Under the pieces are notes generated by a model, which searched no databases, had not been told where the DNA came from, and saw nothing but the letters and a program-made list of their open reading frames with translations. This document shows positions 1-64,000 of a DNA stretch of 64,000 bases, piece by piece. This DNA comes from Thiothrix fructosivorans (GTDB lineage Bacteria > Pseudomonadota > Gammaproteobacteria > Thiotrichales > Thiotrichaceae), in NCBI RefSeq assembly GCF_017349355.1, contig NZ_JAFMPM010000005.1:62001-126000 (forward strand), read 5' to 3'. A program made the translations under genes and the position numbers. Numbering within the stretch: the stretch's first letter is position 1; every line of letters begins with the position of its first letter.

Positions 1-105
1 TGCCAATGAAGCACTGGGCGTGGTTACTGGCTTGTCATCCGCCATCACGGTGGATATGGACACGCTCAGTGATACAAACGCAGTCAATAGAATGGTACGT
101 AACAC
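1..105 (-). CDS. Partial secreted protein, N-terminus only
   Basis: Only the first 35 codons lie in the window. The frame opens with GTG preceded by a strong ribosome binding site (AGGAGG at about 112-118 on the minus strand). The product begins MLRTILLTAFVSLSVSISTV and then MADDKPVTT, which is a typical Sec signal peptide with probable cleavage after the alanine near residue 22. The mature part is cut off by the window edge, so no function can be assigned. Confidence 0.6.
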   Translation of the reverse strand, partial: MLRTILLTAFVSLSVSISTVMADDKPVTTPSASLA

Positions 106-136
106 GTTGAAATCCTCCTAATGTTGTCTACTGTTA

Positions 137-1021
137 TTATGACAATGCGAACCACAGTATAGCAGGCATAATGAGTAAACTGGCAAGATTACCCAGCAGT
201 ACAATCGAGGCAACGCGATCCGGCTCTTGCTGATATTGTTCCGCCACCAACACATTCAGCACCGCCGGAGGGAGTGCGGCAAAGATCAGCAATTGCGCGT
301 ATTGGGTGGCATCTAAGTGCAGCAACGGCATGACCAAATACACGCAAGCAATGCCCGCCGCAGGCCCTGCGATTGCGCCAAATGTGCCGAGTTTCCAATC
401 ACGCAAATTCACATCCAATAAACGCACGCCCAAGGAAAACAGCAATAGCGGTACTGACACTTGCCCCAATAGTTTCACGGTATTTGCCAAGGCATCCGGC
501 AAGGTAATGTGTAAACTGCTGCACAATAACCCCAGAATCGTGGCTTGAATCATTGGCATTTTCAGCAAGTTAAACGGGTTGGTACGGTGATTGAGGATGT
601 AAAATCCCACCGTAAAATGCAGCACCATTTCAATAATGAACAGCACAATCGCCGCTTGCAGCGCGGTTTCCCCAAACGCAAACAGCACCAGTGGAATACC
701 CATATTGCCGGAATTATTGAACATCATCGGCGGCAAAAAGGTTTTCAGATTAATGCGTAATAGCCACGCAATTGGCAACAATAACAAACCCGAACCGAGC
801 ACTACCGTTATCCCGCCAATCGCTAGGTCGCGGTATGCCACGAAATCAAACGGTTTATCCATCAGCGCCCAGAACACCAGAAAGGGCGCAAAGAATTCCA
901 TGTTCAAACGATTCACCACCGCCATATCGGGGCGGCGGAAATAGCCATACGCCGCACCCATAGCGGCGCACGCGAAGACCGGAAAGATGATACTGAGAAT
1001 GCGTAAGGTGGCTTCTAGCAT
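137..1021 (-). CDS. AEC family transporter (auxin efflux carrier/malate permease type)
   Basis: This 294-residue integral membrane protein has about eight to ten hydrophobic segments and no signal peptide. Its length and its glycine/proline-rich helices, including an NNSGNMGIPL segment near residue 104 and GQVSVPLLLFSLG near 186, match the AEC (auxin efflux carrier) family. Characterised bacterial members move malate, malonate or other small organic acids, but the substrate here cannot be read from sequence. It lies 7 bp downstream of the YfiM-like gene on the same strand, so the two may share a transcript. Confidence 0.85.
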   Translation of the reverse strand: MLEATLRILSIIFPVFACAAMGAAYGYFRRPDMAVVNRLNMEFFAPFLVFWALMDKPFDFVAYRDLAIGGITVVLGSGLLLLPIAWLLRINLKTFLPPMMFNNSGNMGIPLVLFAFGETALQAAIVLFIIEMVLHFTVGFYILNHRTNPFNLLKMPMIQATILGLLCSSLHITLPDALANTVKLLGQVSVPLLLFSLGVRLLDVNLRDWKLGTFGAIAGPAAGIACVYLVMPLLHLDATQYAQLLIFAALPPAVLNVLVAEQYQQEPDRVASIVLLGNLASLLIMPAILWFALS

Positions 1022-1028
1022 GAGTGGT

Positions 1029-1370
1029 TCAAAACGTCGTTACCCAAGCAATCTGCTGATGACCGATGACCCAATGTCCGGCTTGTACGCCAACGAATGC
1101 ACCGAGTGCGTCCCATGCTAAATCTTTGCTACTGAATTGATTGCCATCACTTTGGCTATCTGCAATTTCTTTGAGAACACCCGGCGCGATAGCCCACGCA
1201 AACGCTTTGGTTCGGTCATGCGTTTGTGCGTAGGCAGCAACGCCCAACGCGGCAGAGACACCAAAATGCAGAGACTTATCCTTGCCTGTCCACTCATCTG
1301 CATGGGTCAAGTGAGTGGATAACAGCAACATGAGCAGGACAGTTGCCTGCAAGGCTTTAGGGGATTTCAT
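1029..1370 (-). CDS. YfiM-like small periplasmic protein (DUF2279 type)
   Basis: The 113-residue product has an N-terminal signal peptide ending near LTHA (about residue 24). The mature part carries DKSLHFGVSAALGVAA, then GVLKEIADS and SSKDLAWDALGAFVG. The same order of motifs (DKxxHF, KExxDS, KDxxWDxxGA) is found in Escherichia coli YfiM. That family is annotated as a predicted lipoprotein of unknown function; here no lipobox cysteine is visible, so the protein is probably soluble in the periplasm or tethered by its signal segment. The function is unknown. Confidence 0.7.
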   Translation of the reverse strand: MKSPKALQATVLLMLLLSTHLTHADEWTGKDKSLHFGVSAALGVAAYAQTHDRTKAFAWAIAPGVLKEIADSQSDGNQFSSKDLAWDALGAFVGVQAGHWVIGHQQIAWVTTF

Positions 1371-1382
1371 GTAGGGCGATGC

Positions 1383-1838
1383 TCAATCCATTATTCGTAC
1401 CGCCATTACATCACAGGGAACGCCTTTGAGGGTAGCTTCAGCGGTAGAACCCATGAAACCCAGCACGCTTTTCTTGCCACTGTTGCCGACTACCACCAGA
1501 TCAATGCCGTTGTCTTTAACAAATTGGATGATGGCTTCGCTGGGCTTGCCACTGGCGTAGGTGGTTTCCAGTGCAATTGTGGCGATGCCACTCAGGCTAT
1601 CGGCGAGCTTGCGGAGTTTCTCGGTGGCTAAGTTGGTTTGGTTTTTTCGCATGACGGGTGACATACCGAGCTTGTCAGTGCCACCGAAGGCAACATTGCC
1701 GAGTGATGCGTCTTCCAACACATTGAGCAGGGTAAGATGTGCTTGGTAAAAGTTCGCCAATTCATTGGCACGGGCGACGATGGTATTGCTGATTTTGGTG
1801 AAATCGACTGGCACAAGGATGCGTTGATAGGGTTTCAT
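1383..1838 (-). CDS. Universal stress protein, UspA family
   Basis: This 151-residue cytoplasmic protein has the single Usp alpha/beta fold. It begins MKPYQRILVPVDFT and ends with the nucleotide-binding signature GNSGKKSVLGFMGSTA followed by VPCDVMAVR. The G-x2-G-x9-G-S pattern is that of ATP-binding Usp members. The start at 1838 is preferred over an upstream codon because AGGAGA lies six bases before it. The gene stands alone between the YfiM-like gene and divergent dsbD. A general stress role is inferred from the family. Confidence 0.9.
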   Translation of the reverse strand: MKPYQRILVPVDFTKISNTIVARANELANFYQAHLTLLNVLEDASLGNVAFGGTDKLGMSPVMRKNQTNLATEKLRKLADSLSGIATIALETTYASGKPSEAIIQFVKDNGIDLVVVGNSGKKSVLGFMGSTAEATLKGVPCDVMAVRIMD

Positions 1839-1993
1839 GGTCTTCTCCTGTTGATGGGCTGCGCTCATCATGTGATGGATTAGCAGGGTCAGGAATGATC
1901 TAGGTCAATTTTTCGGTGTTCTGACAATTTGCATCTAATTCTATTACACTGACGTACTGATAATAATGGTTAGTGGTTGGAGGAGAGGTAGAT

Positions 1994-3880
1994 ATGGGTA
2001 TTCAACAGCGGTTGTTCCGCTACCTGCGCTATGGCGTGATCGCATTTTGTTGCTTGGTGATGGGCGTGGCGACTGCCGCCGATACGGCGTTTGATTTTGG
2101 CGATGAAAGCCTGACATCCGAACAGGCGTTTGCATTAGGCAAACCTACGCTGGAAGGCGACAACGTAAAGTTGCAATGGGTCATTGCTCCTGATCACTAC
2201 CTCTACAAAGACAAATTTCTTGTCAAAATTTCTGAAGCCGATGGCGTAACCTTGGGACAAGCCCAGCTCCCCAGTGGTGACGTTAAGCAAGATGAATTCT
2301 TTGGTAAAATCGAAGCCGTCCACAATGTCGCTGACATTCGCTTGCCGTTGCAACGCAGTAATCCCAGCATTGCCGCCCATTTTACACTGGATGTCAGTTG
2401 GCAAGGGTGTGCGGAAAATGTGCTGTGTTACCCGCCAGAACGCAAAGCCTTCCAAGTCACCTTGCCGGAAGTGGAGGCGGGTGAACAACCCACGGTGACG
2501 TGGGTAGAAACGGAATTGCCGGGGGCGGTCGCTGAAGCGGCACAGCCTACGATAACTGCGCCGCTTTCCGAACAAGATCAAATTGCGGCGACACTGGCGA
2601 ATGGTAATGTCGCGCTGACCTTGCTGGGCTTTTTGGGATTTGGTTTATTGTTGGCATTTACGCCGTGTGTGTTCCCGATGATCCCGATTCTGTCCGGCAT
2701 TATTGTGGGGCAGAAAAACATGACGGGGCGCAAAGCCTTCATTCTATCGTTAGCTTATGTATTGGCAATGGCGTTGACGTATACCGTCGCAGGCGTGTTG
2801 GCGGGGATGTTCGGGCAAAACTTGCAAGCGATGTTTCAAAATCCGTGGGTGTTGGGGACGTTCAGTGCCATTTTTGTGTTGCTGGCGCTGTCGATGTTTG
2901 GCTTTTACGAATTGCAAATGCCATCCAGCATCCAGAGCCGTTTGAATCATCTCAGCAATAAACAGGAAGGCGGTAGCGTGATTGGCGTTGCCATTATGGG
3001 CGCGTTGTCAGCGTTAATTGTGGGGCCGTGCGTGGCTGCACCGCTGGCGGGGGCGCTGATTTACATTGGGCAAACAGGTGACGCGGTATTGGGCGGCATG
3101 GCATTGTTTGCCTTGAGCATGGGGATGGGGATTCCATTGTTGCTGGTGGGAACTTCCGCTGGGAAGTGGTTGCCGCGTGCGGGCATGTGGATGGAGGCGG
3201 TGAAAGCGGTCTTCGGCGTCATGATGCTGGCAGTGGCGATTTGGATGTTGGAGCGCATTTTGCCTGCACCGCTCGTATTGTTATTGTGGGCAGCATTGTT
3301 GGTGATCTCCGCGATTTTCCTTGGCGCATTGAGCCACTTGCCGGAAAACGTCAGCGGTTGGCGCAAATTCTGGAAAGGTGTAGGTATTTTGTTGCTGATC
3401 TACGGCAGCTTGCTGATGGTTGGCAGTGCGACGGGCAAAGGGGATTTGTTGCAACCGTTGCAAGGTTTGAGCGTGGGGCAGAATGCTAACGCTGCGGGTG
3501 GGGTAGCGGGTGCGCCGACGGGGTTGCAGTTCAATACCGTCAAGACCTTGGCGGAGTTGCAGCAAGCGGTGCAAGATGCGAAAGGTCAGCCGGTGATGGT
3601 GGATTTCTACGCCGACTGGTGCGTGACGTGTAAGGAAATGGAAAAGTACACCTTTGCTGATCCCGCCGTGCAGGCATTGTTGCGCAATGCCATTTTGGTT
3701 AAAGCGGATGTGACCGCAACGAATGCCGAAACCAAGGCCTTATTGAAACAGTTTCAGATTGTGGGGCCACCTGCCATCCTGTTCTTCAACAAAAATGGCG
3801 AGGAATTGCGCCCCTTCCGGCAGATTGGGTTTATGCCAGCCGCCGCGTTTGCGGGGCATTTAAGCAAGGCGTTGCAGTAG
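1994..3880 (+). CDS. dsbD: Thiol:disulfide interchange protein DsbD
   Basis: DsbD moves electrons from cytoplasmic thioredoxin across the inner membrane to periplasmic thiol proteins such as DsbC and cytochrome c maturation factors. All three parts are visible in this 628-residue product: a signal peptide, an N-terminal alpha domain with the paired cysteines in WQGCAENVLCYPPE, about eight membrane segments with the reactive cysteines in LLAFTPCVFPMIP and IVGPCVAAPLAG, and a C-terminal thioredoxin domain with FYADWCVTCKEME. The ATG at 1994 follows GGAGGAGAGG directly, so it is preferred over the GTG 21 bases upstream. The gene converges on the next gene with no intervening bases. Confidence 0.96.
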   Translation: MGIQQRLFRYLRYGVIAFCCLVMGVATAADTAFDFGDESLTSEQAFALGKPTLEGDNVKLQWVIAPDHYLYKDKFLVKISEADGVTLGQAQLPSGDVKQDEFFGKIEAVHNVADIRLPLQRSNPSIAAHFTLDVSWQGCAENVLCYPPERKAFQVTLPEVEAGEQPTVTWVETELPGAVAEAAQPTITAPLSEQDQIAATLANGNVALTLLGFLGFGLLLAFTPCVFPMIPILSGIIVGQKNMTGRKAFILSLAYVLAMALTYTVAGVLAGMFGQNLQAMFQNPWVLGTFSAIFVLLALSMFGFYELQMPSSIQSRLNHLSNKQEGGSVIGVAIMGALSALIVGPCVAAPLAGALIYIGQTGDAVLGGMALFALSMGMGIPLLLVGTSAGKWLPRAGMWMEAVKAVFGVMMLAVAIWMLERILPAPLVLLLWAALLVISAIFLGALSHLPENVSGWRKFWKGVGILLLIYGSLLMVGSATGKGDLLQPLQGLSVGQNANAAGGVAGAPTGLQFNTVKTLAELQQAVQDAKGQPVMVDFYADWCVTCKEMEKYTFADPAVQALLRNAILVKADVTATNAETKALLKQFQIVGPPAILFFNKNGEELRPFRQIGFMPAAAFAGHLSKALQ

Positions 3881-4933
3881 TTATTCCATCAAATCCGCAG
3901 GGAAGCCGTGGGCTGCAAGGGCTTCGCGGCGGTGTTGCAGGTAGCGTTGGAATTCGGGCATCCACGTATACGCGCTGGAGGTGACGTAATCGAGTGCGCC
4001 GTGGGTGTGGAAGGCTTTGAAGTAGGCTTCGGTGCGGAACACTTCTTTGCCAGCGGTATCGAAGAAGACGAGGCTGGGGCTGTATTTGATTTCTAACGCT
4101 TTTGCCCATTCGGCGACCGTCATTTCCTTGCCATCAGGGGTTTGGATGTTGGCGGTGTCGTCTGGATTGGCTTGTGCTAAATCGAGATTGCTGAGGGAAT
4201 AGGCGACTTCTTTGCGTTTGAGAATGTCGTTGTAGAGTTCATCGCAGGTGTCGCATTCTTGCTGGGCGAAGACTACCAGCAGTGGGCGTTTACTGTCTTT
4301 GCGAGCATCTTGCAGGCGTAGCGGGGCAGGCAATGCGTTGGGCAAGGTGTAAGTTTTGTCGGCATTAACCGCTTTGCCTTCGGCTTTGAGCTTGCTGTAG
4401 TACTCTTTGAAGCTGCCGTTTTTCTCGTGTTTGCCGGATACAAAATCCAGTGCTAATTCAAATTTTTCGGGGGCGTAATAGCCATTGACGCGCAATACCA
4501 CTGTGCCGGTTTCGTCGAGGAATAGCATGGTGGGGGTGTATTGCACTTTGAGGTCAGTCGCGAATACCTTTTCGGTGGTTTCTTTGCCGTCAACAGCGGT
4601 TACGCTGCGGTCGCCCCACATATTAATCGCAATGACATCGAAGTTTTTCTGCGTTTTGTCGGTAATACTTTGCTTGCCGAAATTGTCTTGGATGAGTTTG
4701 GCGCAATACGGGCAGCCGTCTTGGTAGAAATACAGCACCAAGCGCTTGTTAGCGGCGCTGGCTTCTTTGATGTCATCGCGCAGGTCGAGGAAGGATTCTT
4801 TGAACCACGCGGGTTTGTCGATAGCGCCGGGGTTGACTAGACCGGCTTCGAGTTGGGTGGGGGCGGCGGCGGGTTCAGCGGCGTAGGCTGATACCGCTAG
4901 TAATGCCAGCGTAATGGGTAGGATGTATTTCAT
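3881..4933 (-). CDS. Periplasmic protein with two thioredoxin-like domains (SoxW-like)
   Basis: The 350-residue product has a signal peptide cleaved near YAA/EPA (residue 19) and two thioredoxin-fold units. The first contains LVLYFYQDGCPYC (C74, C77) and a cis-proline region QYTPTMLF. The second contains LVVFAQQECDTC (C227, C230) and KYSPSLVFF. Thioredoxins of this SoxW-like kind are found in sulfur oxidisers, where they may keep thiol carriers reduced. The stop codon abuts the dsbD stop, so the genes are convergent but functionally related, and DsbD is the obvious electron donor. A good ribosome binding site (GGAGG) precedes the start. Confidence 0.8.
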   Translation of the reverse strand: MKYILPITLALLAVSAYAAEPAAAPTQLEAGLVNPGAIDKPAWFKESFLDLRDDIKEASAANKRLVLYFYQDGCPYCAKLIQDNFGKQSITDKTQKNFDVIAINMWGDRSVTAVDGKETTEKVFATDLKVQYTPTMLFLDETGTVVLRVNGYYAPEKFELALDFVSGKHEKNGSFKEYYSKLKAEGKAVNADKTYTLPNALPAPLRLQDARKDSKRPLLVVFAQQECDTCDELYNDILKRKEVAYSLSNLDLAQANPDDTANIQTPDGKEMTVAEWAKALEIKYSPSLVFFDTAGKEVFRTEAYFKAFHTHGALDYVTSSAYTWMPEFQRYLQHRREALAAHGFPADLME

Positions 4934-5029
4934 GGAACGACCTCCTCAAATAGCGGTAATGCAGTGATATTATTGGGTTATGGAGGCAGTTTAGCAGGTT
5001 GTTTATAGGTGGGATATTTCTAGGGTTGG

Positions 5030-5209
5030 TTATGGTTGAATGGTGCGGCGTGAATGTTGAATTGCATCATCCAGTAACTCGCTGAGGTCAGCTTCCTGCA
5101 TATCTTGAAAGGCTTGCTGCATTTGGCGGGTTATACGCTTGTATTGGACTTCGTTTAACAGTTCGTCGAGGTTTTGGCACACTGGTAGGGTAGGGACTTG
5201 GCGTAGCAT
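5030..5209 (-). CDS. Small hypothetical protein
   Basis: This 59-residue product begins MLRQVPTLPVCQNLDELL. GGAG is placed six bases before the ATG, which is why this start is preferred over the longer reading beginning at 5269. It looks soluble, with an acidic helical C-terminal half (QEADLSELLDDAIQ). The size and charge are like those of small antitoxin-type proteins, but no family is recognised and no toxin partner lies next to it. Confidence 0.4.
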   Translation of the reverse strand: MLRQVPTLPVCQNLDELLNEVQYKRITRQMQQAFQDMQEADLSELLDDAIQHSRRTIQP

Positions 5210-5329
5210 GGAGTACTCCAGTGATGTAATGATGCTGGTTAGTGTGGTTGATAGGGGTGAAGGAGGCAAGTGCGCTAATAATTAATTTTTTTGTTTCAAT
5301 GTTTTTGAACTTAAGAGCTGGATTTTTCT

Positions 5330-5652
5330 TTGCTGAGCAAAAGAGAATATATATCTAAAATAATATTGGAATCGAGGAGCAAAAAAATAAAAAATATAGC
5401 GGTGAAATATATGGAGATAAATGTTAAAAATGTTTCAGGATCTTGGCCTGATCCAAGCATATTGAGTTCTTACCATACGGATGATGTCCATATTCGTTTG
5501 GCAAGGCTGGAAGAAAAATGGCTGGGGCTGGATAGGTGAAAAACAGCCAATTTATTGGTATTGCAGAAAAATCGTCTAGACTACCTGATAGTGAAACAGA
5601 AATTTTTGGAGGAGTGTTTATAGCCCCTCCTACAACCAGAGCCGAACCATGA
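5330..5652 (+). other. AT-rich stretch with two short overlapping reading frames, probable gene remnant
   Basis: A 69-codon frame (TTG start at 5330, stop at 5539) contains KYMEINVKNVSGSWPDPSIL and ends EEKWLGLDR. A 38-codon frame opens with GTG at 5536, overlapping that stop as GTGA, and its own stop overlaps the ATG of the next gene as ATGA. Neither has a convincing ribosome binding site, and the base composition is more AT-rich than that of the flanks. It reads best as the decayed end of an imported gene, although a coupled mini-operon is not excluded. Confidence 0.3.
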
Positions 5653-6794
5653 CTCCCCAAGAACTCCAAACCCTGATCCAACAAGGCGAAAACGCCGCCG
5701 TCGAATTCAAGGCATTGCCGCTGCGCCCTGAAGCCTTAGCCCGTGAAATGGTGGCATTCGCCAACAGTGCTGGCGGTACAATCCTGCTCGGTGTGGCGGA
5801 TGATGGCACAGTGCTTGGCATCGACGGTTCAGACCAACTCGAAGAGTGGGTGATGAATATCGCCCGCACAGCCGTGATTCCCGCCTTGACCGTGACTTAC
5901 GAAACCGTCGCGATCAATGCAACGCGGGTTGCGGTAGTCGCTGTTCCCAAAGGCAGCGACAAGCCTTACCAAACGGGTGATAAATACCTGATGCGGGTCG
6001 GCTCAACCAATCGCGTGGCGACACAAGCCGAATTGATGCGCTTATTTCAAATGTCCGGCGTGTTCCATTACGACACCCTGCCAGTCGCCAACGCCAGTAT
6101 CAACGACCTCAATATGGCAGCACTCGATAGCTATTTCGCCAACTACGGGTTTGAGTTTTCTAAGGAAGCGGATATTGCCCGCCGTCAGTTATTGATCAAT
6201 ACCGATATTCTTGCGCCCTCCGGTGAACCCACCATTGGCGGTTTGCTAATGTTCGGGATCAACCCGTCACGCTATTTGCCGCAAGCTGCCATTATGTTTG
6301 CCCACTTTAACGGTTTAGAAATCGCGGCTGAGTTGATCGACCGCCAAGAAATCATTGGTACATTGCCCCAGCAAGTGGATGCTGCCGTCGCCGTGATGAA
6401 AAATAATCTGTTGCGCCCCTCCACCATCGAAGGCATGAAGCGCAAAGATACCCGCCAACTGCCGCCCGATAAGGTGTTGCGTGAAATGGTGGTGAATGCC
6501 TGCGTCCACCGCAATTACGCCATTGCTGGCTCTCGCATCCGTATTTTCATGTTTGATGACCGCATTGAGTGCATCAGTCCGGGGCGTTTGCCCAATACCG
6601 TTACGGTGGAAAAACTGCGTTCTGGAGTGTCTTATGCTTCCAATCCGGTGCTGCTGAAATTCATGGATAACCTGCGTTACATTGACCGTTTAGGGCGCGG
6701 TTTCCCGATGATTTACCGCGAAATGCAGCAGATTGGCAAAGAGGTCAACGTTTACGAACTCGGCGAAGAGCTGCGCGTCGTGTTGCCTTTATAA
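5649..6794 (+). CDS. AlbA_2 (Schlafen-like) DNA-binding / RecG-like ATPase-fold protein
   Basis: The 381-residue protein starts with an AlbA_2 domain: VEFKALPLRPEALAREMVAF near residue 18, then FANSAGGTILLGVADDGTV, and a YLMRVGSTN segment near residue 115. The C-terminal half has the helical/ATPase-like segment found in proteins annotated as putative RecG-related regulators: LREMVVNACVHRNYAIAGS, then ISPGRLPNTVT and RLGRGFPMIYREM. Such proteins are often annotated as transcriptional regulators or helicases, but they lack helicase motifs. The molecular role is uncertain. It precedes the HAD gene by 32 bp on the same strand. Confidence 0.8.
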   Translation: MTPQELQTLIQQGENAAVEFKALPLRPEALAREMVAFANSAGGTILLGVADDGTVLGIDGSDQLEEWVMNIARTAVIPALTVTYETVAINATRVAVVAVPKGSDKPYQTGDKYLMRVGSTNRVATQAELMRLFQMSGVFHYDTLPVANASINDLNMAALDSYFANYGFEFSKEADIARRQLLINTDILAPSGEPTIGGLLMFGINPSRYLPQAAIMFAHFNGLEIAAELIDRQEIIGTLPQQVDAAVAVMKNNLLRPSTIEGMKRKDTRQLPPDKVLREMVVNACVHRNYAIAGSRIRIFMFDDRIECISPGRLPNTVTVEKLRSGVSYASNPVLLKFMDNLRYIDRLGRGFPMIYREMQQIGKEVNVYELGEELRVVLPL

Positions 6795-6826
6795 CGCCAT
6801 TGTCACCAATAATCGAGAGTTAAGCC

Positions 6827-7432
6827 ATGCAACCCACCCTCAAACTCATCGCCTTCGACCTGTTCGGTGTCGTGATTTCCGACGGACACCTTGTCACCCA
6901 CGGTTTGCTGCCGTTGTTATCACCTACCATGACCAAAGCTGCCGTCAAGCCGTATTATGATGCTTACACGGGCGGGCAGATTAGCGAAGCGGCGTTTTGG
7001 GAAGGTATCGGTTTGACGCTGGAATCACCCATCCGCCAGCAATTCCTCAACTTTTTTGAATTGGATGCGGACTTGGCGGCAGTGACCTACGCGCTGTCAC
7101 AACGTTACCGCCTCGGCATCCTCTCCAATTTAGGGGCAGAATGGGGTGACATGTTGGAAGCGCGGTTTGCATTCAGTGAACGTTTCGAGCCGCGCATTAT
7201 CAGCGGCGTGGTCAAGTGCCAAAAGCCGGAACCGGCGATTTACGAAGTGCTGATAACAGCCAGCGGAGTAGGGGGTGAACACATTGCCTTCATCGACGAC
7301 CGCCGCGAAAATCTGGCGGTGGCCAAGCGTTTCGGCATGACCACCATCCATTACCGGCGCGAAGCCGACGCGCACCCGTTTGAGCCGGATTACACCATTG
7401 AATCCTTGACGGAAGTGTTGGCGATTTTGTGA
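6827..7432 (+). CDS. HAD-superfamily hydrolase
   Basis: This 201-residue protein has the HAD motifs in order: a first motif IAFDLFGVVISDG in which the usual second aspartate is replaced (DxFGVV, as in YihX-type proteins), motif II ILSNLGAEW, the motif III lysine in KCQKPEPAIY, and motif IV AFIDDRRENLAVAKRFG. Family members dephosphorylate sugar phosphates or nucleotides, but the substrate cannot be predicted. It follows the AlbA_2 gene and converges on nnrS, with 10 bp between the stops. Confidence 0.85.
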   Translation: MQPTLKLIAFDLFGVVISDGHLVTHGLLPLLSPTMTKAAVKPYYDAYTGGQISEAAFWEGIGLTLESPIRQQFLNFFELDADLAAVTYALSQRYRLGILSNLGAEWGDMLEARFAFSERFEPRIISGVVKCQKPEPAIYEVLITASGVGGEHIAFIDDRRENLAVAKRFGMTTIHYRREADAHPFEPDYTIESLTEVLAIL

Positions 7433-7442
7433 GGACTAACCC

Positions 7443-8657
7443 TTAACCATACCGCCCATCAATACGCGGCTTAATCAGCATTGGCGCATACTGCCACACA
7501 AACAGCGCAAACGCGGCAATCCACAGCAATTGAGCGCTCAGAATCCACATAGCGTAAAACTCTGGAACAAGCGCCGCATTCACCACGCGCACGAATGCAC
7601 CCGCAAACAACAGCAAGAAAATGATCGGCAAAATCGCTGGCGGCTCAGACACATCGCGCCCGGTGTGCCCTAACGAAACCCGCGTCATCATGCCGACCGT
7701 CATCAGCGCAATGCCGCCATACGCAAACGCATGAATCCACACCGGCGCAATGCCTGTTGCAAGGTGGAGGAATTTCAGCAAGAAACCGATCACTAACCAG
7801 CCATACGCCAGATACAACGCCCACAACAGCGGCTTTTCCCAGATATTGGCGTGATACCAGCCTTGCAAGCGGAAGCCGTGCAATACCGCTTGCACCAACG
7901 CCAAGATGCCCGTGAGCAATACTGCCATCGCGTTGCCCGTTGCCAGCGCGATCACATCTGCCACCGCAAACAGCAGGAACAGCACCAGACTGAAACGGTC
8001 TACCCATACATCATTGCGTGCCGTGAACGGGCAGCCCACGCCGCGCTCAATGAAAAAGGGGATAACGCGCCGCCCCATCGTAAAAATTAGCGCTAAAATG
8101 ATATAGAAACCAGCATACAAGCCGACTTGCACACCTTCTGCCCAATAGCCCAAGATGCCGAGGTAAAACGCGATATTGGCAGGAACGAGTAAGGCAATCT
8201 TGCCGACCAGTGCCAATTGTTTCCACTGCTTGCTACGAATAATCGGGCGGGCAAGGGCGATGGCGAGCCAGAGTAAAAATAGCGTATCGACGCTGGCGAC
8301 CACTATCAGCGGCACGCCAACAAACGGCAGTAAGCGAGCCAATGCCCATGCCCCTGCTAACACCAGCAACGGCTCTTCGTGCAACGTTTGCTGATTTGTC
8401 CAGTTTTTAACAGCAGTGAGCAGGAAGCCAGCGGCGACTGCAACGGCATACCCAAACACCATTTCATGCGCGTGCCACTGAATGGCGGGGTAATCGGCAT
8501 GTAAACCAGACCAGCCAAAGCCGTAAATGCCTGCCCACAGGATCATGCCAATCACGGCAAACAACCCCGCGCCGAGGAAAAACGGGCGAAAACCAAGGTG
8601 ATGCAGGGCGTATTTGCCGGTATAGGGCTTTTCGAGGTTTAGCAGCATGAACGACAT
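7443..8657 (-). CDS. NnrS family membrane protein
   Basis: This 404-residue polytopic protein has about twelve hydrophobic segments. Conserved histidine-containing motifs typical of NnrS are visible: LHHLGFRPFFLGAG near residue 18, IQWHAHEMVFGYA near 59, FFIERGVGCPF near 201, and WIHAFAYGGIALMTVGMMTRVSLGHTG near 307. NnrS is a haem- and copper-containing membrane protein linked to nitric oxide stress and denitrification. No denitrification genes are adjacent here. Neither candidate start codon has a clear ribosome binding site, so the N-terminus is tentative. Confidence 0.9.
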   Translation of the reverse strand: MSFMLLNLEKPYTGKYALHHLGFRPFFLGAGLFAVIGMILWAGIYGFGWSGLHADYPAIQWHAHEMVFGYAVAVAAGFLLTAVKNWTNQQTLHEEPLLVLAGAWALARLLPFVGVPLIVVASVDTLFLLWLAIALARPIIRSKQWKQLALVGKIALLVPANIAFYLGILGYWAEGVQVGLYAGFYIILALIFTMGRRVIPFFIERGVGCPFTARNDVWVDRFSLVLFLLFAVADVIALATGNAMAVLLTGILALVQAVLHGFRLQGWYHANIWEKPLLWALYLAYGWLVIGFLLKFLHLATGIAPVWIHAFAYGGIALMTVGMMTRVSLGHTGRDVSEPPAILPIIFLLLFAGAFVRVVNAALVPEFYAMWILSAQLLWIAAFALFVWQYAPMLIKPRIDGRYG

Positions 8658-8746
8658 CCGTGTGGGTATTAAGAGCGTTAGATTATACGCGCATAAATGC
8701 CCAAAACGAGTAGTGGTTCAAAGCTGAATTCAGGTCGGCGCATCCA

Positions 8747-10045
8747 TCAAAGAAATACGTCACGAGTAAAGTTGTTATACCAGCTATAAGCATATTGCAC
8801 GTCAATCAAGTGATCTTCATCGGAAGCGGCTATTGGTGATGTTCCCCCAGAGTTGGGTATGGTTTCAATGATTTGCCGATCCGCCGATAGTCGATACAAC
8901 GCGACAATGGACATGGCATAGCCATCACCGACAATACTGTAGCAGCCGTTACTGAATGAGGTTCGTCCCGGTTCACGTCCATTCAATAACGCTGCTACCG
9001 CCAACGCACAGGCTTTCGCCTCAGAGTTGGCTGCAAACCCTGATTTGGGTAAGGGGTTAGCAATGCATGCATCTCCAATGACATGGATATTTTCATACAA
9101 CGTAGACTCAAAGCTGGCAAAACCTACCGGACACCAACCACTGGCATCCGTTAAACCAGCCGTAAATGCCAACGCTCCCGCTTTTTGTGCCGGAATAAGG
9201 TTCAGCACACCTGCACTGAGCGTTTGTCCGCCCACCGTGGTAACTGATTTAGTGGCTGCATCTAGGCTAACCACCCCTTTATCCGCTCCCGCCACCCATT
9301 CAATCAAGGCATTATTGCTGCCGTAACCGTACAACTTCATCCACGCTTCTTCAAACAAGGGCTGTTTGGTAAAGCTGGTTTTGGGGTCAAGGATAATGAC
9401 CTTACTGTTCGGTTTGTACTTTTTGAAATAATTGGCTACTTGGCTGGCACGTTCGTAAGGGGCTGGTGGGCAACGGTAAGGGTTTGGTGGGGCAACCAAC
9501 ACGAATGTACCACCGTTGGGCATAGCTTCAAGTTGGGAACGTAGTAGGGTAGTTTGTGGGCCCGCTTTCCACGCATGGGGAATTTGCTCGGCGACGGTGG
9601 CACTGTATCCCGCCACGGTTTCGTAACGGTAATCAATCCCCGGTGCAACGATACAACGGTCATAACTGAAATTGCCAGCAGTGGTTTTTACCACCCGTGC
9701 CGTGGCATCAATCGCGGTGACTTCGGCTTGTACGACAGTAATACCACGCTTTTTCAGCGCGTCGTAACCGAATTGCAAGGAATCCAAGGTGCGCTCACCA
9801 CTCAATACCTCGTTGCTCATGTAGCAAGTGTAATAGGATGGGTTCTTTTCGATGAGTGTAATATTGATGCTGGGGTCTGCCAACTTCAGGTATTTGGCGG
9901 CTGTCGCCCCACCCGTGCCGCCCCCGACAATCACCACATTCGCGTTTGCGCCCCAACTCCGTGTGGATATCCCGGACATTAAGACCAAACCACCTGCCCC
10001 TAACGCTTTAAGGAAGTTCCGACGATTTACGTGTGTCATAGTCAT
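8747..10045 (-). CDS. fccB: Flavocytochrome c sulfide dehydrogenase, flavoprotein subunit
   Basis: FccB oxidises sulfide in the periplasm and passes electrons to a c-type cytochrome. The 432-residue product starts with a twin-arginine signal (RRNFLKALGAGG), then the FAD-binding VVIVGGGTGGATAAKYLK. The cysteine of YYTCYMSNEV (residue about 74) corresponds to the covalent FAD attachment site of Allochromatium FccB. The redox cysteines lie in RCPPAPYERASQ and GWCPVGFASFE, and the C-terminus has VQYAYSWYNN. The start may be 10045 or the second ATG at 10039; AGGGAG lies just upstream of both. It follows the DUF1501 gene by 7 bp and is the last gene of the unit. No free-standing fccA is present; an FccA-like segment lies inside the giant protein two genes upstream. 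Confidence 0.93.
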   Translation of the reverse strand: MTMTHVNRRNFLKALGAGGLVLMSGISTRSWGANANVVIVGGGTGGATAAKYLKLADPSINITLIEKNPSYYTCYMSNEVLSGERTLDSLQFGYDALKKRGITVVQAEVTAIDATARVVKTTAGNFSYDRCIVAPGIDYRYETVAGYSATVAEQIPHAWKAGPQTTLLRSQLEAMPNGGTFVLVAPPNPYRCPPAPYERASQVANYFKKYKPNSKVIILDPKTSFTKQPLFEEAWMKLYGYGSNNALIEWVAGADKGVVSLDAATKSVTTVGGQTLSAGVLNLIPAQKAGALAFTAGLTDASGWCPVGFASFESTLYENIHVIGDACIANPLPKSGFAANSEAKACALAVAALLNGREPGRTSFSNGCYSIVGDGYAMSIVALYRLSADRQIIETIPNSGGTSPIAASDEDHLIDVQYAYSWYNNFTRDVFL

Positions 10046-10052
10046 TTTCTCC

Positions 10053-11333
10053 CTAAACCCTGATGCCACTGGATACAGCGGGGTTAAACAAAGCCATTGC
10101 TTCTGCCTTGAGGCTGTAACGCTGTGCTAACGCATGGCTGTCAATGCCAAGCAATTTACGCAGTTCGGTATGGATGTGCTTGGTTTGTAAATAAACGCCG
10201 TTATTATCTGGCAGTAAGGTGTTAGGGTTAATCTTGACGCGCTGGTGTGCAGGTCCACTGACACCAACGATACGGTTTGCCCACGGTGCGTTTTTCGCCA
10301 TGATGAAATCGCTACCCAATGACCAATGGTCTTTGCCGTTGGTGGCATTATAATTGGGTGTGCGTCCTACATCGGAAGTGACGTGTACCACTAGCCGATT
10401 GCCTAACCCCATGCTGTCGGCTTTTGTCCACAGGTAATCCAATAAGCGCGTCATGTCGGTCAAGGTATTGGTGTGGGCATTGTCATGATTGCCGTGCGAA
10501 TCCCAGCCACCCGTCCCAAAACTCCCCGTTGCCGTCATGCCCGCTGCTGCCAATACCAAGAACATGTGTAATTCGCGGATGCCATTGCGTTTCATCCCCG
10601 CTAAATCATTAGTATCTAACGTAGCAGGCAATACTGTTCCCAAGGCTTTGATGTCTGCACTGCCCACACGGGCGCGTTGCAGCTCCTCCAGCTTACGTTG
10701 CCAACGTGGCAGATTATCCGGCTGTTGCTGTTGCACCGTCAGGCGGTCTTGCTCGTAACGGTGCAGCAAATCTAAATGGGATGGCGCGTAATAAGTCTTC
10801 GTACCAGAATTAAAATTTGGATTAGCCAAGGTACGTAACAAGTTTTCGTCCGGCAGTGCCGTAAACGGCATAATTCCCACCGTACTGTCGAACCCGCCTT
10901 GGCGCACAAAGGGCATGGGCAACGCAGCCCCCACCGCCGCCGCATACAACTCATTGGTGGAAGGGAAGCCATCCATCAAATTGCCAGTATTGCGGGTACG
11001 GCTAGCTGCATCATGCCCATTGGTTTGGATGTCAATCCCATTAATAACCAAGATTGAGTTGTAATACTTATTGAAAAAGGCGGTGTTCTCCGCCATTGGG
11101 GCGAAGCGCAAATTGCCTGCTCCCCCAGCTTTCAAGGTACTCGCCCATTGGTTGATGGCAGGGTTTTCACGCGGGTCGGAAAAGGAACTGTGGTCCCAGC
11201 CTCCGCCCAGATGTATGGTCAGCAATACCTTGCCCGTATGCAAATTAGCGGCATAAGCACTACGCCCAGCCCCAGCCAATACACTAGCCAAGCTCGCCGC
11301 ACTCGCCAGTTTCAGAAAGTCACGTCTATTCAT
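10053..11333 (-). CDS. DUF1501 family Tat-exported protein
   Basis: This 426-residue protein has a twin-arginine signal (MNRRDFLKLASAASL) with cleavage near SAYA (residue 28), followed by VLLTIHLGGGWDHSSFSDPREN. The GGWDxH pattern recurs later as GTGGWDSHGNHDN, and there is a HVTSDVGRTPNYN segment. This is the DUF1501 pattern, which is distantly related to alkaline phosphatase/sulfatase folds. DUF1501 genes are usually paired with large cytochrome-bearing DUF1592/DUF1800-type proteins. Here the gene lies between the giant cytochrome-bearing protein (27 bp gap, GGAGG ribosome binding site) and fccB (7 bp). Its biochemical role is unknown; it may act in export or assembly of the giant protein. 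Confidence 0.88.
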   Translation of the reverse strand: MNRRDFLKLASAASLASVLAGAGRSAYAANLHTGKVLLTIHLGGGWDHSSFSDPRENPAINQWASTLKAGGAGNLRFAPMAENTAFFNKYYNSILVINGIDIQTNGHDAASRTRNTGNLMDGFPSTNELYAAAVGAALPMPFVRQGGFDSTVGIMPFTALPDENLLRTLANPNFNSGTKTYYAPSHLDLLHRYEQDRLTVQQQQPDNLPRWQRKLEELQRARVGSADIKALGTVLPATLDTNDLAGMKRNGIRELHMFLVLAAAGMTATGSFGTGGWDSHGNHDNAHTNTLTDMTRLLDYLWTKADSMGLGNRLVVHVTSDVGRTPNYNATNGKDHWSLGSDFIMAKNAPWANRIVGVSGPAHQRVKINPNTLLPDNNGVYLQTKHIHTELRKLLGIDSHALAQRYSLKAEAMALFNPAVSSGIRV

Positions 11334-11360
11334 AGCCTATCCTCCGTTCCTATACGCTGA

Positions 11361-14300
11361 TTATTCATACAGGAAACGGGCATCGTTCATCAGGTACATC
11401 ATGACCACGCCCCACGCACGTTTGGTGTAGTTCGGGTCTTCCCAACTGGAATACAAGCGGCAAGCGGCATCCGTACTGTCGTTACGGCTTGCCCATACAT
11501 CACTAAACAAGCTGAAGCTGCGCGTGATTTCAGGATCGTCTATTGCCAGTTTTTCATTCAGGAATTGTCGATACAGGTATTGTAAATTGGTGCGTACCCG
11601 TTTCTCTCCGGCAGGCATATAGCCGCTGTCCGACATAATCACCCGTAAGTAAGTGTCATCCACGAACGAGTCATTGTTCGGATTGGTGCTGGTGTCGATG
11701 CGCTTGCCCTGCATGTAGAAGCGGATGCTACGGGTTTTGGCTGGAATAGAGGCGTAAGCCATTTCCGTTTTCCAATAACCTTCTTTAGCTGAAAGGATTT
11801 GGCTGGTAGCCAGTTCGTTGTCCGCCGCATCACGGAAGCTTAGGTACACACTGGCTTCATCATTGTTCACACTCCAGCCGCGCAACGCTGCCCCGAACAA
11901 TACTTTGGCTTTACTGGTATCAACCAGTGCTTTGGTTTGATTGGTGTCAATCAACGCTTTGGTTTGACCTGCGTTAATACCATCACTCCATGCGGTAATA
12001 TCCACGTTCTGATACAGGCGTCCTAGCGGGGTTGGGTTGGTACAAATGCTACCGGGGTTGAAGATTGCCTTGCCGCTATTGATCGAAGGTCCACCTTCAC
12101 AAGTGCCCGCTTTGCCAGATAATACCCGTGCTGTGCCTTGTTCCACTGTCCAGCCATCCAAGCCGTTCTCTGCACCCGAATTGACCAGCAGGTTGAGGGT
12201 GCTGGTATCAACTTTCTCATACACTGGCGTGTCCGTGGCTTCTACGAATGGGAACAGCTTGCGCCCGCTCGCGGTGAGTCGAAAATCATCCGCTACCGCG
12301 TTGCAACTGAGTTCGATGGCCATGCGTTCGGGGATATTGCCCATTAAACTGTTCATGTCGGTATTGGGTTTGCTTTGCAGTCTGCCACCGTCAAAGCCAC
12401 CGTAGAACTGCCCCATGCTGCTGTTCCACGCATTTTCTGGGCGGAAAGGCGACCAGTCCGTTCCTGTGAGGGATTTGATTTTGGCGTGCAATTCTTCCGG
12501 TGTCAGCAAGCGAGCCAAACCCGTGTCCGCAAGTACCTGCTGTCGTTCTGTCGACAAATCGCCTGCTTTGGCACGGAACAGGGGGCTTGCTGCCATATTA
12601 ATCAGCAAATCTTTGACGTTCCATGCACCATGCCCTTGGTCGTAGGCAAAGCGGCTGGCTATTTGCATCAAGATTTCGTCTTGCGCATTGTAAGCAGCCA
12701 TTTGGGTGGCATAACCCGCCGCATTCGGATCAACCGGCGCTTTGAGGGGTTCGCGTTTGAACAGTGGTTTGTACCAGAAATACACGCCACCCTTAGCAAA
12801 ACGCGGGTCTTGTACCAATTGTTTCCCTAACCATTGCAGGTTGTCTTGTGTTCCCGGAATGTTCAGTACATTGCTGTCGGGTATCCTGAAAAGGAGGAAT
12901 AGATCATCCAAATACGCATCGGTGTATTTGTCCGCCCATGTTTGGGTAGAACGCAGCCCTTGTACGGTAAAACGCAGTTTGCGAACACTTTTCGGTACTT
13001 TCGCCGTTGCTGTTTTAGCTGTCCAAGTCCACGAAGTCTTATCGGTCAGTACGGCTGTTTTACCGAGGCTCTTGCCTGCACTGTCCAGATATTCGACCCA
13101 TACGGAAGGGGTATCTTGCCCACCAAGGGAGCTGAAATAAGCACCAAAATCGATCTCAGCCTTACCTTGATCAACTTGAATGGCGGATGAGCTAATGTCT
13201 ACATCCTGCCATGCCAAGGTTTCATTCACAGGCGTGTTACAAGAACCAATTTGGTATAGATAACTACCTGTCTTGGGTGTGCGTGGGATGCGCGAACACG
13301 CAGCAGTATTGCTCGTTTCCAGTATGCCTTTATTCACTGTCCAGCCAGTAACACCGTTTTCGGCGGAAGGGCTTTTTAGCAGATTCGCGGAACTTGCCCA
13401 GGTTGTACTCGCATAATTGCCGTAACCACCGGGGGCAGTACTGTTATTAAAGCCGGTGGGGAACATATCCCGATACCATGTATCGTCGGTGTGATACCAC
13501 GGTTGCCCATTGTTATCCAAGGGATAGCTGCCGGACTTATAAACATTCGCCAAGGAATCCTTACCGCCTTTTGTCCCATCGAAGTTTTGCAGATAACGCG
13601 CATTGACACCCCAGTCGCGGAATGCCCCAGCTACCGGTTCCATAATGGTATGGCACACCATGCAGTTAGGATTTTGCATAGTCGGTACGAGATAATTACC
13701 GTTATTGCTGTCATCCAGCGGACGTTGCGCCAATGCCTCAATGTCCAGTGCCATGAACTGTTTGTACAGCCGTGAAGCACGGTGGCGATTGCGGTTAGTA
13801 TCCGTGGTTGGGAAGCGTGACAACCAGGCATTGGTACTCATTACTCCTGCATGGGCGAATGCCTTACCGGGGTAGCGTGCTGATACCTGTGGAATACGGA
13901 CTGGACGCAACTCTTTCGCGTCCGTCGCATTGGTAAAGCTGCCGCTGACGGGGTTTGCACCCAAGGCTTTCGCCAGTTGCGGGTTGGTAACGGTGTAATC
14001 AGCGGTTAACGCATCCGTCCACGGTTTATCGTTACCCACAAGGTATTGCAGCAAGAACACGGGTTCTTTGCGCTCGGCATCACTGGCAGCATTTTTTTCA
14101 TCCTGTGTTAGGCTGTTAATGGCTGGGAAGTCGCTAGCAGAAAGCCCCGAACCACTACCGATGCTGGCTGCTCCACTGCTCAGGAATACTTCATGCCCTG
14201 CGCGGTAGACAAACGCATCCATTGCTCCTTTCACATCCATCATTTGACGCAGGGTGACGCGGAAGGCTTCTTCCGTATTGGCTGCATCCGTTTCTGCTTG

Positions 14301-17300
14301 GGTTGGCAGGCGGTTCAGCAATAACAACGAAGCTTTGCGTAATGTGTCGGAATAATTCATCAACAGCACACCATCCGGTGCAACTTCATCGCTGGTGATG
14401 ACCGATGTTACCGCACTACTCACCACCGACCGATTGCCAAAAATATCTACAGCTACTACGGTGTACTGGTACTTGCCTGCCTTCAAGCCAGAATCCGTGA
14501 AAGTATTAAAGCTGGTTTTGCCAACCCACACCCCATCACGGTAAATGTCGTAATGGAGAACTCCCCAATCATCGCTAGAATCGACCCACGTCAATGTGGT
14601 GCTGGTGGGGGTGTAAGAAACAGCTTCCAGATCCGTTGGTTTTTCTGGTGGTTGGGTATCTTTCGCGTTGCTGGCGTAGAATTCAGCCAGAGCCGCGATA
14701 CCATTGTCACCCGCTGCCTTATACAGCAAGCTCATCGCATCAGCCATCTTGGCATTGGTTTGGCTACGACCTGCCGCGTAATCTTTCAGAGTATGCTGCA
14801 TATATGGCTTCCATTGCCCTGCCAGACGTGTGCCTGTCAAACTGACATCTTTCCCGCCCGACGTGTGGCACGATGCGCAATATTGAGTATGCAAATCCCG
14901 ACCTCGTGCTACTTGGGTAGCATTAGTGTTTTGGGTTGCCGCAATGAATGGTTGTTGTGAGAAGAACTCTGCCAAACGGCTGATTTCATCGGCTGAATAC
15001 CCTTTGGCAATGCGTTTCATGACGGTGGAAGCGCGATGACCACTTTGGTAGTCTGCCAAAACTTTGCTTAAGTATTGCTTGCCCATGCCGCCCAGTCCGG
15101 GAGTTGCAGGGCCAGCGCTGACCCCTGACGTACCGTGACAACTGGCGCAGTTCGCTGCCAACGATGCGGTCATCACCGGCTCATTCACATCCGGCACGTT
15201 AGTGCATTGTCCTGGTGTTTCTAATTGCCCTAACAAATTGGATAGCAGCGTGTAGTCAGTGGATGTCGCTGTGAATACTGCCCCACCGCCGTGGGTTATT
15301 TTACCGCTGACTTTATCCAGTACTGTTTGTTTGCCCAAGGTTTGGGTAACGCTGCTAAGTGCACCGAGATTGCGAGCGCTGGCATCCACTGCCGTGGAAA
15401 GGATGAAGCGGGTATTTTGTCCCATACCGCCTGCCACATGGCAGGTGATGCAGTTATTCATGGAACTTTCCACCTGCTGTTGGTAATACAACTGGGTGGT
15501 TTCACAAATACCGTCTGGGCTGATGGTCACGGCATTGCTGTCGAGTGAAACATTGCCTGCTGCGTCCAGTGCCTTGATTGTGTAGGTATAGCTGCGTCCA
15601 ATTTGCACCGTTGTGTCGGTGTAAGCCAACAGAGCGGTCATACCCAGTAAGCGTCCATCCCGCACAATACGGTATTTAGTAACGCCTTTATTATCAGTCG
15701 CCGCATCCCAAGCCAAACGTACCTGCTGGGTAGTATTGACCTGTGCTGTCAAATTGGATGGAGCGCTGGGTGCAGTGGCATCGCCGCTAGTAACTTCTAC
15801 CGCAGCAGAAGGAGCAGATGTATTACCCGCCGCATCCAAGGCGACTACTTGATAACGATACAGGGTGTTTTGTATGGCTTTACTGTCAGTAAAACGGGTT
15901 TGGGTGCTTGTGCCGATTTGTACGCCATTGCGCAAAATACGGTAGCTGGCAACTCCCACGTTGTCCGAAGCAGGTTCCCATGTCAATACAATTTGGGTAG
16001 GAGTCAATACCTCGGCGATTACGCCTGTTGGGGTTGTCGGGCCAGTACCATCCTTCGTCGTCACGCTCAATGCAGCAGAAGCTGCCGACAGATTACCGGA
16101 CGTATCCACCGCCATGACTTTATAAGAATATTTACCCGAACTTTGTAGCGTATTGTCCACAAATCCCTCTGTGCTGGTTTCCCCTAGCAGCTTATTATCG
16201 CGCCAGACTTGATAACCTTTGATCGCAATATTGTCCGTTGCTGCCGTCCATGTCAGCGTGACCGACACAGGTGTCAGTGCTTGCACCGCGAGTTTGGTTG
16301 GAGCGGTGGGTACTTGCGTATCGGGAACGGTGACTGTAAGTGTCGCTTGGCGGGATTCCTTACCGTTAGGCCATACCGCTGATACGGTGTATTTGTATAG
16401 CTTCATGGCTTGCACGAGCGTATCCGTGGCGCTGGGGGTGGATACGGTGGTTAACAGAAGGCCATCCTTATAAACCTTGTACTGGGTGACAATCGGTTGG
16501 TTATCCCATGCGAGGATGACTTTATCCTGTGCTAGCGTTGTGGTGCGCAAGTTTGCTGGCATTTGCGGTTCACTTAGCTGATCAGCTTTCCAATTCATTT
16601 GCGCTACGGCTGCCCCAGTGGCCTCGTAATATTCAGCCTTAACGGTATGTAGCCCCCCCGTCAGGAAAATCCGTTTGGTATAGGTTGTTGCTCCCTGATT
16701 TTTCCATGCATTCACCAGTGCTTGCCCGTCTACCCATAAGCGGAAGCCGTCATCACTTCTGACCGTAAAGGTGTATTCGCCCTCAGCAAAATCGAACTTA
16801 CCTTGCCAGCGACTCGAAAAATTCTCCGCATTAATACCCGTTTGTGGAGATGTGTTGCCCCAATCAAAATTGATGGCATCGTCGTAACGGGTTTCGGCTA
16901 CCTTGCCCGTCAAATCCTTGGTGTTATAAAAACTGGTGCAAAACTTGCCTTGTGGGATTTCTGTGCTGCAATCCGGCGTTTTTTCCCACCAGACTTTTGC
17001 TTTAGCATTGCCTGTATTTTCAAGGTATTCCACTTTGATCTTATGCACACCCGCCGTCATGGCGCTGAGCTGTCGCTGCTTGCCATACCACGGTGCTTTG
17101 GCTGTCCATGCATCAATCAGCAAAGTACCATCCACCCAGACTTTAACCCCATCATCCACATCGGTGAGAAAACGGTATAAACCTTGTTCAAAGCGCATAT
17201 TCCCCGTCCAGCGTACTGTGAAGCGGTCACTAGGTACGAAACTGCTGGGTGCTGTACCCACCCAGTCAAAATTAATCTGGTCAGCCAACACCACGTCAGC

Positions 17301-20300
17301 GACATCGCCGCTAAAATCAGGGGTTGCGTAGAACTCGCCACAGAATTGGTTTTCCGGCGTAGCACTGCATTCAAGCACCTTACTCCAGTTCAACTTGGCT
17401 CTTGCTACTGACCATGAATCGAAATACTCCATTTTCAGCGTGTGTAAACCGGCTGCCAATTTGAGGACTTTCTGCTGTTTACTGTTCTGTTGCGTCCACT
17501 TGTCGATAACCAATACGCCGTCCACCCACAAACGCACCCCCTGGTCGGTATCGGTAACGAAGCGGTAGTTACCGTTACCAAAGAGGTATTTACCTGTCCA
17601 CCGTGCCGAGAAACCATCCTTTGTCACCAGCGGATCAGGCTGCCCCTCTGCCCAATCGAAGTTTATTGCATCTGTTTTTAACACTTGTCGAGCGAAGCCG
17701 CTCAAATCTTGGTTATTATACAATTCCATGCAGAACGCATTGTCGGGCGTGACCGCACAGCCGCCGACTTCTGCCCAGCTCAATTTGATCTTGGCGCTGC
17801 CATAACTTTCACGGTATTCCACTTTGACGGTATGTCGCCCTTTCGACACATACGGTACGGATTGCACCTTGCTTTGCCATTGCCAGTCCATCGACCAATG
17901 ATCAAGCACCAGCACATCGTCTATCCAGACACGGACACCATCATCTGCTTCGCCGGTGAAACGGTAGTAACCCGCATTGAAATCAAATGCCCCTAACCAA
18001 CGTGCCGAAAACAAATCAGATTTTACGCCTTGCATTGGGCGGTTAGCGCCCCAGTCAAAATCCAGTGTTGGAGTGGTTTGAGTGCGCACTGCCGTGCCTG
18101 CTAAGGCATCTCCATCAAAGAATGCTCCACAAAAGCTACCCACTGGAATGCCATTGCATTCCTTCATTTGCGCCCAAGAGAGACGTGCGGTCGCATCCCC
18201 AGATTCTTCGTGATATTCCACTTTGATGAGGTGCTTACCTGCGGTCATCGGCAGGTCATAGGTATACTCACTATTGGCATTTGTCTGCCACTGGTTGATG
18301 ACCAGATTGCCATCCACCCACAAACGCATTCCGTCATCTGCTTGGGCAATGAAGCGATACTTATCCGCCACAAAGTTAAAATTGCCCTGCCAGCGCACTG
18401 AAAACTTATCCACGGGGACAATATCTGGTATGGGGGAGGTGTTTTTCCAAGCAAAATCCACGCTGGCATCTTCGCGAATCTTCACAGGACCATCGGTCAA
18501 ACTGTTGTTGGCGTAGTACTCTGCACAGAACTTGTTGTCTGGGAGCGTGGTGCAACCATCCGTCACTTTTACCCAATCCAGCTTCGCGAGGGCGCCGCTG
18601 GTTTTCTCGTAATACTCCATTTTCACGCGGTGCTTTCCAGCGCTAATCGGCGTACCTTGTTTATTGACACCGTTCCACTGATCTTTCCAAGAATCAATCA
18701 GCAAGCGATCATCCAGCCACACCCTTACCCCATCATCCGTGGTGGTGGTGAAGGTGTAATTACCGTTTTCAAAGGTAAAATCCCCCGTCCAACGCGCGGA
18801 GAAGTTGTCCGCCGGAAAACCACCACTCATGGGTGCGGCACTGCCCCAATCAAAATTGATCGCATTGGTTGCTTGGAAGCGTTTTGCCACACCCTCCAGC
18901 TTCATGTTGTCAAAGAATTCCCCGCAAAACGTCCCTTGTGGCACTGTGGTACAATTGCCCAAAGCCGCCAGCCAGCGGATGTCCAGATAGCTGCCCGTGA
19001 CTGCTTTCAGTTCCACACGGATACGGTGATTATTCGCTGAGAGATTTTTTAGTGCTTGGCTGAGGCTATTGGCGACAGAACCCGTATTTTCATAGAGCAA
19101 TACATCGTCTACCCATATTTTCAGTGCCCCGCGCCCGTGGCGAATGTCAAATGCATAATCTCCCGCCTTGGCGATGTTAAACAGGCCATCCCAACGCATC
19201 AATAAGCCGCTGGACAGGTCGATTCCTTGTGGAAAAGTAAACTTGCTGAAATCGAATTGGATGCCATTCGTTGTTTGCGTGGTGGTGGTATCCGCAATCA
19301 GTGTTTTGCTGGTTTTATCGACGAATGTCAGGCACATTTTGCCGCTGGACAAGCTGCACGCCATGCGTTTGAACGATAAATCCACTGCGGCATTGGAATT
19401 GATGTCGGTGTATTCCATGCGTACCGTATGTGCGCCTGCTGTCAATGCCAAATCTGCTGTCAAGGTACGGGTAGCGGTCGCTGCGGTGGTGTTGCCATTC
19501 AGAACCAGTACATTGTCAATCCACACGCGCACGCTATCATCCGCTTTTAAGGTAAAACGGTAATCACCACCTAAAACATTCAACGTAGCATGGTATTGCG
19601 CCGTAAATCCGTCTGCCCCAATGCCTGCATCTGGCCCACCCGACAGCCAATTTTTTACAAATAACGGCGAATTGCTGCCGCTGTCATCCACACTGATAGG
19701 TTGTTCCAGTATCAGCGCTGGTTGGGTATTGGTGTCTGTGCCTTTGTAATAAGCCACGCAAGATTGTCCTGCCACAGGTGCTGGACAAGTCAGTAATTCC
19801 GCTGACGCTTCCTCACGCAACCAAACCCCTTGGTTGGACACTGCCTTTGTAACGGTTTGCACTCGCGCACTGGGTACAGTGACGTGTAAGCCACCCTCCA
19901 AAGCAAATTTAGCCGGATAATCACTTTCCGTGACACTCGCTACATTCGCCCCAGTCGCCAACTTTGGGGTAAAGCGCCAAACTTTGCCATTGGCAGTTGT
20001 TGCTGGGGTTAGCACAAAAGGTTGTGCCCAATCGACCCCATTATCAGCCAAGCGGGTCAGCGCTGCGGTTGTGCCTACCTGTTGGTCAAACTCACCGAAT
20101 ACTTGATTAACCAGTGCATCATCCGCTGCCGAATTCGTATTGTTCAAATACACGAATTTCCGTGCTCCGGTCAGCCCTGCGTGCAAAAGCATTTCCTGAT
20201 ACAAGTCAGAATTTGTTAATAACGCGGTATAACCCGTTGTCACTGCTGCTTGGTTTTTGTTAGTCAAATAAGGGTAAAGCGGACGTGTTGAAGCTAATGC

Positions 20301-20852
20301 AGAACCTCGCAAACGATTGATTTCATAGCGGAAAGCATTAAAGGCACTGGCAGTATAAGTAGTCTGATTGATTGCTAACCCTGCCTTCGGCATCTGCCCA
20401 CTCAAGGTTTTGCTCTGCCCTGTGCCTATCGCCGCGCTGGCTTTGGTGTTTTCACCGGGAATCGCTACGCTGCCCGAATAATAGGCTTGATCACGCGCCA
20501 CCACTTGCGCCGTTTTAAATTGTGCTTGCAAAGGCGTGTAGAAGGCTTGGTTTAAGTATGCTGCCATCCGCGCTTTCATTACCGCGTTCCATGTTTGCTG
20601 ACGTTGGGTGGCTTGTGTATCCCCCGCATACATGGAGATTAAATCGGCAAAGCCTAATTGTGTTTGGATGGGGGCAAAGCGTGTATCGGTTTGAATAGCC
20701 AGTAAATAAGCTGCCAAATCCCCAGAAGCTTCTCCTGCCGCTTTAATGTCATCGGCGTTCAAGGCTAACGCTTGATAATCTAAGCTGATGAAATCTGCTG
20801 CCCCGCCAGCAAGCTTATATTGCCGGAAAAAACTCACCAACCCGTGCTGCAA
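11361..20852 (-). CDS. Giant secreted multi-haem protein, main part: PA14 x8, FN3 x5, FccA-like di-haem segment
   Basis: This open frame of 3,163 codons continues the signal-peptide-bearing frame upstream across a one-base slip in a homopolymer; joined, the product is about 3,304 residues. Numbered from 20852, an unassigned N-terminal domain runs to about residue 350. Eight PA14-like modules follow to about 1,425, then four FN3 modules to about 1,785. A monohaem segment (NCITCH, 1,801) comes next, then an FccA-like di-haem segment (NCASCH 1,902; YCASCH 1,992), a fifth FN3 (to about 2,155) and a long C-terminal region. That last region resembles planctomycete-type DUF1592/DUF1588 proteins, with a fourth haem site (NCMVCH, 2,397). 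Two lectin-like segments (ENGVTGWTV and ENGLDGWTV) lie within it. No membrane anchor is seen at the C-terminus. It is the first gene of a unit with DUF1501 and fccB, which suggests that it is the extracellular or periplasmic electron acceptor of FccB. The TTG at 20852 is probably not a true start. Confidence 0.85.
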   Translation of the reverse strand: MQHGLVSFFRQYKLAGGAADFISLDYQALALNADDIKAAGEASGDLAAYLLAIQTDTRFAPIQTQLGFADLISMYAGDTQATQRQQTWNAVMKARMAAYLNQAFYTPLQAQFKTAQVVARDQAYYSGSVAIPGENTKASAAIGTGQSKTLSGQMPKAGLAINQTTYTASAFNAFRYEINRLRGSALASTRPLYPYLTNKNQAAVTTGYTALLTNSDLYQEMLLHAGLTGARKFVYLNNTNSAADDALVNQVFGEFDQQVGTTAALTRLADNGVDWAQPFVLTPATTANGKVWRFTPKLATGANVASVTESDYPAKFALEGGLHVTVPSARVQTVTKAVSNQGVWLREEASAELLTCPAPVAGQSCVAYYKGTDTNTQPALILEQPISVDDSGSNSPLFVKNWLSGGPDAGIGADGFTAQYHATLNVLGGDYRFTLKADDSVRVWIDNVLVLNGNTTAATATRTLTADLALTAGAHTVRMEYTDINSNAAVDLSFKRMACSLSSGKMCLTFVDKTSKTLIADTTTTQTTNGIQFDFSKFTFPQGIDLSSGLLMRWDGLFNIAKAGDYAFDIRHGRGALKIWVDDVLLYENTGSVANSLSQALKNLSANNHRIRVELKAVTGSYLDIRWLAALGNCTTVPQGTFCGEFFDNMKLEGVAKRFQATNAINFDWGSAAPMSGGFPADNFSARWTGDFTFENGNYTFTTTTDDGVRVWLDDRLLIDSWKDQWNGVNKQGTPISAGKHRVKMEYYEKTSGALAKLDWVKVTDGCTTLPDNKFCAEYYANNSLTDGPVKIREDASVDFAWKNTSPIPDIVPVDKFSVRWQGNFNFVADKYRFIAQADDGMRLWVDGNLVINQWQTNANSEYTYDLPMTAGKHLIKVEYHEESGDATARLSWAQMKECNGIPVGSFCGAFFDGDALAGTAVRTQTTPTLDFDWGANRPMQGVKSDLFSARWLGAFDFNAGYYRFTGEADDGVRVWIDDVLVLDHWSMDWQWQSKVQSVPYVSKGRHTVKVEYRESYGSAKIKLSWAEVGGCAVTPDNAFCMELYNNQDLSGFARQVLKTDAINFDWAEGQPDPLVTKDGFSARWTGKYLFGNGNYRFVTDTDQGVRLWVDGVLVIDKWTQQNSKQQKVLKLAAGLHTLKMEYFDSWSVARAKLNWSKVLECSATPENQFCGEFYATPDFSGDVADVVLADQINFDWVGTAPSSFVPSDRFTVRWTGNMRFEQGLYRFLTDVDDGVKVWVDGTLLIDAWTAKAPWYGKQRQLSAMTAGVHKIKVEYLENTGNAKAKVWWEKTPDCSTEIPQGKFCTSFYNTKDLTGKVAETRYDDAINFDWGNTSPQTGINAENFSSRWQGKFDFAEGEYTFTVRSDDGFRLWVDGQALVNAWKNQGATTYTKRIFLTGGLHTVKAEYYEATGAAVAQMNWKADQLSEPQMPANLRTTTLAQDKVILAWDNQPIVTQYKVYKDGLLLTTVSTPSATDTLVQAMKLYKYTVSAVWPNGKESRQATLTVTVPDTQVPTAPTKLAVQALTPVSVTLTWTAATDNIAIKGYQVWRDNKLLGETSTEGFVDNTLQSSGKYSYKVMAVDTSGNLSAASAALSVTTKDGTGPTTPTGVIAEVLTPTQIVLTWEPASDNVGVASYRILRNGVQIGTSTQTRFTDSKAIQNTLYRYQVVALDAAGNTSAPSAAVEVTSGDATAPSAPSNLTAQVNTTQQVRLAWDAATDNKGVTKYRIVRDGRLLGMTALLAYTDTTVQIGRSYTYTIKALDAAGNVSLDSNAVTISPDGICETTQLYYQQQVESSMNNCITCHVAGGMGQNTRFILSTAVDASARNLGALSSVTQTLGKQTVLDKVSGKITHGGGAVFTATSTDYTLLSNLLGQLETPGQCTNVPDVNEPVMTASLAANCASCHGTSGVSAGPATPGLGGMGKQYLSKVLADYQSGHRASTVMKRIAKGYSADEISRLAEFFSQQPFIAATQNTNATQVARGRDLHTQYCASCHTSGGKDVSLTGTRLAGQWKPYMQHTLKDYAAGRSQTNAKMADAMSLLYKAAGDNGIAALAEFYASNAKDTQPPEKPTDLEAVSYTPTSTTLTWVDSSDDWGVLHYDIYRDGVWVGKTSFNTFTDSGLKAGKYQYTVVAVDIFGNRSVVSSAVTSVITSDEVAPDGVLLMNYSDTLRKASLLLLNRLPTQAETDAANTEEAFRVTLRQMMDVKGAMDAFVYRAGHEVFLSSGAASIGSGSGLSASDFPAINSLTQDEKNAASDAERKEPVFLLQYLVGNDKPWTDALTADYTVTNPQLAKALGANPVSGSFTNATDAKELRPVRIPQVSARYPGKAFAHAGVMSTNAWLSRFPTTDTNRNRHRASRLYKQFMALDIEALAQRPLDDSNNGNYLVPTMQNPNCMVCHTIMEPVAGAFRDWGVNARYLQNFDGTKGGKDSLANVYKSGSYPLDNNGQPWYHTDDTWYRDMFPTGFNNSTAPGGYGNYASTTWASSANLLKSPSAENGVTGWTVNKGILETSNTAACSRIPRTPKTGSYLYQIGSCNTPVNETLAWQDVDISSSAIQVDQGKAEIDFGAYFSSLGGQDTPSVWVEYLDSAGKSLGKTAVLTDKTSWTWTAKTATAKVPKSVRKLRFTVQGLRSTQTWADKYTDAYLDDLFLLFRIPDSNVLNIPGTQDNLQWLGKQLVQDPRFAKGGVYFWYKPLFKREPLKAPVDPNAAGYATQMAAYNAQDEILMQIASRFAYDQGHGAWNVKDLLINMAASPLFRAKAGDLSTERQQVLADTGLARLLTPEELHAKIKSLTGTDWSPFRPENAWNSSMGQFYGGFDGGRLQSKPNTDMNSLMGNIPERMAIELSCNAVADDFRLTASGRKLFPFVEATDTPVYEKVDTSTLNLLVNSGAENGLDGWTVEQGTARVLSGKAGTCEGGPSINSGKAIFNPGSICTNPTPLGRLYQNVDITAWSDGINAGQTKALIDTNQTKALVDTSKAKVLFGAALRGWSVNNDEASVYLSFRDAADNELATSQILSAKEGYWKTEMAYASIPAKTRSIRFYMQGKRIDTSTNPNNDSFVDDTYLRVIMSDSGYMPAGEKRVRTNLQYLYRQFLNEKLAIDDPEITRSFSLFSDVWASRNDSTDAACRLYSSWEDPNYTKRAWGVVMMYLMNDARFLYE
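14655..15176 (-). other. FccA-like di-haem cytochrome segment inside the giant protein
   Basis: About 174 residues match the flavocytochrome c di-haem subunit along their length. The first haem site is NCASCHGTSG, followed by SGHRASTVMKRIAKGYSADE and AEFFSQQPF. The second is YCASCHTSGGKDV, followed by RLAGQWKPYMQHTLKDY and AALAEFYAS. From memory, Allochromatium vinosum FccA carries the same landmarks in the same order (CxxCHG, SGEIASTIMGRIAKGYS, YCEKCHVEGGKP, LAGQWTPYLQYAMSDF, ALFAFYASQ) at nearly the same spacing. The segment is bordered by a monohaem segment and an FN3 module, so it is a true internal domain. Confidence 0.88.
16590..19800 (-). repeat. Eight tandem PA14-like modules (about 400 bp each)
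   Basis: Each unit is about 130-140 residues. Most open with a cysteine pair (C-x4-7-FC), then xDFxW, a FSARWxGxFxF strand, GxYxFxxxxDDGVRxWVD, and close with AGxHxxKxEYxExxxxAxxxLxW. The DDG-V-R-W-D core is the PA14 signature; PA14 modules bind carbohydrate in several adhesins and toxins. The copies differ in sequence, so this is an old duplication rather than a recent DNA repeat. The two N-terminal units are the most divergent: the first has DDSVRVWID and the second GRGALKIWVD. Confidence 0.85.
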
Positions 20853-21273
20853 CGGCGGTTACCCCTTTGTCCATCCAAATGCCGTGATCAGGTAAGTTAC
20901 TGCCATCTCCTACCGTAACCAACAATGGTTTGCCTTTGGCATCCGTCAGCAGATCAGCCGTTTTAGCAATTTGCAGGAAATCAAGGTCGAGGTTGAGTAA
21001 GGCTCGATGACCTAGCGGCATCACGTTAGTTGCGGCAAGTGAGGTAGTGACGGCTTGGCTAATACGGGTTTGATCAGTTAGTTGTTGTAGGGAAATACGG
21101 TGTAAAGGGCTAATTTTTTCCAGTGCCGCCGCTGTGGGATAGAGTGCATAGGCATGACTAGAGAAGTTTTCAGCAGCAAACCCCGCGCTTACGCTGCTGA
21201 TAAACAGAAAAACCGACAATAATCCGCTTAAGACAACACGTTGCCACACAGCTTGAGCCCCCATAACTTTCAT
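20815..21273 (-). CDS. N-terminal part of the giant protein with signal peptide, out of frame by one base
   Basis: This frame encodes about 152 residues: a signal peptide (hydrophobic LSGLLSVFLFISSVSAGFAA) and the start of the secreted domain. It then stops 12 bases after a run of six T on the coding strand (A6 at 20827-20832). Removing one T gives the continuous reading AARVGEFFRQYKLAGGAADF into the 3,163-codon frame, and the combined length is then exactly divisible by three. It is therefore the true 5' end of the giant gene rather than a separate protein. A GTG three bases upstream (21276) is an alternative start. No strong ribosome binding site is seen. Confidence 0.75.
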   Translation of the reverse strand: MKVMGAQAVWQRVVLSGLLSVFLFISSVSAGFAAENFSSHAYALYPTAAALEKISPLHRISLQQLTDQTRISQAVTTSLAATNVMPLGHRALLNLDLDFLQIAKTADLLTDAKGKPLLVTVGDGSNLPDHGIWMDKGVTAVAARVGEFFPAI

Positions 21274-21284
21274 CACCCGTATAT

Positions 21285-21311
21285 AATCAGCTTTCTCGCA
21301 ATTAGCTGATT
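21285..21311. promoter_or_regulatory. Inverted repeat upstream of the giant gene
   Basis: AATCAGCT (21285-21292) and AGCTGATT (21304-21311) form a perfect 8-bp inverted repeat separated by 11 bases. It begins 12 bases upstream of the start codon of the giant gene. It could be an operator or an RNA hairpin in the leader. No protein is assigned to it. Confidence 0.35.
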
Positions 21312-21455
21312 CTATCTATATGGCTACTAATTTACCACTCCTAAGTAAGGAAAGTGACGCAAATTCACTAATGATTCATGTGAGTCCACCAACATAATGG
21401 CAACATTCCGCCACAACACGCCCGAATGTTGTGTTGATTGCGTGCAATCTTAGCG

Positions 21456-22838
21456 TTAATTCAACTGCACCCGTGTCCCCCACGGCACGGGTGACTTGCC
21501 TTTCACCAGCCATATCACCGGATAATTCGGTTGCACTTTGGGGAAATACCCCTGCGCATCCGTGAAATACACCAAAATATCCGGCTGCTGATCTTGGGTT
21601 TGCACCCATTCAAACACAGGGCGGAAATCGGTCGAGCCACCACCGGGCATGGCTTGCGGTAATGTCGCTTCTTCCCACGGTTCAAAACGGCGCGGAAAAC
21701 CTGCTACTACTTCGGAATCACACGCGAGTAACGTGACGGCAGCGCGAACTTGCCCTTTGATGGCGTTGATTTCCGACAAACAATTCTGCAATTCTTTGTC
21801 ATTCACCGAGCCGCTCACATCCAGCGCGACCACCGCATTGATTTGGTAGCTTTTGAGTGTCGGGAAAATCGCGGGGTCGCCACGGCGGGAGGAAGGGCGG
21901 GCGTAGCTGTAATCATCGCGTGCTATCGCCGTCATGTAGTGCGCCAGCAAGGTGCGCCACGGTAGGCGAGGTTGCAGCAATTCTTCCACCAAGCGTTTCA
22001 TGATGCCGCTGAGTTTTCCGGCTTGTTGTGCTTGTTGTGCTGCTCCGGCAAGGCGTTGTTGCCATTGTACGCTGAGGTCTTCGGCTTCTTGCTGGCTTAA
22101 CGGTGGTGGTGGGGGTTCGCCGTCTTCGGTGGGTTCATTGGGGGATTGTTGTTGAGTTTTGCCGTCGCCTTCGCTGGCATCTTGCAGTTGGGATTCGGCT
22201 TCCCCGGATTCACTGGCATCTTGTTCAGCAGGTTGTTGCGGTGGGGTGTCGGTGTCTGGTTCGGCATCCGTATCGGATTCTTCGGAGGTGTCATCCGCAT
22301 GGGTGGGATTGTCTTGTTTGTCGCGGTTATCCAGCGGGTTTTCGCTGGTGTCGCTGCTGCCTTCCGATGGGTTGGTTTCCTTGTCGTAAAGGTGCTGGTC
22401 CAGCGTTTCAGTCATGTCGTTATCATCGAGGAGCGGGTAAATCTCCTCAGCGCTCATGCCGACGTATTCTTTCATCATGATCATGCCGGGTGGCGGTTTT
22501 AGCCCATCGGCGATCAGGATAGGGTTGATGGCGTAATCGCACGCCAAATCCCAGCGGTGTTTGACGCGGTGGGCGCGGCGGGCGAAGTGCGATAGGGCGC
22601 AATGCAAGGCTTCGTGTGCCAGCACAAATTGCGCCTCGTCGGTGCGTAATTCCTGCACGTATTCGGGGTTGTAGTAGAACTTGCGAGCATCTGTCCCCGT
22701 GGTCGGACACCATGCGGGGTTGGCAATGTGTAACGGCAGCCGCAATACCAGCGCACCGAGAAACGGTTTGTCGAGGATCAGTTTGGTGCGGGCAGCAACC
22801 AGCTTATCTTCGATGGCTTTGAGATCAAATTCAGGCAT
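21456..22838 (-). CDS. VWA-like / DUF2201 putative metallopeptidase
   Basis: The 460-residue protein has an N-terminal metallopeptidase-like domain with FVLAHEALHCALSH (HExxH at residues 75-79). A low-complexity acidic Pro/Gln/Glu-rich linker (about 170-270) follows, and then a C-terminal VWA-like domain with the MIDAS-type VVALDVSGSVND and PGGGSTDFRPVFEW. Proteins of this layout are normally encoded next to a MoxR-type AAA+ ATPase; none lies beside this one. The start at 22838 is chosen because homology-like sequence begins there (MPEFDLKAIED) and the longer frame would run into divergent uvrC. Confidence 0.82.
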   Translation of the reverse strand: MPEFDLKAIEDKLVAARTKLILDKPFLGALVLRLPLHIANPAWCPTTGTDARKFYYNPEYVQELRTDEAQFVLAHEALHCALSHFARRAHRVKHRWDLACDYAINPILIADGLKPPPGMIMMKEYVGMSAEEIYPLLDDNDMTETLDQHLYDKETNPSEGSSDTSENPLDNRDKQDNPTHADDTSEESDTDAEPDTDTPPQQPAEQDASESGEAESQLQDASEGDGKTQQQSPNEPTEDGEPPPPPLSQQEAEDLSVQWQQRLAGAAQQAQQAGKLSGIMKRLVEELLQPRLPWRTLLAHYMTAIARDDYSYARPSSRRGDPAIFPTLKSYQINAVVALDVSGSVNDKELQNCLSEINAIKGQVRAAVTLLACDSEVVAGFPRRFEPWEEATLPQAMPGGGSTDFRPVFEWVQTQDQQPDILVYFTDAQGYFPKVQPNYPVIWLVKGKSPVPWGTRVQLN

Positions 22839-22952
22839 AGTGAGCGGCTTAATTGATGAAAACTCTGATGGTAGTGGGCACGGGGCAGTGGTGCAAATTC
22901 GCGTACAATTCTTGCCGCGCAACTTCACCCACGCTGTGGCAAAATACCCACT

Positions 22953-24785
22953 ATGCAAACCGACTTGCCCCGTTTCGACCCCCAAGATTTTCTCAAGACC
23001 GTGCCGCACAAGCCGGGCGTGTACCGTATGCTGGCGAAAGACGGCACAATCCTCTACGTCGGTAAGGCTAAAGACCTGAAAAACCGCCTGTCTAGCTACT
23101 TTCGCGGCACGTTGACCAATCCGCGCATTTTCGCGATGGTTAAGCAAGTCTGCAACGTCGCCCTTGCGATTACTAATACCGAGGCAGAAGCCTTGTTGCT
23201 GGAAAGCAACTTAATTAAGCAACACGCGCCACGCTACAATATTTTGCTGAAAGACGGTAAAGGCTATCCCTACATCCACATTACAGCGGGCGAATACCCC
23301 CGCATTGAATTTTACCGAGGGTCACGCAAGCAAACGGGGCAATATTTTGGCCCTTACCCTAGCGTCGGGGCGGTACGCCAAACCATGCACTTGATGAAAA
23401 AATTGTTCAAAGCACGGCAATGCGAAGACAGTTATTTCGCCAATCGGTCGCGCCCGTGTTTGGAATACCAGATTAAGCGGTGCAGTGCGCCGTGCGTGGG
23501 GCTGATCGACAAGCCGGAGTATGACCAAAGCATTCGCCATGCCGTGCAATTTTTGCAAGGTCGCACCCCAGAAGTGATTGATGATTTGGTGCAAAAAATG
23601 GAGAGTGCCGCGCAAACCCTGAATTTCGAGAAGGCAGCGGAATACCGTGATTTGATCGAGAGTTTACGGCACATTTCCCAGCAGCAATACGTCAGCGGTA
23701 GCAATGGCAATGTCGACGTGGTGGCGCTTTGCGTCGGTTCAGGGCTGGCTAGCGTGCAGGTATTCACGGTGCGTAATGGCAATAATCTCGGCAACCGCAA
23801 TTTTTTCCCCAGTTTGCCCGATGACGACGTTAGCATGGCGACTATTCTGAGTGCGTTTTTGGCACAGTATTACTTGAATCACGACGTACCTGCCGAAATT
23901 CTGGTGTCGGAAATGCCCGATGATGTCGATGTGTTGGCGGATATGCTCACGCTCAAGCAAGGTCGCAAAGTGGTGATTCGCCAGCCGCAACGCGGTGAAC
24001 GCAGCAAATGGGTCGAACTGGCGCAACGCAATGCCGAACAAGCCTTGCAAATGCAGGTCTTGTCACGAGCGGGAATGCAGCAACGCTTGTTCGCCTTGCA
24101 GGAAGCCTTGCAGCGGGACAGTTTGCCTGCGCGTATGGAATGTTTCGACATCAGCCACACAATGGGTGAAGCAACGGTGGCATCTTGTGTAGTATTTGAT
24201 CTGAATGGCGCAGTAAAAACGGAATATCGCCGTTATAATATCGACGGTATCCAGCTAGGTGATGATTACGCAGCCATGCATCAAGCGCTGACTCGGCGAT
24301 TTCGTCATGCTGTCGAGCAAGCAGGCAAACTCCCTGATATTCTATTCATTGACGGCGGTAAAGGTCAGGTTGCGCAAGCGTTGGATGTCTTGCGCGAGTT
24401 GCACGTTACGGGCGTGGAAGTGGTCGGTGTCGCGAAAGGCGAGGGACGCAAGCCCGGCTTAGAAACCTTGATTATTGAGCAGGGTACAGGGCGTTTAGCC
24501 TTGCCGGAACATTCCGCCGCGTTGCATTTGATTCAGCAAATCCGTGATGAGGCGCATCGCTTTGCGATTACGGGGCATCGGGCGCGTCGTCAAAAAGCAC
24601 GTACCCAGTCGCCGTTGGAACAAATCGAGGGTTTGGGTGCAAAGCGGCGGCAAGTATTGTTGCAACAGTTTGGTGGCTTGAAAGCGATTGAGCGAGCCAG
24701 TGTAGAAGAGTTGGCGAAAGTGTCCGGCATCAGTGCGACACTCGCCCGTAAAATTTATGATTTCTTTAACGGGGAAGAGAGTTGA
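22953..24785 (+). CDS. uvrC: Excinuclease ABC subunit C
   Basis: UvrC makes the two incisions of nucleotide excision repair after UvrAB recognise damage. The 610-residue product has the GIY-YIG nuclease domain (PGVYRMLAKDGTILYVGKAK from residue 24), a UVR interaction motif (LNFEKAAEYRDLIESL near 218), the RNase H-like second nuclease domain (FDISHTMGEATVASCVVF, then LFIDGGKGQ), and C-terminal helix-hairpin-helix motifs (IEGLGAKRRQVLLQQFGGL, VSGISATLARKIY). The length is normal. It is followed by pgsA after one base, the usual gammaproteobacterial order. Confidence 0.98.
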   Translation: MQTDLPRFDPQDFLKTVPHKPGVYRMLAKDGTILYVGKAKDLKNRLSSYFRGTLTNPRIFAMVKQVCNVALAITNTEAEALLLESNLIKQHAPRYNILLKDGKGYPYIHITAGEYPRIEFYRGSRKQTGQYFGPYPSVGAVRQTMHLMKKLFKARQCEDSYFANRSRPCLEYQIKRCSAPCVGLIDKPEYDQSIRHAVQFLQGRTPEVIDDLVQKMESAAQTLNFEKAAEYRDLIESLRHISQQQYVSGSNGNVDVVALCVGSGLASVQVFTVRNGNNLGNRNFFPSLPDDDVSMATILSAFLAQYYLNHDVPAEILVSEMPDDVDVLADMLTLKQGRKVVIRQPQRGERSKWVELAQRNAEQALQMQVLSRAGMQQRLFALQEALQRDSLPARMECFDISHTMGEATVASCVVFDLNGAVKTEYRRYNIDGIQLGDDYAAMHQALTRRFRHAVEQAGKLPDILFIDGGKGQVAQALDVLRELHVTGVEVVGVAKGEGRKPGLETLIIEQGTGRLALPEHSAALHLIQQIRDEAHRFAITGHRARRQKARTQSPLEQIEGLGAKRRQVLLQQFGGLKAIERASVEELAKVSGISATLARKIYDFFNGEES

Positions 24786-24786
24786 T

Positions 24787-25335
24787 ATGGTGTTCAACCT
24801 GCCGGTGTTGCTGACGTGGCTGCGAATTGCGTTTATTCCGCTGTTGGTATTTCTGTTTTATTTGGATCGACCTTGGGCACCGTTGGCGGCGGCAACCTTA
24901 TTCGGGATTGCGGGCGTGACCGATTGGGCAGATGGTTATCTGGCGCGGTTGTGGCAGCAAGAATCACGCTTTGGCGCATTTCTTGACCCCGTTGCGGATA
25001 AGTTGATCGTTGCCGTGGCGTTGATTTTGCTGGTGGAACGCGAAACCAATGTTTGGATTACCTTGGCAACGGCGATTATTATTGGGCGCGAAATTGTGAT
25101 TTCAGCGTTGCGCGAGTGGATGGCGGAATCCGGCAATCGTTCCAAAGTAGCGGTGGCTTTTATCGGCAAGTTGAAAACCACCGCGCAAATCATTGCGTTG
25201 ATTTTCTTGCTCTACAATCAAGATTTGTTTGGGATTTTTCCGCTGCGGGAATGGGGTATGGTGGCATTGGCAGTGGCGACGGTACTGACCGTTTGGTCGA
25301 TGGTGCAGTACCTGCGCAGTGCTTTTAAGGATTAG
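24787..25335 (+). CDS. pgsA: CDP-diacylglycerol-glycerol-3-phosphate 3-phosphatidyltransferase
   Basis: PgsA makes phosphatidylglycerophosphate, the committed step to phosphatidylglycerol and cardiolipin, in the inner membrane. The 182-residue product has several membrane segments and the full CDP-alcohol phosphotransferase signature D-x2-DG-x2-AR-x8-G-x3-D-x3-D (from DWADGYLAR to GAFLDPVADK). The ATG at 24787 sits one base after the uvrC stop, and a purine-rich GGGGAAGAGAG at the end of uvrC serves as ribosome binding site. Its stop overlaps the stop of the convergent next gene by 2 bp. Confidence 0.96.
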   Translation: MVFNLPVLLTWLRIAFIPLLVFLFYLDRPWAPLAAATLFGIAGVTDWADGYLARLWQQESRFGAFLDPVADKLIVAVALILLVERETNVWITLATAIIIGREIVISALREWMAESGNRSKVAVAFIGKLKTTAQIIALIFLLYNQDLFGIFPLREWGMVALAVATVLTVWSMVQYLRSAFKD

Positions 25336-26522
25336 GGTGACAGGCTGTCTTGGTATGCTTTGAGTTGTGCCCACTCACCGTAAGCAGCGAGAGCTGCTTG
25401 CTTAGGCCAGCTTGAGGTGTCGTGTTTGCTGAACTGTTCGTCTTCCACAATCAGCAGTGCTTGGAGTTTTTGGGGAGATGTTTCCGATAACTGCTCATAG
25501 GTGTGGATGCCTGCACGGTGCAATACCGAGGCAAAAGTAGGACCGATACCGACCAGTTTTTGCAGATCATCGTGTTTGGTCGACAGATTGCTGGCGAGCT
25601 TTTCGGTGAGTTCCTTGGCACTGGCGGCTAGTGCGGCGAGGGTAGAACCACCTTTGGCGAGTGTTTCAGCAGACGTGAGTGAGCTGCTTTTGGCGGAGAT
25701 TTCGTTGCCGATTTCTTTGGCTTTGTGTAGCCATTCGTTGGTTGCGGGTGTCGCTTTTTCGGTGAGGTGTTCGACACCTTCTTTGGCTTTGTGTAACCAG
25801 CTATTCAAAAGATTACCAGTGGTTGGTGTTGCTTCGGGCATATCAGGTGGGTCGATAATAGGTTTGTGTGGATCAATTGCCGCCAGTAGCGGATCGTGCG
25901 GTGGCTCGTCGAGATCGGCACTCGGTGGTTCAATTGGCATGGTCAGTGCTTCCAGTGATAGTGGTGTTTCCCATTCCATATCAGGTGGGTCGATGATGGG
26001 TTTGTGTGGATCTATTGCAGCTAGTAATGGATCAATTTCTGGTAGTTCGATGCTAGTGGGAGCTGCTGGAAGCGACCATGAGGATGCTTGCACGATGGGC
26101 ATATCCAGATCGGTATCCAGCGTAAAATCAGTATCTACCGTCAGATCCGTGTCGGTAGCCAATGTCATATCGGGTGGGTCAATGATCGGTTTGTGCGGGT
26201 CGATGGCTGCTATCCATGCCGGTAGCGTTATTTCTTCGGGTATTTCCACCAGTCTGGGTTGCATCTTAACTTTGGGGACATACACGTCCGGCACAGCCTG
26301 TTTGGCATGGGCATTGGTCGTATTTATGTCGAAGTCACGGGTATGGTATTTACTGTTCGGTAATGGTGTGAATGTTTTGCGAGTTTTGCAGCAAAGCCCT
26401 GCTTGGCGAAGCAGCCAGCATAGCAACATACCTACGAGAAAAGTGAGCAGCAACAGGCTGACGATCTCGCCTGTTGCCATGCCGAAGGTATAGGTGTTAT
26501 TGGCGGTGTCCATGAGTGTCAT
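25332..26522 (-). CDS. Membrane-anchored protein with Pro-rich repeats and C-terminal helix-hairpin-helix domain
   Basis: The 396-residue product has one N-terminal membrane segment (residues about 18-40) followed by CCKTRK. A long acidic, proline-rich linker has three copies of AIDPHKPIIDPPDM. A helical stretch rich in Lys/Glu/Ala and a C-terminal domain (LQKLVGIGPTFASVLHRAGI) follow; the latter resembles the helix-hairpin-helix folds found at the C-termini of proteins annotated DUF4332 or NADH-dehydrogenase-E-like. It is a paralogue of the 218-residue protein next to it: the N-terminal membrane segment and C-terminal domain match and the linker differs. A perfect hairpin terminator separates the two genes. 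The function is unknown. Confidence 0.6.
   Translation of the reverse strand: MTLMDTANNTYTFGMATGEIVSLLLLTFLVGMLLCWLLRQAGLCCKTRKTFTPLPNSKYHTRDFDINTTNAHAKQAVPDVYVPKVKMQPRLVEIPEEITLPAWIAAIDPHKPIIDPPDMTLATDTDLTVDTDFTLDTDLDMPIVQASSWSLPAAPTSIELPEIDPLLAAIDPHKPIIDPPDMEWETPLSLEALTMPIEPPSADLDEPPHDPLLAAIDPHKPIIDPPDMPEATPTTGNLLNSWLHKAKEGVEHLTEKATPATNEWLHKAKEIGNEISAKSSSLTSAETLAKGGSTLAALAASAKELTEKLASNLSTKHDDLQKLVGIGPTFASVLHRAGIHTYEQLSETSPQKLQALLIVEDEQFSKHDTSSWPKQAALAAYGEWAQLKAYQDSLSP
25839..26209. repeat. Three dispersed 44-bp repeats encoding AIDPHKPIIDPPDM
   Basis: Near-identical copies lie at about 25839-25882, 25977-26020 and 26166-26209, spaced 138 and 189 bp apart, inside the linker of the membrane/HhH protein. 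Protein identity is complete over 14 residues, while the DNA differs mainly at third codon positions. This points to selection on the peptide rather than a fresh duplication. Confidence 0.8.
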
Positions 26523-26560
26523 TCCTTATTCATGTGGGGCGCGGCTAGCATCCTGCTAGC

Positions 26561-26587
26561 AAAAACCGGCAACAATTGCCGGTTTTT
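26561..26587. terminator. Perfect 12-bp hairpin terminator
   Basis: AAAAACCGGCAA, loop CAA, TTGCCGGTTTTT: a perfect 12-bp stem with A and T tracts at its ends, so it can act on either strand. It lies just after the stop of the 218-residue protein gene on the minus strand. A second small palindrome (GCTAGCA-TCC-TGCTAGC, 26544-26560) is directly adjacent. It should separate the OmpA-like operon from the downstream 396-residue protein. Confidence 0.85.
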
Positions 26588-26602
26588 AGGGGGAACTAAC
26601 GG

Positions 26603-27259
26603 TTAATCATGCCCGCTAATGAGCAAATTTTGGTATTCCTTGAGGCGTTCCCATTCACCTTTTTGCGCCAGCTCAGCTTGGTAAGGCCAGCTTTTGGGAT
26701 CGTGCATTCTGAATTGATTCCCAGCCGCTTCCAATATCGGTTTGATTTGTTCGGGTGTCATGCCAGCAAGCTGTTCAAAGTTTTGAATGCCGACGGCGTT
26801 GAGCACTTGCTCCAGTTTGGGACCAATGCCTTCGAGCTTTTTCAAGTCGTCTTTATGCCCGCTAGCCGCCATGCCAGCCAGCGAGAAACCAGTGGCTGTC
26901 GTGGCGATTCCGCCAGTTGATAGGTCAACGGTAGTCGCGGCACGGCTGGGGGTGGAAGGCACGGGTGGCGGCACGGGCTCACGGTTACGCAAGAGGCTGT
27001 TGATGTCGGCGGTGTAACCACCTGTCTTAAGATCTGCCCCCGGAAACTCACGCGGGGTACGTCCACCTTCTTGCGTGTTGGATGAGACGCTGGCTGAACT
27101 GGGTCGATGTTCTACGTTTAGGTTACGTGTTTTGCAGCAAATCCCCATTTTGCGCAGCAACCAGCATAACAACATGCCCAGCAAGAATGCGCCCAAGAGC
27201 AATAAGATGATCTCAACACTGGCAATGCCAAAGGTGTAGTCAGCACTTGTTTGCTTCAT
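26603..27259 (-). CDS. Membrane-anchored helix-hairpin-helix protein, paralogue of the 396-residue protein
   Basis: This 218-residue protein has an N-terminal membrane helix (LLLLGAFLLGMLLCWLLRKM) followed by CCKTRNL. A variable linker leads to a C-terminal helix-hairpin-helix unit (LKKLEGIGPKLEQVLNAVGI, then FEQLAGMTPEQIKPILEAAG). The closing HDPKSWPYQAELAQKGEWE block is shared with the 396-residue paralogue. Its ATG lies 3 bp after a 44-codon membrane gene whose last codons supply GGGGAG as ribosome binding site. It follows the OmpA-like gene and may help link the envelope to the cytoplasm, but no function is established. Confidence 0.6.
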   Translation of the reverse strand: MKQTSADYTFGIASVEIILLLLGAFLLGMLLCWLLRKMGICCKTRNLNVEHRPSSASVSSNTQEGGRTPREFPGADLKTGGYTADINSLLRNREPVPPPVPSTPSRAATTVDLSTGGIATTATGFSLAGMAASGHKDDLKKLEGIGPKLEQVLNAVGIQNFEQLAGMTPEQIKPILEAAGNQFRMHDPKSWPYQAELAQKGEWERLKEYQNLLISGHD

Positions 27260-27262
27260 GGC

Positions 27263-27397
27263 TTACTCCCCGTGGCTTGAGCGGTTGCGGAAATAACAGA
27301 ACAGAAAACCCAGCAGAAACGCGCCTGCTAGCATGACAATGACATCCAGACTGGCGCTGGTCATGTCGGGGAGACGGCTGGTAATGTCGTTAAACAT
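27263..27397 (-). CDS. 44-residue single-pass membrane protein
   Basis: The frame starts at an ATG with GGAG eight bases upstream. It encodes MFNDITSRLPDMTSASLDV, a hydrophobic core IVMLAGAFLLGFLFCYF and a short basic tail RNRSSHGE. The core resembles the membrane segments of the two HhH proteins (AGAFLLGFLFC compared with LGAFLLGMLLC). It sits 20 bp after the OmpA-like gene and 3 bp before the 218-residue gene, so the three are probably co-transcribed. It may be a truncated relative of the larger proteins or a small partner of them. Confidence 0.6.
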   Translation of the reverse strand: MFNDITSRLPDMTSASLDVIVMLAGAFLLGFLFCYFRNRSSHGE

Positions 27398-27417
27398 GGT
27401 GACAACTCCAAATCAGG

Positions 27418-28530
27418 TTATTTTACAGGATTGATTTCGACACGGCGATTTTTTGTCCGACCTTCTTCAGTACCGTTGTCTGCAATCGGTTTGTCAGGGC
27501 CTTCAGAGGAGGCAGTGACGCGCTCTTGCGGTGCGCCGAGACCAATGAGGGTTTTTTGGAGCATTTCGGCACGTTTCAGACCCAATGCTTTGTTTTTAGC
27601 AGCATCACCCTTGTTATCCGTATGTCCAACGATGGTTACTTTCGCCGTACTATTGTCTTTTAAGAACTTGGCAACTTTTTCAAAGTAGGCTTTGGTTTCT
27701 GCTGCTAGTTGTGGATTGGCTGAACCGGTTGGGAAGTGCAGGGTTGCAGGGCCAATATCGCTACCTTGAGTTGCTGCGCCAGTTTCCATCGTGACTTTGC
27801 CAGCGTCGGCAGCGGCTTTATCTGCGTCGGCTTTGGTATCAGCAGCGGCTTTGTCTGCGTCAGCTTTAGCTTTTGCGTCGGCAGCGGCTTTATCTGCGTC
27901 GGCTTTGGTATCAGCAGCGGCTTTGTCTGCGTCAGCTTTAGCTTTTGCGTCGGCAGCGGCTTTGTCTGCGTCAGCTTTAGCCTTTGCGTCGGCAGTGGCT
28001 TTGTCTGCGTCAGCTTTAGCTTTGTCGTCGGCAACGGTTTTATTTGCATCGGTGGTTTGCTTGTCAGCATTGCCTGCGCCAGTTGCACCTGCATCAAGGT
28101 AATCAGCCAATTTATTGCCATTGGCATCCGCTGCGTCATCCGTATTGCCATCACCATTAGGGTCAGGATTTTCAGCAGAGGTCAGTACACCGTCACCGTC
28201 ATCATCGTCATCAATAGCGTCAATTTTACCGTCGCCATCGGTATCTTGTGGATCACGTGCCAATTCGATGAAATCGGAAATGCCATCGCCATCACTGTCG
28301 GCTTTATTGGCATCCAAGCCCATCGACGCTTCTTTTGCATCAGGAATACCATCACCATCGCTGTCAATATCGCCTTGAGCGGATTTTCCTGCCGTAGCCG
28401 CCGCGCCACTGGCCATTTGTGCAGCCGTATCCGCACCACAGAAGCCTTTGACTTTGCAGGTATACCACCACCAGCTACCTACCCCCCAAATACCGGCTAG
28501 CAATAGCACGATTAATGATTTTGCTTTCAT
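27418..28530 (-). CDS. OmpA-family protein with calcium-binding-type repeats and Lys/Ala/Asp repeat linker
   Basis: The 370-residue product has an N-terminal membrane or signal segment (LIVLLLAGIWGVGSWWW). A block of TSP3-like repeats follows (DSDGDGIPDAKE, DSDGDGISDFIE, DTDGDGKIDAID and similar; residues about 55-145), then an ADADKAAADAK-type repetitive linker (about 165-240). The C-terminal OmpA peptidoglycan-binding domain has ATLHFPTGSANPQL, TIVGHTDNKGDAAKN, LGLKRAEML and RTKNRRVEI. This is a peptidoglycan-bound envelope protein whose rod-like middle may span the periplasm. It leads an operon with the small membrane proteins. GGAG lies 10 bases before the start. Confidence 0.88.
   Translation of the reverse strand: MKAKSLIVLLLAGIWGVGSWWWYTCKVKGFCGADTAAQMASGAAATAGKSAQGDIDSDGDGIPDAKEASMGLDANKADSDGDGISDFIELARDPQDTDGDGKIDAIDDDDDGDGVLTSAENPDPNGDGNTDDAADANGNKLADYLDAGATGAGNADKQTTDANKTVADDKAKADADKATADAKAKADADKAAADAKAKADADKAAADTKADADKAAADAKAKADADKAAADTKADADKAAADAGKVTMETGAATQGSDIGPATLHFPTGSANPQLAAETKAYFEKVAKFLKDNSTAKVTIVGHTDNKGDAAKNKALGLKRAEMLQKTLIGLGAPQERVTASSEGPDKPIADNGTEEGRTKNRRVEINPVK
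27806..28030. repeat. Tandem repeat, 72-bp unit, within the OmpA-like gene
   Basis: A 72-bp unit encoding 24 residues of the ADADKAAAD type occurs twice without visible mismatch (27806-27877 and 27878-27949). Shorter degenerate copies follow to about 28030. The unit length is a multiple of three, so gain or loss of copies would change linker length without breaking the frame. Confidence 0.85.
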
Positions 28531-28683
28531 GCAGTCGAAACTCCTTTTCTTGAGTCATTATCAGATTAAGTCACAGGACACACTTTTTATAGTATGCAAT
28601 ACAGTGAATTACAACCTGATAATCAATAGGGTTAAAATAGCATGAATGGTAGGAAGCCACTGACCATTAGTAGGTCGGTTATA

Positions 28684-29106
28684 TTAGCATTGTTCCCAAG
28701 GCAAACCGTGAAAACGCCAGCCACCCAAGGTGCTGCGATGATGGTCGTCGTCACGTTCACCTTCAAAGCCTTCATCAACGTGCATGATCTGTTGAAAGCC
28801 TGCGGATAACAAGGCATTGCCTGCGTCGCGTGAACGTTTCCCGCTGCGGCAAATGAGCATAACGCTAATATCCGTGTGTGGCTGACAGCCTTTGAATTTC
28901 CCCGTCAATAATTGCTCGACTTCAGCAGCAAAATGCGGATTGGGAGACCAATCGGGTTCGTCGATCCACGCAATGTGTACTGACCCTACCGGATGCCCCA
29001 CAAATAAGTATTCCATCGACGAGCGAATGTCGATCAAAACACTGTTTGGATTCGTTTGCAGCAACGCGTAAGCGGCAGCAGGGGAAAGGTCATGTAACTC
29101 AGGCAT
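28684..29106 (-). CDS. Rhodanese-like domain protein
   Basis: This 140-residue protein has a single rhodanese domain. It contains SVLIDIRSSMEYLFVGHPVGSVHIAW near the N-terminus and the active-site loop LICRSGKRSRDAG, whose cysteine carries the persulfide. Single-domain rhodaneses transfer sulfane sulfur; in a sulfur oxidiser it may handle persulfides. It follows the second sdhE-like gene by 3 bp and is probably the last gene of the succinate dehydrogenase transcript. The C-terminal GWRFHGLPWEQC tail ends in a further cysteine. Confidence 0.9.
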   Translation of the reverse strand: MPELHDLSPAAAYALLQTNPNSVLIDIRSSMEYLFVGHPVGSVHIAWIDEPDWSPNPHFAAEVEQLLTGKFKGCQPHTDISVMLICRSGKRSRDAGNALLSAGFQQIMHVDEGFEGERDDDHHRSTLGGWRFHGLPWEQC

Positions 29107-29109
29107 GGG

Positions 29110-29382
29110 TTATTCTCCGGCGGTCAGGTCATGATGTTGGCGTATTTTCTCAATAATAGCGCACATTCCGGTGTCTCTGGGTTGGCGATTGCCAATTAAC
29201 CAGTCGAGAATCTCCTGATCTTTGGATTTTAATAAGCGTTCAAACGCAAATTGTTCGCCCATCGTCAAATCCTGAAAGCAATCTCGCAAGAATTCACCAA
29301 GTGGACTATCCAATACTTGCAAAGTACGCCGACAAGCCCAGCGTAGGCGCACCATTCTTTCTGCCTGATGCTGTTCAGTCAT
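29110..29382 (-). CDS. Second, divergent SdhE-like protein
   Basis: This 90-residue protein shares layout and length with SdhE-family flavinylation factors, but the conserved RGxxELD motif is degenerate here (RRTLQVLDSPL). The helical pattern LRDCFQDLTMGEQFAFERLLKSKDQEILDWLIG is retained. Its ATG overlaps the stop of the canonical sdhE by 8 bp, so the two are translationally coupled. It probably arose by tandem duplication. Loss of the FAD-linkage motif suggests an altered role, perhaps a partner of the first copy or a factor for a different flavoprotein such as FccB. Confidence 0.72.
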   Translation of the reverse strand: MTEQHQAERMVRLRWACRRTLQVLDSPLGEFLRDCFQDLTMGEQFAFERLLKSKDQEILDWLIGNRQPRDTGMCAIIEKIRQHHDLTAGE

Positions 29383-29611
29383 TGACGACTCTGAGCTTGG
29401 CAATCAGGCCTGTGTAAGGGACGGGGATGGGGGTCATGTCCAGCAACATATCCCAGATTATCGGGTCTTGTAGGGTGAGTAGCTCATCCAATTGCTGAAT
29501 TTCTGCGGGGCTAGCAGTGGCGTAGTGGCATTCTAGATAATGCTGAAAGATGACATCCAGTTCTTTCAAGCCGCGCCTACAGCGCATTTTTAGACGGGAA
29601 AGTTCACTCAT
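29375..29611 (-). CDS. sdhE: Succinate dehydrogenase assembly factor SdhE (canonical copy)
   Basis: SdhE helps attach FAD covalently to SdhA. The 78-residue product carries the diagnostic motif in CRRGLKELDVIFQHYLE (RGxxELD), then QLDELLTLQDPIIWDML. The start at 29611 (MSELSRLK) gives the normal family length; a longer reading to 29650 would add 13 atypical residues. It lies downstream of sdhB and overlaps the divergent second copy. Confidence 0.88.
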   Translation of the reverse strand: MSELSRLKMRCRRGLKELDVIFQHYLECHYATASPAEIQQLDELLTLQDPIIWDMLLDMTPIPVPYTGLIAKLRVVND

Positions 29612-29642
29612 GATGCAGTATGTCCTGTTGTTATCGTCCGCT

Positions 29643-29667
29643 CCCTTCACCCCTTGCGGGGGAAGGG
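29643..29667. repeat. GC-rich palindromic element between sdhB and sdhE
   Basis: CCCTTC-A-CCCC-TTGC-GGGG-GAAGGG folds into a hairpin and is followed by G-rich sequence. It is like the small intergenic palindromes with a CCCCTTGCGGGG core that recur in many gammaproteobacterial genomes. In this position it could slow RNA decay or reduce expression of the genes after sdhB. Confidence 0.6.
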
Positions 29668-29684
29668 CTGGGGATGGGGGGATA

Positions 29685-30464
29685 TTATCTCCGTTCGATC
29701 ATTTTTTGCTTGAGTTCGGCAATGGCTTTGGCAGGATTCAAGCCTTTCGGACACGTATTGGTACAGTTCATGATGGTATGGCAACGGTACAAGCGGAATG
29801 GATCTTCCAGATTGTCCAGACGTTCGCCAGTGGCTTCATCACGGCTATCCACGACCCAACGATTTGCTTGCAACAGTACCGCAGGCCCTAAATAGCGGTC
29901 ACTGTTCCACCAGTAGCTAGGGCAAGACGTGGAGCAGCTTGCGCACAGAATACACTCATACAAACCATCCAATTTCTTACGGTCTTCAGGGGATTGCAGG
30001 CGTTCACGGTCGGGTGGCGCAGGGGTTTGGGTCTGCATCCACGGTTTGATCGACGCGTATTGTGCATAGAAATGCGTCAAGTCTGGCACAAGGTCTTTCA
30101 CCACTTCCATGTGTGGCAGGGGGCTGATTTGCAGGTCGCCCTCAAATGCGTCAATCGCCTTGATGCACGCCAGCGTATTCGTGCCGCCGATGTTCATAGA
30201 GCAAGAACCGCAAATCCCTTCGCGGCAGGAGCGACGGAAGGTCAAGGACGGATCAATCTCATTTTTGATCTTCAGCAACGCATCCAACACCATCGGCCCG
30301 CATTGGTCGAGGTCGATTTGGTACGTATCCCAACGTGGATTTTCACCGGTGCTGGGATCGTAACGGTAAATACGGAAGTTTTTTACACGGGTTGCACCAG
30401 TTGGAGCAGGCCATGTTTTGCCACTCTTAACAACCGAGTTGGCAGGTAAGGTAAATTCAGCCAT
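29685..30464 (-). CDS. sdhB: Succinate dehydrogenase iron-sulfur subunit
   Basis: SdhB carries electrons from the SdhA flavin to ubiquinone through three Fe-S clusters. The cluster ligands are visible: a 2Fe-2S set ([13 protein letters not shown] plus a later C), a 4Fe-4S set ([16 protein letters not shown]) and a 3Fe-4S set ([17 protein letters not shown]). At 259 residues it is somewhat longer than the E. coli protein, with a short N-terminal extension. AAGGAG overlaps the sdhA stop and lies seven bases before this start. Confidence 0.97.
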
Positions 30465-30475
30465 GACAATGCTCC

Positions 30476-32263
30476 TTAGTAGACCCGTTTCTTCGGTTCA
30501 ATGTATTCAATTTCATCCGTCAACGTGTAAGTGTGGACGGGGCGGTAGTCGATGGAGACTTTGCCGGATTCATCAAGCCATGCAATGGTGTGCTTCATCC
30601 ACTCGTCATCGTGGCGATCGGGGAAGTCTTCACGGGCGTGTGCGCCACGGCTTTCTTCACGATTCAAGGCGCAGTTAATGGAGGTTTGCGCACAATCCAA
30701 TAAGTTAGCCAGCTCGAAGGTTTCCATCAGGTCAGAGTTCCACACCAAGCCACGGTCTTTGACCGCTACATCGTTGAAGCTGGCGTAAATCTCATTCATT
30801 TTCGCCACGCCTTCTTTCATGGACTCGCCGGTACGGAAGACCGCTGCGTGTTTCTGCATGGTGCGTTGCATTTCATCACGGATTTGCGCGGTGCTCTTGC
30901 TGCCGTTAGCGTTGTGGATGCGTTTGAAACGATCCAAGGCTTTTTGCACGCCCGCCTCAGGCAGTTCGTGCTGAGTTGCACCTGCTGTCAGGGTTTCGGC
31001 GCAACGGTTTGCAGCGGCACGCCCGAAGACCACGATGTCCAGCAAGGAGTTTGAACCCAAGCGGTTTGCACCGTGCACGGATACGCAGGCACATTCACCG
31101 ATAGCCATTAAACCCGGTACAACGGTATCGGGTTCGCCGTCTTTCAGGGTAACGACTTCGCCGTGATAGTTGGTGGGAATACCGCCCATGTTGTAATGCA
31201 CGGTTGGCAATACGGGGATAGGTTCTTTTGAGACATCCACGCCTGCGAAAATACGCGCACTTTCGGCGATACCCGGCAGACGTTCGTGAATGACTTCTGC
31301 ACCCAAATGCTCTAAATGCAGATGGATATGGTCGTTGTCTTTACCTACGCCGCGCCCTTCGTTGATTTCGATAGTCATGGCACGGCTTACCACGTCACGC
31401 GAAGCCAAGTCTTTGGCATTCGGTGCGTAACGTTCCATGAAGCGTTCACCTTTGGAGTTGGTCAGGTAGCCGCCTTCGCCGCGCACCCCTTCGGTGATCA
31501 AACAGCCAGAGCCGTAGATGCCGGTTGGGTGGAACTGGGTGAACTCCATGTCTTGCAATGGCAAGCCCGCACGAGTCACCATGCCGTTACCGTCACCGGT
31601 ACACGTATGTGCAGAGGTGGCTGAGAAGTAGGCGCGTCCGTAACCGCCAGTTGCCAGTACGACTTTTTGCGCCCGGAAAATGCGCAGAATGCCGTTAGCC
31701 AAATCCCAAGCGAGTACGCCACGGCATACGCCTTCCTCATCCATAATCAAGTCAGTCGCGAAATGTTCAATGAAGAACACCGCATCGTGACGCAAGGATT
31801 GCTGATACAGCGTGTGCAAAATCGCGTGACCCGTGCGGTCAGCCGCTGCACAAGTACGGTGTGCAATGCCTTTGCCGAAATCGGTGGTCATACCACCGAA
31901 AGGACGTTGATAAATACGCCCTTCTTCAGTACGGGAGAACGGCACACCTTGATGTTCCAGTTCGATCACCGCCGGGCCCGCTTCGCGACACATGTATTCA
32001 ATCGCATCTTGGTCACCCAACCAGTCCGAGCCTTTTACGGTGTCGTACATGTGCCATTGCCATTTATCGGGTCCCATGTTGCCGAGGGCTGCGGACATGC
32101 CGCCCTGTGCTGCCACGGTATGGCTACGGGTAGGGAAAACTTTGGTAATACAGGCGGTAGACAAGCCTTTTACCGCCATCCCGAACGTAGCACGCAAGCC
32201 TGCACCGCCCGCACCTACGACCACAACATCGTAGGTGTGATGTTCAATTTTGTATTCAGTCAT
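30476..32263 (-). CDS. sdhA: Succinate dehydrogenase flavoprotein subunit
   Basis: SdhA oxidises succinate to fumarate with covalently bound FAD. The 595-residue product has [18 protein letters not shown] for FAD binding, [16 protein letters not shown] containing the FAD-linked histidine, and catalytic segments such as [20 protein letters not shown] and GEVVTLKDG. An ATG at 32284 overlaps the sdhD stop but has no ribosome binding site. The ATG at 32263 follows AGAGG and gives a family-typical length, so it is preferred. Confidence 0.97.
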
Positions 32264-32283
32264 TGTGTGATCAACCTCTGTCA

Positions 32284-32664
32284 TTAGCCCGCGAAAGCGA
32301 CCCGTAAAATACTTAAGACGCTGCTAGTCCCCAGCAACACCAACATCAATTTCATGCCGATCATGGCAGCTATTTTATAGCCTTCATGATGGATGTAATC
32401 TTCGATAACCACGGTCAACCCCTGCATGGCGTGCAGGAATGCGGTGAATACGAACAAGGTCAGCATCGTGGTGGTAAACGGTGTGGCAAACCATGCTGCA
32501 ACAGTGGCGTAATCGTCGCCTGAGTGAGCTGCAACGGCAAACACGACCCACAAGGTCAGTGGAATTAATGCAACCGCTGTCACGCGCTGCATCCACCAGT
32601 GTTTAACGCCATCACTGGTCGTTCCTAAGCCGCTGGCACGTTTAAAAGGTGTCAATAAACTCAT
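32284..32664 (-). CDS. sdhD: Succinate dehydrogenase membrane anchor subunit
   Basis: This 126-residue protein has three membrane segments. [20 protein letters not shown] lies before the last segment and matches the conserved haem/quinone region of SdhD. An amphipathic N-terminus ([18 protein letters not shown]) is also typical. It follows sdhC by 22 bp and precedes sdhA. Confidence 0.92.
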
Positions 32665-32686
32665 TGTAGCAATTCCTCAACAGGGT

Positions 32687-33064
32687 TTAGGCGACAAGCC
32701 AAAGCAGAATCGTTAGCGCCAAGGATGCGCCCACCATAATTTTACCGCTCTTGTAAACGGTGGGCAGATCTAAGCCAAAGCCGCTGTCCCACATCAAATG
32801 GCGAATGCCGTTGCTTAAGTGGTAAAACAATGCCCAAGACCAGAAGAACAATACCAACCTGCCAAACCACGAACCGAGGATGGCATTGGCACTGTTAAAA
32901 GATTCTTCACCCCCAGCTATACTGGTGAGCCAATACGTCACTAGCAGTGTGCCCACAGCTAAAGCAGCACCCGTTGCGCGGTGAAGAATAGACAGCACCG
33001 AGGTGAGTTGTGGCTTATACACCTGCAAGTGGGGTGAAAGCGGTCGTTTGTTCGCGGTCTTCAT
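32687..33064 (-). CDS. sdhC: Succinate dehydrogenase cytochrome b556 subunit
   Basis: This 125-residue protein has three membrane helices. It contains RPLSPHLQVYKPQLTSVLSI, then LHRATGAAL for quinone contacts, and FYHLSNGIRHLMWD with the haem-ligand histidine. It is the first sdh gene and lies 35 bp after the split GntR regulator on the same strand, so it may be read from the regulator promoter. Confidence 0.95.
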   Translation of the reverse strand: MKTANKRPLSPHLQVYKPQLTSVLSILHRATGAALAVGTLLVTYWLTSIAGGEESFNSANAILGSWFGRLVLFFWSWALFYHLSNGIRHLMWDSGFGLDLPTVYKSGKIMVGASLALTILLWLVA

Positions 33065-33099
33065 GAATAATCCCCGTTGATAGAAAGTCGTGTTTGCGG

Positions 33100-33534
33100 T
33101 CAGCTTTCCGCTTGCGGCATCTCTTCCAGCATCTTGCGGGCATAATCCCGCGAGGCACGGATGTGATGGCGCATCAGCGTTTCCGCCATTTCCCCATCGC
33201 GCCGCTCAATGGCGGACACAATCAGGTTGTGTTCCTGAAACGCCTGCTCGCTGCGGTTGAAGCCGGACTTGAGACGGAAGCGGTAAAACCGCACGAGGTC
33301 GTACAAGTCCTGACACAACATGCGAATCAGGCGTCTGTTTTTGCTGCCTTGAATAATGGAGAAGTGGAAATCGAGGTCAACATCTTGCTGGGAGTAGTCC
33401 TGATGTTGAGCAATTTCGGCTTGGTGGCGTGCTAAAATCTTGCGCAAACGCTCCAATTCCTCTTCTGTCATGTTCTCAGCAGCTAACCGTGCAGCCATAC
33501 CTTCGGTGGCTTCGCGGATTTGATAAATTTCCAT
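33100..33534 (-). CDS. FCD ligand-binding half of a split GntR-family regulator
   Basis: The 144-residue frame encodes an all-helical FCD effector domain: MEIYQIREATEGMAARLAAE, then LDFHFSIIQGSKNRRLIRML, with H residues in the usual metal/ligand positions (HFSII, EHNLIVSAI, MRHHIRASRDYA). It continues in the same frame as the DNA-binding half, separated only by a TAA and one CTG codon. It may be made by reinitiation at the ATG three bases after the stop, or the whole gene may be inactivated. No independent ribosome binding site is seen. Confidence 0.75.
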   Translation of the reverse strand: MEIYQIREATEGMAARLAAENMTEEELERLRKILARHQAEIAQHQDYSQQDVDLDFHFSIIQGSKNRRLIRMLCQDLYDLVRFYRFRLKSGFNRSEQAFQEHNLIVSAIERRDGEMAETLMRHHIRASRDYARKMLEEMPQAES

Positions 33535-33537
33535 CAG

Positions 33538-33789
33538 TTATTCTGTGGAAAATCCGATGATGCGTGCACCAATATTGGGCTTGCGTGTCACCAAGTTGCA
33601 GTTTTCCAGCTTGCCAATGGCTTCACGCAATGAGCCGCGACTCACCCCGTAGGAAGCTGCCAGTTCTGGCTCACTAATTTTCTTTCCAGCGGGGATCTCA
33701 CCCTCCAGAATGGCACGTCGAAGATCAAGGAATAATTTGTCTGCAATCGTTACCGGATCTTGCAATTTGCAAGCAGTCAGAAAAGCCAT
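33538..33789 (-). CDS. DNA-binding half of a split GntR-family (FadR/FCD type) regulator
   Basis: The 83-residue frame encodes a complete GntR winged helix: LFLDLRRAILEGEIPAGKKI, then SEPELAASYGVSRGSLREAI and LENCNLVTRKPNIGARII. It ends at TAA immediately before the linker to the FCD domain, where related proteins have an uninterrupted segment. The start at 33789 follows GAGG by seven bases. The gene is divergent from sucA, shares an operator-rich region with it, and lies upstream of sdhC, so it probably regulates itself, sdh and sucA. Confidence 0.78.
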   Translation of the reverse strand: MAFLTACKLQDPVTIADKLFLDLRRAILEGEIPAGKKISEPELAASYGVSRGSLREAIGKLENCNLVTRKPNIGARIIGFSTE

Positions 33790-33832
33790 GGTGCTACCTC
33801 GTTTTGTCGACATCTTGTCTATTGTGTTGACA

Positions 33833-33860
33833 ATAATACCGCGAAACAGCGTTTTTTCAA
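33833..33860 (-). promoter_or_regulatory. Predicted sigma-70 promoter for the GntR regulator and sdh genes
   Basis: On the minus strand TTGAAA (33855-33860) is followed after 16 bases by TATTAT (33833-33838). An operator copy starts directly downstream of the -10 box and another lies 20 bp further on, which is a repression geometry. The transcript would run through the regulator into sdhC. Confidence 0.55.
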
Positions 33861-33870
33861 GAAAAACATC

Positions 33871-33900
33871 CTGACATTGTTGACACTTTAAAGCTATAAT
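33871..33900 (+). promoter_or_regulatory. Predicted sigma-70 promoter for sucA
   Basis: CTGACA (33871-33876) is followed after 18 bases by a perfect TATAAT (33895-33900). One operator copy lies in the spacer and another overlaps the last base of the -10 box, so a bound GntR protein should block this promoter. Confidence 0.6.
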
Positions 33901-34051
33901 GTCGACACTATAACCAAGAAATGACAGTGTTTGACCTGAAAAACGGGGTAGCAATGCACATCTGCATACCAATGTGTCGACAATGCACTAATTTGCTGCA
34001 CCGCGTCAAGTCACAAATGTTTGATATTTACCATCAATGTAGGTTGGAAAC

Positions 34052-36895
34052 ATGAACAAAGGAGACGGGCAGGCTATGGCTTGGAATGCGGATACACAAT
34101 TAGACGGTAACAGCGTCCTGTACCTAGAAGAAATGTACGAACGCTATTTGCAAGATCCCACGGCAATCCCGACGAGTTGGCAGCACTATTTTGATGCACT
34201 GCCACAAGTCAATGGACACGATCGCGATACCCGCCATTCCTTAGTGAAAGACTATTTCCGTGCGTATGCAGCTAAGCCACAAGCCTATGCTGCACCTGCT
34301 GCCAATAGCGGCGCTGATCTGGAACATGAACGCAAGCAAGTAAAAGTGTTACAGCTTATCAATGCTTACCGTTTCCAAGGACACTTCCACGCAAAAACGA
34401 ATCCACTGGATGAAAATGCCCCGGCTTTCGTTAAAGAGTTGACGCTGGCTTACCATTCCCTCAGCGAAGCTGATCTGAACACTACCTTTAACACAGGTTC
34501 ATTGTGTGCACCGGATCAGATGACCTTGCGGGACATCGTGGCGCAATTGGAACAGACGTATTGTGGGCATGTTGGCGTGCAATACATGCACACCACCAGC
34601 ACCGAACAAAAGCGTTGGATTCAGCAACGTCTGGAAACAGTACGTTCCAAAGCCGCTTACAGCGCCGATCAAAAACTCGAAATTTTGGATCGCCTTACCG
34701 CAGCGGAAGGTTTAGAGCGTTATTTGCATACCAATTACGTTGGGCAAAAACGTTTTTCATTGGAAGGCGGCGAAAGCTTAATCCCCATGCTCAATGCCTT
34801 GATTCAACACGCCGGTAAGTTGGGTGCGCAAGAAATGGTAATCGGCATGGCGCACCGTGGACGTTTGAACGTGCTGGTTAACGTCTTAGGTAAAGCCCCT
34901 GGTTTGTTGTTCGGCGAGTTTGAAGGCAAATATGCGTTCAGCGGTCGCACGGGCGACGTGAAATACCACATGGGTTACGCGTCTGACATGATGACACCGG
35001 GTGGTGCGGTGCACGTAGCGATGGCGTTCAATCCGTCGCATTTGGAAATAGTGGGACCAGTAGTGGAAGGAGCGGTTCGCGCTCGGCAAGACCGTTGGAC
35101 TGAAGACAGCGATAACAAAATTGTGCCAGTGGTGTTGCACGGTGATGCTGCTTTCGCAGGGCAAGGTGTGAACATGGAAATGCTGCAAATGGCAGATACC
35201 CGTGGTTATCGCACAGCAGGTACGATCCATATCGTGATCAATAACCAAGTCGGCTTTACCACCAGTGCAGCAGCGGATGCGCGTTCCACTTTCTATTGTA
35301 CCGACATTGCTAAAATGGTGGATTCACCTGTCTTCCACGTTAACGGTGATGACCCTGAGGCGGTGTTGCTGATCACGCAAATCGCGATGGATTATCGTGC
35401 TACCTTCAAGAAAGATGTGGTGATTGACTTGGTGTGCTACCGCCGCCACGGTCATAACGAAGCGGATGAGCCATCCGCAACGCAGCCAGTGATGTACCGC
35501 AAAATCCGCGCAATGGCGAGTACGCGTGAGCGTTACGCTCAGCAATTGACCGTTGAGGGTGTTATTACGGCGGAAGACGCACAAGAACGCGTGCAACGTT
35601 GTCGCCAGCAATTGACCGAAGGCGCACCAACTGTGCCCTACTTGCTGGAAAAAGGCGAAGTACAAAACCAGCATCCAGTGAACTGGAAGAAGTTTGTGGG
35701 TGGTCAGTGGGATATGCCTGCGGATACCACCATTACGGCTGCGAAAGTGCGTGAGCTGGGTGAAAAACTCACTATTGCACCCGAAGGCTTTAAGCTGAAT
35801 TCGCGTGTCGCCCGTATTGTTGCTGACCGTAAGAAAATGGCGGCTGGCGAACAGGCAATGGACTGGGGCTTCTGCGAAAATCTGGCTTATGCCAGCTTGA
35901 TCGAAGCCGGTTTCCCGATTCGTTTATCCGGTGAAGACTGTGGTCGTGGTACGTTTTTCCACCGCCATGCGGTTTTCCATGAGCAAGAAACGGGCGAAAC
36001 CTATATACCTTTGCAGCATTTGACCCCTGAGCAAGAACCTTTCGTGGTCATTGACTCGTTGTTGTCAGAAGAAGCGGTACTGGGCTTTGAATACGGCTAC
36101 GCTACCACTGAAGCGAATACCCTGACCATTTGGGAAGCGCAATTCGGTGACTTCGCTAACTGTGCGCAAGTGGTTATCGACCAGTTCATCAGTTCTGGCG
36201 AACAAAAATGGGGTTTGCTGTGCGGCTTAGTTATGTTGCTGCCACACGGTTTTGAAGGTCAAGGACCAGAACACTCCTCGGCACGTTTGGAACGTTATTT
36301 GCAATTGTGCGCTCAAGATAATATGCAGGTGTGTGTGCCGAGTACGCCCGCGCAAGCCTTCCATATGTTGCGTCGCCAAATGGTGCGTGATTACCGTACT
36401 CCACTGATTGTGATGACCCCGAAAAGTCTGTTACGCCACCCGTTGGCGGTGAACAATATGGCAGACCTGACAGAGCGTGGCTTCCAAAATGTCATCGACG
36501 AAATGGATGCACTTGATCCACTCAACGTCACGCGTTTGGTCATGTGCAGCGGCAAGGTCTATTACGATTTGTTGGAACAGCGTCGTAAATCCGGTTTGGA
36601 TCACGTTGCCATTGTGCGTATCGAACAGTTGTATCCCTTCCCCGAAGCGGATATGAATGCGTTGCTGGATAGTTATCCAAACATCGACGTGAATGTCTGG
36701 TGTCAGGAAGAGCCGTTGAATCAAGGTGCATGGTTGAGCATTCAGCCGTCATTGCGCACTGTGTTGGGTGGTTTGGCACGTTTGGATGTTTCCAGCCGTC
36801 CGGCATCGGCATCGCCAGCGGTCGGTAGTTCAAAAGTTCATGCTGCACAGCAACAAGAATTGGTTAATAATGCCTTAGGAATTATTGTGTCATGA
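34052..36895 (+). CDS. sucA: 2-oxoglutarate dehydrogenase E1 component
   Basis: SucA decarboxylates 2-oxoglutarate with thiamine diphosphate in the TCA cycle. The 947-residue product has the N-terminal E2-contact motif (SVLYLEEMYERYLQDP) and FSLEGGESLIPML. It also has the ThDP region with MAHRGRLNVLVNVLGK and VCYRRHGHNEADEPS, plus the C-terminal transketolase-like half (LLPHGFEGQGPEHSSARLER). The length is normal. An internal ATG at 34076 preceded by AAAGGAG is an alternative start. Its stop overlaps an ATG in the zapE frame. sucB does not follow, which is unusual. Confidence 0.96.
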   Translation: MNKGDGQAMAWNADTQLDGNSVLYLEEMYERYLQDPTAIPTSWQHYFDALPQVNGHDRDTRHSLVKDYFRAYAAKPQAYAAPAANSGADLEHERKQVKVLQLINAYRFQGHFHAKTNPLDENAPAFVKELTLAYHSLSEADLNTTFNTGSLCAPDQMTLRDIVAQLEQTYCGHVGVQYMHTTSTEQKRWIQQRLETVRSKAAYSADQKLEILDRLTAAEGLERYLHTNYVGQKRFSLEGGESLIPMLNALIQHAGKLGAQEMVIGMAHRGRLNVLVNVLGKAPGLLFGEFEGKYAFSGRTGDVKYHMGYASDMMTPGGAVHVAMAFNPSHLEIVGPVVEGAVRARQDRWTEDSDNKIVPVVLHGDAAFAGQGVNMEMLQMADTRGYRTAGTIHIVINNQVGFTTSAAADARSTFYCTDIAKMVDSPVFHVNGDDPEAVLLITQIAMDYRATFKKDVVIDLVCYRRHGHNEADEPSATQPVMYRKIRAMASTRERYAQQLTVEGVITAEDAQERVQRCRQQLTEGAPTVPYLLEKGEVQNQHPVNWKKFVGGQWDMPADTTITAAKVRELGEKLTIAPEGFKLNSRVARIVADRKKMAAGEQAMDWGFCENLAYASLIEAGFPIRLSGEDCGRGTFFHRHAVFHEQETGETYIPLQHLTPEQEPFVVIDSLLSEEAVLGFEYGYATTEANTLTIWEAQFGDFANCAQVVIDQFISSGEQKWGLLCGLVMLLPHGFEGQGPEHSSARLERYLQLCAQDNMQVCVPSTPAQAFHMLRRQMVRDYRTPLIVMTPKSLLRHPLAVNNMADLTERGFQNVIDEMDALDPLNVTRLVMCSGKVYYDLLEQRRKSGLDHVAIVRIEQLYPFPEADMNALLDSYPNIDVNVWCQEEPLNQGAWLSIQPSLRTVLGGLARLDVSSRPASASPAVGSSKVHAAQQQELVNNALGIIVS

Positions 36896-36909
36896 AAGAA
36901 GGAAGCGTT

Positions 36910-38025
36910 ATGCCATTACTGAAGCATTATCACGATGCCATCAAGGAGGGTGCGATCCAGCAAGATCCTGCTCAACTCGAAGGTATCAAGGTATTGCAGG
37001 AAGTCTGGAATGGCTTGCTCAGACCTGTGGAGCAAGCGCCTATGTCGCGCTCGCGTGGGTTGTTGGCGATGTTTTCCAAGAAGCATAACGTTTCTGCTGT
37101 GATTGAGCCGGTGCGCGGCGCTTACCTATGGGGCGGCGTCGGACGCGGTAAGACGTGGTTGATGGATATGTTCTATGCCCGTCTGCCACTGGCGGAAAAG
37201 CGCCGGATGCATTATCACCATTTTATGTTTTTCATCCATGAAGAGCTGAAAAAACTTGCACACCATCGTAACCCGTTGGAAGCGATGGCGGCGCAATTGG
37301 CACAGGAAGTACGTTTGCTATGCATTGACGAATTTCATGTGATGGATATTGTCGATGCCATGTTGCTACACGGCTTGTTGGATGCGATGTGCAAGCACGG
37401 TATTACGGTAGTGACGACCTCGAACCGTCCACCGGATGATTTGTATTTGAACGGTTTGCAACGTGAACGTTTCTTGCCTGCGATTGCGTTGCTGAAAAAG
37501 CACACGCACGTTGTGGAGCTGGATAACCACATTGATTACCGCATGTTGAAACACGTCAGTCATGACAGTTTTCTGGAAGACGATGACGCAGTGCTGGTGG
37601 AACACGAGTTGGAAAAGTGTTTCGCGGAGCTGGCAACGGGCAGGGTGGTGATCGGGCATGACATTGAAGTGCAAGGGCGCATTTTGCCAACTCATCGCGT
37701 GGCTGAGAATATTGTGTGGTTTGATTTTCAGACCTTGTGCGAAACAGCGCGTTCTACCAGCGACTATATCGAATTAGCGGAACGCTTTGATTACATTGTG
37801 CTGTCTGGGCTGCATGTGTTGACTGAAGAGCATGAATCGGCAGCACGCCGTTTCCTCAACTTGATCGACGAATTGTATGATCGCAATGTGCAGTTCATTT
37901 TCTCGACGACGATTGCGCTGGAAAACCTGTATCAGGGGCATCGGCTACGTTTCGAGTTTCAGCGGGCGTTGAGCCGCTTGAATGAAATGCAGAGCGATGA
38001 TTACCAGCAAGTGCGTTTGGGGTAG
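36910..38025 (+). CDS. zapE: Cell division protein ZapE (AFG1-like ATPase)
   Basis: ZapE is an AFG1-family P-loop ATPase that affects the FtsZ ring. The 371-residue product has Walker A GGVGRGKTWLMDMFY, the family block RMHYHHFMFFIHEELKKL, Walker B LLCIDEFHVMDIVDAMLL and sensor-type VVTTSNRPPDDLYLNGLQRE. The start at 36910 follows AAGGAAG by a few bases; an ATG at 36892 overlapping the sucA stop is less likely. It probably shares the sucA transcript. Confidence 0.93.
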   Translation: MPLLKHYHDAIKEGAIQQDPAQLEGIKVLQEVWNGLLRPVEQAPMSRSRGLLAMFSKKHNVSAVIEPVRGAYLWGGVGRGKTWLMDMFYARLPLAEKRRMHYHHFMFFIHEELKKLAHHRNPLEAMAAQLAQEVRLLCIDEFHVMDIVDAMLLHGLLDAMCKHGITVVTTSNRPPDDLYLNGLQRERFLPAIALLKKHTHVVELDNHIDYRMLKHVSHDSFLEDDDAVLVEHELEKCFAELATGRVVIGHDIEVQGRILPTHRVAENIVWFDFQTLCETARSTSDYIELAERFDYIVLSGLHVLTEEHESAARRFLNLIDELYDRNVQFIFSTTIALENLYQGHRLRFEFQRALSRLNEMQSDDYQQVRLG

Positions 38026-38042
38026 GAATACGCTTGGCTGAC

Positions 38043-39185
38043 TTACTGATGATCCATCGATAGATAAACCCAGATATCTTGCGTAAAGAAATATTCCTGC
38101 ACCTTTTTGAGGCTGACATCTTGTTTACGTAAGTAACGTTCTAGCCATGTTTGCAGACGTTGTGCGTTAGTGGTTTTTACTTGCTGCCCGTTATCAAGGG
38201 TCAACATACCTTCGCCAGTTATCCAATGGCTTGCCCAAGCAGATTCTTCGCCTTTCATGCGAGTGAGATTTTGGCCTATCAAGACGGTTAGATCAGAAAG
38301 GTTTTTTTGATTGTCATCAGAAGCAGGGATGAATCTGACTTTTTTCCAGTGCGGGTAAGTGACCAAAACGGGGAGATTTTTCAATTTTCCCTTGTCGGAC
38401 AAGATCGTTAGTCCGCCTGTTTCCCTAAATATGTACTGAGTCCCATCGCTTATTGTGCTGCCTTTGCTATGAGAGTGTGAGTCTGATGATTGATAGGTAT
38501 CGCGTGTGTTGTGACGCACATACCATCTTTCTATTTCATCTGGGGTCAGGTCAAAGAATACGTATTTCCAATCCAGTTCATCAAATTCGATACCCGACAG
38601 TTTGTTTCCAGTCTTAATAATAAAATCATAGAACCCCATTCTGCTGTCGTAAGCACCTTTGTAAAGTGTGACATCCGTTCGCACATCGCTTGCGAGAAAG
38701 TCATAGAGGGCGAGGTGGTATTCTTCTGTATGAAATATTTTTGCGGTATCGGTTATATATTCGATAGGTGCTATAAAGCGAAATCCGTTGTTTTCTTTTT
38801 GCAAAATAACCTTGTATCCATCTTTACCCTTGTTACGGTAACATTTGTAACCTGCTTCATGGTAATGGTCATCGACCAAGATAAGTTGCCCTGCATATCC
38901 TTTTGGAATTGTATTGAAGTCAGGTGTGTTTTGATTTGATATAGAACATAGGGCTTGCCAGTGCTTTTCAAACAGTTCTGGCTCAATCAAACCGTCAATG
39001 TCAGTGATAGGGGGCGGTTTCAGCTTGCCACCATTAACGCGTTGCCACCAATCTGGAGAGCTTGGCTTTGCAGTTATGGGGTAAGAATAATAGTATCCAT
39101 CGTCCGCTAATACGGGGGAGGATATCCAAAGTGCAGCAAGGAAAATAATTATCAGGTATTGTTTATATATAGTTGGTTTTACCAT
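38043..39185 (-). CDS. Secreted hypothetical protein, possible immunity partner
   Basis: The 380-residue product has a clear signal peptide (YLIIIFLAALWISSPVLADD) and a long soluble periplasmic part. This part is rich in aromatic and charged residues and has no recognised motif. Its ATG overlaps the stop of the lysozyme-like gene by 7 bp, so the two are co-translated. A periplasmic protein coupled to a peptidoglycan-active enzyme would fit an immunity protein, but this rests on arrangement only. The pair is more AT-rich than the neighbouring sucA and sec genes. Confidence 0.55.
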   Translation of the reverse strand: MVKPTIYKQYLIIIFLAALWISSPVLADDGYYYSYPITAKPSSPDWWQRVNGGKLKPPPITDIDGLIEPELFEKHWQALCSISNQNTPDFNTIPKGYAGQLILVDDHYHEAGYKCYRNKGKDGYKVILQKENNGFRFIAPIEYITDTAKIFHTEEYHLALYDFLASDVRTDVTLYKGAYDSRMGFYDFIIKTGNKLSGIEFDELDWKYVFFDLTPDEIERWYVRHNTRDTYQSSDSHSHSKGSTISDGTQYIFRETGGLTILSDKGKLKNLPVLVTYPHWKKVRFIPASDDNQKNLSDLTVLIGQNLTRMKGEESAWASHWITGEGMLTLDNGQQVKTTNAQRLQTWLERYLRKQDVSLKKVQEYFFTQDIWVYLSMDHQ

Positions 39186-40021
39186 TTTGCAATTCTCGCT
39201 CTAATGTCTCCCCGTTCGATAAAACCATCATTGTCACCATCTTTTTCATTTATTGAGATGTTTGAGTTGTAGCTCCTTACATCAGTTGCAGGAATGACAA
39301 TGGCATCAGCATCTGGTGGAGACTTAATGCCTTTTGGATACAATATTAATAGATAAAGGTTTTCCAAATTCAGATCAGCGAGATTTACACCTTGGTTGCG
39401 CGCCTGTTTTTCTAGATATTTTTCAGCATATTGAAATTGTTCAACCAATGATGCACTTTTGATCGTTTCCCATGGAACGCCTATGTCATTTGCAGCCTGT
39501 CGTGTAAATTGAATTAAACCAAATGCGTACCCATCCTCATTTTGTGTTGTGGTATCAAACTTCCCTCCTGTTTCTACAGCCATTAGTTTCATTAGGGTGT
39601 TAGGTTCAATGCGGTGTTTGTTACAGAATGACAGCAGTTCAGATGTAAACTCACTCGCTTCTTCAGGGTAGCGTTTCTGAACAGTACCCATGTACTGAAT
39701 AGGGTGTTTTCCTTGGATGGCGGCTTTTTTATTAGCTTGTGTATTTAATGGCTGTTTATTTTTGTTGCTGTCTTGTTTTGCCTTGCTTTGTAATGCATCA
39801 CCGAGAATGCTTGCTGGAATATCTACGGTATTGTTGCCGGGGAGCAGCTTGTCTTGATTTTTGCTAATGTATTCAGCGATTTTGTCTCGCAAGCCGGTAT
39901 ATTCAGGCGTATTGAACGTTTTGTATTCTTTTTTGATGTCAGAAGATTTATTGATAATGTCGGCTGAACATTTCCATGCGGTTTTATCATCAGTACGACA
40001 ATTAAAACGGTATATTTCCAT
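39179..40021 (-). CDS. Lysozyme/transglycosylase-like protein with C-terminal EF-hand-like motif
   Basis: This 280-residue protein has no signal peptide. The middle (from about residue 130) carries a lytic-transglycosylase-like pattern: LLSFCNKHRIEPNTLMKLMA, VETGGKFDTTTQNEDGYAFG and LIQFTRQAANDIGVPW, where E of VETGG would be the catalytic acid. The C-terminus has an EF-hand-like loop (EKDGDNDGFIERGDIRARI). The lack of an export signal suggests either a cytoplasmic enzyme or cargo of a contractile secretion system. It overlaps the downstream secreted protein gene. The exact family is uncertain. Confidence 0.6.
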   Translation of the reverse strand: MEIYRFNCRTDDKTAWKCSADIINKSSDIKKEYKTFNTPEYTGLRDKIAEYISKNQDKLLPGNNTVDIPASILGDALQSKAKQDSNKNKQPLNTQANKKAAIQGKHPIQYMGTVQKRYPEEASEFTSELLSFCNKHRIEPNTLMKLMAVETGGKFDTTTQNEDGYAFGLIQFTRQAANDIGVPWETIKSASLVEQFQYAEKYLEKQARNQGVNLADLNLENLYLLILYPKGIKSPPDADAIVIPATDVRSYNSNISINEKDGDNDGFIERGDIRARIAKW

Positions 40022-40167
40022 TGTATTGCCCCATCCATGAGTGGTTGCTAAGACTTAACATACTACCAGTCTGGAGATTCTCTGCCTAATGATCGTTAGC
40101 TCGTTTATCTGGAATAATATACCGAATATTCTAGTGTTGTTTAAATAAATAGGGTTTATTTGTGTGG

Positions 40168-40200
40168 AAATACCACCTGCCAATAAGGAAGGTGGTATTT
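40168..40200. terminator. Hairpin between secF and the lysozyme-like gene
   Basis: AAATACCACCT and AGGTGGTATTT form a perfect 11-bp stem with an 11-base loop, followed by further T residues on the plus strand. It lies 39 bp after the secF stop on the minus strand and should end the sec transcript. The rest of the 218-bp gap (40022-40239) is AT-rich and is presumably the promoter region of the lysozyme-like gene; no other feature is seen there. Confidence 0.75.
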
Positions 40201-40239
40201 TTTACGTGGTTGTCTCACCTATACAGCGATGGAATTACT

Positions 40240-41190
40240 TTATACAACAGAACCGTCGGCATTCATCCCTTCGATCTTTTCGCTCTCTTTCGGCAACATG
40301 TGTTCGCGTTTCAGGCCAAACAGCAGCAGCAGTGGCGCTGCCACCAATACCGATGAGTAAATACCAAACATAATCCCGATAGTGAGTGCTAAGGCAAAGT
40401 TATGCAGAGCTTCACCACCAAACCACAGCATGGACGTTACCATCGTTTGCGTGGCTAAGTGGGTAATAATGGTACGCGACATCGTGGTAGTAATCGCACT
40501 GTCGATAATGTCGGGAATGGTTTCATCGCGCATGGTACGGATATTTTCCCGAATTCGGTCAAACACGACCACCGATTCGTTCACCGAGTAACCCAATACC
40601 GCCAACACACCTGCCAATACCGTCAAATCAAACTGCCATTGGAAGAAGGCAAACAGCCCCAGAATAATCACAATGTCGTGCAAGTTTGCAATCGCTGCAG
40701 AAACCGCAAAGCGCCACTCGAATCGGAAGGCGAGGTAAATAATAATACCCGCTGCCACCAGAATCAGTGCCAGCCCGCCGTTTTCATACAGCTCTTGCCC
40801 GACTTGCCCGCCGACAAAATCGACTTTGCTCAGGGCAACATCAGGGGTGCTGGTTTTCAGCACGCCCATGATTTGCTCGCTGACTTGGGCGCTGGACACG
40901 CCTTCTTTCAACGGCAAACGGATCAGTACATCCTGCGTCGAACCGAAGTTTTGCACGGCAACCTCATGGTAGCCGGTGGCTTTGATGGCTTCACGGATGG
41001 TGTCTAACGGTGCGGCTTGTGCGTAACGCACCTCCATTACCGTACCGCCCGTAAAGTCTACGCCTAGATTCAAGCCATAAAACGCCAGCGCAAACACCGA
41101 GAACAAGAATGTTGCCAGTGAAGTCGCGGTAGTGATTTTGCCATACCGCATAAACGGTATGCTTTTAGTGAAATGAAAAAACTCTAACAT
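40240..41190 (-). CDS. secF: Protein translocase subunit SecF
   Basis: SecF acts with SecD to drive late steps of Sec export using the proton gradient. The 316-residue product has six membrane helices and the conserved LNLGVDFTGGTVMEVRY near the N-terminus. The C-terminal block has VLAVLGYSVNESVVVFDRIR and SRTIITHLATQTM. It follows secD by 12 bp. Confidence 0.97.
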   Translation of the reverse strand: MLEFFHFTKSIPFMRYGKITTATSLATFLFSVFALAFYGLNLGVDFTGGTVMEVRYAQAAPLDTIREAIKATGYHEVAVQNFGSTQDVLIRLPLKEGVSSAQVSEQIMGVLKTSTPDVALSKVDFVGGQVGQELYENGGLALILVAAGIIIYLAFRFEWRFAVSAAIANLHDIVIILGLFAFFQWQFDLTVLAGVLAVLGYSVNESVVVFDRIRENIRTMRDETIPDIIDSAITTTMSRTIITHLATQTMVTSMLWFGGEALHNFALALTIGIMFGIYSSVLVAAPLLLLFGLKREHMLPKESEKIEGMNADGSVV

Positions 41191-41202
41191 GATACAGCCC
41201 CC

Positions 41203-43062
41203 TTAAATGGCGATCTTTTCTAGACGTGATTTAGAACCGTACATGAGATTCACCATCGCACGGGAAACGGTAACGGCACTGAACATGGAGGTCAAAATAC
41301 CCAAGCACAACACCACCGCGAAACCTTTGATTGGGCCAGAACCCAGCATAAACAGGGCGATACCCGCGATCAAGGTCGTCAAGTTGGAGTCAAGAATAGT
41401 GCCCCACGCGCGGTCATACCCAGCGAAAATGGCTTGTTGTGGCGGTGCGCCTGCGCGTAATTCTTCACGAATACGTTCGTTAATCAGCACGTTTGCGTCA
41501 ATCGCCATACCCAATGTCAAGGCGATACCCGCCAAACCCGGCAAAGTGAGGGTTGCACCAATAATGGATAATAACGCAAACAGGAATAAGCCATTGACGG
41601 CCAACGCGAGGCTGGAAATAACCCCAAACATGCGGTAATACACGAGCATGAAAGCGACGACCGCGACAAATCCCCAGAAGTTGGAGTTAAAGCCTTTTTC
41701 GATATTTTCCTGACCCATGCTAGGGCCAACAGTGCGTTCTTCCACGATGTAAACCGGTGCGGCTAATGCACCATCACGCAGACCCATCGCCAATTCATGC
41801 GCTTCTTGCGGAGAATCTAAGCCGCTGATTTGGAAGTTTTTGCTCAATTGTTCTTGAATGGTGGCAACGCTGATGACTTCTTCCACTTGGTTGGTTTTCA
41901 GCACGGTTTTGCCGTCGATTTCCTGAGTCTCTGACACATTGCTGATCAACACCACCGCCATGTCTTTTTTGACATTTTCGCCGGTGACTTTGCTGAAACG
42001 TTTTGCGCCCGCGCTGTTGAGGGTAATGCTCACAATCGGCTGACCGTTTTGATTGTCACGCCCTGACATCGCATTGACGATGAATTCACCCGTCAGCATA
42101 ACCTTGCGTTTGAGGAGGACATCGCGTCCATCACGGCTTTGATACAGTTGCGAGCTGGCCGGGACTTTGCCGGATTGTTTCGCTACCGTTGGGTCATTTT
42201 CCATGTCCACCAAACGGAATTCCAACGTAGAGGTTGCACCCAAGGCACGTTTGGCTTCAGCCGTGTCTTGTACGCCCGGTAACTGCACCACAATGCGGTT
42301 CATGCCTTGCTGTTGAATCACGGGTTCTGCTACGCCGAGGGTATTGATGCGGCGGCGTAAGGTGGTGATGTTTTGTTGCAATGCTGATTTTTGAATGGTG
42401 AGCAATTCTGTCTGCGCAATGCTGACTTGAATGTTCGTGCTAGCTACTACCGGCGTGAATTGCAAGGCGGTGCTGTATTCCTCACGCATGATCTGATCCG
42501 CAGCATCACGGCTAGGCGCATCGGGGAATTTTACCAGCAAGGTGTCGCCTTGGCGTTCAATGCCTTGGTATTTGATGTTTTTGCTGCGCATCAAATCGCG
42601 AAATTCGTCGTCATAGCGATTGAGCTGCTTATCCACGGCGGCTTTCATGTCGACTTCCATCAGGAAATGCACCCCACCGCGCAAGTCGAGACCCAAGGTC
42701 ATCGGGCTGGCATTGATGGCACGTAACCAACTCGGTGTCGTTGCCGCCAAATTCAGAGAAACCACGTAGTTTTCACCCACCGCTTCTTTGAGCGCTTTAT
42801 AGGCTTTGCCTTGGGTGGTGTCGTCACTAAAGCGCAATACGCTGAGTTTACCGTCATTTTCGCTGGCGGTTGCGGCTAGCCCTTGCGCTTTCAGTACGGT
42901 GTCAAACTGCTGCATCGCCGCTGGGTCAAGCAAGATTTGCGCTGTTTTGGGGACGAGTTGCACCGCATAGTCAGGGTGGAAGAAGTTGGGAATAGAGTAG
43001 AGTAGCCCGATCACCAACGTTGCGGCGATCATCAGGTATTTCCAGAGTGGATAGCGATTCAT
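41203..43062 (-). CDS. secD: Protein translocase subunit SecD
   Basis: The 619-residue product has an N-terminal membrane helix (YLMIAATLVIGLLYSIPN), the signature LGLDLRGGVHFLMEVD, a large periplasmic domain, and a C-terminal five-helix block with GIALTLGMAIDANVLINERI. The start at 43062 gives the usual N-terminus MNRYPLWKY; the longer frame is proline-rich and atypical. It lies between yajC and secF. Confidence 0.97.
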   Translation of the reverse strand: MNRYPLWKYLMIAATLVIGLLYSIPNFFHPDYAVQLVPKTAQILLDPAAMQQFDTVLKAQGLAATASENDGKLSVLRFSDDTTQGKAYKALKEAVGENYVVSLNLAATTPSWLRAINASPMTLGLDLRGGVHFLMEVDMKAAVDKQLNRYDDEFRDLMRSKNIKYQGIERQGDTLLVKFPDAPSRDAADQIMREEYSTALQFTPVVASTNIQVSIAQTELLTIQKSALQQNITTLRRRINTLGVAEPVIQQQGMNRIVVQLPGVQDTAEAKRALGATSTLEFRLVDMENDPTVAKQSGKVPASSQLYQSRDGRDVLLKRKVMLTGEFIVNAMSGRDNQNGQPIVSITLNSAGAKRFSKVTGENVKKDMAVVLISNVSETQEIDGKTVLKTNQVEEVISVATIQEQLSKNFQISGLDSPQEAHELAMGLRDGALAAPVYIVEERTVGPSMGQENIEKGFNSNFWGFVAVVAFMLVYYRMFGVISSLALAVNGLFLFALLSIIGATLTLPGLAGIALTLGMAIDANVLINERIREELRAGAPPQQAIFAGYDRAWGTILDSNLTTLIAGIALFMLGSGPIKGFAVVLCLGILTSMFSAVTVSRAMVNLMYGSKSRLEKIAI

Positions 43063-43118
43063 TGTTATAGGATTCCGTGTGGGTTGGGTGTGAGGGGGCT
43101 GACCCCTCACTCACCTTT

Positions 43119-43454
43119 TTAAGCGCCTTTCATCGTGCCTTTAGGCAGGACAGAAGTAATCGCTTGTTTTTGTACTTTGATGACGACGTTATCAGCAATG
43201 GTCAGTTCGACAAAGTTTTCGTTGATGCTTGCGACTTTGCCGAGTACACCACCGCCGGTGACGATTTCATCACCTTTACTCAACGCGTCCAGCATTTGCT
43301 TGTGCTCTTTAGCACGTTTTTGCTGAGGACGAATAATCATGAAATACATAATGGCGAAAAAAACCGCCATCATCAAAATCATTTCAATGCCACCACCCGC
43401 TGGTGCGGCAGCACCTTCAGCATGAGCGTTAGATATCAGAAAGTCCACGTTCAA
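43119..43454 (-). CDS. yajC: Sec translocon accessory protein YajC
   Basis: This 111-residue protein has one membrane helix (IEMILMMAVFFAIMYFMIIR) and the conserved cytoplasmic stretch RPQQKRAKEHKQMLDALSKG followed by GDEIVTGGGVLGKV. YajC associates with SecDF. The gene is 56 bp upstream of secD; the usual preceding tgt gene is absent, and epmA lies upstream instead. Confidence 0.95.
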   Translation of the reverse strand: MNVDFLISNAHAEGAAAPAGGGIEMILMMAVFFAIMYFMIIRPQQKRAKEHKQMLDALSKGDEIVTGGGVLGKVASINENFVELTIADNVVIKVQKQAITSVLPKGTMKGA

Positions 43455-43482
43455 TCTCCTTGAATGTTATTTTCGGTGGCTA

Positions 43483-44403
43483 TTATGCCACCTCCCACGG
43501 AAAAGCGATAACTTGTTTCAGGTCATTCACTTGCATTCGACACATCAGGATACGGTCGACCCCCAATGCCACGCCTGCGCATTCTGGCAAGCCTTGTTCG
43601 AGCGCCGCAAGAAACCGTTCATCCACGGGGATGTCGTCGCCACGTGTTTGGGCATCTTGTACCAGAATCAACCGATTCTGCGCAGAATCGGTCTGTTCCT
43701 GATAGCCATTGCCGAGTTCCAACGCACCAAGATACACCTCGAAACGTTCTGCTGCTGTTTGCCCATCAACGTTTGTAACCTTCGCTAATGCGCTTTGACT
43801 GGCAGGGTAGTGGTAAACGAAGGTTAATTGGTCAGTTGGGAAATGCGGTTCAATGCAATGGGTTAACAGCAAGTCCCGCCAACTTTGCGCGGGCATGACG
43901 CCGCTTAGGTTGATCCCGTGCGCACGGGCGCAGGCGGACAGTTCCGCTTCTGTTGCAAGATGGGGATCAAGTCGCAGCGTTTCAAGGAACAATTCGCGAT
44001 AGCTACAAAAACGCGGCGGCTTGGCTAAGTGCGGAATCAGCGTGTGCAACAGTTCCGCGACTTCCTGCATCAGTTGCTGCCAGCTAAAGCCGAGGCGATA
44101 CCATTCCAGCAAGCTGAATTCGGGGTTATGGCGCGTGCCGCTTTCATCGCGTCGCCATACTTTGCAGAGTTGGTAAATGTCGCCTGCACCTGCCACCAGC
44201 AAACGTTTCATCGGGTATTCCGGCGAGGTGTGCAAATAACGCAAGCCGTGCGGCGTATTGACGCTGAAGCTGTCAATGAACGGGTCGGTATTGCCCGCTT
44301 GCGAGAGTGCCGGGGTTTCGACTTCCAGCACATCGCGCTCGGCAAAAAAAACGCGCACCTGATGGTTCAGGGATGCGCGTTCGTGCAAGGCGGTTAGATT
44401 CAC
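43483..44403 (-). CDS. epmA: EF-P (R)-beta-lysine ligase EpmA
   Basis: EpmA attaches (R)-beta-lysine to a conserved lysine of elongation factor P. The 306-residue protein is a truncated class II lysyl-tRNA synthetase catalytic core without an anticodon domain. It has [17 protein letters not shown], the motif 2 region FRRDE-like [20 protein letters not shown], and motif 3 [11 protein letters not shown]. It starts with GTG, and the stop of efp overlaps this start as GTGA, so the two are translationally coupled. Confidence 0.95.
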
Positions 44404-44969
44404 GCTTTGACGCGGGAAACGTATTCGCCAGTGCGGGTGTCGATTTTGAGGATTTCGCCTTCTTCCATGTAAAGCGGGACTTTGACGACAGCGCCAGTTT
44501 CCAATGTAGCCGGTTTTGTGCCGCCAGTAGCCGTATCACCGCGTACACCTGGGTCGGTTTGGGTGATTTTCAGTTCGGCAAAGTTGGGTGCAGTCACTTG
44601 GAGCGGTACGCCGTTCCACAGGGTGACGATGCACTTTTCATTGCCTTTCAGCCATTTGACAGTATCAGCCATCGCGGTTGCACCCGCTTCGAGCTGTTCA
44701 AAAGTGGCACTGTCCATGAATGTCCAGTTTTCGCCGTCGGTATAGAGGTATTCCATATCGCGGTCTTCCACGTCAGCACCTTCGTGGGTTTCTGTGGATT
44801 TGAAAGTTTGTTCGATAGTACGTCCGGTTTTGAGGTTGCGGACGCGGGCGCGGGTGAAGGCTTGACCTTTACCGGGCTTGACAAAATCGCTTTCCACGAC
44901 AGTGTAAGGGTCGCCATTGAGGATAATCTTCACACCAACTCTTAAATCATTGCTACCATAGGTGGCCAT
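44400..44969 (-). CDS. efp: Elongation factor P
   Basis: EF-P relieves ribosome stalling at polyproline stretches. The 189-residue product has the three beta-barrel domains of the family. The modified lysine is K34 in [19 protein letters not shown], the position used by the EpmAB pathway, and both enzymes are encoded close by. The C-terminus has the usual [17 protein letters not shown] block. The proline-rich proteins in this window are plausible clients. Confidence 0.97.
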
Positions 44970-45072
44970 TAGTCCGTCTCCAAAATCATCTAAACGTAAA
45001 ATAGCCCGCTATGATAACCGGAATCCAGATAAAAAATCAGGTAGAAATTGGCATGAAGTTACATAATGCCGT

Positions 45073-45102
45073 ATTGTATATACAATCCTTTATATTCAAT
45101 AC
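45073..45102. promoter_or_regulatory. Palindromic operator upstream of vapBC
   Basis: ATTGTATATACAAT (45073-45086) is a perfect 14-bp palindrome. A second half-site CAATAC at 45097-45102 mirrors GTATTG at 45071-45076. It starts 44 bases upstream of the vapB ATG and is a typical place for antitoxin autoregulation. Confidence 0.6.
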
Positions 45103-45116
45103 AACGGTGGTGTGAA

Positions 45117-45377
45117 ATGGCACTCAGCATTCGCAACGAACGCGCCGAACAGTTGGCTCGCGAAATCGCGCAACTGACGGGGTATAACATGACTTCCGCT
45201 ATCATTATGGCATTAGAAGAAAAATTGGAGCGTCTGCGGCGTTTCCGCAGGGTGAACAGCAAGCTGGATGAGATTATGGCGATCTCTCGGCGTTGCAGTG
45301 CTTTGCCTAATCTTGATACCCGTAGCCCCGATGAAATCCTCGGTTATGACGAACACGGGGTAAATACCTTGTGGTAA
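45117..45377 (+). CDS. vapB: VapB-type antitoxin
   Basis: This 86-residue protein begins MALSIRNERAEQLAREIAQL followed by TGYNMTSAIIMALEEKLERL. It has the N-terminal ribbon-helix-helix-like pattern of the PSK/Rv0623 VapB family and a C-terminal acidic, toxin-binding tail (LDTRSPDEILGYDEHG). It is followed by a PIN-domain toxin overlapping by 7 bp. The start at 45117 matches the family N-terminus. Confidence 0.88.
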   Translation: MALSIRNERAEQLAREIAQLTGYNMTSAIIMALEEKLERLRRFRRVNSKLDEIMAISRRCSALPNLDTRSPDEILGYDEHGVNTLW

Positions 45378-45763
45378 TTGATACCTCTGCCATTATCGCC
45401 ATTTTATTGGGTGAACCAGAAGCCGAAGCTATCTCCAGAGCTATCCTCGATGACCCCAAACGTTTGATGAGTGCCTTTTCCTTGCTGGAATGCAGCATCG
45501 TGATTGAAAGTCGCAAAGGCGAAGCTGGCGGGCGTGAGCTGGATTTGCTGCTGTACCGCTTGCAGGTTGAAATTGTGGACATGAATGCCGAACAGACGCA
45601 GCTTGTCCGCGAAGGTTGGCGGCAATTTGGGAAGGGGAGGCATCGTGCCGCGTTGAATATCGGCGATTGCTGTTCGTATGCACTGGCGAAGTACGCGGGT
45701 GAGCCGTTGTTGTTCAAAGGTGATGATTTCAACCATTCGGATATTCCTTATGTTGCTTTCTAA
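45371..45763 (+). CDS. vapC: VapC PIN-domain ribonuclease toxin
   Basis: This 130-residue PIN-domain protein has the expected acidic residues: MVIDTSAIIAILLGEPEAEA (first D), SLLECSIVIESR (E), and the C-terminal IGDCCSYALAKYAGEPLLFK with FKGDDF. VapC toxins cleave structured RNAs such as tRNA. Translation begins at GTG inside the end of vapB. Its last 14 bp overlap the epmB start, so toxin and epmB reading may be linked. Confidence 0.92.
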   Translation: MVIDTSAIIAILLGEPEAEAISRAILDDPKRLMSAFSLLECSIVIESRKGEAGGRELDLLLYRLQVEIVDMNAEQTQLVREGWRQFGKGRHRAALNIGDCCSYALAKYAGEPLLFKGDDFNHSDIPYVAF

Positions 45764-46748
45764 ACAAACACCGATAGCCGTTTGGCAGCGTGAACTAGCA
45801 GGTGCAGTGCGTGATCCGCTGGTGCTGATGCAGGCGTTGGGGCTGGAAGGGAGAGGTGTGAGCACGGACGCTGCTCGCCAGTTTCGCCTGCTAGTTCCTC
45901 ACAGCTATATCGCTCGTATGAAGCACGGCGATTGGTACGACCCGTTGTTACGCCAAGTCTTGCCGTTGGATGACGAGTTGCAAGTAGTGGAAGGCTTCAA
46001 CTACGATCCCGTCGGCGATCAGCACGCGTTGGTGGCAGAGGGCGTATTGCACAAGTATCACGGGCGGGTGTTGCTGGTAACGACGGGCGCGTGTGCGGTG
46101 CATTGCCGTTACTGCTTTCGGCGGCATTTTCCGTACAGCGACTCGAATCCGGTGAAGGGCGAATGGGAAGGCGCGTTGGCGTATATCCGTGCTAATCCCG
46201 ATGTGCGCGAAGTGATTTTGAGCGGTGGCGATCCACTAACGCTTTCCGATGAACGTCTAGCGCTGTTTTTCGGGCAATTAGCAGAGATTCCTCATGTAAC
46301 GCGGGTGCGGTTTCATTCACGTTTGCCTATCGTGTTGCCGTCGCGGATTGATGCGGGATTTTTGCAGGTAATCGCAGCCATTCCACAGCAAGTGGTCATG
46401 GTGATCCATGCCAATCACGCGCAAGAATTGGCGGCGGCGGATGTGCGGCAAGCGTTAGCCGCGCTCTATGCAGCAGGCGTAACGTTGCTGAATCAGGCAG
46501 TGCTATTGCGCGGTGTGAACGACAGTGTGCAGGCACAGGTCGAGCTGAGCGAAAATTTATTTGCCCAGCGTGTCTTACCGTATTACCTGCATGTGCTAGA
46601 TCGTGTCGCAGGCGCGGCGCATTTTGAAGTACCCGACGCTGAAGCTGTGCGTTTGCTCGCCGTCGTTCGCCAATGCCTTCCCGGTTTTCTCGTGCCCAAG
46701 CTGGTACGTGAAGTCGTAGGCGAACCAGCGAAAACGCCGGTCATTTAA
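45750..46748 (+). CDS. epmB: EF-P beta-lysylation protein EpmB (lysine 2,3-aminomutase)
   Basis: EpmB converts L-lysine to (R)-beta-lysine for EF-P modification. The 332-residue radical-SAM protein has the cluster motif CAVHCRYCFRRHFPY (CxxxCxxC), VILSGGDPLTLSDERL and RFHSRLPIVLPSRI. The PLLRQVLPLDDE segment is typical of the family. The start at 45750 gives a length near that of the E. coli enzyme; the longer frame begins inside vapC. It stands on the opposite strand to efp and epmA, behind the vapBC module. Confidence 0.93.
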   Translation: MLLSKQTPIAVWQRELAGAVRDPLVLMQALGLEGRGVSTDAARQFRLLVPHSYIARMKHGDWYDPLLRQVLPLDDELQVVEGFNYDPVGDQHALVAEGVLHKYHGRVLLVTTGACAVHCRYCFRRHFPYSDSNPVKGEWEGALAYIRANPDVREVILSGGDPLTLSDERLALFFGQLAEIPHVTRVRFHSRLPIVLPSRIDAGFLQVIAAIPQQVVMVIHANHAQELAAADVRQALAALYAAGVTLLNQAVLLRGVNDSVQAQVELSENLFAQRVLPYYLHVLDRVAGAAHFEVPDAEAVRLLAVVRQCLPGFLVPKLVREVVGEPAKTPVI

Positions 46749-47182
46749 GGGCTAAGGTGCTCGGTCGCGGCAGTACGCATGGCTTCGCTGGGGGCGTAAT
46801 TTAATGTCACCACTTGCGGGCAACGTTGGCAACCCGCGACACCTTCCTGTTGCCACCAGCGGCAAGTACTACGAATCGCACAAGGCGCGAGTTTAGCCAC
46901 CGCCATCGGCACAAGCGTGACGACCTTGGCGGCTAATTGGCAGGAAGATTGCTCGCCATTGAAATGTTGACACCCTGTCGTGGCGCAAGGCGCGGCAAAC
47001 CGAAACACTTCGGTCGGGTCTACTTCGCCCGCCAATTGCAAGATTTCATCCGTGATCGGCTGGGTTTGATCCAAATAAGCCACGTCAGGGCGTTCTGGCG
47101 TTCCCCCAACAACCGCGAATAATACAGCATCGACTTCTTTATGGTTGGCGCTGGGGCAGAGTGTCTTCATTTCAGTGGACAT
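46745..47182 (-). CDS. Cys-rich small protein, unknown function
   Basis: This 145-residue protein has eight or nine cysteines arranged as CPS, CATTGC, C, C, C, then CQRC near the C-terminus (PCAIRSTCRWWQQEGVAGC, QRCPQVVT). The spacing suggests metal or Fe-S binding, or several disulfides, but no signal peptide is seen. It lies 10 bp after the Pro/Gly repeat protein on the same strand, so the two are probably co-expressed. Its stop overlaps the convergent epmB stop by 4 bp. The family is not recognised. Confidence 0.55.
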   Translation of the reverse strand: MSTEMKTLCPSANHKEVDAVLFAVVGGTPERPDVAYLDQTQPITDEILQLAGEVDPTEVFRFAAPCATTGCQHFNGEQSSCQLAAKVVTLVPMAVAKLAPCAIRSTCRWWQQEGVAGCQRCPQVVTLNYAPSEAMRTAATEHLSP

Positions 47183-47192
47183 GGTGCAGCTC

Positions 47193-47561
47193 TCAGCAAG
47201 TGGCTAACGGTGCGGGTTGAACCGTGATACCGCCTGCAACGACGGGTGGTTCGAGCGGTTTGGTAGGGGCAGGCATACCACCTGCAATAATCGGCGGTTT
47301 AGTTGTGGGCGGCGGTGTGGCAGGTTTGCCCCCAGCGATGACGGGCGGTTTGGTTGTTGGCGGTTGTTTGGCAGGTTTGCCGCCTGCTACGATGGAAGTG
47401 GCACAATTTGACAGCAAATTACCGAGATTTTTCTCAGTCTTTTCACCTACATTCGCCGTATTACCCCGCGCATTTAAAGCGCGAGTTTGCCCTTGTTGGG
47501 CAAGCCGTTGGATGTCTTGTGACCCAATGCAGGTCGGTTTGTTCTGGATAGCGTTAGTCAT
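47193..47561 (-). CDS. Pro/Gly repeat protein, unknown function
   Basis: This 122-residue product has a polar N-terminal half (TCIGSQDIQRLAQQGQTRAL) and a C-terminal half of four repeats based on xIAGGKPAxPPPTTKPP. It ends PLATC with a terminal cysteine. It has no signal peptide. The layout of leader-like N-terminus and repeated, short C-terminal units recalls precursors of modified peptides, and the partner is Cys-rich, but no modifying enzyme is recognised nearby. The repeats are encoded by similar DNA units of about 48 bp. Confidence 0.55.
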   Translation of the reverse strand: MTNAIQNKPTCIGSQDIQRLAQQGQTRALNARGNTANVGEKTEKNLGNLLSNCATSIVAGGKPAKQPPTTKPPVIAGGKPATPPPTTKPPIIAGGMPAPTKPLEPPVVAGGITVQPAPLATC

Positions 47562-47643
47562 CGGTATTACTCATTTATTTGTGTAGAGGGACGTGTTAAC
47601 CACAAAAAAATCGTAGCGGTGAATGCTAACCCGTGTGTGTGTC

Positions 47644-49788
47644 TTACGATGAAGCCGCCGATTCTGGTGACGGTTGGTTTGTTACAGGCATGAGGTACGT
47701 CAGATTGTTTTCCCGTGCATCGCCCGACAGCAAGACTTGTTTCACCACTGCGCCTTTCTGCAAATACACTAGAGCCACATTGGGGCGGCTGGTGATCCAG
47801 TTCAAATCCATCTGCAAGCTGATGCGCCAATTTTCGATTTTGATGATGCGCCAGAACAGGAAGATCTTCCACCACGGTTTAAGCGGTGGTGGTTGGTCGG
47901 TTTGTCCCGCAATGCCATTCACTTCCACCGCCCAAGTGTTGTAGCGGAAAAAGCGCCAGAAAAACACCCGTTCCCACCACGGCAAGGTTTCAGGGCTGCA
48001 CGCACCGAGACGCACTTTTACCGTCCAATTGGCGAGGAACGTTTCTAGCCAGCGCCCTGATTTGGGCGTATTGCGCATCGCACTGCTGGTGAGTTGCAAG
48101 CAGTGCAGAGTCGGGGAATAACACCAGTTGTTGGTGTCTGATGGCGGTTCATGCAAATTGCTGCGGTTGCTGTAATTGGCACGGTTGGCGAAGCTGTAAT
48201 GCACATCGCCTGACAGAAACGTGACGTTGCGCAACTTCATGCGCATCAGCAAGGTGTCGAGGAAAAACGCAAAGCCGCGCCGATTCGCTACCCAGCTTTC
48301 CACGTCCATGCCGCTGGCACTGAATAGACCGGTGAAACCGCCCAGTAATACGCCGATGCGGTACAGCACATCTTGCAGCCATTCGATGGAAGAAAAGCCG
48401 AATACGGGTGTTCCCGTGATGAAAATCGGGGTTTGCTGCTGATTGGCAATGTCCAGCCATTCGCCGCGCATGGCATCCAGTGCGTAACGATCCATCAATT
48501 GCGGCGGTTGGTTATTGCTGCCGAAATCGCGTTGCGTGCGTGAATCCATCACAAAAATCGGCGGTGTGGTGGGTAATACAAAGCTCCAGCGGCGGAATTT
48601 CCACAGGCGAAAATCGAATTCAGCGCATTTACGCCGATCAGTGGGGTCATCCAGATGATCTTTAATGACGCGGATAAAGCGCTCATTATAGTTATCGGGG
48701 TTGTTGCCCCAGCCTTGGAATGCCCAATACGCCGCCAGCCCATTGGAAATGACGCGTGTGCCATTGTCACTGCTACTCAGTTTGTCGTACCAACTGCGAT
48801 TGAGATTCCAGTCATCGGTAATGTCATGGTCGTCAAAATTCATGTAGGTGACGGTGTTCGCCAAGGCTTTGCGGGCTTGCGGCTGGCTGTCGAGGAAGGT
48901 TTGCAAGCTCAGGCGTTCAAGGTCATCAAGGTCGTTGTTGGAAAAGTGCGTCAAATTTTGCCGTGTCGCCGTGTATTGAAAGCCGACGCGATTGCCGAAT
49001 GTCACCAAATACAAGGCGGCGTATTCCCCAAAACTGAGGACGTGCGCGTGTTGCGAACTGGAGGTTAAGCCGCAGCCTTTTTTAAAGGTGGCGATGTGCT
49101 CTTGGGTATTGATGCTGCACACGTCACTGCCATCGGGTAGTAGGATATTTTTGCCCATCAGTTGCAGGGAGAGGGCTTGCAGGTAGGGCATGAGTTCCGG
49201 CAGCACATCATCTGCGTAAATCTGGTCACCCACCAGAAACAGCATCGCAGGACGTTGGCTGAGGTCGTGTTGGGTGTCTTCCAACTGGTCGGTGAGCAGG
49301 GCGAGGGAATCGTGGTGCTGCACTTTGCCGTCATCATTGAAGGCTAAACCGTGTGCTTTGCGGCATGAGCCGTAGGCAATCACACCGAGCTGGCTGGGAA
49401 TGTAAAAATTGGGGTGAGTCGCGCCTTGCAGGCACACATCGCTGAGATCCAGTGGTTGCTGAAGGGTTTTGTCAACAATGGCATAGCACAATAGGGTGTC
49501 GGTAGGGAATGTGCCTGCGTCATCGAGTGGCAAGGCTTCCAGCAAGGTGAACCAGAGCTTTGCGCCGAGTTGCCAGCTTGTCGGGGTGACGCGAGCGCGG
49601 CGGCGTGGGGGTTTGGGGTCGGGTGGTTGGCTAATGCGTGTGCCGTTGGCATCCAGAATGCGTAATTCCAGATGGCATTCGCTGCTGGTTGCCAGCCAAA
49701 CGTTGGCACTGTCAACGGTGACGCGCCGCAGGATAGGCCCTGCGAGGATGCGCGGCAGCGGGGGTAAGTCGGGGAGTATGGCTTGCAT
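47644..49788 (-). CDS. PhoD-like metallophosphatase
   Basis: The 714-residue product has the metal-binding motifs of PhoD-type phosphodiesterase/alkaline phosphatase D proteins: VIAYGSCRKAHG, LFLVGDQIYADDVLP, MNFDDHDITDDWNLNRSW and VTFLSGDVHYSFANRAN. It lacks a Tat or Sec signal at the chosen start (49788, AGGG seven bases upstream); a 116-codon upstream extension is Arg-rich and unlikely to be translated. The extra C-terminal part (about 150 residues) is not typical. The substrate is unknown; family members hydrolyse phosphodiesters or phosphomonoesters. Confidence 0.83.
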   Translation of the reverse strand: MQAILPDLPPLPRILAGPILRRVTVDSANVWLATSSECHLELRILDANGTRISQPPDPKPPRRRARVTPTSWQLGAKLWFTLLEALPLDDAGTFPTDTLLCYAIVDKTLQQPLDLSDVCLQGATHPNFYIPSQLGVIAYGSCRKAHGLAFNDDGKVQHHDSLALLTDQLEDTQHDLSQRPAMLFLVGDQIYADDVLPELMPYLQALSLQLMGKNILLPDGSDVCSINTQEHIATFKKGCGLTSSSQHAHVLSFGEYAALYLVTFGNRVGFQYTATRQNLTHFSNNDLDDLERLSLQTFLDSQPQARKALANTVTYMNFDDHDITDDWNLNRSWYDKLSSSDNGTRVISNGLAAYWAFQGWGNNPDNYNERFIRVIKDHLDDPTDRRKCAEFDFRLWKFRRWSFVLPTTPPIFVMDSRTQRDFGSNNQPPQLMDRYALDAMRGEWLDIANQQQTPIFITGTPVFGFSSIEWLQDVLYRIGVLLGGFTGLFSASGMDVESWVANRRGFAFFLDTLLMRMKLRNVTFLSGDVHYSFANRANYSNRSNLHEPPSDTNNWCYSPTLHCLQLTSSAMRNTPKSGRWLETFLANWTVKVRLGACSPETLPWWERVFFWRFFRYNTWAVEVNGIAGQTDQPPPLKPWWKIFLFWRIIKIENWRISLQMDLNWITSRPNVALVYLQKGAVVKQVLLSGDARENNLTYLMPVTNQPSPESAASS

Positions 49789-49838
49789 AGTAACGCCCTG
49801 TGTTGTTGTGTTCTTACCCAAGCATAGGACGCTTGCGC

Positions 49839-50402
49839 CTATTTTGCTTTGTGTTTGCGGAAATCCCACGGGGCTTCGGGTTGCTTTTCTTTCCATAAGC
49901 CGCGTTTGGCTTTGCGGGCTTGCTTTTCGGCGGCGGCGTAAGCGGTTTGATCGGCCTCGCTTTGTTCTTTGGCGTAGGCGGTGTAATGCCAGCCACAGCC
50001 GTTTTGAATTTGGGTGAGCGCGAGGTCTTTGCCTTCGACGGTAACTTTGCCGAGGACGCGCCCGTAACGGTCGAGCTTGTGCGCTTCTACGTTCGCGGTG
50101 AGGTTGACGGCCTGTGTCAACAGGTCTTCTTTGCACTTTTGCCCGTAAGGTTGGGCTTTTTCGGGTGCGTCGATACCTTGCAAGCGGATTTTGTATTGGC
50201 GTTTGTTGCTGGCAAGCACGGTGATGGTGTCGCCATCGCTGACACCCACGACGCGCCCTTGGGCTAGCAATATGCCGTCGTTGGTGATGGTCGCACCGGG
50301 GGGGAGTTGCGCTTGCAGTTTGCTGTCAGGCTTGCTGTCGAATTTGTCGAGGCAACCGACGAGGAGCAGGGCAGTGAGGGTGATGGTTAAGTAGCGGGTC
50401 AT
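49839..50402 (-). CDS. Thermonuclease-like lipoprotein (SNase fold)
   Basis: The 187-residue product starts with a lipoprotein signal whose lipobox is LLVGC (residues 12-16). The SNase domain has GRVVGVSDGDTITVL, YKIRLQGIDAPEKAQPYGQK, LTANVEAHKLDRYGRVLGKV and GCGWHY. These contain the conserved catalytic Asp/Arg/Glu positions. It is probably a membrane-tethered nuclease facing the periplasm. It is separated by 11 bp from the HopJ-family gene upstream. Confidence 0.88.
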   Translation of the reverse strand: MTRYLTITLTALLLVGCLDKFDSKPDSKLQAQLPPGATITNDGILLAQGRVVGVSDGDTITVLASNKRQYKIRLQGIDAPEKAQPYGQKCKEDLLTQAVNLTANVEAHKLDRYGRVLGKVTVEGKDLALTQIQNGCGWHYTAYAKEQSEADQTAYAAAEKQARKAKRGLWKEKQPEAPWDFRKHKAK

Positions 50403-50413
50403 AGTGTTACCAG

Positions 50414-50770
50414 TTAAGGGTTGGCTTGCAGGGCGTTGCCGTTGAAATGGATACCTGCCCAGCCGTGGCGCATGAAGGTGCGGATATTGGCGTGGTTGGT
50501 GTCGGTGGGCGTGGCGAGTACGTCGCGGTAGTGTTCGCCGAAACAGGCGAGGGTTTGCGTTGCGCTTAAACCTTGCAGGTGGGCGAAGGCGAAGAGTTTG
50601 CATGAACCTTCGTTTGTGCCTGCGGGGTTGGTTACGGTGTCGTCGCCGCTGCCGTTGGTGAAGGTTTGCGGGGTGTAGGTGTAGTTTGCCGCAATGGTGG
50701 CGAGTACGTCGGCGAAGCGGATTTGTTCGGGGGCGGTGGCGAGTTGGGTTAGGAGGGTGTTCAGGGTCAT
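50414..50770 (-). CDS. HopJ type III effector family protein
   Basis: This 118-residue protein has the full HopJ-family pattern: IRFADVLATIAANYTYTPQ, FTNGSGDDTVTNPAGTNEGS, CKLFAFAHLQGLSATQTLAC and FGEHYRDVLATPTDTNHANI, with RTFMRHGWAGIHF at the end. The family name comes from a plant pathogen, but members are widespread in free-living bacteria without type III secretion, and no such system is in this window. The cellular role is unknown. Confidence 0.9.
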   Translation of the reverse strand: MTLNTLLTQLATAPEQIRFADVLATIAANYTYTPQTFTNGSGDDTVTNPAGTNEGSCKLFAFAHLQGLSATQTLACFGEHYRDVLATPTDTNHANIRTFMRHGWAGIHFNGNALQANP

Positions 50771-50872
50771 GGGTGTCTCGTGTGCATGATGATTTGATGC
50801 CGGATTATAACTGATTTGCGTGGCTGCTTGCCTGTGCTATGTTCAGGGGTAACGATGTAAGGGAAATGAGCC

Positions 50873-51445
50873 ATGACAGCGCAACCTGCTTACCTGTTGA
50901 GCGAAGCGGAATACCTCCAGCGCGAACGCCAAGCCGAGTTCAAAAGCGAATATTTGAACGGCGAAGTCTATGCGATGGCGGGGGCAAGTCGCGAACATAA
51001 CCAAATTTCCACCAACTTTGTGGTGTCGCTGGGGGCGCAACTGCTGGAGAAACCTTGTGGGGTGTACTCCAGCGATATGAAAGTCAGGACTCGCACCGAC
51101 AAAATCAACAAGTTCAGCTACCCCGATGTGGTTGTGACTTGCGGCGATGAGCAATTTGAGGATGAAAGCGGCGATGTATTGCTGAATCCGCTGGTGATTA
51201 TTGAAGTTCTGTCGGCATCCACCGAAGCCTATGACCGTGGGCTGAAATTCTTCCACTACCAACTGCTCCCGTCTTTGCAGGAATATCTGTTGGTGGCGCA
51301 GGATTATTGCCGCGTGGAAAAATACCAGCGGCAAGCGGATAAGCAGTGGGTCTATTCCGAGTTTCATGACATGCAGGATGTTGTGGAAATCAGCACGCTG
51401 CAATGTCGGGTTAGGGTGGCAGATATTTATCGGCGGGTGTTGTAG
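50873..51445 (+). CDS. Uma2 family endonuclease-fold protein (first copy)
   Basis: This 190-residue protein has the DUF820/Uma2 restriction-endonuclease-like core. It contains LSEAEYLQRERQAEFKSEYL, GEVYAMAGASREHNQISTN, FSYPDVVVTCGD, and LVIIEVLSASTEAYDRGLKF in which the D-(E)-x-K-type residues lie. A putative nuclease role is taken from the family; the biological function is not known. A similar gene follows after 9 bp. Confidence 0.9.
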   Translation: MTAQPAYLLSEAEYLQRERQAEFKSEYLNGEVYAMAGASREHNQISTNFVVSLGAQLLEKPCGVYSSDMKVRTRTDKINKFSYPDVVVTCGDEQFEDESGDVLLNPLVIIEVLSASTEAYDRGLKFFHYQLLPSLQEYLLVAQDYCRVEKYQRQADKQWVYSEFHDMQDVVEISTLQCRVRVADIYRRVL

Positions 51446-51454
51446 GAGAATGTT

Positions 51455-52030
51455 ATGCCTTTAGCGCGTCAACTGTCGGGGCAATACCTTAGCGAGGCTG
51501 AGTATCTGGATGGTGAAAAACTTGCTGCTGAACGTCACGAATACGTGGATGGGCAAACTTACCTGATGGCAGGCGCAAGCAAGCGGCACAATCGTATTGC
51601 TAGAAACTTCATTAATCGAATGGAGGATGCAGCCAACCGCAAAGGCTGCGAGGTGTTTTTCTCTGACGTAAAAGTGCGGGTAGCAAAATACAAAACCTAT
51701 TATTACCCTGATGTGGTGGTGAGTTGTTCGGCAGATGATGAGGCTGATGAATACTATTTTGAAAAGCCGTGTTTGATTGTTGAGGTTGCCTCTGATTCCA
51801 CCATTCGTAAAGACTATATGGAAAAATCCTTGGCTTATCAGAGCATTGCTTCCTTGCAAGCCTATCTGGTGGTTGCGCAGGATAAGGTGCAGGTGGATAT
51901 GTTGGTGCGTTTGGCGGATGGTAGCTGGGGATTACAGCAGTTCGATCGGTTGGATGATGAAATTGCGCTGCCTTGTTTGGATATGGTGTTGAGTGTGGCG
52001 GATATTTATCGTCAGGTATTGGCAGAATGA
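51455..52030 (+). CDS. Uma2 family endonuclease-fold protein (second copy)
   Basis: This 191-residue paralogue of the gene before it has the same motif order: LSEAEYLDGEKLAAERHEYV, TYLMAGASKRHNRIARNFI, TYYYPDVVVSCSADD and CLIVEVASDSTIRKDYMEKS. Sequence divergence is large enough to suggest an old duplication or separate import. Its stop overlaps the ATG of a 44-codon gene (ATGA). Confidence 0.9.
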   Translation: MPLARQLSGQYLSEAEYLDGEKLAAERHEYVDGQTYLMAGASKRHNRIARNFINRMEDAANRKGCEVFFSDVKVRVAKYKTYYYPDVVVSCSADDEADEYYFEKPCLIVEVASDSTIRKDYMEKSLAYQSIASLQAYLVVAQDKVQVDMLVRLADGSWGLQQFDRLDDEIALPCLDMVLSVADIYRQVLAE

Positions 52031-52161
52031 AGCGGGTGTTGATTGTCGGCTTTCTAGCAGTACAGGGTCTTGGATATGTGCTGTACGATTATTTGACCGT
52101 AGATAGCTGCTTAGATGCTGGTGGGAAATGGGATTCAGATCGAATGGCTTGTATCAAGTAA
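52027..52161 (+). CDS. Small secreted or membrane peptide with DSCLDxGGxW motif
   Basis: The 44-residue frame begins MKRVLIVGFLAVQGLGYVLY with one hydrophobic segment and ends DSCLDAGGKWDSDRMACIK. The C-LDxGGxW-C arrangement recurs in small proteins of many proteobacteria and could form a disulfide outside the cytoplasm. It is coupled to the second Uma2 gene by an ATGA overlap. Its end overlaps the convergent UPF0175 gene by 8 bp. Confidence 0.55.
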   Translation: MKRVLIVGFLAVQGLGYVLYDYLTVDSCLDAGGKWDSDRMACIK

Positions 52162-52408
52162 TCTTCCGCAAATCTTTCAGTTCTCTATCCAGTGCTTCCG
52201 GTGCGGAATCAACCAGCGGGATGTTGTACTGCTGGCATTCGGCGATGAAGGTAAAACGGTCAACACCTGCAAACTCGGATGCAGCACCCGCCGACAAACT
52301 TCCCTCTTGGAACATCATCAGGGCAGCGTACAATTTGATGCGTTTGCCTAATTCTTCGGGGGATTGGTCGATAAGGTATTGATCGGGAATGTCTAACGTG
52401 ATTTGCAT
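52154..52408 (-). CDS. UPF0175 family protein
   Basis: This 84-residue protein begins MQITLDIPDQYLIDQSPEEL, then KLYAALMMFQEGSLSAGAAS and EFAGVDRFTFIAECQQYNIP. This is the UPF0175 pattern of a beta strand, helices and a helix-turn-helix-like unit. Such proteins are often suspected antitoxins. AGGA lies eight bases before the ATG. No toxin is adjacent on the same strand. Confidence 0.85.
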   Translation of the reverse strand: MQITLDIPDQYLIDQSPEELGKRIKLYAALMMFQEGSLSAGAASEFAGVDRFTFIAECQQYNIPLVDSAPEALDRELKDLRKIT

Positions 52409-52535
52409 GGTGTGTTCCTGCATGAAGCAATTAGGTAAGCGTAGCATGTTTCCCCCAGAGCGTTTCAATCGGGATGGCGACGGTTTGCCAGCCGTGCTAT
52501 GTTCAGCATAATGATGGTTGCAGCAAAGGATAGTC

Positions 52536-52955
52536 ATGCCCCGCTTGGATATTTACCACGAAACGGTCAAACATGCTTTGGTCAAGGACGGTTGGACGAT
52601 CACGCATGACCCATACAAACTGACCATTGGCAAGAAACGCCTGTTCGCTGATCTGGGTGCGGAAATGCTCCTCAGTGCAGAAAAAGGTATGCGCCGGATT
52701 GTGGTTGAGATCAAGAGCTTTACGGGTGCATCCGATGTCAACGATTTGGAGCAGGCTATTGGTCAATACGTCCTGTATAAACAAATCATGCTGCAAACCG
52801 AGCCTGATCGGGAATTGTTTCTGGCTGTCACCAATAAAGTGGCGAATACCATTTTCTCTGTTGAAATCGGTCAGATATTACTGGATGGCAATATTGTTAA
52901 AGTTCTGGTGTTTGATCCTGAAAGCGAGGTCATTACGCAATGGCTACCGAATTGA
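52536..52955 (+). CDS. XisH family protein
   Basis: This 139-residue protein matches the XisH family, first described as an excision-controlling factor of the cyanobacterial fdxN element. It contains MPRLDIYHETVKHALVKDGW, TIGKKRLFADLGAEMLLSAE and IVVEIKSFTGASDVNDLEQA, where D...E-x-K looks like a PD-(D/E)XK nuclease-like core. AAAGGA lies just before the ATG. It overlaps xisI by 16 bp. In this organism it is probably a DNA-acting or toxin-like module; the function is unproven. Confidence 0.9.
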   Translation: MPRLDIYHETVKHALVKDGWTITHDPYKLTIGKKRLFADLGAEMLLSAEKGMRRIVVEIKSFTGASDVNDLEQAIGQYVLYKQIMLQTEPDRELFLAVTNKVANTIFSVEIGQILLDGNIVKVLVFDPESEVITQWLPN

Positions 52956-53278
52956 ATTACCCTGAAATCATCAAGAAAATCCTGCTGGAATACCTCAAGT
53001 ACGATTCCGCAGATGATGTTATCAAATCCAGTGTGAGTTTTGATGATGAGCATGGCAATTATGTTTTATTGCAAGCAGGGTGGCGTGGGGATGATTATCT
53101 GCAAGGTGCGGTTATTCATATTCAGTTGATTGATGGTAAGATTTGGGTGCAGTACGACGGTACGGAATATGGGATTGCTAATGAATTGATGGATGCGGGA
53201 ATTCCCAAGTCAGCTATTGTGTTGGGTTTTCGACATCCATCTATTCGGCAGTATACAGGCTTTGCTATAGCTGGATAG
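52940..53278 (+). CDS. XisI family protein
   Basis: This 112-residue XisI-family partner of XisH contains NYPEIIKKILLEYLKYDSAD, YVLLQAGWRGDDYLQGAVIH and IWVQYDGTEYGIANELMDAG. It ends with the conserved IVLGFRHPSIRQYTGFAIA. Overlap with xisH implies coupled synthesis. XisH and XisI normally occur as a pair. Confidence 0.9.
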   Translation: MATELNYPEIIKKILLEYLKYDSADDVIKSSVSFDDEHGNYVLLQAGWRGDDYLQGAVIHIQLIDGKIWVQYDGTEYGIANELMDAGIPKSAIVLGFRHPSIRQYTGFAIAG

Positions 53279-53390
53279 CTACAACGTGCAGTTTTATGTC
53301 TAGAATCAAGCTTTTTCCTTTGGCATGTAGAATATGGAGAGTGCCTTAATGCAGCTAATTTCTTTTTTGCAATAAATATTGGAAAAAACA

Positions 53391-55988
53391 TTACAACAAA
53401 CTTTCACACGCCGGGCATTTTATATTCAATGGTTCCATTGGCATCTGTGAGTGATAAGACCAATAATCCCCATTCTTAATAAGGCGCGTATTACAATGAT
53501 GGCAATGGTTGTAAGTGGTAAAATGTTTGCAATCATTACATTCATACCAAGAAGCTTTTATATTTCCAGTGGTTACTGGAATTGATTTTAAGTCATGAGA
53601 ACCACAGGCTATACAGAAATTAATGGACTCTACATCATCTGATTGAGAGCGGTCAAGTTTGTTATTCTCAACCCCATATTGTAAGAACATTCCTATTAGG
53701 CGCTGAAATTCATCTAGATACCTAATTCTAAGCACTGGATTAGCGCAGATTGCACCGTACTTATGATAATTTTTTTTACGTAGATCGGCATCCCAATTAA
53801 ACATTTTTAATTCACCAATATAACTATTATCAGCCCATATTTGTGGCGATATTTTTTCATGAATCGCATTTTGAGAAGGATGCAGAATGAATACAGCATT
53901 CTTGCCACCTTCACTATAATCCTTACTTTCATATAGCTCTCTGATCACAGCAGAGATACCACCACGTCTTTGCAAAATATCATCAGAATAAAATTTTGCA
54001 TCCATTACAAAGCGTTGTTTTAAGTCTTTGCTTTTATCCTTTTTATTACAGGTGACATCCATAACAAAATCAGGAGTTTTTCCATTGCTGAGTTTAGGTT
54101 CATACCATAGCTTTATATGCCGCCCTACATTGTTATTAGTAAAATCTAGACTTTCATTACGGTTGTTTGTTAACGCTATTTTTAGAAGCTTACGTTTCCA
54201 ATCATGTGATGGGCTATAGTGATAATTTTGTAATAATACCTTGATTATTTGCAATAAACACCAGCGTTCATATAGTAGTGGCATATTGATCAAGCCGATT
54301 TCATCAACTTTTTCTAAGGATAATAATAAATCCTCGTCGCTTAAATTTGTTAGCTCACGTAATGCTTTGTAGCCAGAATGAATCACTTGGTAATGAGGAT
54401 TCTGTACAAAAGTCATAGAATTTGGAAAAGTAGGTGATGGCTTTATGTTAAGTTGCTTAAATTGATCTAGAATTACTTTAATTTTTTTCAATTTCGGTTC
54501 AAGAAATTCATATACTTGTTCTGCTTTTTTATGTTCGCTCTCATGAATTTTTAGTCGATTTTGTATAGAGAACTTTTCTTTTTCTTGTTCATCCAGTTCT
54601 TGTTTGCTGAGTTCTTTAATCCATCCTTTAGTATCGAGGTCTATAGCCAACCCCCTCATTTTTATGAATTCGTTTTTTCTTTTTTCAAAATTAACCACCC
54701 TAATTACTTCAATATTTTTTAATTTAATTAGCTTGTAATTATGCCAGCGCACATCATTTTTTGACACGCCAGTGCTATAATCAAGTCGAGCATCTGTTTT
54801 ATATTCAAAGCCTTCTTCTAATAAGTTTTGATAATGTTCGTTTCCAAGATTTAAGAAAACGTTTCTTTCTCCTGCCACTCGTTCAAACCAGACATCATTT
54901 AACTGCCGCTTCACACCCACAAAATAAGATTTACCATCGCTTGTTTTTCCTGTGATTTGTAAATACCACTTGTTTAATTCCGTGAATTGATCTTTATCAT
55001 TAATCAGATTTTTTAGTTTTTTATTTAATGCATTGTTTATATGTTCAATATTATATGACTTCTTAATGGCTTCTAAATCTTTGCGCACCAAGTTTTTATC
55101 AATTTGTCTCGTATTGCCAAAAGAATAGTATCGTTCATTTAATTTTTCGATTGCTGATTCAAAGCGATTTTTTTTGCTTTGAGATATTACTAATAACTGC
55201 CGTACAATTTTATAAATTCTTTCTAAGGCAAATAATATATATCTATTTTCCGGCACATTATAAACTGGATTGGTTGCTCTGCTAGTTAAAAGATTACTGT
55301 CGCCTTTTGTAGCAATTTCCATGAATGTTCGAGATATAGGCTTGACCGTTTTTCTTGGTTTAAGTTCTTGATTTTCACGTAATTCTGATTTAGGATTTTT
55401 TAATATTTGTTGAGAGTGAGATATTATATGACTAATTAAATGAATGGTTTCTTCATTTATGCCGCCACTTTGTGTTGTTTTCGCTTTTCCAGTGACATAA
55501 CTATGTTCATCTAGGATTAATTCCCATAAATCACTTTTAAAATCCGATAAGTAGCGATTTAATTGTTTTGCTGTGAACTCTGACGATCCAATATTTACTT
55601 GACATATTTGGTTTTGTAAAACAACCGTTAGTTTTCCAGCAGTTCTGTAGGTTTTGCTTTCCCAACGTTTATCTTTTGCTATCCAGAAATTAGCTTCAAT
55701 CCACCATTCTTTACCTGTGTCTTTGTCAGTGATTTTTTTAAGTGGAATTTTAGTGCCATCTGCCCCCTTAATATAAGGGGAAAACAAATTGTTTTTTAAA
55801 TATCGAAAAGCTAATTGTCCATGTCTAATGCCATCTGCTTTTGGGTATATCACGGTATAGCAAAGAAACTGTTGAAGTTTGTCATCAAACTCTACATTCA
55901 ATAAACTAGAAGATTCCTTAATGCTAAGGATCGTATCTTCATTATACCAACTGACATCAAGATACGTTATTTCAAATATTGCTTGCAT
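53391..55988 (-). CDS. McrC-like DUF2357 nuclease with C-terminal zinc ribbon
   Basis: The 865-residue product has an N-terminal DUF2357-like region (FLCYTVIYPKADGIRHGQLA) and a central helical part with a coiled coil (LSKQELDEQEKEKFSIQNRL onward). A PD-(D/E)XK-type nuclease core (KTPDFVMDVTC, then RFVMDAKFYSDDI) lies near residues 640-665. The C-terminal cysteine-rich region has three CxxC-type knuckles (CIACGSHD, CNDCKHF, CHHCNTR) and CPACESLL. This is the nuclease partner of the AAA+ protein encoded immediately upstream, with 2 bp between them. The pair resembles McrBC-derived restriction systems. The DNA is far more AT-rich than the rest of the window, a sign of import. Confidence 0.8.
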   Translation of the reverse strand: MQAIFEITYLDVSWYNEDTILSIKESSSLLNVEFDDKLQQFLCYTVIYPKADGIRHGQLAFRYLKNNLFSPYIKGADGTKIPLKKITDKDTGKEWWIEANFWIAKDKRWESKTYRTAGKLTVVLQNQICQVNIGSSEFTAKQLNRYLSDFKSDLWELILDEHSYVTGKAKTTQSGGINEETIHLISHIISHSQQILKNPKSELRENQELKPRKTVKPISRTFMEIATKGDSNLLTSRATNPVYNVPENRYILFALERIYKIVRQLLVISQSKKNRFESAIEKLNERYYSFGNTRQIDKNLVRKDLEAIKKSYNIEHINNALNKKLKNLINDKDQFTELNKWYLQITGKTSDGKSYFVGVKRQLNDVWFERVAGERNVFLNLGNEHYQNLLEEGFEYKTDARLDYSTGVSKNDVRWHNYKLIKLKNIEVIRVVNFEKRKNEFIKMRGLAIDLDTKGWIKELSKQELDEQEKEKFSIQNRLKIHESEHKKAEQVYEFLEPKLKKIKVILDQFKQLNIKPSPTFPNSMTFVQNPHYQVIHSGYKALRELTNLSDEDLLLSLEKVDEIGLINMPLLYERWCLLQIIKVLLQNYHYSPSHDWKRKLLKIALTNNRNESLDFTNNNVGRHIKLWYEPKLSNGKTPDFVMDVTCNKKDKSKDLKQRFVMDAKFYSDDILQRRGGISAVIRELYESKDYSEGGKNAVFILHPSQNAIHEKISPQIWADNSYIGELKMFNWDADLRKKNYHKYGAICANPVLRIRYLDEFQRLIGMFLQYGVENNKLDRSQSDDVESINFCIACGSHDLKSIPVTTGNIKASWYECNDCKHFTTYNHCHHCNTRLIKNGDYWSYHSQMPMEPLNIKCPACESLL

Positions 55989-55990
55989 AT

Positions 55991-58123
55991 TTACGCCCAG
56001 TAATTTACAACACCATCATTTGCTTTAGCATTTGCAATAATATTTTTAAGTGCAACTACACTTGAAAATTCATCTGTAATCAAGTTATGAATTTTTATGA
56101 TATTTTCAAGTTTTGGAAGCATTACTTTATCTATTAAGTCTAGTTTGTTTTGATTACCAGACTGTTTGTTTCCATCAAAAGTAAATTTTGGTAGTATTTT
56201 GTGGATTATGAAATTATTAATTGCTTGTTCGTTGCTTTCGTTTAAATCAGAAAATAATTTCAAATAATTTAGACCTTGGCGAATGGTTCTCATGCCAAAC
56301 TCAACACCTAAAGGGGAGAAAAATTCTTTATTTAAATCAATAAATATTTGACAGAATTTATCTTCATTATCAAATCGAGGGTACGCTTCTCTTATACCTA
56401 AGTCATTAACATCAAAATGAAGTGATTTGCTCACATTTTCAAAGCCATAACTTTCAATTTCAGAAGAAATACTCTGCCAATTACTTAGCAAAGGACTTTT
56501 AAATTTCATAATATGGGCGCGATCAAGAATTTTAGGTGATAGGTAATGTGTTGTTTCATCAATATTTACTGTGCCGATAATGCGAACATTTGCTGGCATT
56601 TTTATTTTGGAAGGGGTGCGAATAACGCCTGATAACATTCTCCTAATATCGCCATGATATTTAATTATTGAATCTTTTTCACTAAATCCAAAAATACGTT
56701 TCATCTCTGAATTAATATTTTCGTTTTGTACTAATTTGATAAAATCAATGATTCCATCTTGAGAATGTTTTTTTTCTGCATCAGAAATGACAGTGACAAC
56801 GGCTTTAAGTTCTGAAAAAATATGCGCAGATTCATCATCTGAGTACAATTGAATTTCAGGATTAGAATCTCTTGATTCGAGTTTTGATAAAAAGTCGGCG
56901 AAATAAAATTCGACTCTCGCCAAGTTCATTTCATCTAGGCAAATAAAATAAGGTATATCAGGATTATTCTGAGCTTCAATTAATGCTTCTAGGAACGGAG
57001 TGGCAAGATATTTTTTTTCAAGTGGATTGTAATACCCCAATAGATCTTCAGAACTAGTCCAGTTTGGTTTTACAGGAATGATTTTGGCAACTCCACCTAC
57101 AGCTTTTGCAAAAGATTGCACTAAATTTGTTTTACCTGAACCAGAGTCACCCGCCAGGATAATCAAATCATTTGTGCGAATAAGTGTTAAGTAATTCTCA
57201 ATAATATGTCTTGGATAAAGAATATCCATATTTTTTAAGTATGATTGAATATAAGAAACTGCCTGCTTATAATCTAAATTAAAATCACTGGAAAAACTTA
57301 GTGTCTCAATATTATTAAATTCTGATGCTATGCTAATAGAGATTTTATCAAAATCATCATCATCAATAAACTCAAATTTTTTAAGAAAAATAGCTTTTTC
57401 TGCAATATATGATTTTAGTTTTTCGATTTTCTTGGACATTTTTTGCATTTCCTTTTCATGCTGATCAATCGCAGTTATCAGCTTTTTACTTTGAATATCA
57501 ATATCTGACTTTAACTGAGAGCTATTTTCTTCAAGTATAGATTTTTGTTTGGCTAGTTTATTTATTTCAATGCCTTCTTGAGTCTTCTTTGCCTCAAGTG
57601 ATTTTAAACTCTCTTGTAAAGCACTTTCTTTTTTAATTATATCTTTAGTGAGTTTTGATAACTCAAAATTATAAATAGCTTTTGCAATGTAACTTTCACA
57701 ATCTGATTCTAAGATGTCATTTTTATTGATGGGTATTGATTCAAGAATCTCTACTGAACCTATTTTAACTGCCATCTGAAAAGGATTATTATGCCTTATA
57801 CGCTCCCTTTCGGGGGACAGACTAAGATTGCACTTTATAAAAATACTTTGGTTGTCTCCTAATATCTGTTTGGCATACTCAACATAAATATATGGATCTA
57901 GTTTTATATATTCATCCAATGGATAGTTAATTTCCCGGTTTTCAGTTGTTGTTCTTACCTCTTCAATAGAAGCCCACCGACCATCATTCCTAAGTTTGAG
58001 TCTTCCCCAAATTTTAATTTCACCATTAATTATATTCCAACTTTCATACAATCTCTGATACAGTTCACGGTCAGGAAGATTTTTAATTTCATCTACATGA
58101 TAGATTGTCTCTGTCGCATTCAT
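55991..58123 (-). CDS. McrB-like AAA+ protein with long coiled coil
   Basis: The 710-residue product has an N-terminal domain (to about residue 150), a heptad-rich coiled coil (about 155-250, rich in Lys/Glu/Ile/Leu) and an AAA+ domain. In the AAA+ domain, Walker A is AGDSGSGKTNL (325-334), Walker B is FICLDEMNLARVEFYFADFL, and the sensor-like block is VRIIGTVNIDETTHYLSPKI followed by LDRAHIMKF. The MNLARVE-(Y/F)YF pattern is typical of McrB-type GTPase/AAA+ proteins. With the DUF2357 nuclease it forms a two-gene defence cassette. The coiled coil is of the kind reported in coiled-coil nuclease tandem (CoCoNuT) type IV systems. Confidence 0.82.
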   Translation of the reverse strand: MNATETIYHVDEIKNLPDRELYQRLYESWNIINGEIKIWGRLKLRNDGRWASIEEVRTTTENREINYPLDEYIKLDPYIYVEYAKQILGDNQSIFIKCNLSLSPERERIRHNNPFQMAVKIGSVEILESIPINKNDILESDCESYIAKAIYNFELSKLTKDIIKKESALQESLKSLEAKKTQEGIEINKLAKQKSILEENSSQLKSDIDIQSKKLITAIDQHEKEMQKMSKKIEKLKSYIAEKAIFLKKFEFIDDDDFDKISISIASEFNNIETLSFSSDFNLDYKQAVSYIQSYLKNMDILYPRHIIENYLTLIRTNDLIILAGDSGSGKTNLVQSFAKAVGGVAKIIPVKPNWTSSEDLLGYYNPLEKKYLATPFLEALIEAQNNPDIPYFICLDEMNLARVEFYFADFLSKLESRDSNPEIQLYSDDESAHIFSELKAVVTVISDAEKKHSQDGIIDFIKLVQNENINSEMKRIFGFSEKDSIIKYHGDIRRMLSGVIRTPSKIKMPANVRIIGTVNIDETTHYLSPKILDRAHIMKFKSPLLSNWQSISSEIESYGFENVSKSLHFDVNDLGIREAYPRFDNEDKFCQIFIDLNKEFFSPLGVEFGMRTIRQGLNYLKLFSDLNESNEQAINNFIIHKILPKFTFDGNKQSGNQNKLDLIDKVMLPKLENIIKIHNLITDEFSSVVALKNIIANAKANDGVVNYWA

Positions 58124-58384
58124 CTACGCTTCTTTTCCACTAAAATTGTTATAATTACACTGTCATAGTCTACTCAAATCACCATCAATAAAAAAGTTAT
58201 ATTGACAAGGTGTCGGTTCTAATTCGCATGTTGCTACCGATTGTCTATTTTAGGCGCATTACCCTTGTGGGCATCCAAAGAATCCGCAGGGAATGGATTG
58301 TTTTTAAGCAATCAACCCGAGTCCAATACGGACAAGGGTTTCATGCACTTTCATTCAAGATTTAAAGTCGATTACGGTTTGTAA
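58124..58384. other. Intergenic region between defence cassette and valS
   Basis: These 261 bp hold no supported gene. The first part is AT-rich and presumably contains the promoter of the defence genes on the minus strand. A weak hairpin (GATTAC-GGTTT-GTAATC, 58370-58386) overlaps the valS stop and may end the valS transcript. The region marks a compositional boundary between the AT-rich island and the core genes. Confidence 0.5.
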
Positions 58385-61210
58385 TCACAACGCCCTTATC
58401 TTCTCCAACTGCCCCACCAACTGCCCCAACGCCGCCCGCTGCTCATCCGCCTGCTTGCGCGTCTGCTCCAGCACTGCCGCTGGCGCTTTGTCCGCAAACG
58501 CCGGATTATTCAGCCGACCTTCCAGCCCGCCGAGGTTCTTTTGCAGCTTCTCGATTTCCTTGCTCAGACGCGCAATTTCCGCGTCCTTGTCGATCAGCCC
58601 CGCCAGCGGGATGAGGATTTGCATCTCGCCAACCAGCGCCGTAGCCGATTCCGGCGCATCCGCACCCGCTTCCAGCCACGTCACGTTGCCGACTTTTGCC
58701 AGCGTCCGCGCAAACGCTTCGCTGGTGGTGAACAGTGCCTTGTCGGTGTCGCTCCAGTTTTGCAGCAGCACATCCAGCACTTGCCCCGGCTTGATGTCCA
58801 TCTCGGAGCGGATGCGGCGGATGCCCATGATGAAGGCTTTCACCCATTCGATTTCCGCCAGTGCTGCTTGATCAATCAGCGCGGTGTCGGCGACGGGGTA
58901 GGGTTGCAGCATGATGGAATCGCCGGATACGCCAGCCAAGCCCTTGATGTTCTGCCAAATTTCTTCGGTAATGAACGGCATGATTGGGTGCATCAGGCGC
59001 AACGCCGCTTCTAGCACGCGCACCAAAGTACGGCGCGTGCCACGTTTGGCGGCTTGGTTGTCGTTGGCTTTGCCCAAAATCGGCTTGGTCAGCTCCAGAT
59101 ACCAGTCGCAGTATTCGTGCCAGGCAAATTCGTACATCGCTTTGGCGGCAAGGTCGAAGCGGTAGTTGTCGATGTGGTCAGCGACTTCCGCCTCAGTCTG
59201 TTGCAGCAAGGAAATGATCCAGCGATCCGCCGCCGACAATTCCACCGGCAAAGCATCGTCCAGCCCGGTATCCTGCTCTTCGCACTGCATCAGCACGTAA
59301 CGCGCCGCGTTCCACAGCTTGTTGCAGAAATTGCGGTAGCCTTCCAATCGTTGCATGTCGAAACGGATGTCGCGCCCCGCAGTGGCGAACGAGGCAAAGG
59401 TCATGCGCAGCGCGTCCGTGCCGTGCGGAGTAATGCCATCCGGGAATTGCTTGCGCGTCGCCTTGTCGATTTTCGCAGCGAGTTGCGGCTGCATCATGCC
59501 GCTGGTGCGTTTGGCAACCAGTGCTTCGAGGTCGATGCTGTCGATAATGTCGAGCGGGTCGAGCACATTGCCCTTGGATTTGGACATTTTCTGCCCGTCC
59601 GCATCCTTCACCAGCCCGTGGATGTACACGTCGCGGAACGGCACGTCGCCCATGAATTTCTTGCCGAACATGATCATCCGCGCCACCCAGAAGAAGATGA
59701 TGTCGAAGCCGGTCATCAGCATTTGGGTGGGGTAAAAGGCTTTCAACGCTTCATCATCCACATTCGGCCAGCCGAGCGTCGAAAACGGCCACAGTGCGGA
59801 GGAGAACCACGTATCCAGCACGTCCTCATCCTGACGCAACACGAGATCAGCAGGCAGGTTGTATTTGCTGCGCACCTCATCTTCGGAACGTGCCACGTAG
59901 ACATTGCCCGCCTCGTCATACCACGCCGGAATGCGATGTCCCCACCACAATTGGCGTGAAATACACCAGTCGTCGAGGTTGTTCATCCAGTGGTTGTAAG
60001 TGTTCACCCAGTTGCCCGGAATGAAGCGCACTTCGCCGTTTGCCACCACGTCAATCGCGGGTTGCGCAATCGCGGTTTTGCCGCCGGGTCGCCCGTCATC
60101 CAGCGTTTCGCGGGTCAAATCCACGTACCACTGGTCGGTCAGGTACGGTTCAATCACCGTGCCGGAACGGTCGCCACGCGGAACCATCAGCTTGTGGTCT
60201 TCGATTTTGTCCAGCAAGCCGAGCGCATCCATATCCGCCACGATTTGCTTACGCGCCGCAAAGCGTTCCAGCCCTTGATACTTTTCGGGTGAAACCTCGT
60301 TGATGCAGGCATCAATGGTGAAAATATTGATCAGCGGCAGGTTGTGACGTTTGCCCACTTGATAGTCGTTGAAATCGTGCGCCGGGGTAATCTTCACGCA
60401 ACCCGTGCCTTTTTCCGGGTCAGCGTAATCGTCGCCCACCACCGGAATCAAGCGTCCTACCAGCGGCAACACCACGTTTTTGCCGATCAAATGCTGGTAA
60501 CGTTCGTCTTTTGGGTTCACGGCAACGGCGGAGTCACCCAGCATGGTTTCCGGGCGCGTGGTGGCAACGATCAGGAATTCGGTGGTGGCATTGCCTGCCG
60601 CATCCGCCAGCGGGTAGCGGAAGTGCCACATATTGCCGTTTTCTTCTTCAGACACGACTTCAAGGTCGGAAACGGCGGTGTGCAGCACGGTATCCCAGTT
60701 CACCAAGCGTTTGCCGCGATAGATCAAGCCTTCTTCATGCAGGCGCACGAACACTTCACGCACCGCTTCCGACAAGCCTTCGTCCATCGTAAAGCGTTCG
60801 CGTGACCAGTCAGGCGTTGTGCCCAAACGGCGCAATTGGCGGTTGATGGTGTCACCGGATTGGCCTTTCCACTCCCAGACTTTTTCGAGGAAAGCTTCGC
60901 GGCCTAAATCGTGGCGGGTCACACCTTGCGCCAGCAATTGGCGTTCCACCACCATTTGCGTGGCGATGCCTGCGTGGTCAGTGCCGGGTTGATAGAGGGT
61001 TTTGTCGCCCTTCATGCGGTGGTAGCGGATCAGGGTGTCGATCACCATCTGGTTGAAACCGTGCCCCATGTGCAGCGTGCCGGTGACGTTCGGCGGCGGG
61101 ATCATGATGCAATACGGCTTGCCATCGCCTTTCGGGGCGAAATAACCGCTTTGTTCCCAATGCTGATACCAGCGTTGTTCGATGTCTTGAGGTTGGTAGG
61201 TCTTGTCCAT
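58385..61210 (-). CDS. valS: Valyl-tRNA synthetase
   Basis: ValS charges tRNA-Val and edits mischarged threonine. The 941-residue class I synthetase has the HIGH-type [15 protein letters not shown] near residue 38, the CP1 editing domain ([18 protein letters not shown]), the KMSKS motif [16 protein letters not shown] and a C-terminal coiled coil ([20 protein letters not shown]). The length is normal. It belongs to the pepA-holC-valS group. Confidence 0.98.
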
Positions 61211-61275
61211 GTGCCGCTGCTTTTTTGAAGTCGGAAAAGAGCGGCATTATAGCGGGTTTATTGCTTAGGGGAAAA

Positions 61276-61620
61276 TCACTTCAACATCCCCGATAGTTCG
61301 CGGATGAGTTCGTCGCGGGCTTGGTCGAGGTGCTTTTCCACGGAAGGGTCGATGCGGGTGTTGTTGCCCAGTGGTGCAGCCTGTTGATTGTTTTCTGAAC
61401 GAATGGCGTGGGCGCGGGCTAAACCGGAATATTCGTCTTGCCCCGTGGCGGCTTTCAGTTCGTCGATACGCTCTTTGAGACGTTGCTCAAACATCTGGCG
61501 GCGTTGTTGGCGGGCATTGGGATTTCTAACTTGTTCAACCAAGGCGGCATCGCCAGCCCTTACCAAGTCGGTAACGACGGGAATGCGAATGGTTTTGTCG
61601 AAGTCTTGTCCTTGGCGCAT
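61276..61620 (-). CDS. Hypothetical protein between holC and valS
   Basis: This 114-residue charged, soluble protein contains DKTIRIPVVTDLVRAGDAAL at the N-terminus and a long amphipathic helix (RRQMFEQRLKERIDELKAAT). A C-terminal helical end (LDQARDELIRELSGMLK) follows. It lies 15 bp after holC and 65 bp before valS, so it is probably co-transcribed with both. A short gene in this position is not rare in relatives, but no function is known. Confidence 0.65.
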   Translation of the reverse strand: MRQGQDFDKTIRIPVVTDLVRAGDAALVEQVRNPNARQQRRQMFEQRLKERIDELKAATGQDEYSGLARAHAIRSENNQQAAPLGNNTRIDPSVEKHLDQARDELIRELSGMLK

Positions 61621-61635
61621 TATTTCCCAGCTTAT

Positions 61636-62064
61636 TTAGATCTTGAGTTGATGGTAGTCCAGATTATAGCCGCGATCCCGATAAAACTGGTAGCGTTTAC
61701 GACCAGCGAGCAGTACGGGTTCTTCCTGATCCAACATTTCTGCTAAACGCTCGAAACGCGAGAAGAATGGTGGTACGTCGTTGGACAGGTTAATCAGCAA
61801 GCCGCAATTTTCCATCGGTTCGTGATCATGCCCGATGAGAATGCGCGAATACGGTTCTTTGGCAGGCGCAAACGTGTGCGGAATAAACGCTAATTCATTG
61901 AATGTCCACAGCAATTCATCCAGCTTGTGGCTGGTGTTCGCCCCATCGGTGTGGATGTAGGTGTGCAATTGTTGCTGATGCGCTTTCAGCACCACCTTGC
62001 AGGCGAGCAATAAACGCGCCTGCAAGCTGTTGGTTTTTCCGACGTAAAAATCAATCTTGGTCAT
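61636..62064 (-). CDS. holC: DNA polymerase III subunit chi
   Basis: HolC (chi) links the clamp loader to single-strand binding protein. The 142-residue product has the family pattern: TKIDFYVGKTNSLQARLLLA near the start, TDGANTSHKLDELLWTFNEL, then FIPHTFAPAKEPYSRILIGH and GLLINLSNDVPPFFSRFERL. It lies 8 bp after pepA in the conserved pepA-holC-valS order. Confidence 0.94.
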   Translation of the reverse strand: MTKIDFYVGKTNSLQARLLLACKVVLKAHQQQLHTYIHTDGANTSHKLDELLWTFNELAFIPHTFAPAKEPYSRILIGHDHEPMENCGLLINLSNDVPPFFSRFERLAEMLDQEEPVLLAGRKRYQFYRDRGYNLDYHQLKI

Positions 62065-62072
62065 TACGCGGT

Positions 62073-63560
62073 TTAAACACCCGCACGGTTAATTAACAGT
62101 TGGCACAGCAAGGGCACAGGGCGACCCGTTGCGCCTTTCGCTGCGCCGCTTTTCCACGCTGTACCCGCGATGTCGAGATGCGCCCACGGGTAGCTTTCGG
62201 TAAAGCGTGACAGGAAGCAAGCTGCCGTGATCGTGCCACCGGGTGCGCCGCCGATGTTTGCCATATCCGCAAAGTTGCTTTTGAGCTGGTCGTGGTATTT
62301 TTCACCCATTGGCATCCGCCACGCTTCGTCGTTGGACTGTTTGCCCGCAGCAAGCACTTCGTCGGCTAACCCGTCGTTATTGCTCAATAACGCGCAAATG
62401 TGATGCCCCAACGCGGTGATGCACGCGCCAGTGAGGGTGGCAATGTCGACGACGGCGGCAGGGTTGAAGCGTTCCACGTAGGTGAGCGCGTCGCACAATA
62501 CCAAGCGTCCTTCCGCGTCGGTGTTGAGGATTTCGATGGTTTTGCCGGACATGCTGGTTACGATGTCGCCGGGTTTGCTGGCTTTGCTGCTGGGCATGTT
62601 TTCGGCAGCGGCAATCACGCCAATCACGTTCATGGGCAATTGCATCGCCACGCACGCGGTGAGTGTGCCGAGCACGCTGGCAGCACCCGTCATGTCGAAT
62701 TTCATTTCATCCATTGCGCCACCGGGTTTGAGAGAGATGCCGCCGGTGTCGAAAGTGATGCCTTTGCCGACCAAGACAAACGGGGCTTCGCCTGCTGTGC
62801 CACCGTGGTATTGCAGGATGATCATTTTACCATCTTGCGCACTGCCTTTGGAGACGGAGAGGAATGAACCCATGCCGAGGGCTTCCATGTCGGCTTCTTC
62901 GAGCACGTTGATGTCAACGTTGTTGGAAGAGTTTGCGAGTTCTTGCGCAATATCCGCCAAATACGTGGGGGTGCAGACGTTGCCGGGGCTGTTGGCGAGG
63001 TCACGGCTGACGCGCATTCCTTCTGCAATCGCTGCGCCTTGGGTGAGGGCAGTGCTGAAATCACCGGCGATGGTGTGCGCCACTGTCCAGCTTTCAAGAG
63101 CAGGGCGAGCGGATTCGTCTTTTTTGCTCTTGTGCGTGTCGAAGGTGTAGAGCGCGTCGCTCACCGCCATCACCGATTGGCGCACAGCGGCAGCGATGAA
63201 TTCGGAGGCGGTTTCGTCGGTGAGGAAACTGACGGCGTTGATGACCTTGCCTGTTTTCAAGGCATTCACAGCAGCTTGGGTGATTGACACTAAAGCTTCT
63301 TGGGTGAGCTTGTCTTTGTCGCCCATGCCGACGAGCAGCACGCGTTTGGCACTGATATTGGGGAGCTTATACAGCAGGCTGGTGCGCCCTTTTTCACCCG
63401 TGAAATCGCCGAATTCCAGGTGTGCTTGGATTGCGCCTTCGCTAGCAGTGTCGATTTGGGTCGCAGCGGCGGAGAGTTTCGCGTTTTTGTAAATGCCGAC
63501 GACTACGCAGTCGGTGTGCAGTTCTGCCGCGTTGGCGGAGGAATCAAAATGGTAATTCAT
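62073..63560 (-). CDS. pepA: Leucyl aminopeptidase
   Basis: PepA is a two-metal cytosol aminopeptidase and, in enteric bacteria, also a DNA-binding recombination cofactor. The 495-residue product has metal-binding motifs VGKGITFDTGGISLKPGGAM and the signature NTDAEGRLVLCDAL. The C-terminal catalytic domain also has GVIAAAENMPSSKASKPGDI. The length is typical. It heads the holC-valS group. Confidence 0.97.
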   Translation of the reverse strand: MNYHFDSSANAAELHTDCVVVGIYKNAKLSAAATQIDTASEGAIQAHLEFGDFTGEKGRTSLLYKLPNISAKRVLLVGMGDKDKLTQEALVSITQAAVNALKTGKVINAVSFLTDETASEFIAAAVRQSVMAVSDALYTFDTHKSKKDESARPALESWTVAHTIAGDFSTALTQGAAIAEGMRVSRDLANSPGNVCTPTYLADIAQELANSSNNVDINVLEEADMEALGMGSFLSVSKGSAQDGKMIILQYHGGTAGEAPFVLVGKGITFDTGGISLKPGGAMDEMKFDMTGAASVLGTLTACVAMQLPMNVIGVIAAAENMPSSKASKPGDIVTSMSGKTIEILNTDAEGRLVLCDALTYVERFNPAAVVDIATLTGACITALGHHICALLSNNDGLADEVLAAGKQSNDEAWRMPMGEKYHDQLKSNFADMANIGGAPGGTITAACFLSRFTESYPWAHLDIAGTAWKSGAAKGATGRPVPLLCQLLINRAGV

Positions 63561-63613
63561 GCGTTATTATCCTTAGGGTGATTTGCCGTTACGGGCAGTT
63601 TTACACGACGACT

Positions 63614-64000
63614 TTACAAAGCACAATAAGGCTTACGCAACACGTCGAAACGGGCGGGGTTCTCGAACGCTGCGCCGTTTGTGACAACGTGGGCGTTAAA
63701 ACGGGTTTTGACGGTTTGATACAGCGCGTCATCCAATTGGTGGTTGGTGTGGGTGACTTGGATAATGCGCTGGTCAAATTCGTTGAAATCGGCAAAGCGT
63801 GATTCGGTATTGCAGAAGATTTGTTCCACCAGTTCCAACGTTCCCGCAGCTACCGCATCACTCACGGCCTGAAACGCCAATTCACGCACCACTTTTTCAT
63901 CGTGGAACAGGCGCAAGATGTCGTTGAAATCGCCTGCATACACGGGTTCGGAAATCCACGCCAGCCCACCGGGTTTGAGCACGCGGGCAATTTCTTGCAG
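63614..64000 (-). CDS. SAM-dependent methyltransferase, C-terminal part (truncated by window end)
   Basis: The visible 128 residues include LQEIARVLKPGGLAWISEPV, the motif after strand 5 of class I methyltransferases. A helical C-terminal part follows (DDALYQTVKTRFNAHVV). The SAM-binding glycine motif lies beyond the window end. The substrate is unknown. Confidence 0.75.
   Translation of the reverse strand: MQEIARVLKPGGLAWISEPVYAGDFNDILRLFHDEKVVRELAFQAVSDAVAAGTLELVEQIFCNTESRFADFNEFDQRIIQVTHTNHQLDDALYQTVKTRFNAHVVTNGAAFENPARFDVLRKPYCAL

Follow-up and report, generated by a model that had tools for sequence, protein, structure and literature searches.

An FccA-type di-haem domain in a giant PA14 protein encoded together with an FccB-family flavoprotein in Thiothrix fructosivorans

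The window analyzed here is a 64,000-nucleotide stretch of the Thiothrix fructosivorans genome (contig NZ_JAFMPM010000005.1), and the three genes of interest, called the trio below, lie on its reverse strand. The giant scaffold gene consists of a main open frame at 11361..20858 (3165 codons from stop to stop, or 3163 amino acids counted from the first TTG) and a 5′ part at 20815..21276, which lies in another frame and encodes a signal-like N-terminus. It is followed by the genes of a DUF1501 protein (10053..11333) and an FccB-family flavoprotein (8747..10069, with a start more likely at 10045), both of which have Tat-like N-termini. The frame break in the giant gene was mapped to a T run at 20827-20832 (T6 in the window versus T5). 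A relative (L075) spans both frames unbroken, its residues 10-156 matching the 5′ frame and 154-260 the main frame, and the uncut giants of the relatives have 2785-3696 residues as against the 3163-codon main frame of the window. Assemblies often gain or lose one T in runs of this kind, and the break may be such an error or a strain-specific one. An NnrS gene (7443-8657, reverse strand) is located directly downstream of the FccB gene; no NnrS match was obtained in the 25 other loci of this kind, where the flanks are short. A 396-amino-acid open reading frame at 25332-26522 on the reverse strand contains the repeated motif AIDPHKPIIDPPDM.

The giant carries eight PA14 domains at 16587..19679 on the reverse strand (PF07691, E = 1.5e-135 in 8 stretches), which were mapped to 19368-19679, 18969-19313, 18570-18917, 18171-18518, 17772-18122, 17382-17723, 16983-17333, and 16587-16931. 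These are followed by four fibronectin type III domains (PF00041) at 15528..16547, mapped with a model built from the fn3 domains of the window itself, and by a segment bearing the first haem site (CITCH, 15438..15452). The FccA-type di-haem domain is located at 14655..15176, with CxxCH motifs at 15135-15149 and 14865-14879, and another fibronectin type III domain was found behind it at 14409..14627. The C-terminal region (11361..14400) contains the fourth CxxCH site (13650-13664) and resembles a divergent PSD4 (DUF1592) plus PSCyt3 (DUF1588) module. The four haem sites claimed in the preliminary description were all mapped. In the C-terminal region of the window giant, PSCyt3 (PF07627, E = 0.0084) and PSD4 (PF07631, E = 0.044) were both under their cut-offs, and PSD4 in a relative (L083) scored 21.8 bits, under the cut-off of 23.3. 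The N-termini of the giants have hydrophobic stretches, as judged by eye, and inspection by eye of their C-termini revealed no anchor.

The FccA segment gave its best match to FccA (E = 1.4e-40), compared with 2.3e-15 for cytochrome c4, and an identity as cytochrome c4 was therefore rejected. The periplasmic di-haem shuttle PdsA (NF049874) was also rejected by its score of 89.1 bits, the curated cut-off being 330. Both CxxCH motifs and two Met residues are kept in all 24 of the fused FccA domains compared; we take the two invariant Met residues to be the axial haem ligands. When the fold of the segment was checked, the FccA fold was present. The sequence, fold, and haem motifs bear out the initial assignment, and it is apparent that the giant contains an FccA-type di-haem domain.

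The window FccB matched 1fcd_A with an E value of 6.2e-150, and scored 154.9 bits with PF21706 (FCSD_central; cut-off 27), 65.2 with PF09242 (FCSD-flav_bind; cut-off 26), and 18.5 with the Tat model TIGR01409 (cut-off 16.7). It keeps the equivalents of Cys42, Cys161, and Cys337, numbered by the 1fcd alignment, and of Trp391, while Tyr306 is replaced by Phe and Thr336 by Gly. We take the three Cys residues to be the FAD-linking Cys and the redox Cys pair. The FAD-linking Cys and the first redox Cys are kept in 24/24 partner FccBs, and the second redox Cys and Trp391 in all 23 uncut ones. The roles of these cysteines are described, with no residue numbers, in the portion of PMC12010331 used here, which also places Tyr306 and Thr336 between the flavin and the subunit interface. 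The Allochromatium vinosum numbers printed in that portion for Thr and Trp do not match the chain, so we obtained them anew by combining the T. roseopersicina numbers given there with the 1fcd alignment. In 39 free FccBs, the two positions are invariably Tyr and Thr; among the partners, the former is Phe in 23/24 (Tyr in L097) and the latter Gly in 21/23 (Ala in L085, Thr in L096). These are two of 13 FccB columns that distinguish the partners from the free FccBs (with at least 80% agreement within either class), and three others lie no more than three residues away from Cys161 or Cys337; in FccA, only 3 columns distinguish the fused from the free class. Since the partner FccBs differ from the free ones at Tyr306 and Thr336, the enzyme may not behave as that of A. 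vinosum does, and with the eleven further separating columns, the substrate or the electron route may differ. Because FccA sits in the giant and the partners are marked by Phe and Gly, the FccA and FccB of the trio are, as judged from sequence, a variant branch and not the canonical free-standing FccAB.

The DUF1501 protein matched PF07394 (E = 8.2e-13), with two Tat models both just under their cut-offs. Its predicted structure had a low mean pLDDT of 47, and the best Foldseek matches were to the alkaline-phosphatase/sulfatase-like superfamily with TM-scores near 0.2; on these values, the possible fold of this type in the model is a hint only. A PDB search with the DUF1501 profile gave 11 matches up to E = 1; ten were to fucose-binding lectins (best E = 0.0093) and the other to a signal stretch of CueO, and all were judged to be chance matches. 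The DUF1501 and DUF1552 profiles showed a weak match to each other (probability 63), which extends over the N-terminal third and takes in the Tat end.

A second trio was found in the window's genome (L013). It consists of a 1695-residue giant, a DUF1552 gene, and an FccB gene, and the giant has the order He_PIG, three CBM2, fn3, FccA, a mono-haem domain, and PSD3/PSD5/PSD4/PSCyt3/PSD2. This arrangement was designated type B and that of the window type A. A search with the FccA segment was performed in 63 genomes of the family; among the matches listed, type A occurred in at least 10, type B in at least 14, and one or both in at least 16. The order-level search covered the same 63 genomes. The class sample (369 genomes) added one carrier from another family (G202) with both types, and the phylum sample (398 genomes) yielded no further fused carriers among matches at E = 1e-25 or better. 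In the genome-contig scan, a giant was present in 1 of 80 loci among the matches listed, on the G057 contig that had already been found, and the longest frames after it had 543 and 435 amino acids. In a plasmid tblastn search, none of the 124 records obtained reached 60% identity, and the best match (Photobacterium, L073) was rejected as a free di-haem protein inside a cytochrome cluster. The proposed check for other FccA fusions thus gave 26 fused loci (11 type A and 15 type B) in 17 genomes among the matches listed.

Two of these loci (L083 and L095) are cut before FccB. In the 24 that are not (10 type A and 14 type B), the order of giant, DUF1501 (type A) or DUF1552 (type B), and FccB is the same throughout, and the uncut giants of both types have 1,254-3,696 residues. 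PA14 is present in 11/11 type A giants, with 6-11 copies in ten of them, and the spacing of the haem sites is constant in 10 (101-104, 90, and 403-405 residues). Constant spacing combined with a varying PA14 number gives type A the look of a conserved redox core carried by an adjustable stalk. In type B, PSD3, PSD5, PSD4, PSCyt3, and PSD2 are over their cut-offs in all 15 giants, and two to four CBM2 copies were found in 14, the fifteenth (L097) being cut at its N-terminal end. The type A C-terminal region matched the type B module by hhalign with a probability of 85 (E = 5.9e-6). The neighbor gene of the second trio was identified as PF07586 (HXXSHH-type, 211.4 bits), and the other 14 type B neighbors were identified by BLAST to it. 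In one genome (G050), type A and type B operons are arranged head to head around 6477-6752 of L077, their longest open reading frames 274 bp apart and divergent, hinting at shared regulation.

Quick trees (no bootstrap) were computed for 63 FccA/FccB pairs (10 type A, 14 type B, and 39 free). In each tree, a single branch set the fused pairs apart from the free ones, with SH-aLRT values of 91 for FccA and 99 for FccB. Types A and B each formed one side of a branch in the FccA tree with low support (48 and 80, respectively); in the FccB tree, A requires two changes and B three, with deep rows from G202 and G035 unplaced. The FccA and FccB distances of the fused pairs were correlated (r = 0.915, none of 2000 permutations being as high), as were those of type A alone (0.872, no permutation as high), type B alone (0.864, one), and the free pairs (0.764, none). 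Because the free pairs correlate too, part of the co-divergence reflects shared species history.

The window's genome contains five FCSD_central genes in all. Besides the two trios, it holds a free fccAB (L014), whose fccA adjoins its own FccB, and two mono-haem FccB pairs. In the latter (L015, 3445-5138 and 11808-13409 of G000:C8), each FccB-type gene is directly behind a mono-haem cytochrome gene, the two being about 7 kb apart with other cytochrome genes close by. In six genomes of the genus, an in-frame TGA in mono-haem cytochromes (L187-L192) was considered as recoding and rejected; the TGA is simply where the cytochrome gene ends, overlapping the beginning of the fccB behind it. Each of the 16 genomes of the genus encodes one or more FCSD_central proteins. 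A fused FccA is present in 11 of them, and in 9 of the 11 no other FccA-type cytochrome was detected at E = 1e-25. Free FccA was detected at that threshold only in the carriers G000 and G054, and neither fused nor free FccA in the five non-carriers. The claim that this bacterium carries its sulfide dehydrogenase cytochrome inside the giant holds as regards the FccA unit itself. It is too strong in implying a sole cytochrome, as the same genome has the free fccAB, the second trio, and the two mono-haem pairs; with the free pair and further FccB-type genes at its disposal, this strain does not obviously depend on the trio for basic sulfide oxidation. The free fccA is not a partner of the window FccB by position, and the operon in 24/24 loci, the co-divergence, and the 9/11 carriers point to that FccB as the likely partner of the giant.

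The analysis shows the FccA fold and the other domains of the giant, the order of the genes and its conservation, the co-divergence of FccA and FccB, and the retention of the catalytic residues. In the best explanation, to which we give moderate credence, the three genes would encode an exported, scaffold-anchored flavocytochrome c, from which electrons leave via the FccA haems while the array binds a polysaccharide matrix. FccB would oxidize sulfide, or a related persulfide or thiol, by means of its cysteine pair and covalently bound FAD while docked onto the FccA domain inside the giant, and electrons would pass from the FAD to the two FccA haems. They would then reach a c-type cytochrome or another acceptor, directly or via the giant's two haem sites outside FccA (one before FccA in type A, plus the PSCyt3 haem). 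The complex would be tied to a polysaccharide matrix, for example a sheath, holdfast, or mucilage, by an array of PA14 domains in type A and of CBM2 domains in type B, and the DUF1501/DUF1552 protein would be a fixed accessory of the PSD/PSCyt module. We infer complex formation, sulfide as the substrate, the outside location, polymer binding, and the route past FccA. The giant is probably an exported, sugar-polymer-binding protein, which suggests sulfide oxidation that is fixed to a matrix and not floating free. Its location outside the cell is possible in view of the CBM2 of the sister type and the type II secretin of the window's genome, in which two GspD proteins were over the cut-off. As the preliminary description had proposed, the giant may lie at the surface, bind carbohydrate or sulfur, and transfer electrons over a long range. 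A farther-reaching reading, which we consider rather unlikely, is that the trio is a new sulfide dehydrogenase branch, a solid-phase four-haem conduit in the extracellular polysaccharide of sulfur bacteria, with a flavin-to-haem path altered by Tyr306Phe and Thr336Gly and a PSD/PSCyt-DUF1501/1552 relay, by which sulfide would be oxidized outside the cell and electrons carried along the matrix.

It is possible, though doubtful, that the complex is periplasmic, with the scaffold binding peptidoglycan or the sulfur-globule envelope and so bringing sulfide oxidation to the globule. This reading is a rival of the scaffold-anchored flavocytochrome c only as to where the complex lies. The canonical FccAB is described as periplasmic in the part of PMC12010331 drawn on here, and the ordinary export-like N-termini and lack of a C-terminal anchor seen by eye agree with such a location. 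However, the CBM2 arrays of the sister type and the type II secretin fit the outside better, although not decisively. A pseudogene in the window, with its FccA domain decaying as a mere passenger, would account for the one-base frame break, but is very improbable and, for the family, largely refuted. Elsewhere the 3163-codon frame is unbroken. Of the ten type A relatives, L083 is open up to the contig end and the others throughout the gene, and the nine uncut ones keep four CxxCH motifs each and the FccA haem residues.

An unlikely reading of the trio is oxidative polysaccharide processing, in which a bound sugar polymer is the substrate of PSD/PSCyt and DUF1501/DUF1552, FccB/FccA were recruited as electron source or sink, and sulfide is only fuel or is uninvolved. 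The complete type B module in 15/15 giants, CBM2 in 14/15, the adjoining DUF1552, and the altered residues close to the FccB active site are in its favor, as are Verrucomicrobia PSCyt proteins with CBMs or PA14, which the consulted part of PMC5615132 ties to carbohydrate use. In addition, DUF1552 lies by PSD/PSCyt genes with FccB not seen in 3 of 6 class genomes having DUF1552, in one of which (L103) the upstream side is cut by the contig end. On the other hand, the catalytic cysteines of sulfide oxidation are kept, and a search for a lytic polysaccharide monooxygenase partner (LPMO, PF03067) across the window's genome gave no match. SoxB, counted in the 17 carriers and these three DUF1552 genomes, was over its cut-off in 17/17 (in 5 as summed pieces in one frame) and 1/3, respectively; its presence in the carriers is weak support for a sulfide role.

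Searching the open-licence literature by title and abstract opening gave no paper describing FccA fused to a scaffold. The trio is a real, conserved variant of flavocytochrome c, with no prior description found in that literature. Two Thiothrix papers (PMC8570282 and PMC10532065) report fccAB in all species, their portions consulted making no mention of a fusion, and genome surveys reporting fccAB may include the fused trio unnoticed. For some sulfur bacteria with fused FccA as the sole detected FccA-type cytochrome, this suggests flavocytochrome c chemistry on a scaffold. By fusion and gene order, members of PSD/PSCyt are also linked to an enzyme whose chemistry is known, and the function of the class thereby becomes testable; if the conduit reading is true, it would be the first function for a PSD/PSCyt-DUF1552/1501 system.

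Among known systems, PSCyt/PSD proteins that bear CBM or PA14 and have fixed neighbor genes occur in the Verrucomicrobia; they are of unknown function according to the part of PMC5615132 considered, and match the trio in module content (type B), HXXSHH-family neighbor, and CBM/PA14 attachment. That part mentions no FccA domain or FccB, and the type A module, unlike those systems, is under the Pfam cut-offs. Three further Gammaproteobacteria have PSCyt/PSD (DUF1587/1588/1592/1595/1585) beside DUF1552 or other fixed neighbors. In one locus (L103 138-2722, G113), a DUF1552 gene precedes a cytochrome-like, PSD-like protein, the reverse of the trio order, and FccB was not seen. Cellvibrio Cbp2D/Cbp2E (PMC12542752) and Teredinibacter TERTU_2913/3803 (PMC10916295) are, in the portions consulted, extracellular redox proteins that bear CBMs and act or are proposed to act in cellulose use; being exported and linked both to carbohydrates and to redox domains, they are work-alikes of the giants in architecture. 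Unlike the trio, their role is in cellulose use, and those portions mention no FccB partner. With flavocytochrome c FccAB (A. vinosum 1fcd and Thermochromatium tepidum 3vrd), the trio shares the FccB fold domains, FAD-Cys, redox Cys pair, and Trp391, as well as the FccA di-haem fold, haem motifs, and adjacent genes. In contrast to FccAB, the FccA of the trio is a domain of a four-haem scaffold of 1,254-3,696 residues where uncut, a DUF1501/DUF1552 gene lies in between, and the FccB is of a subclass with Phe/Gly at Tyr306/Thr336.
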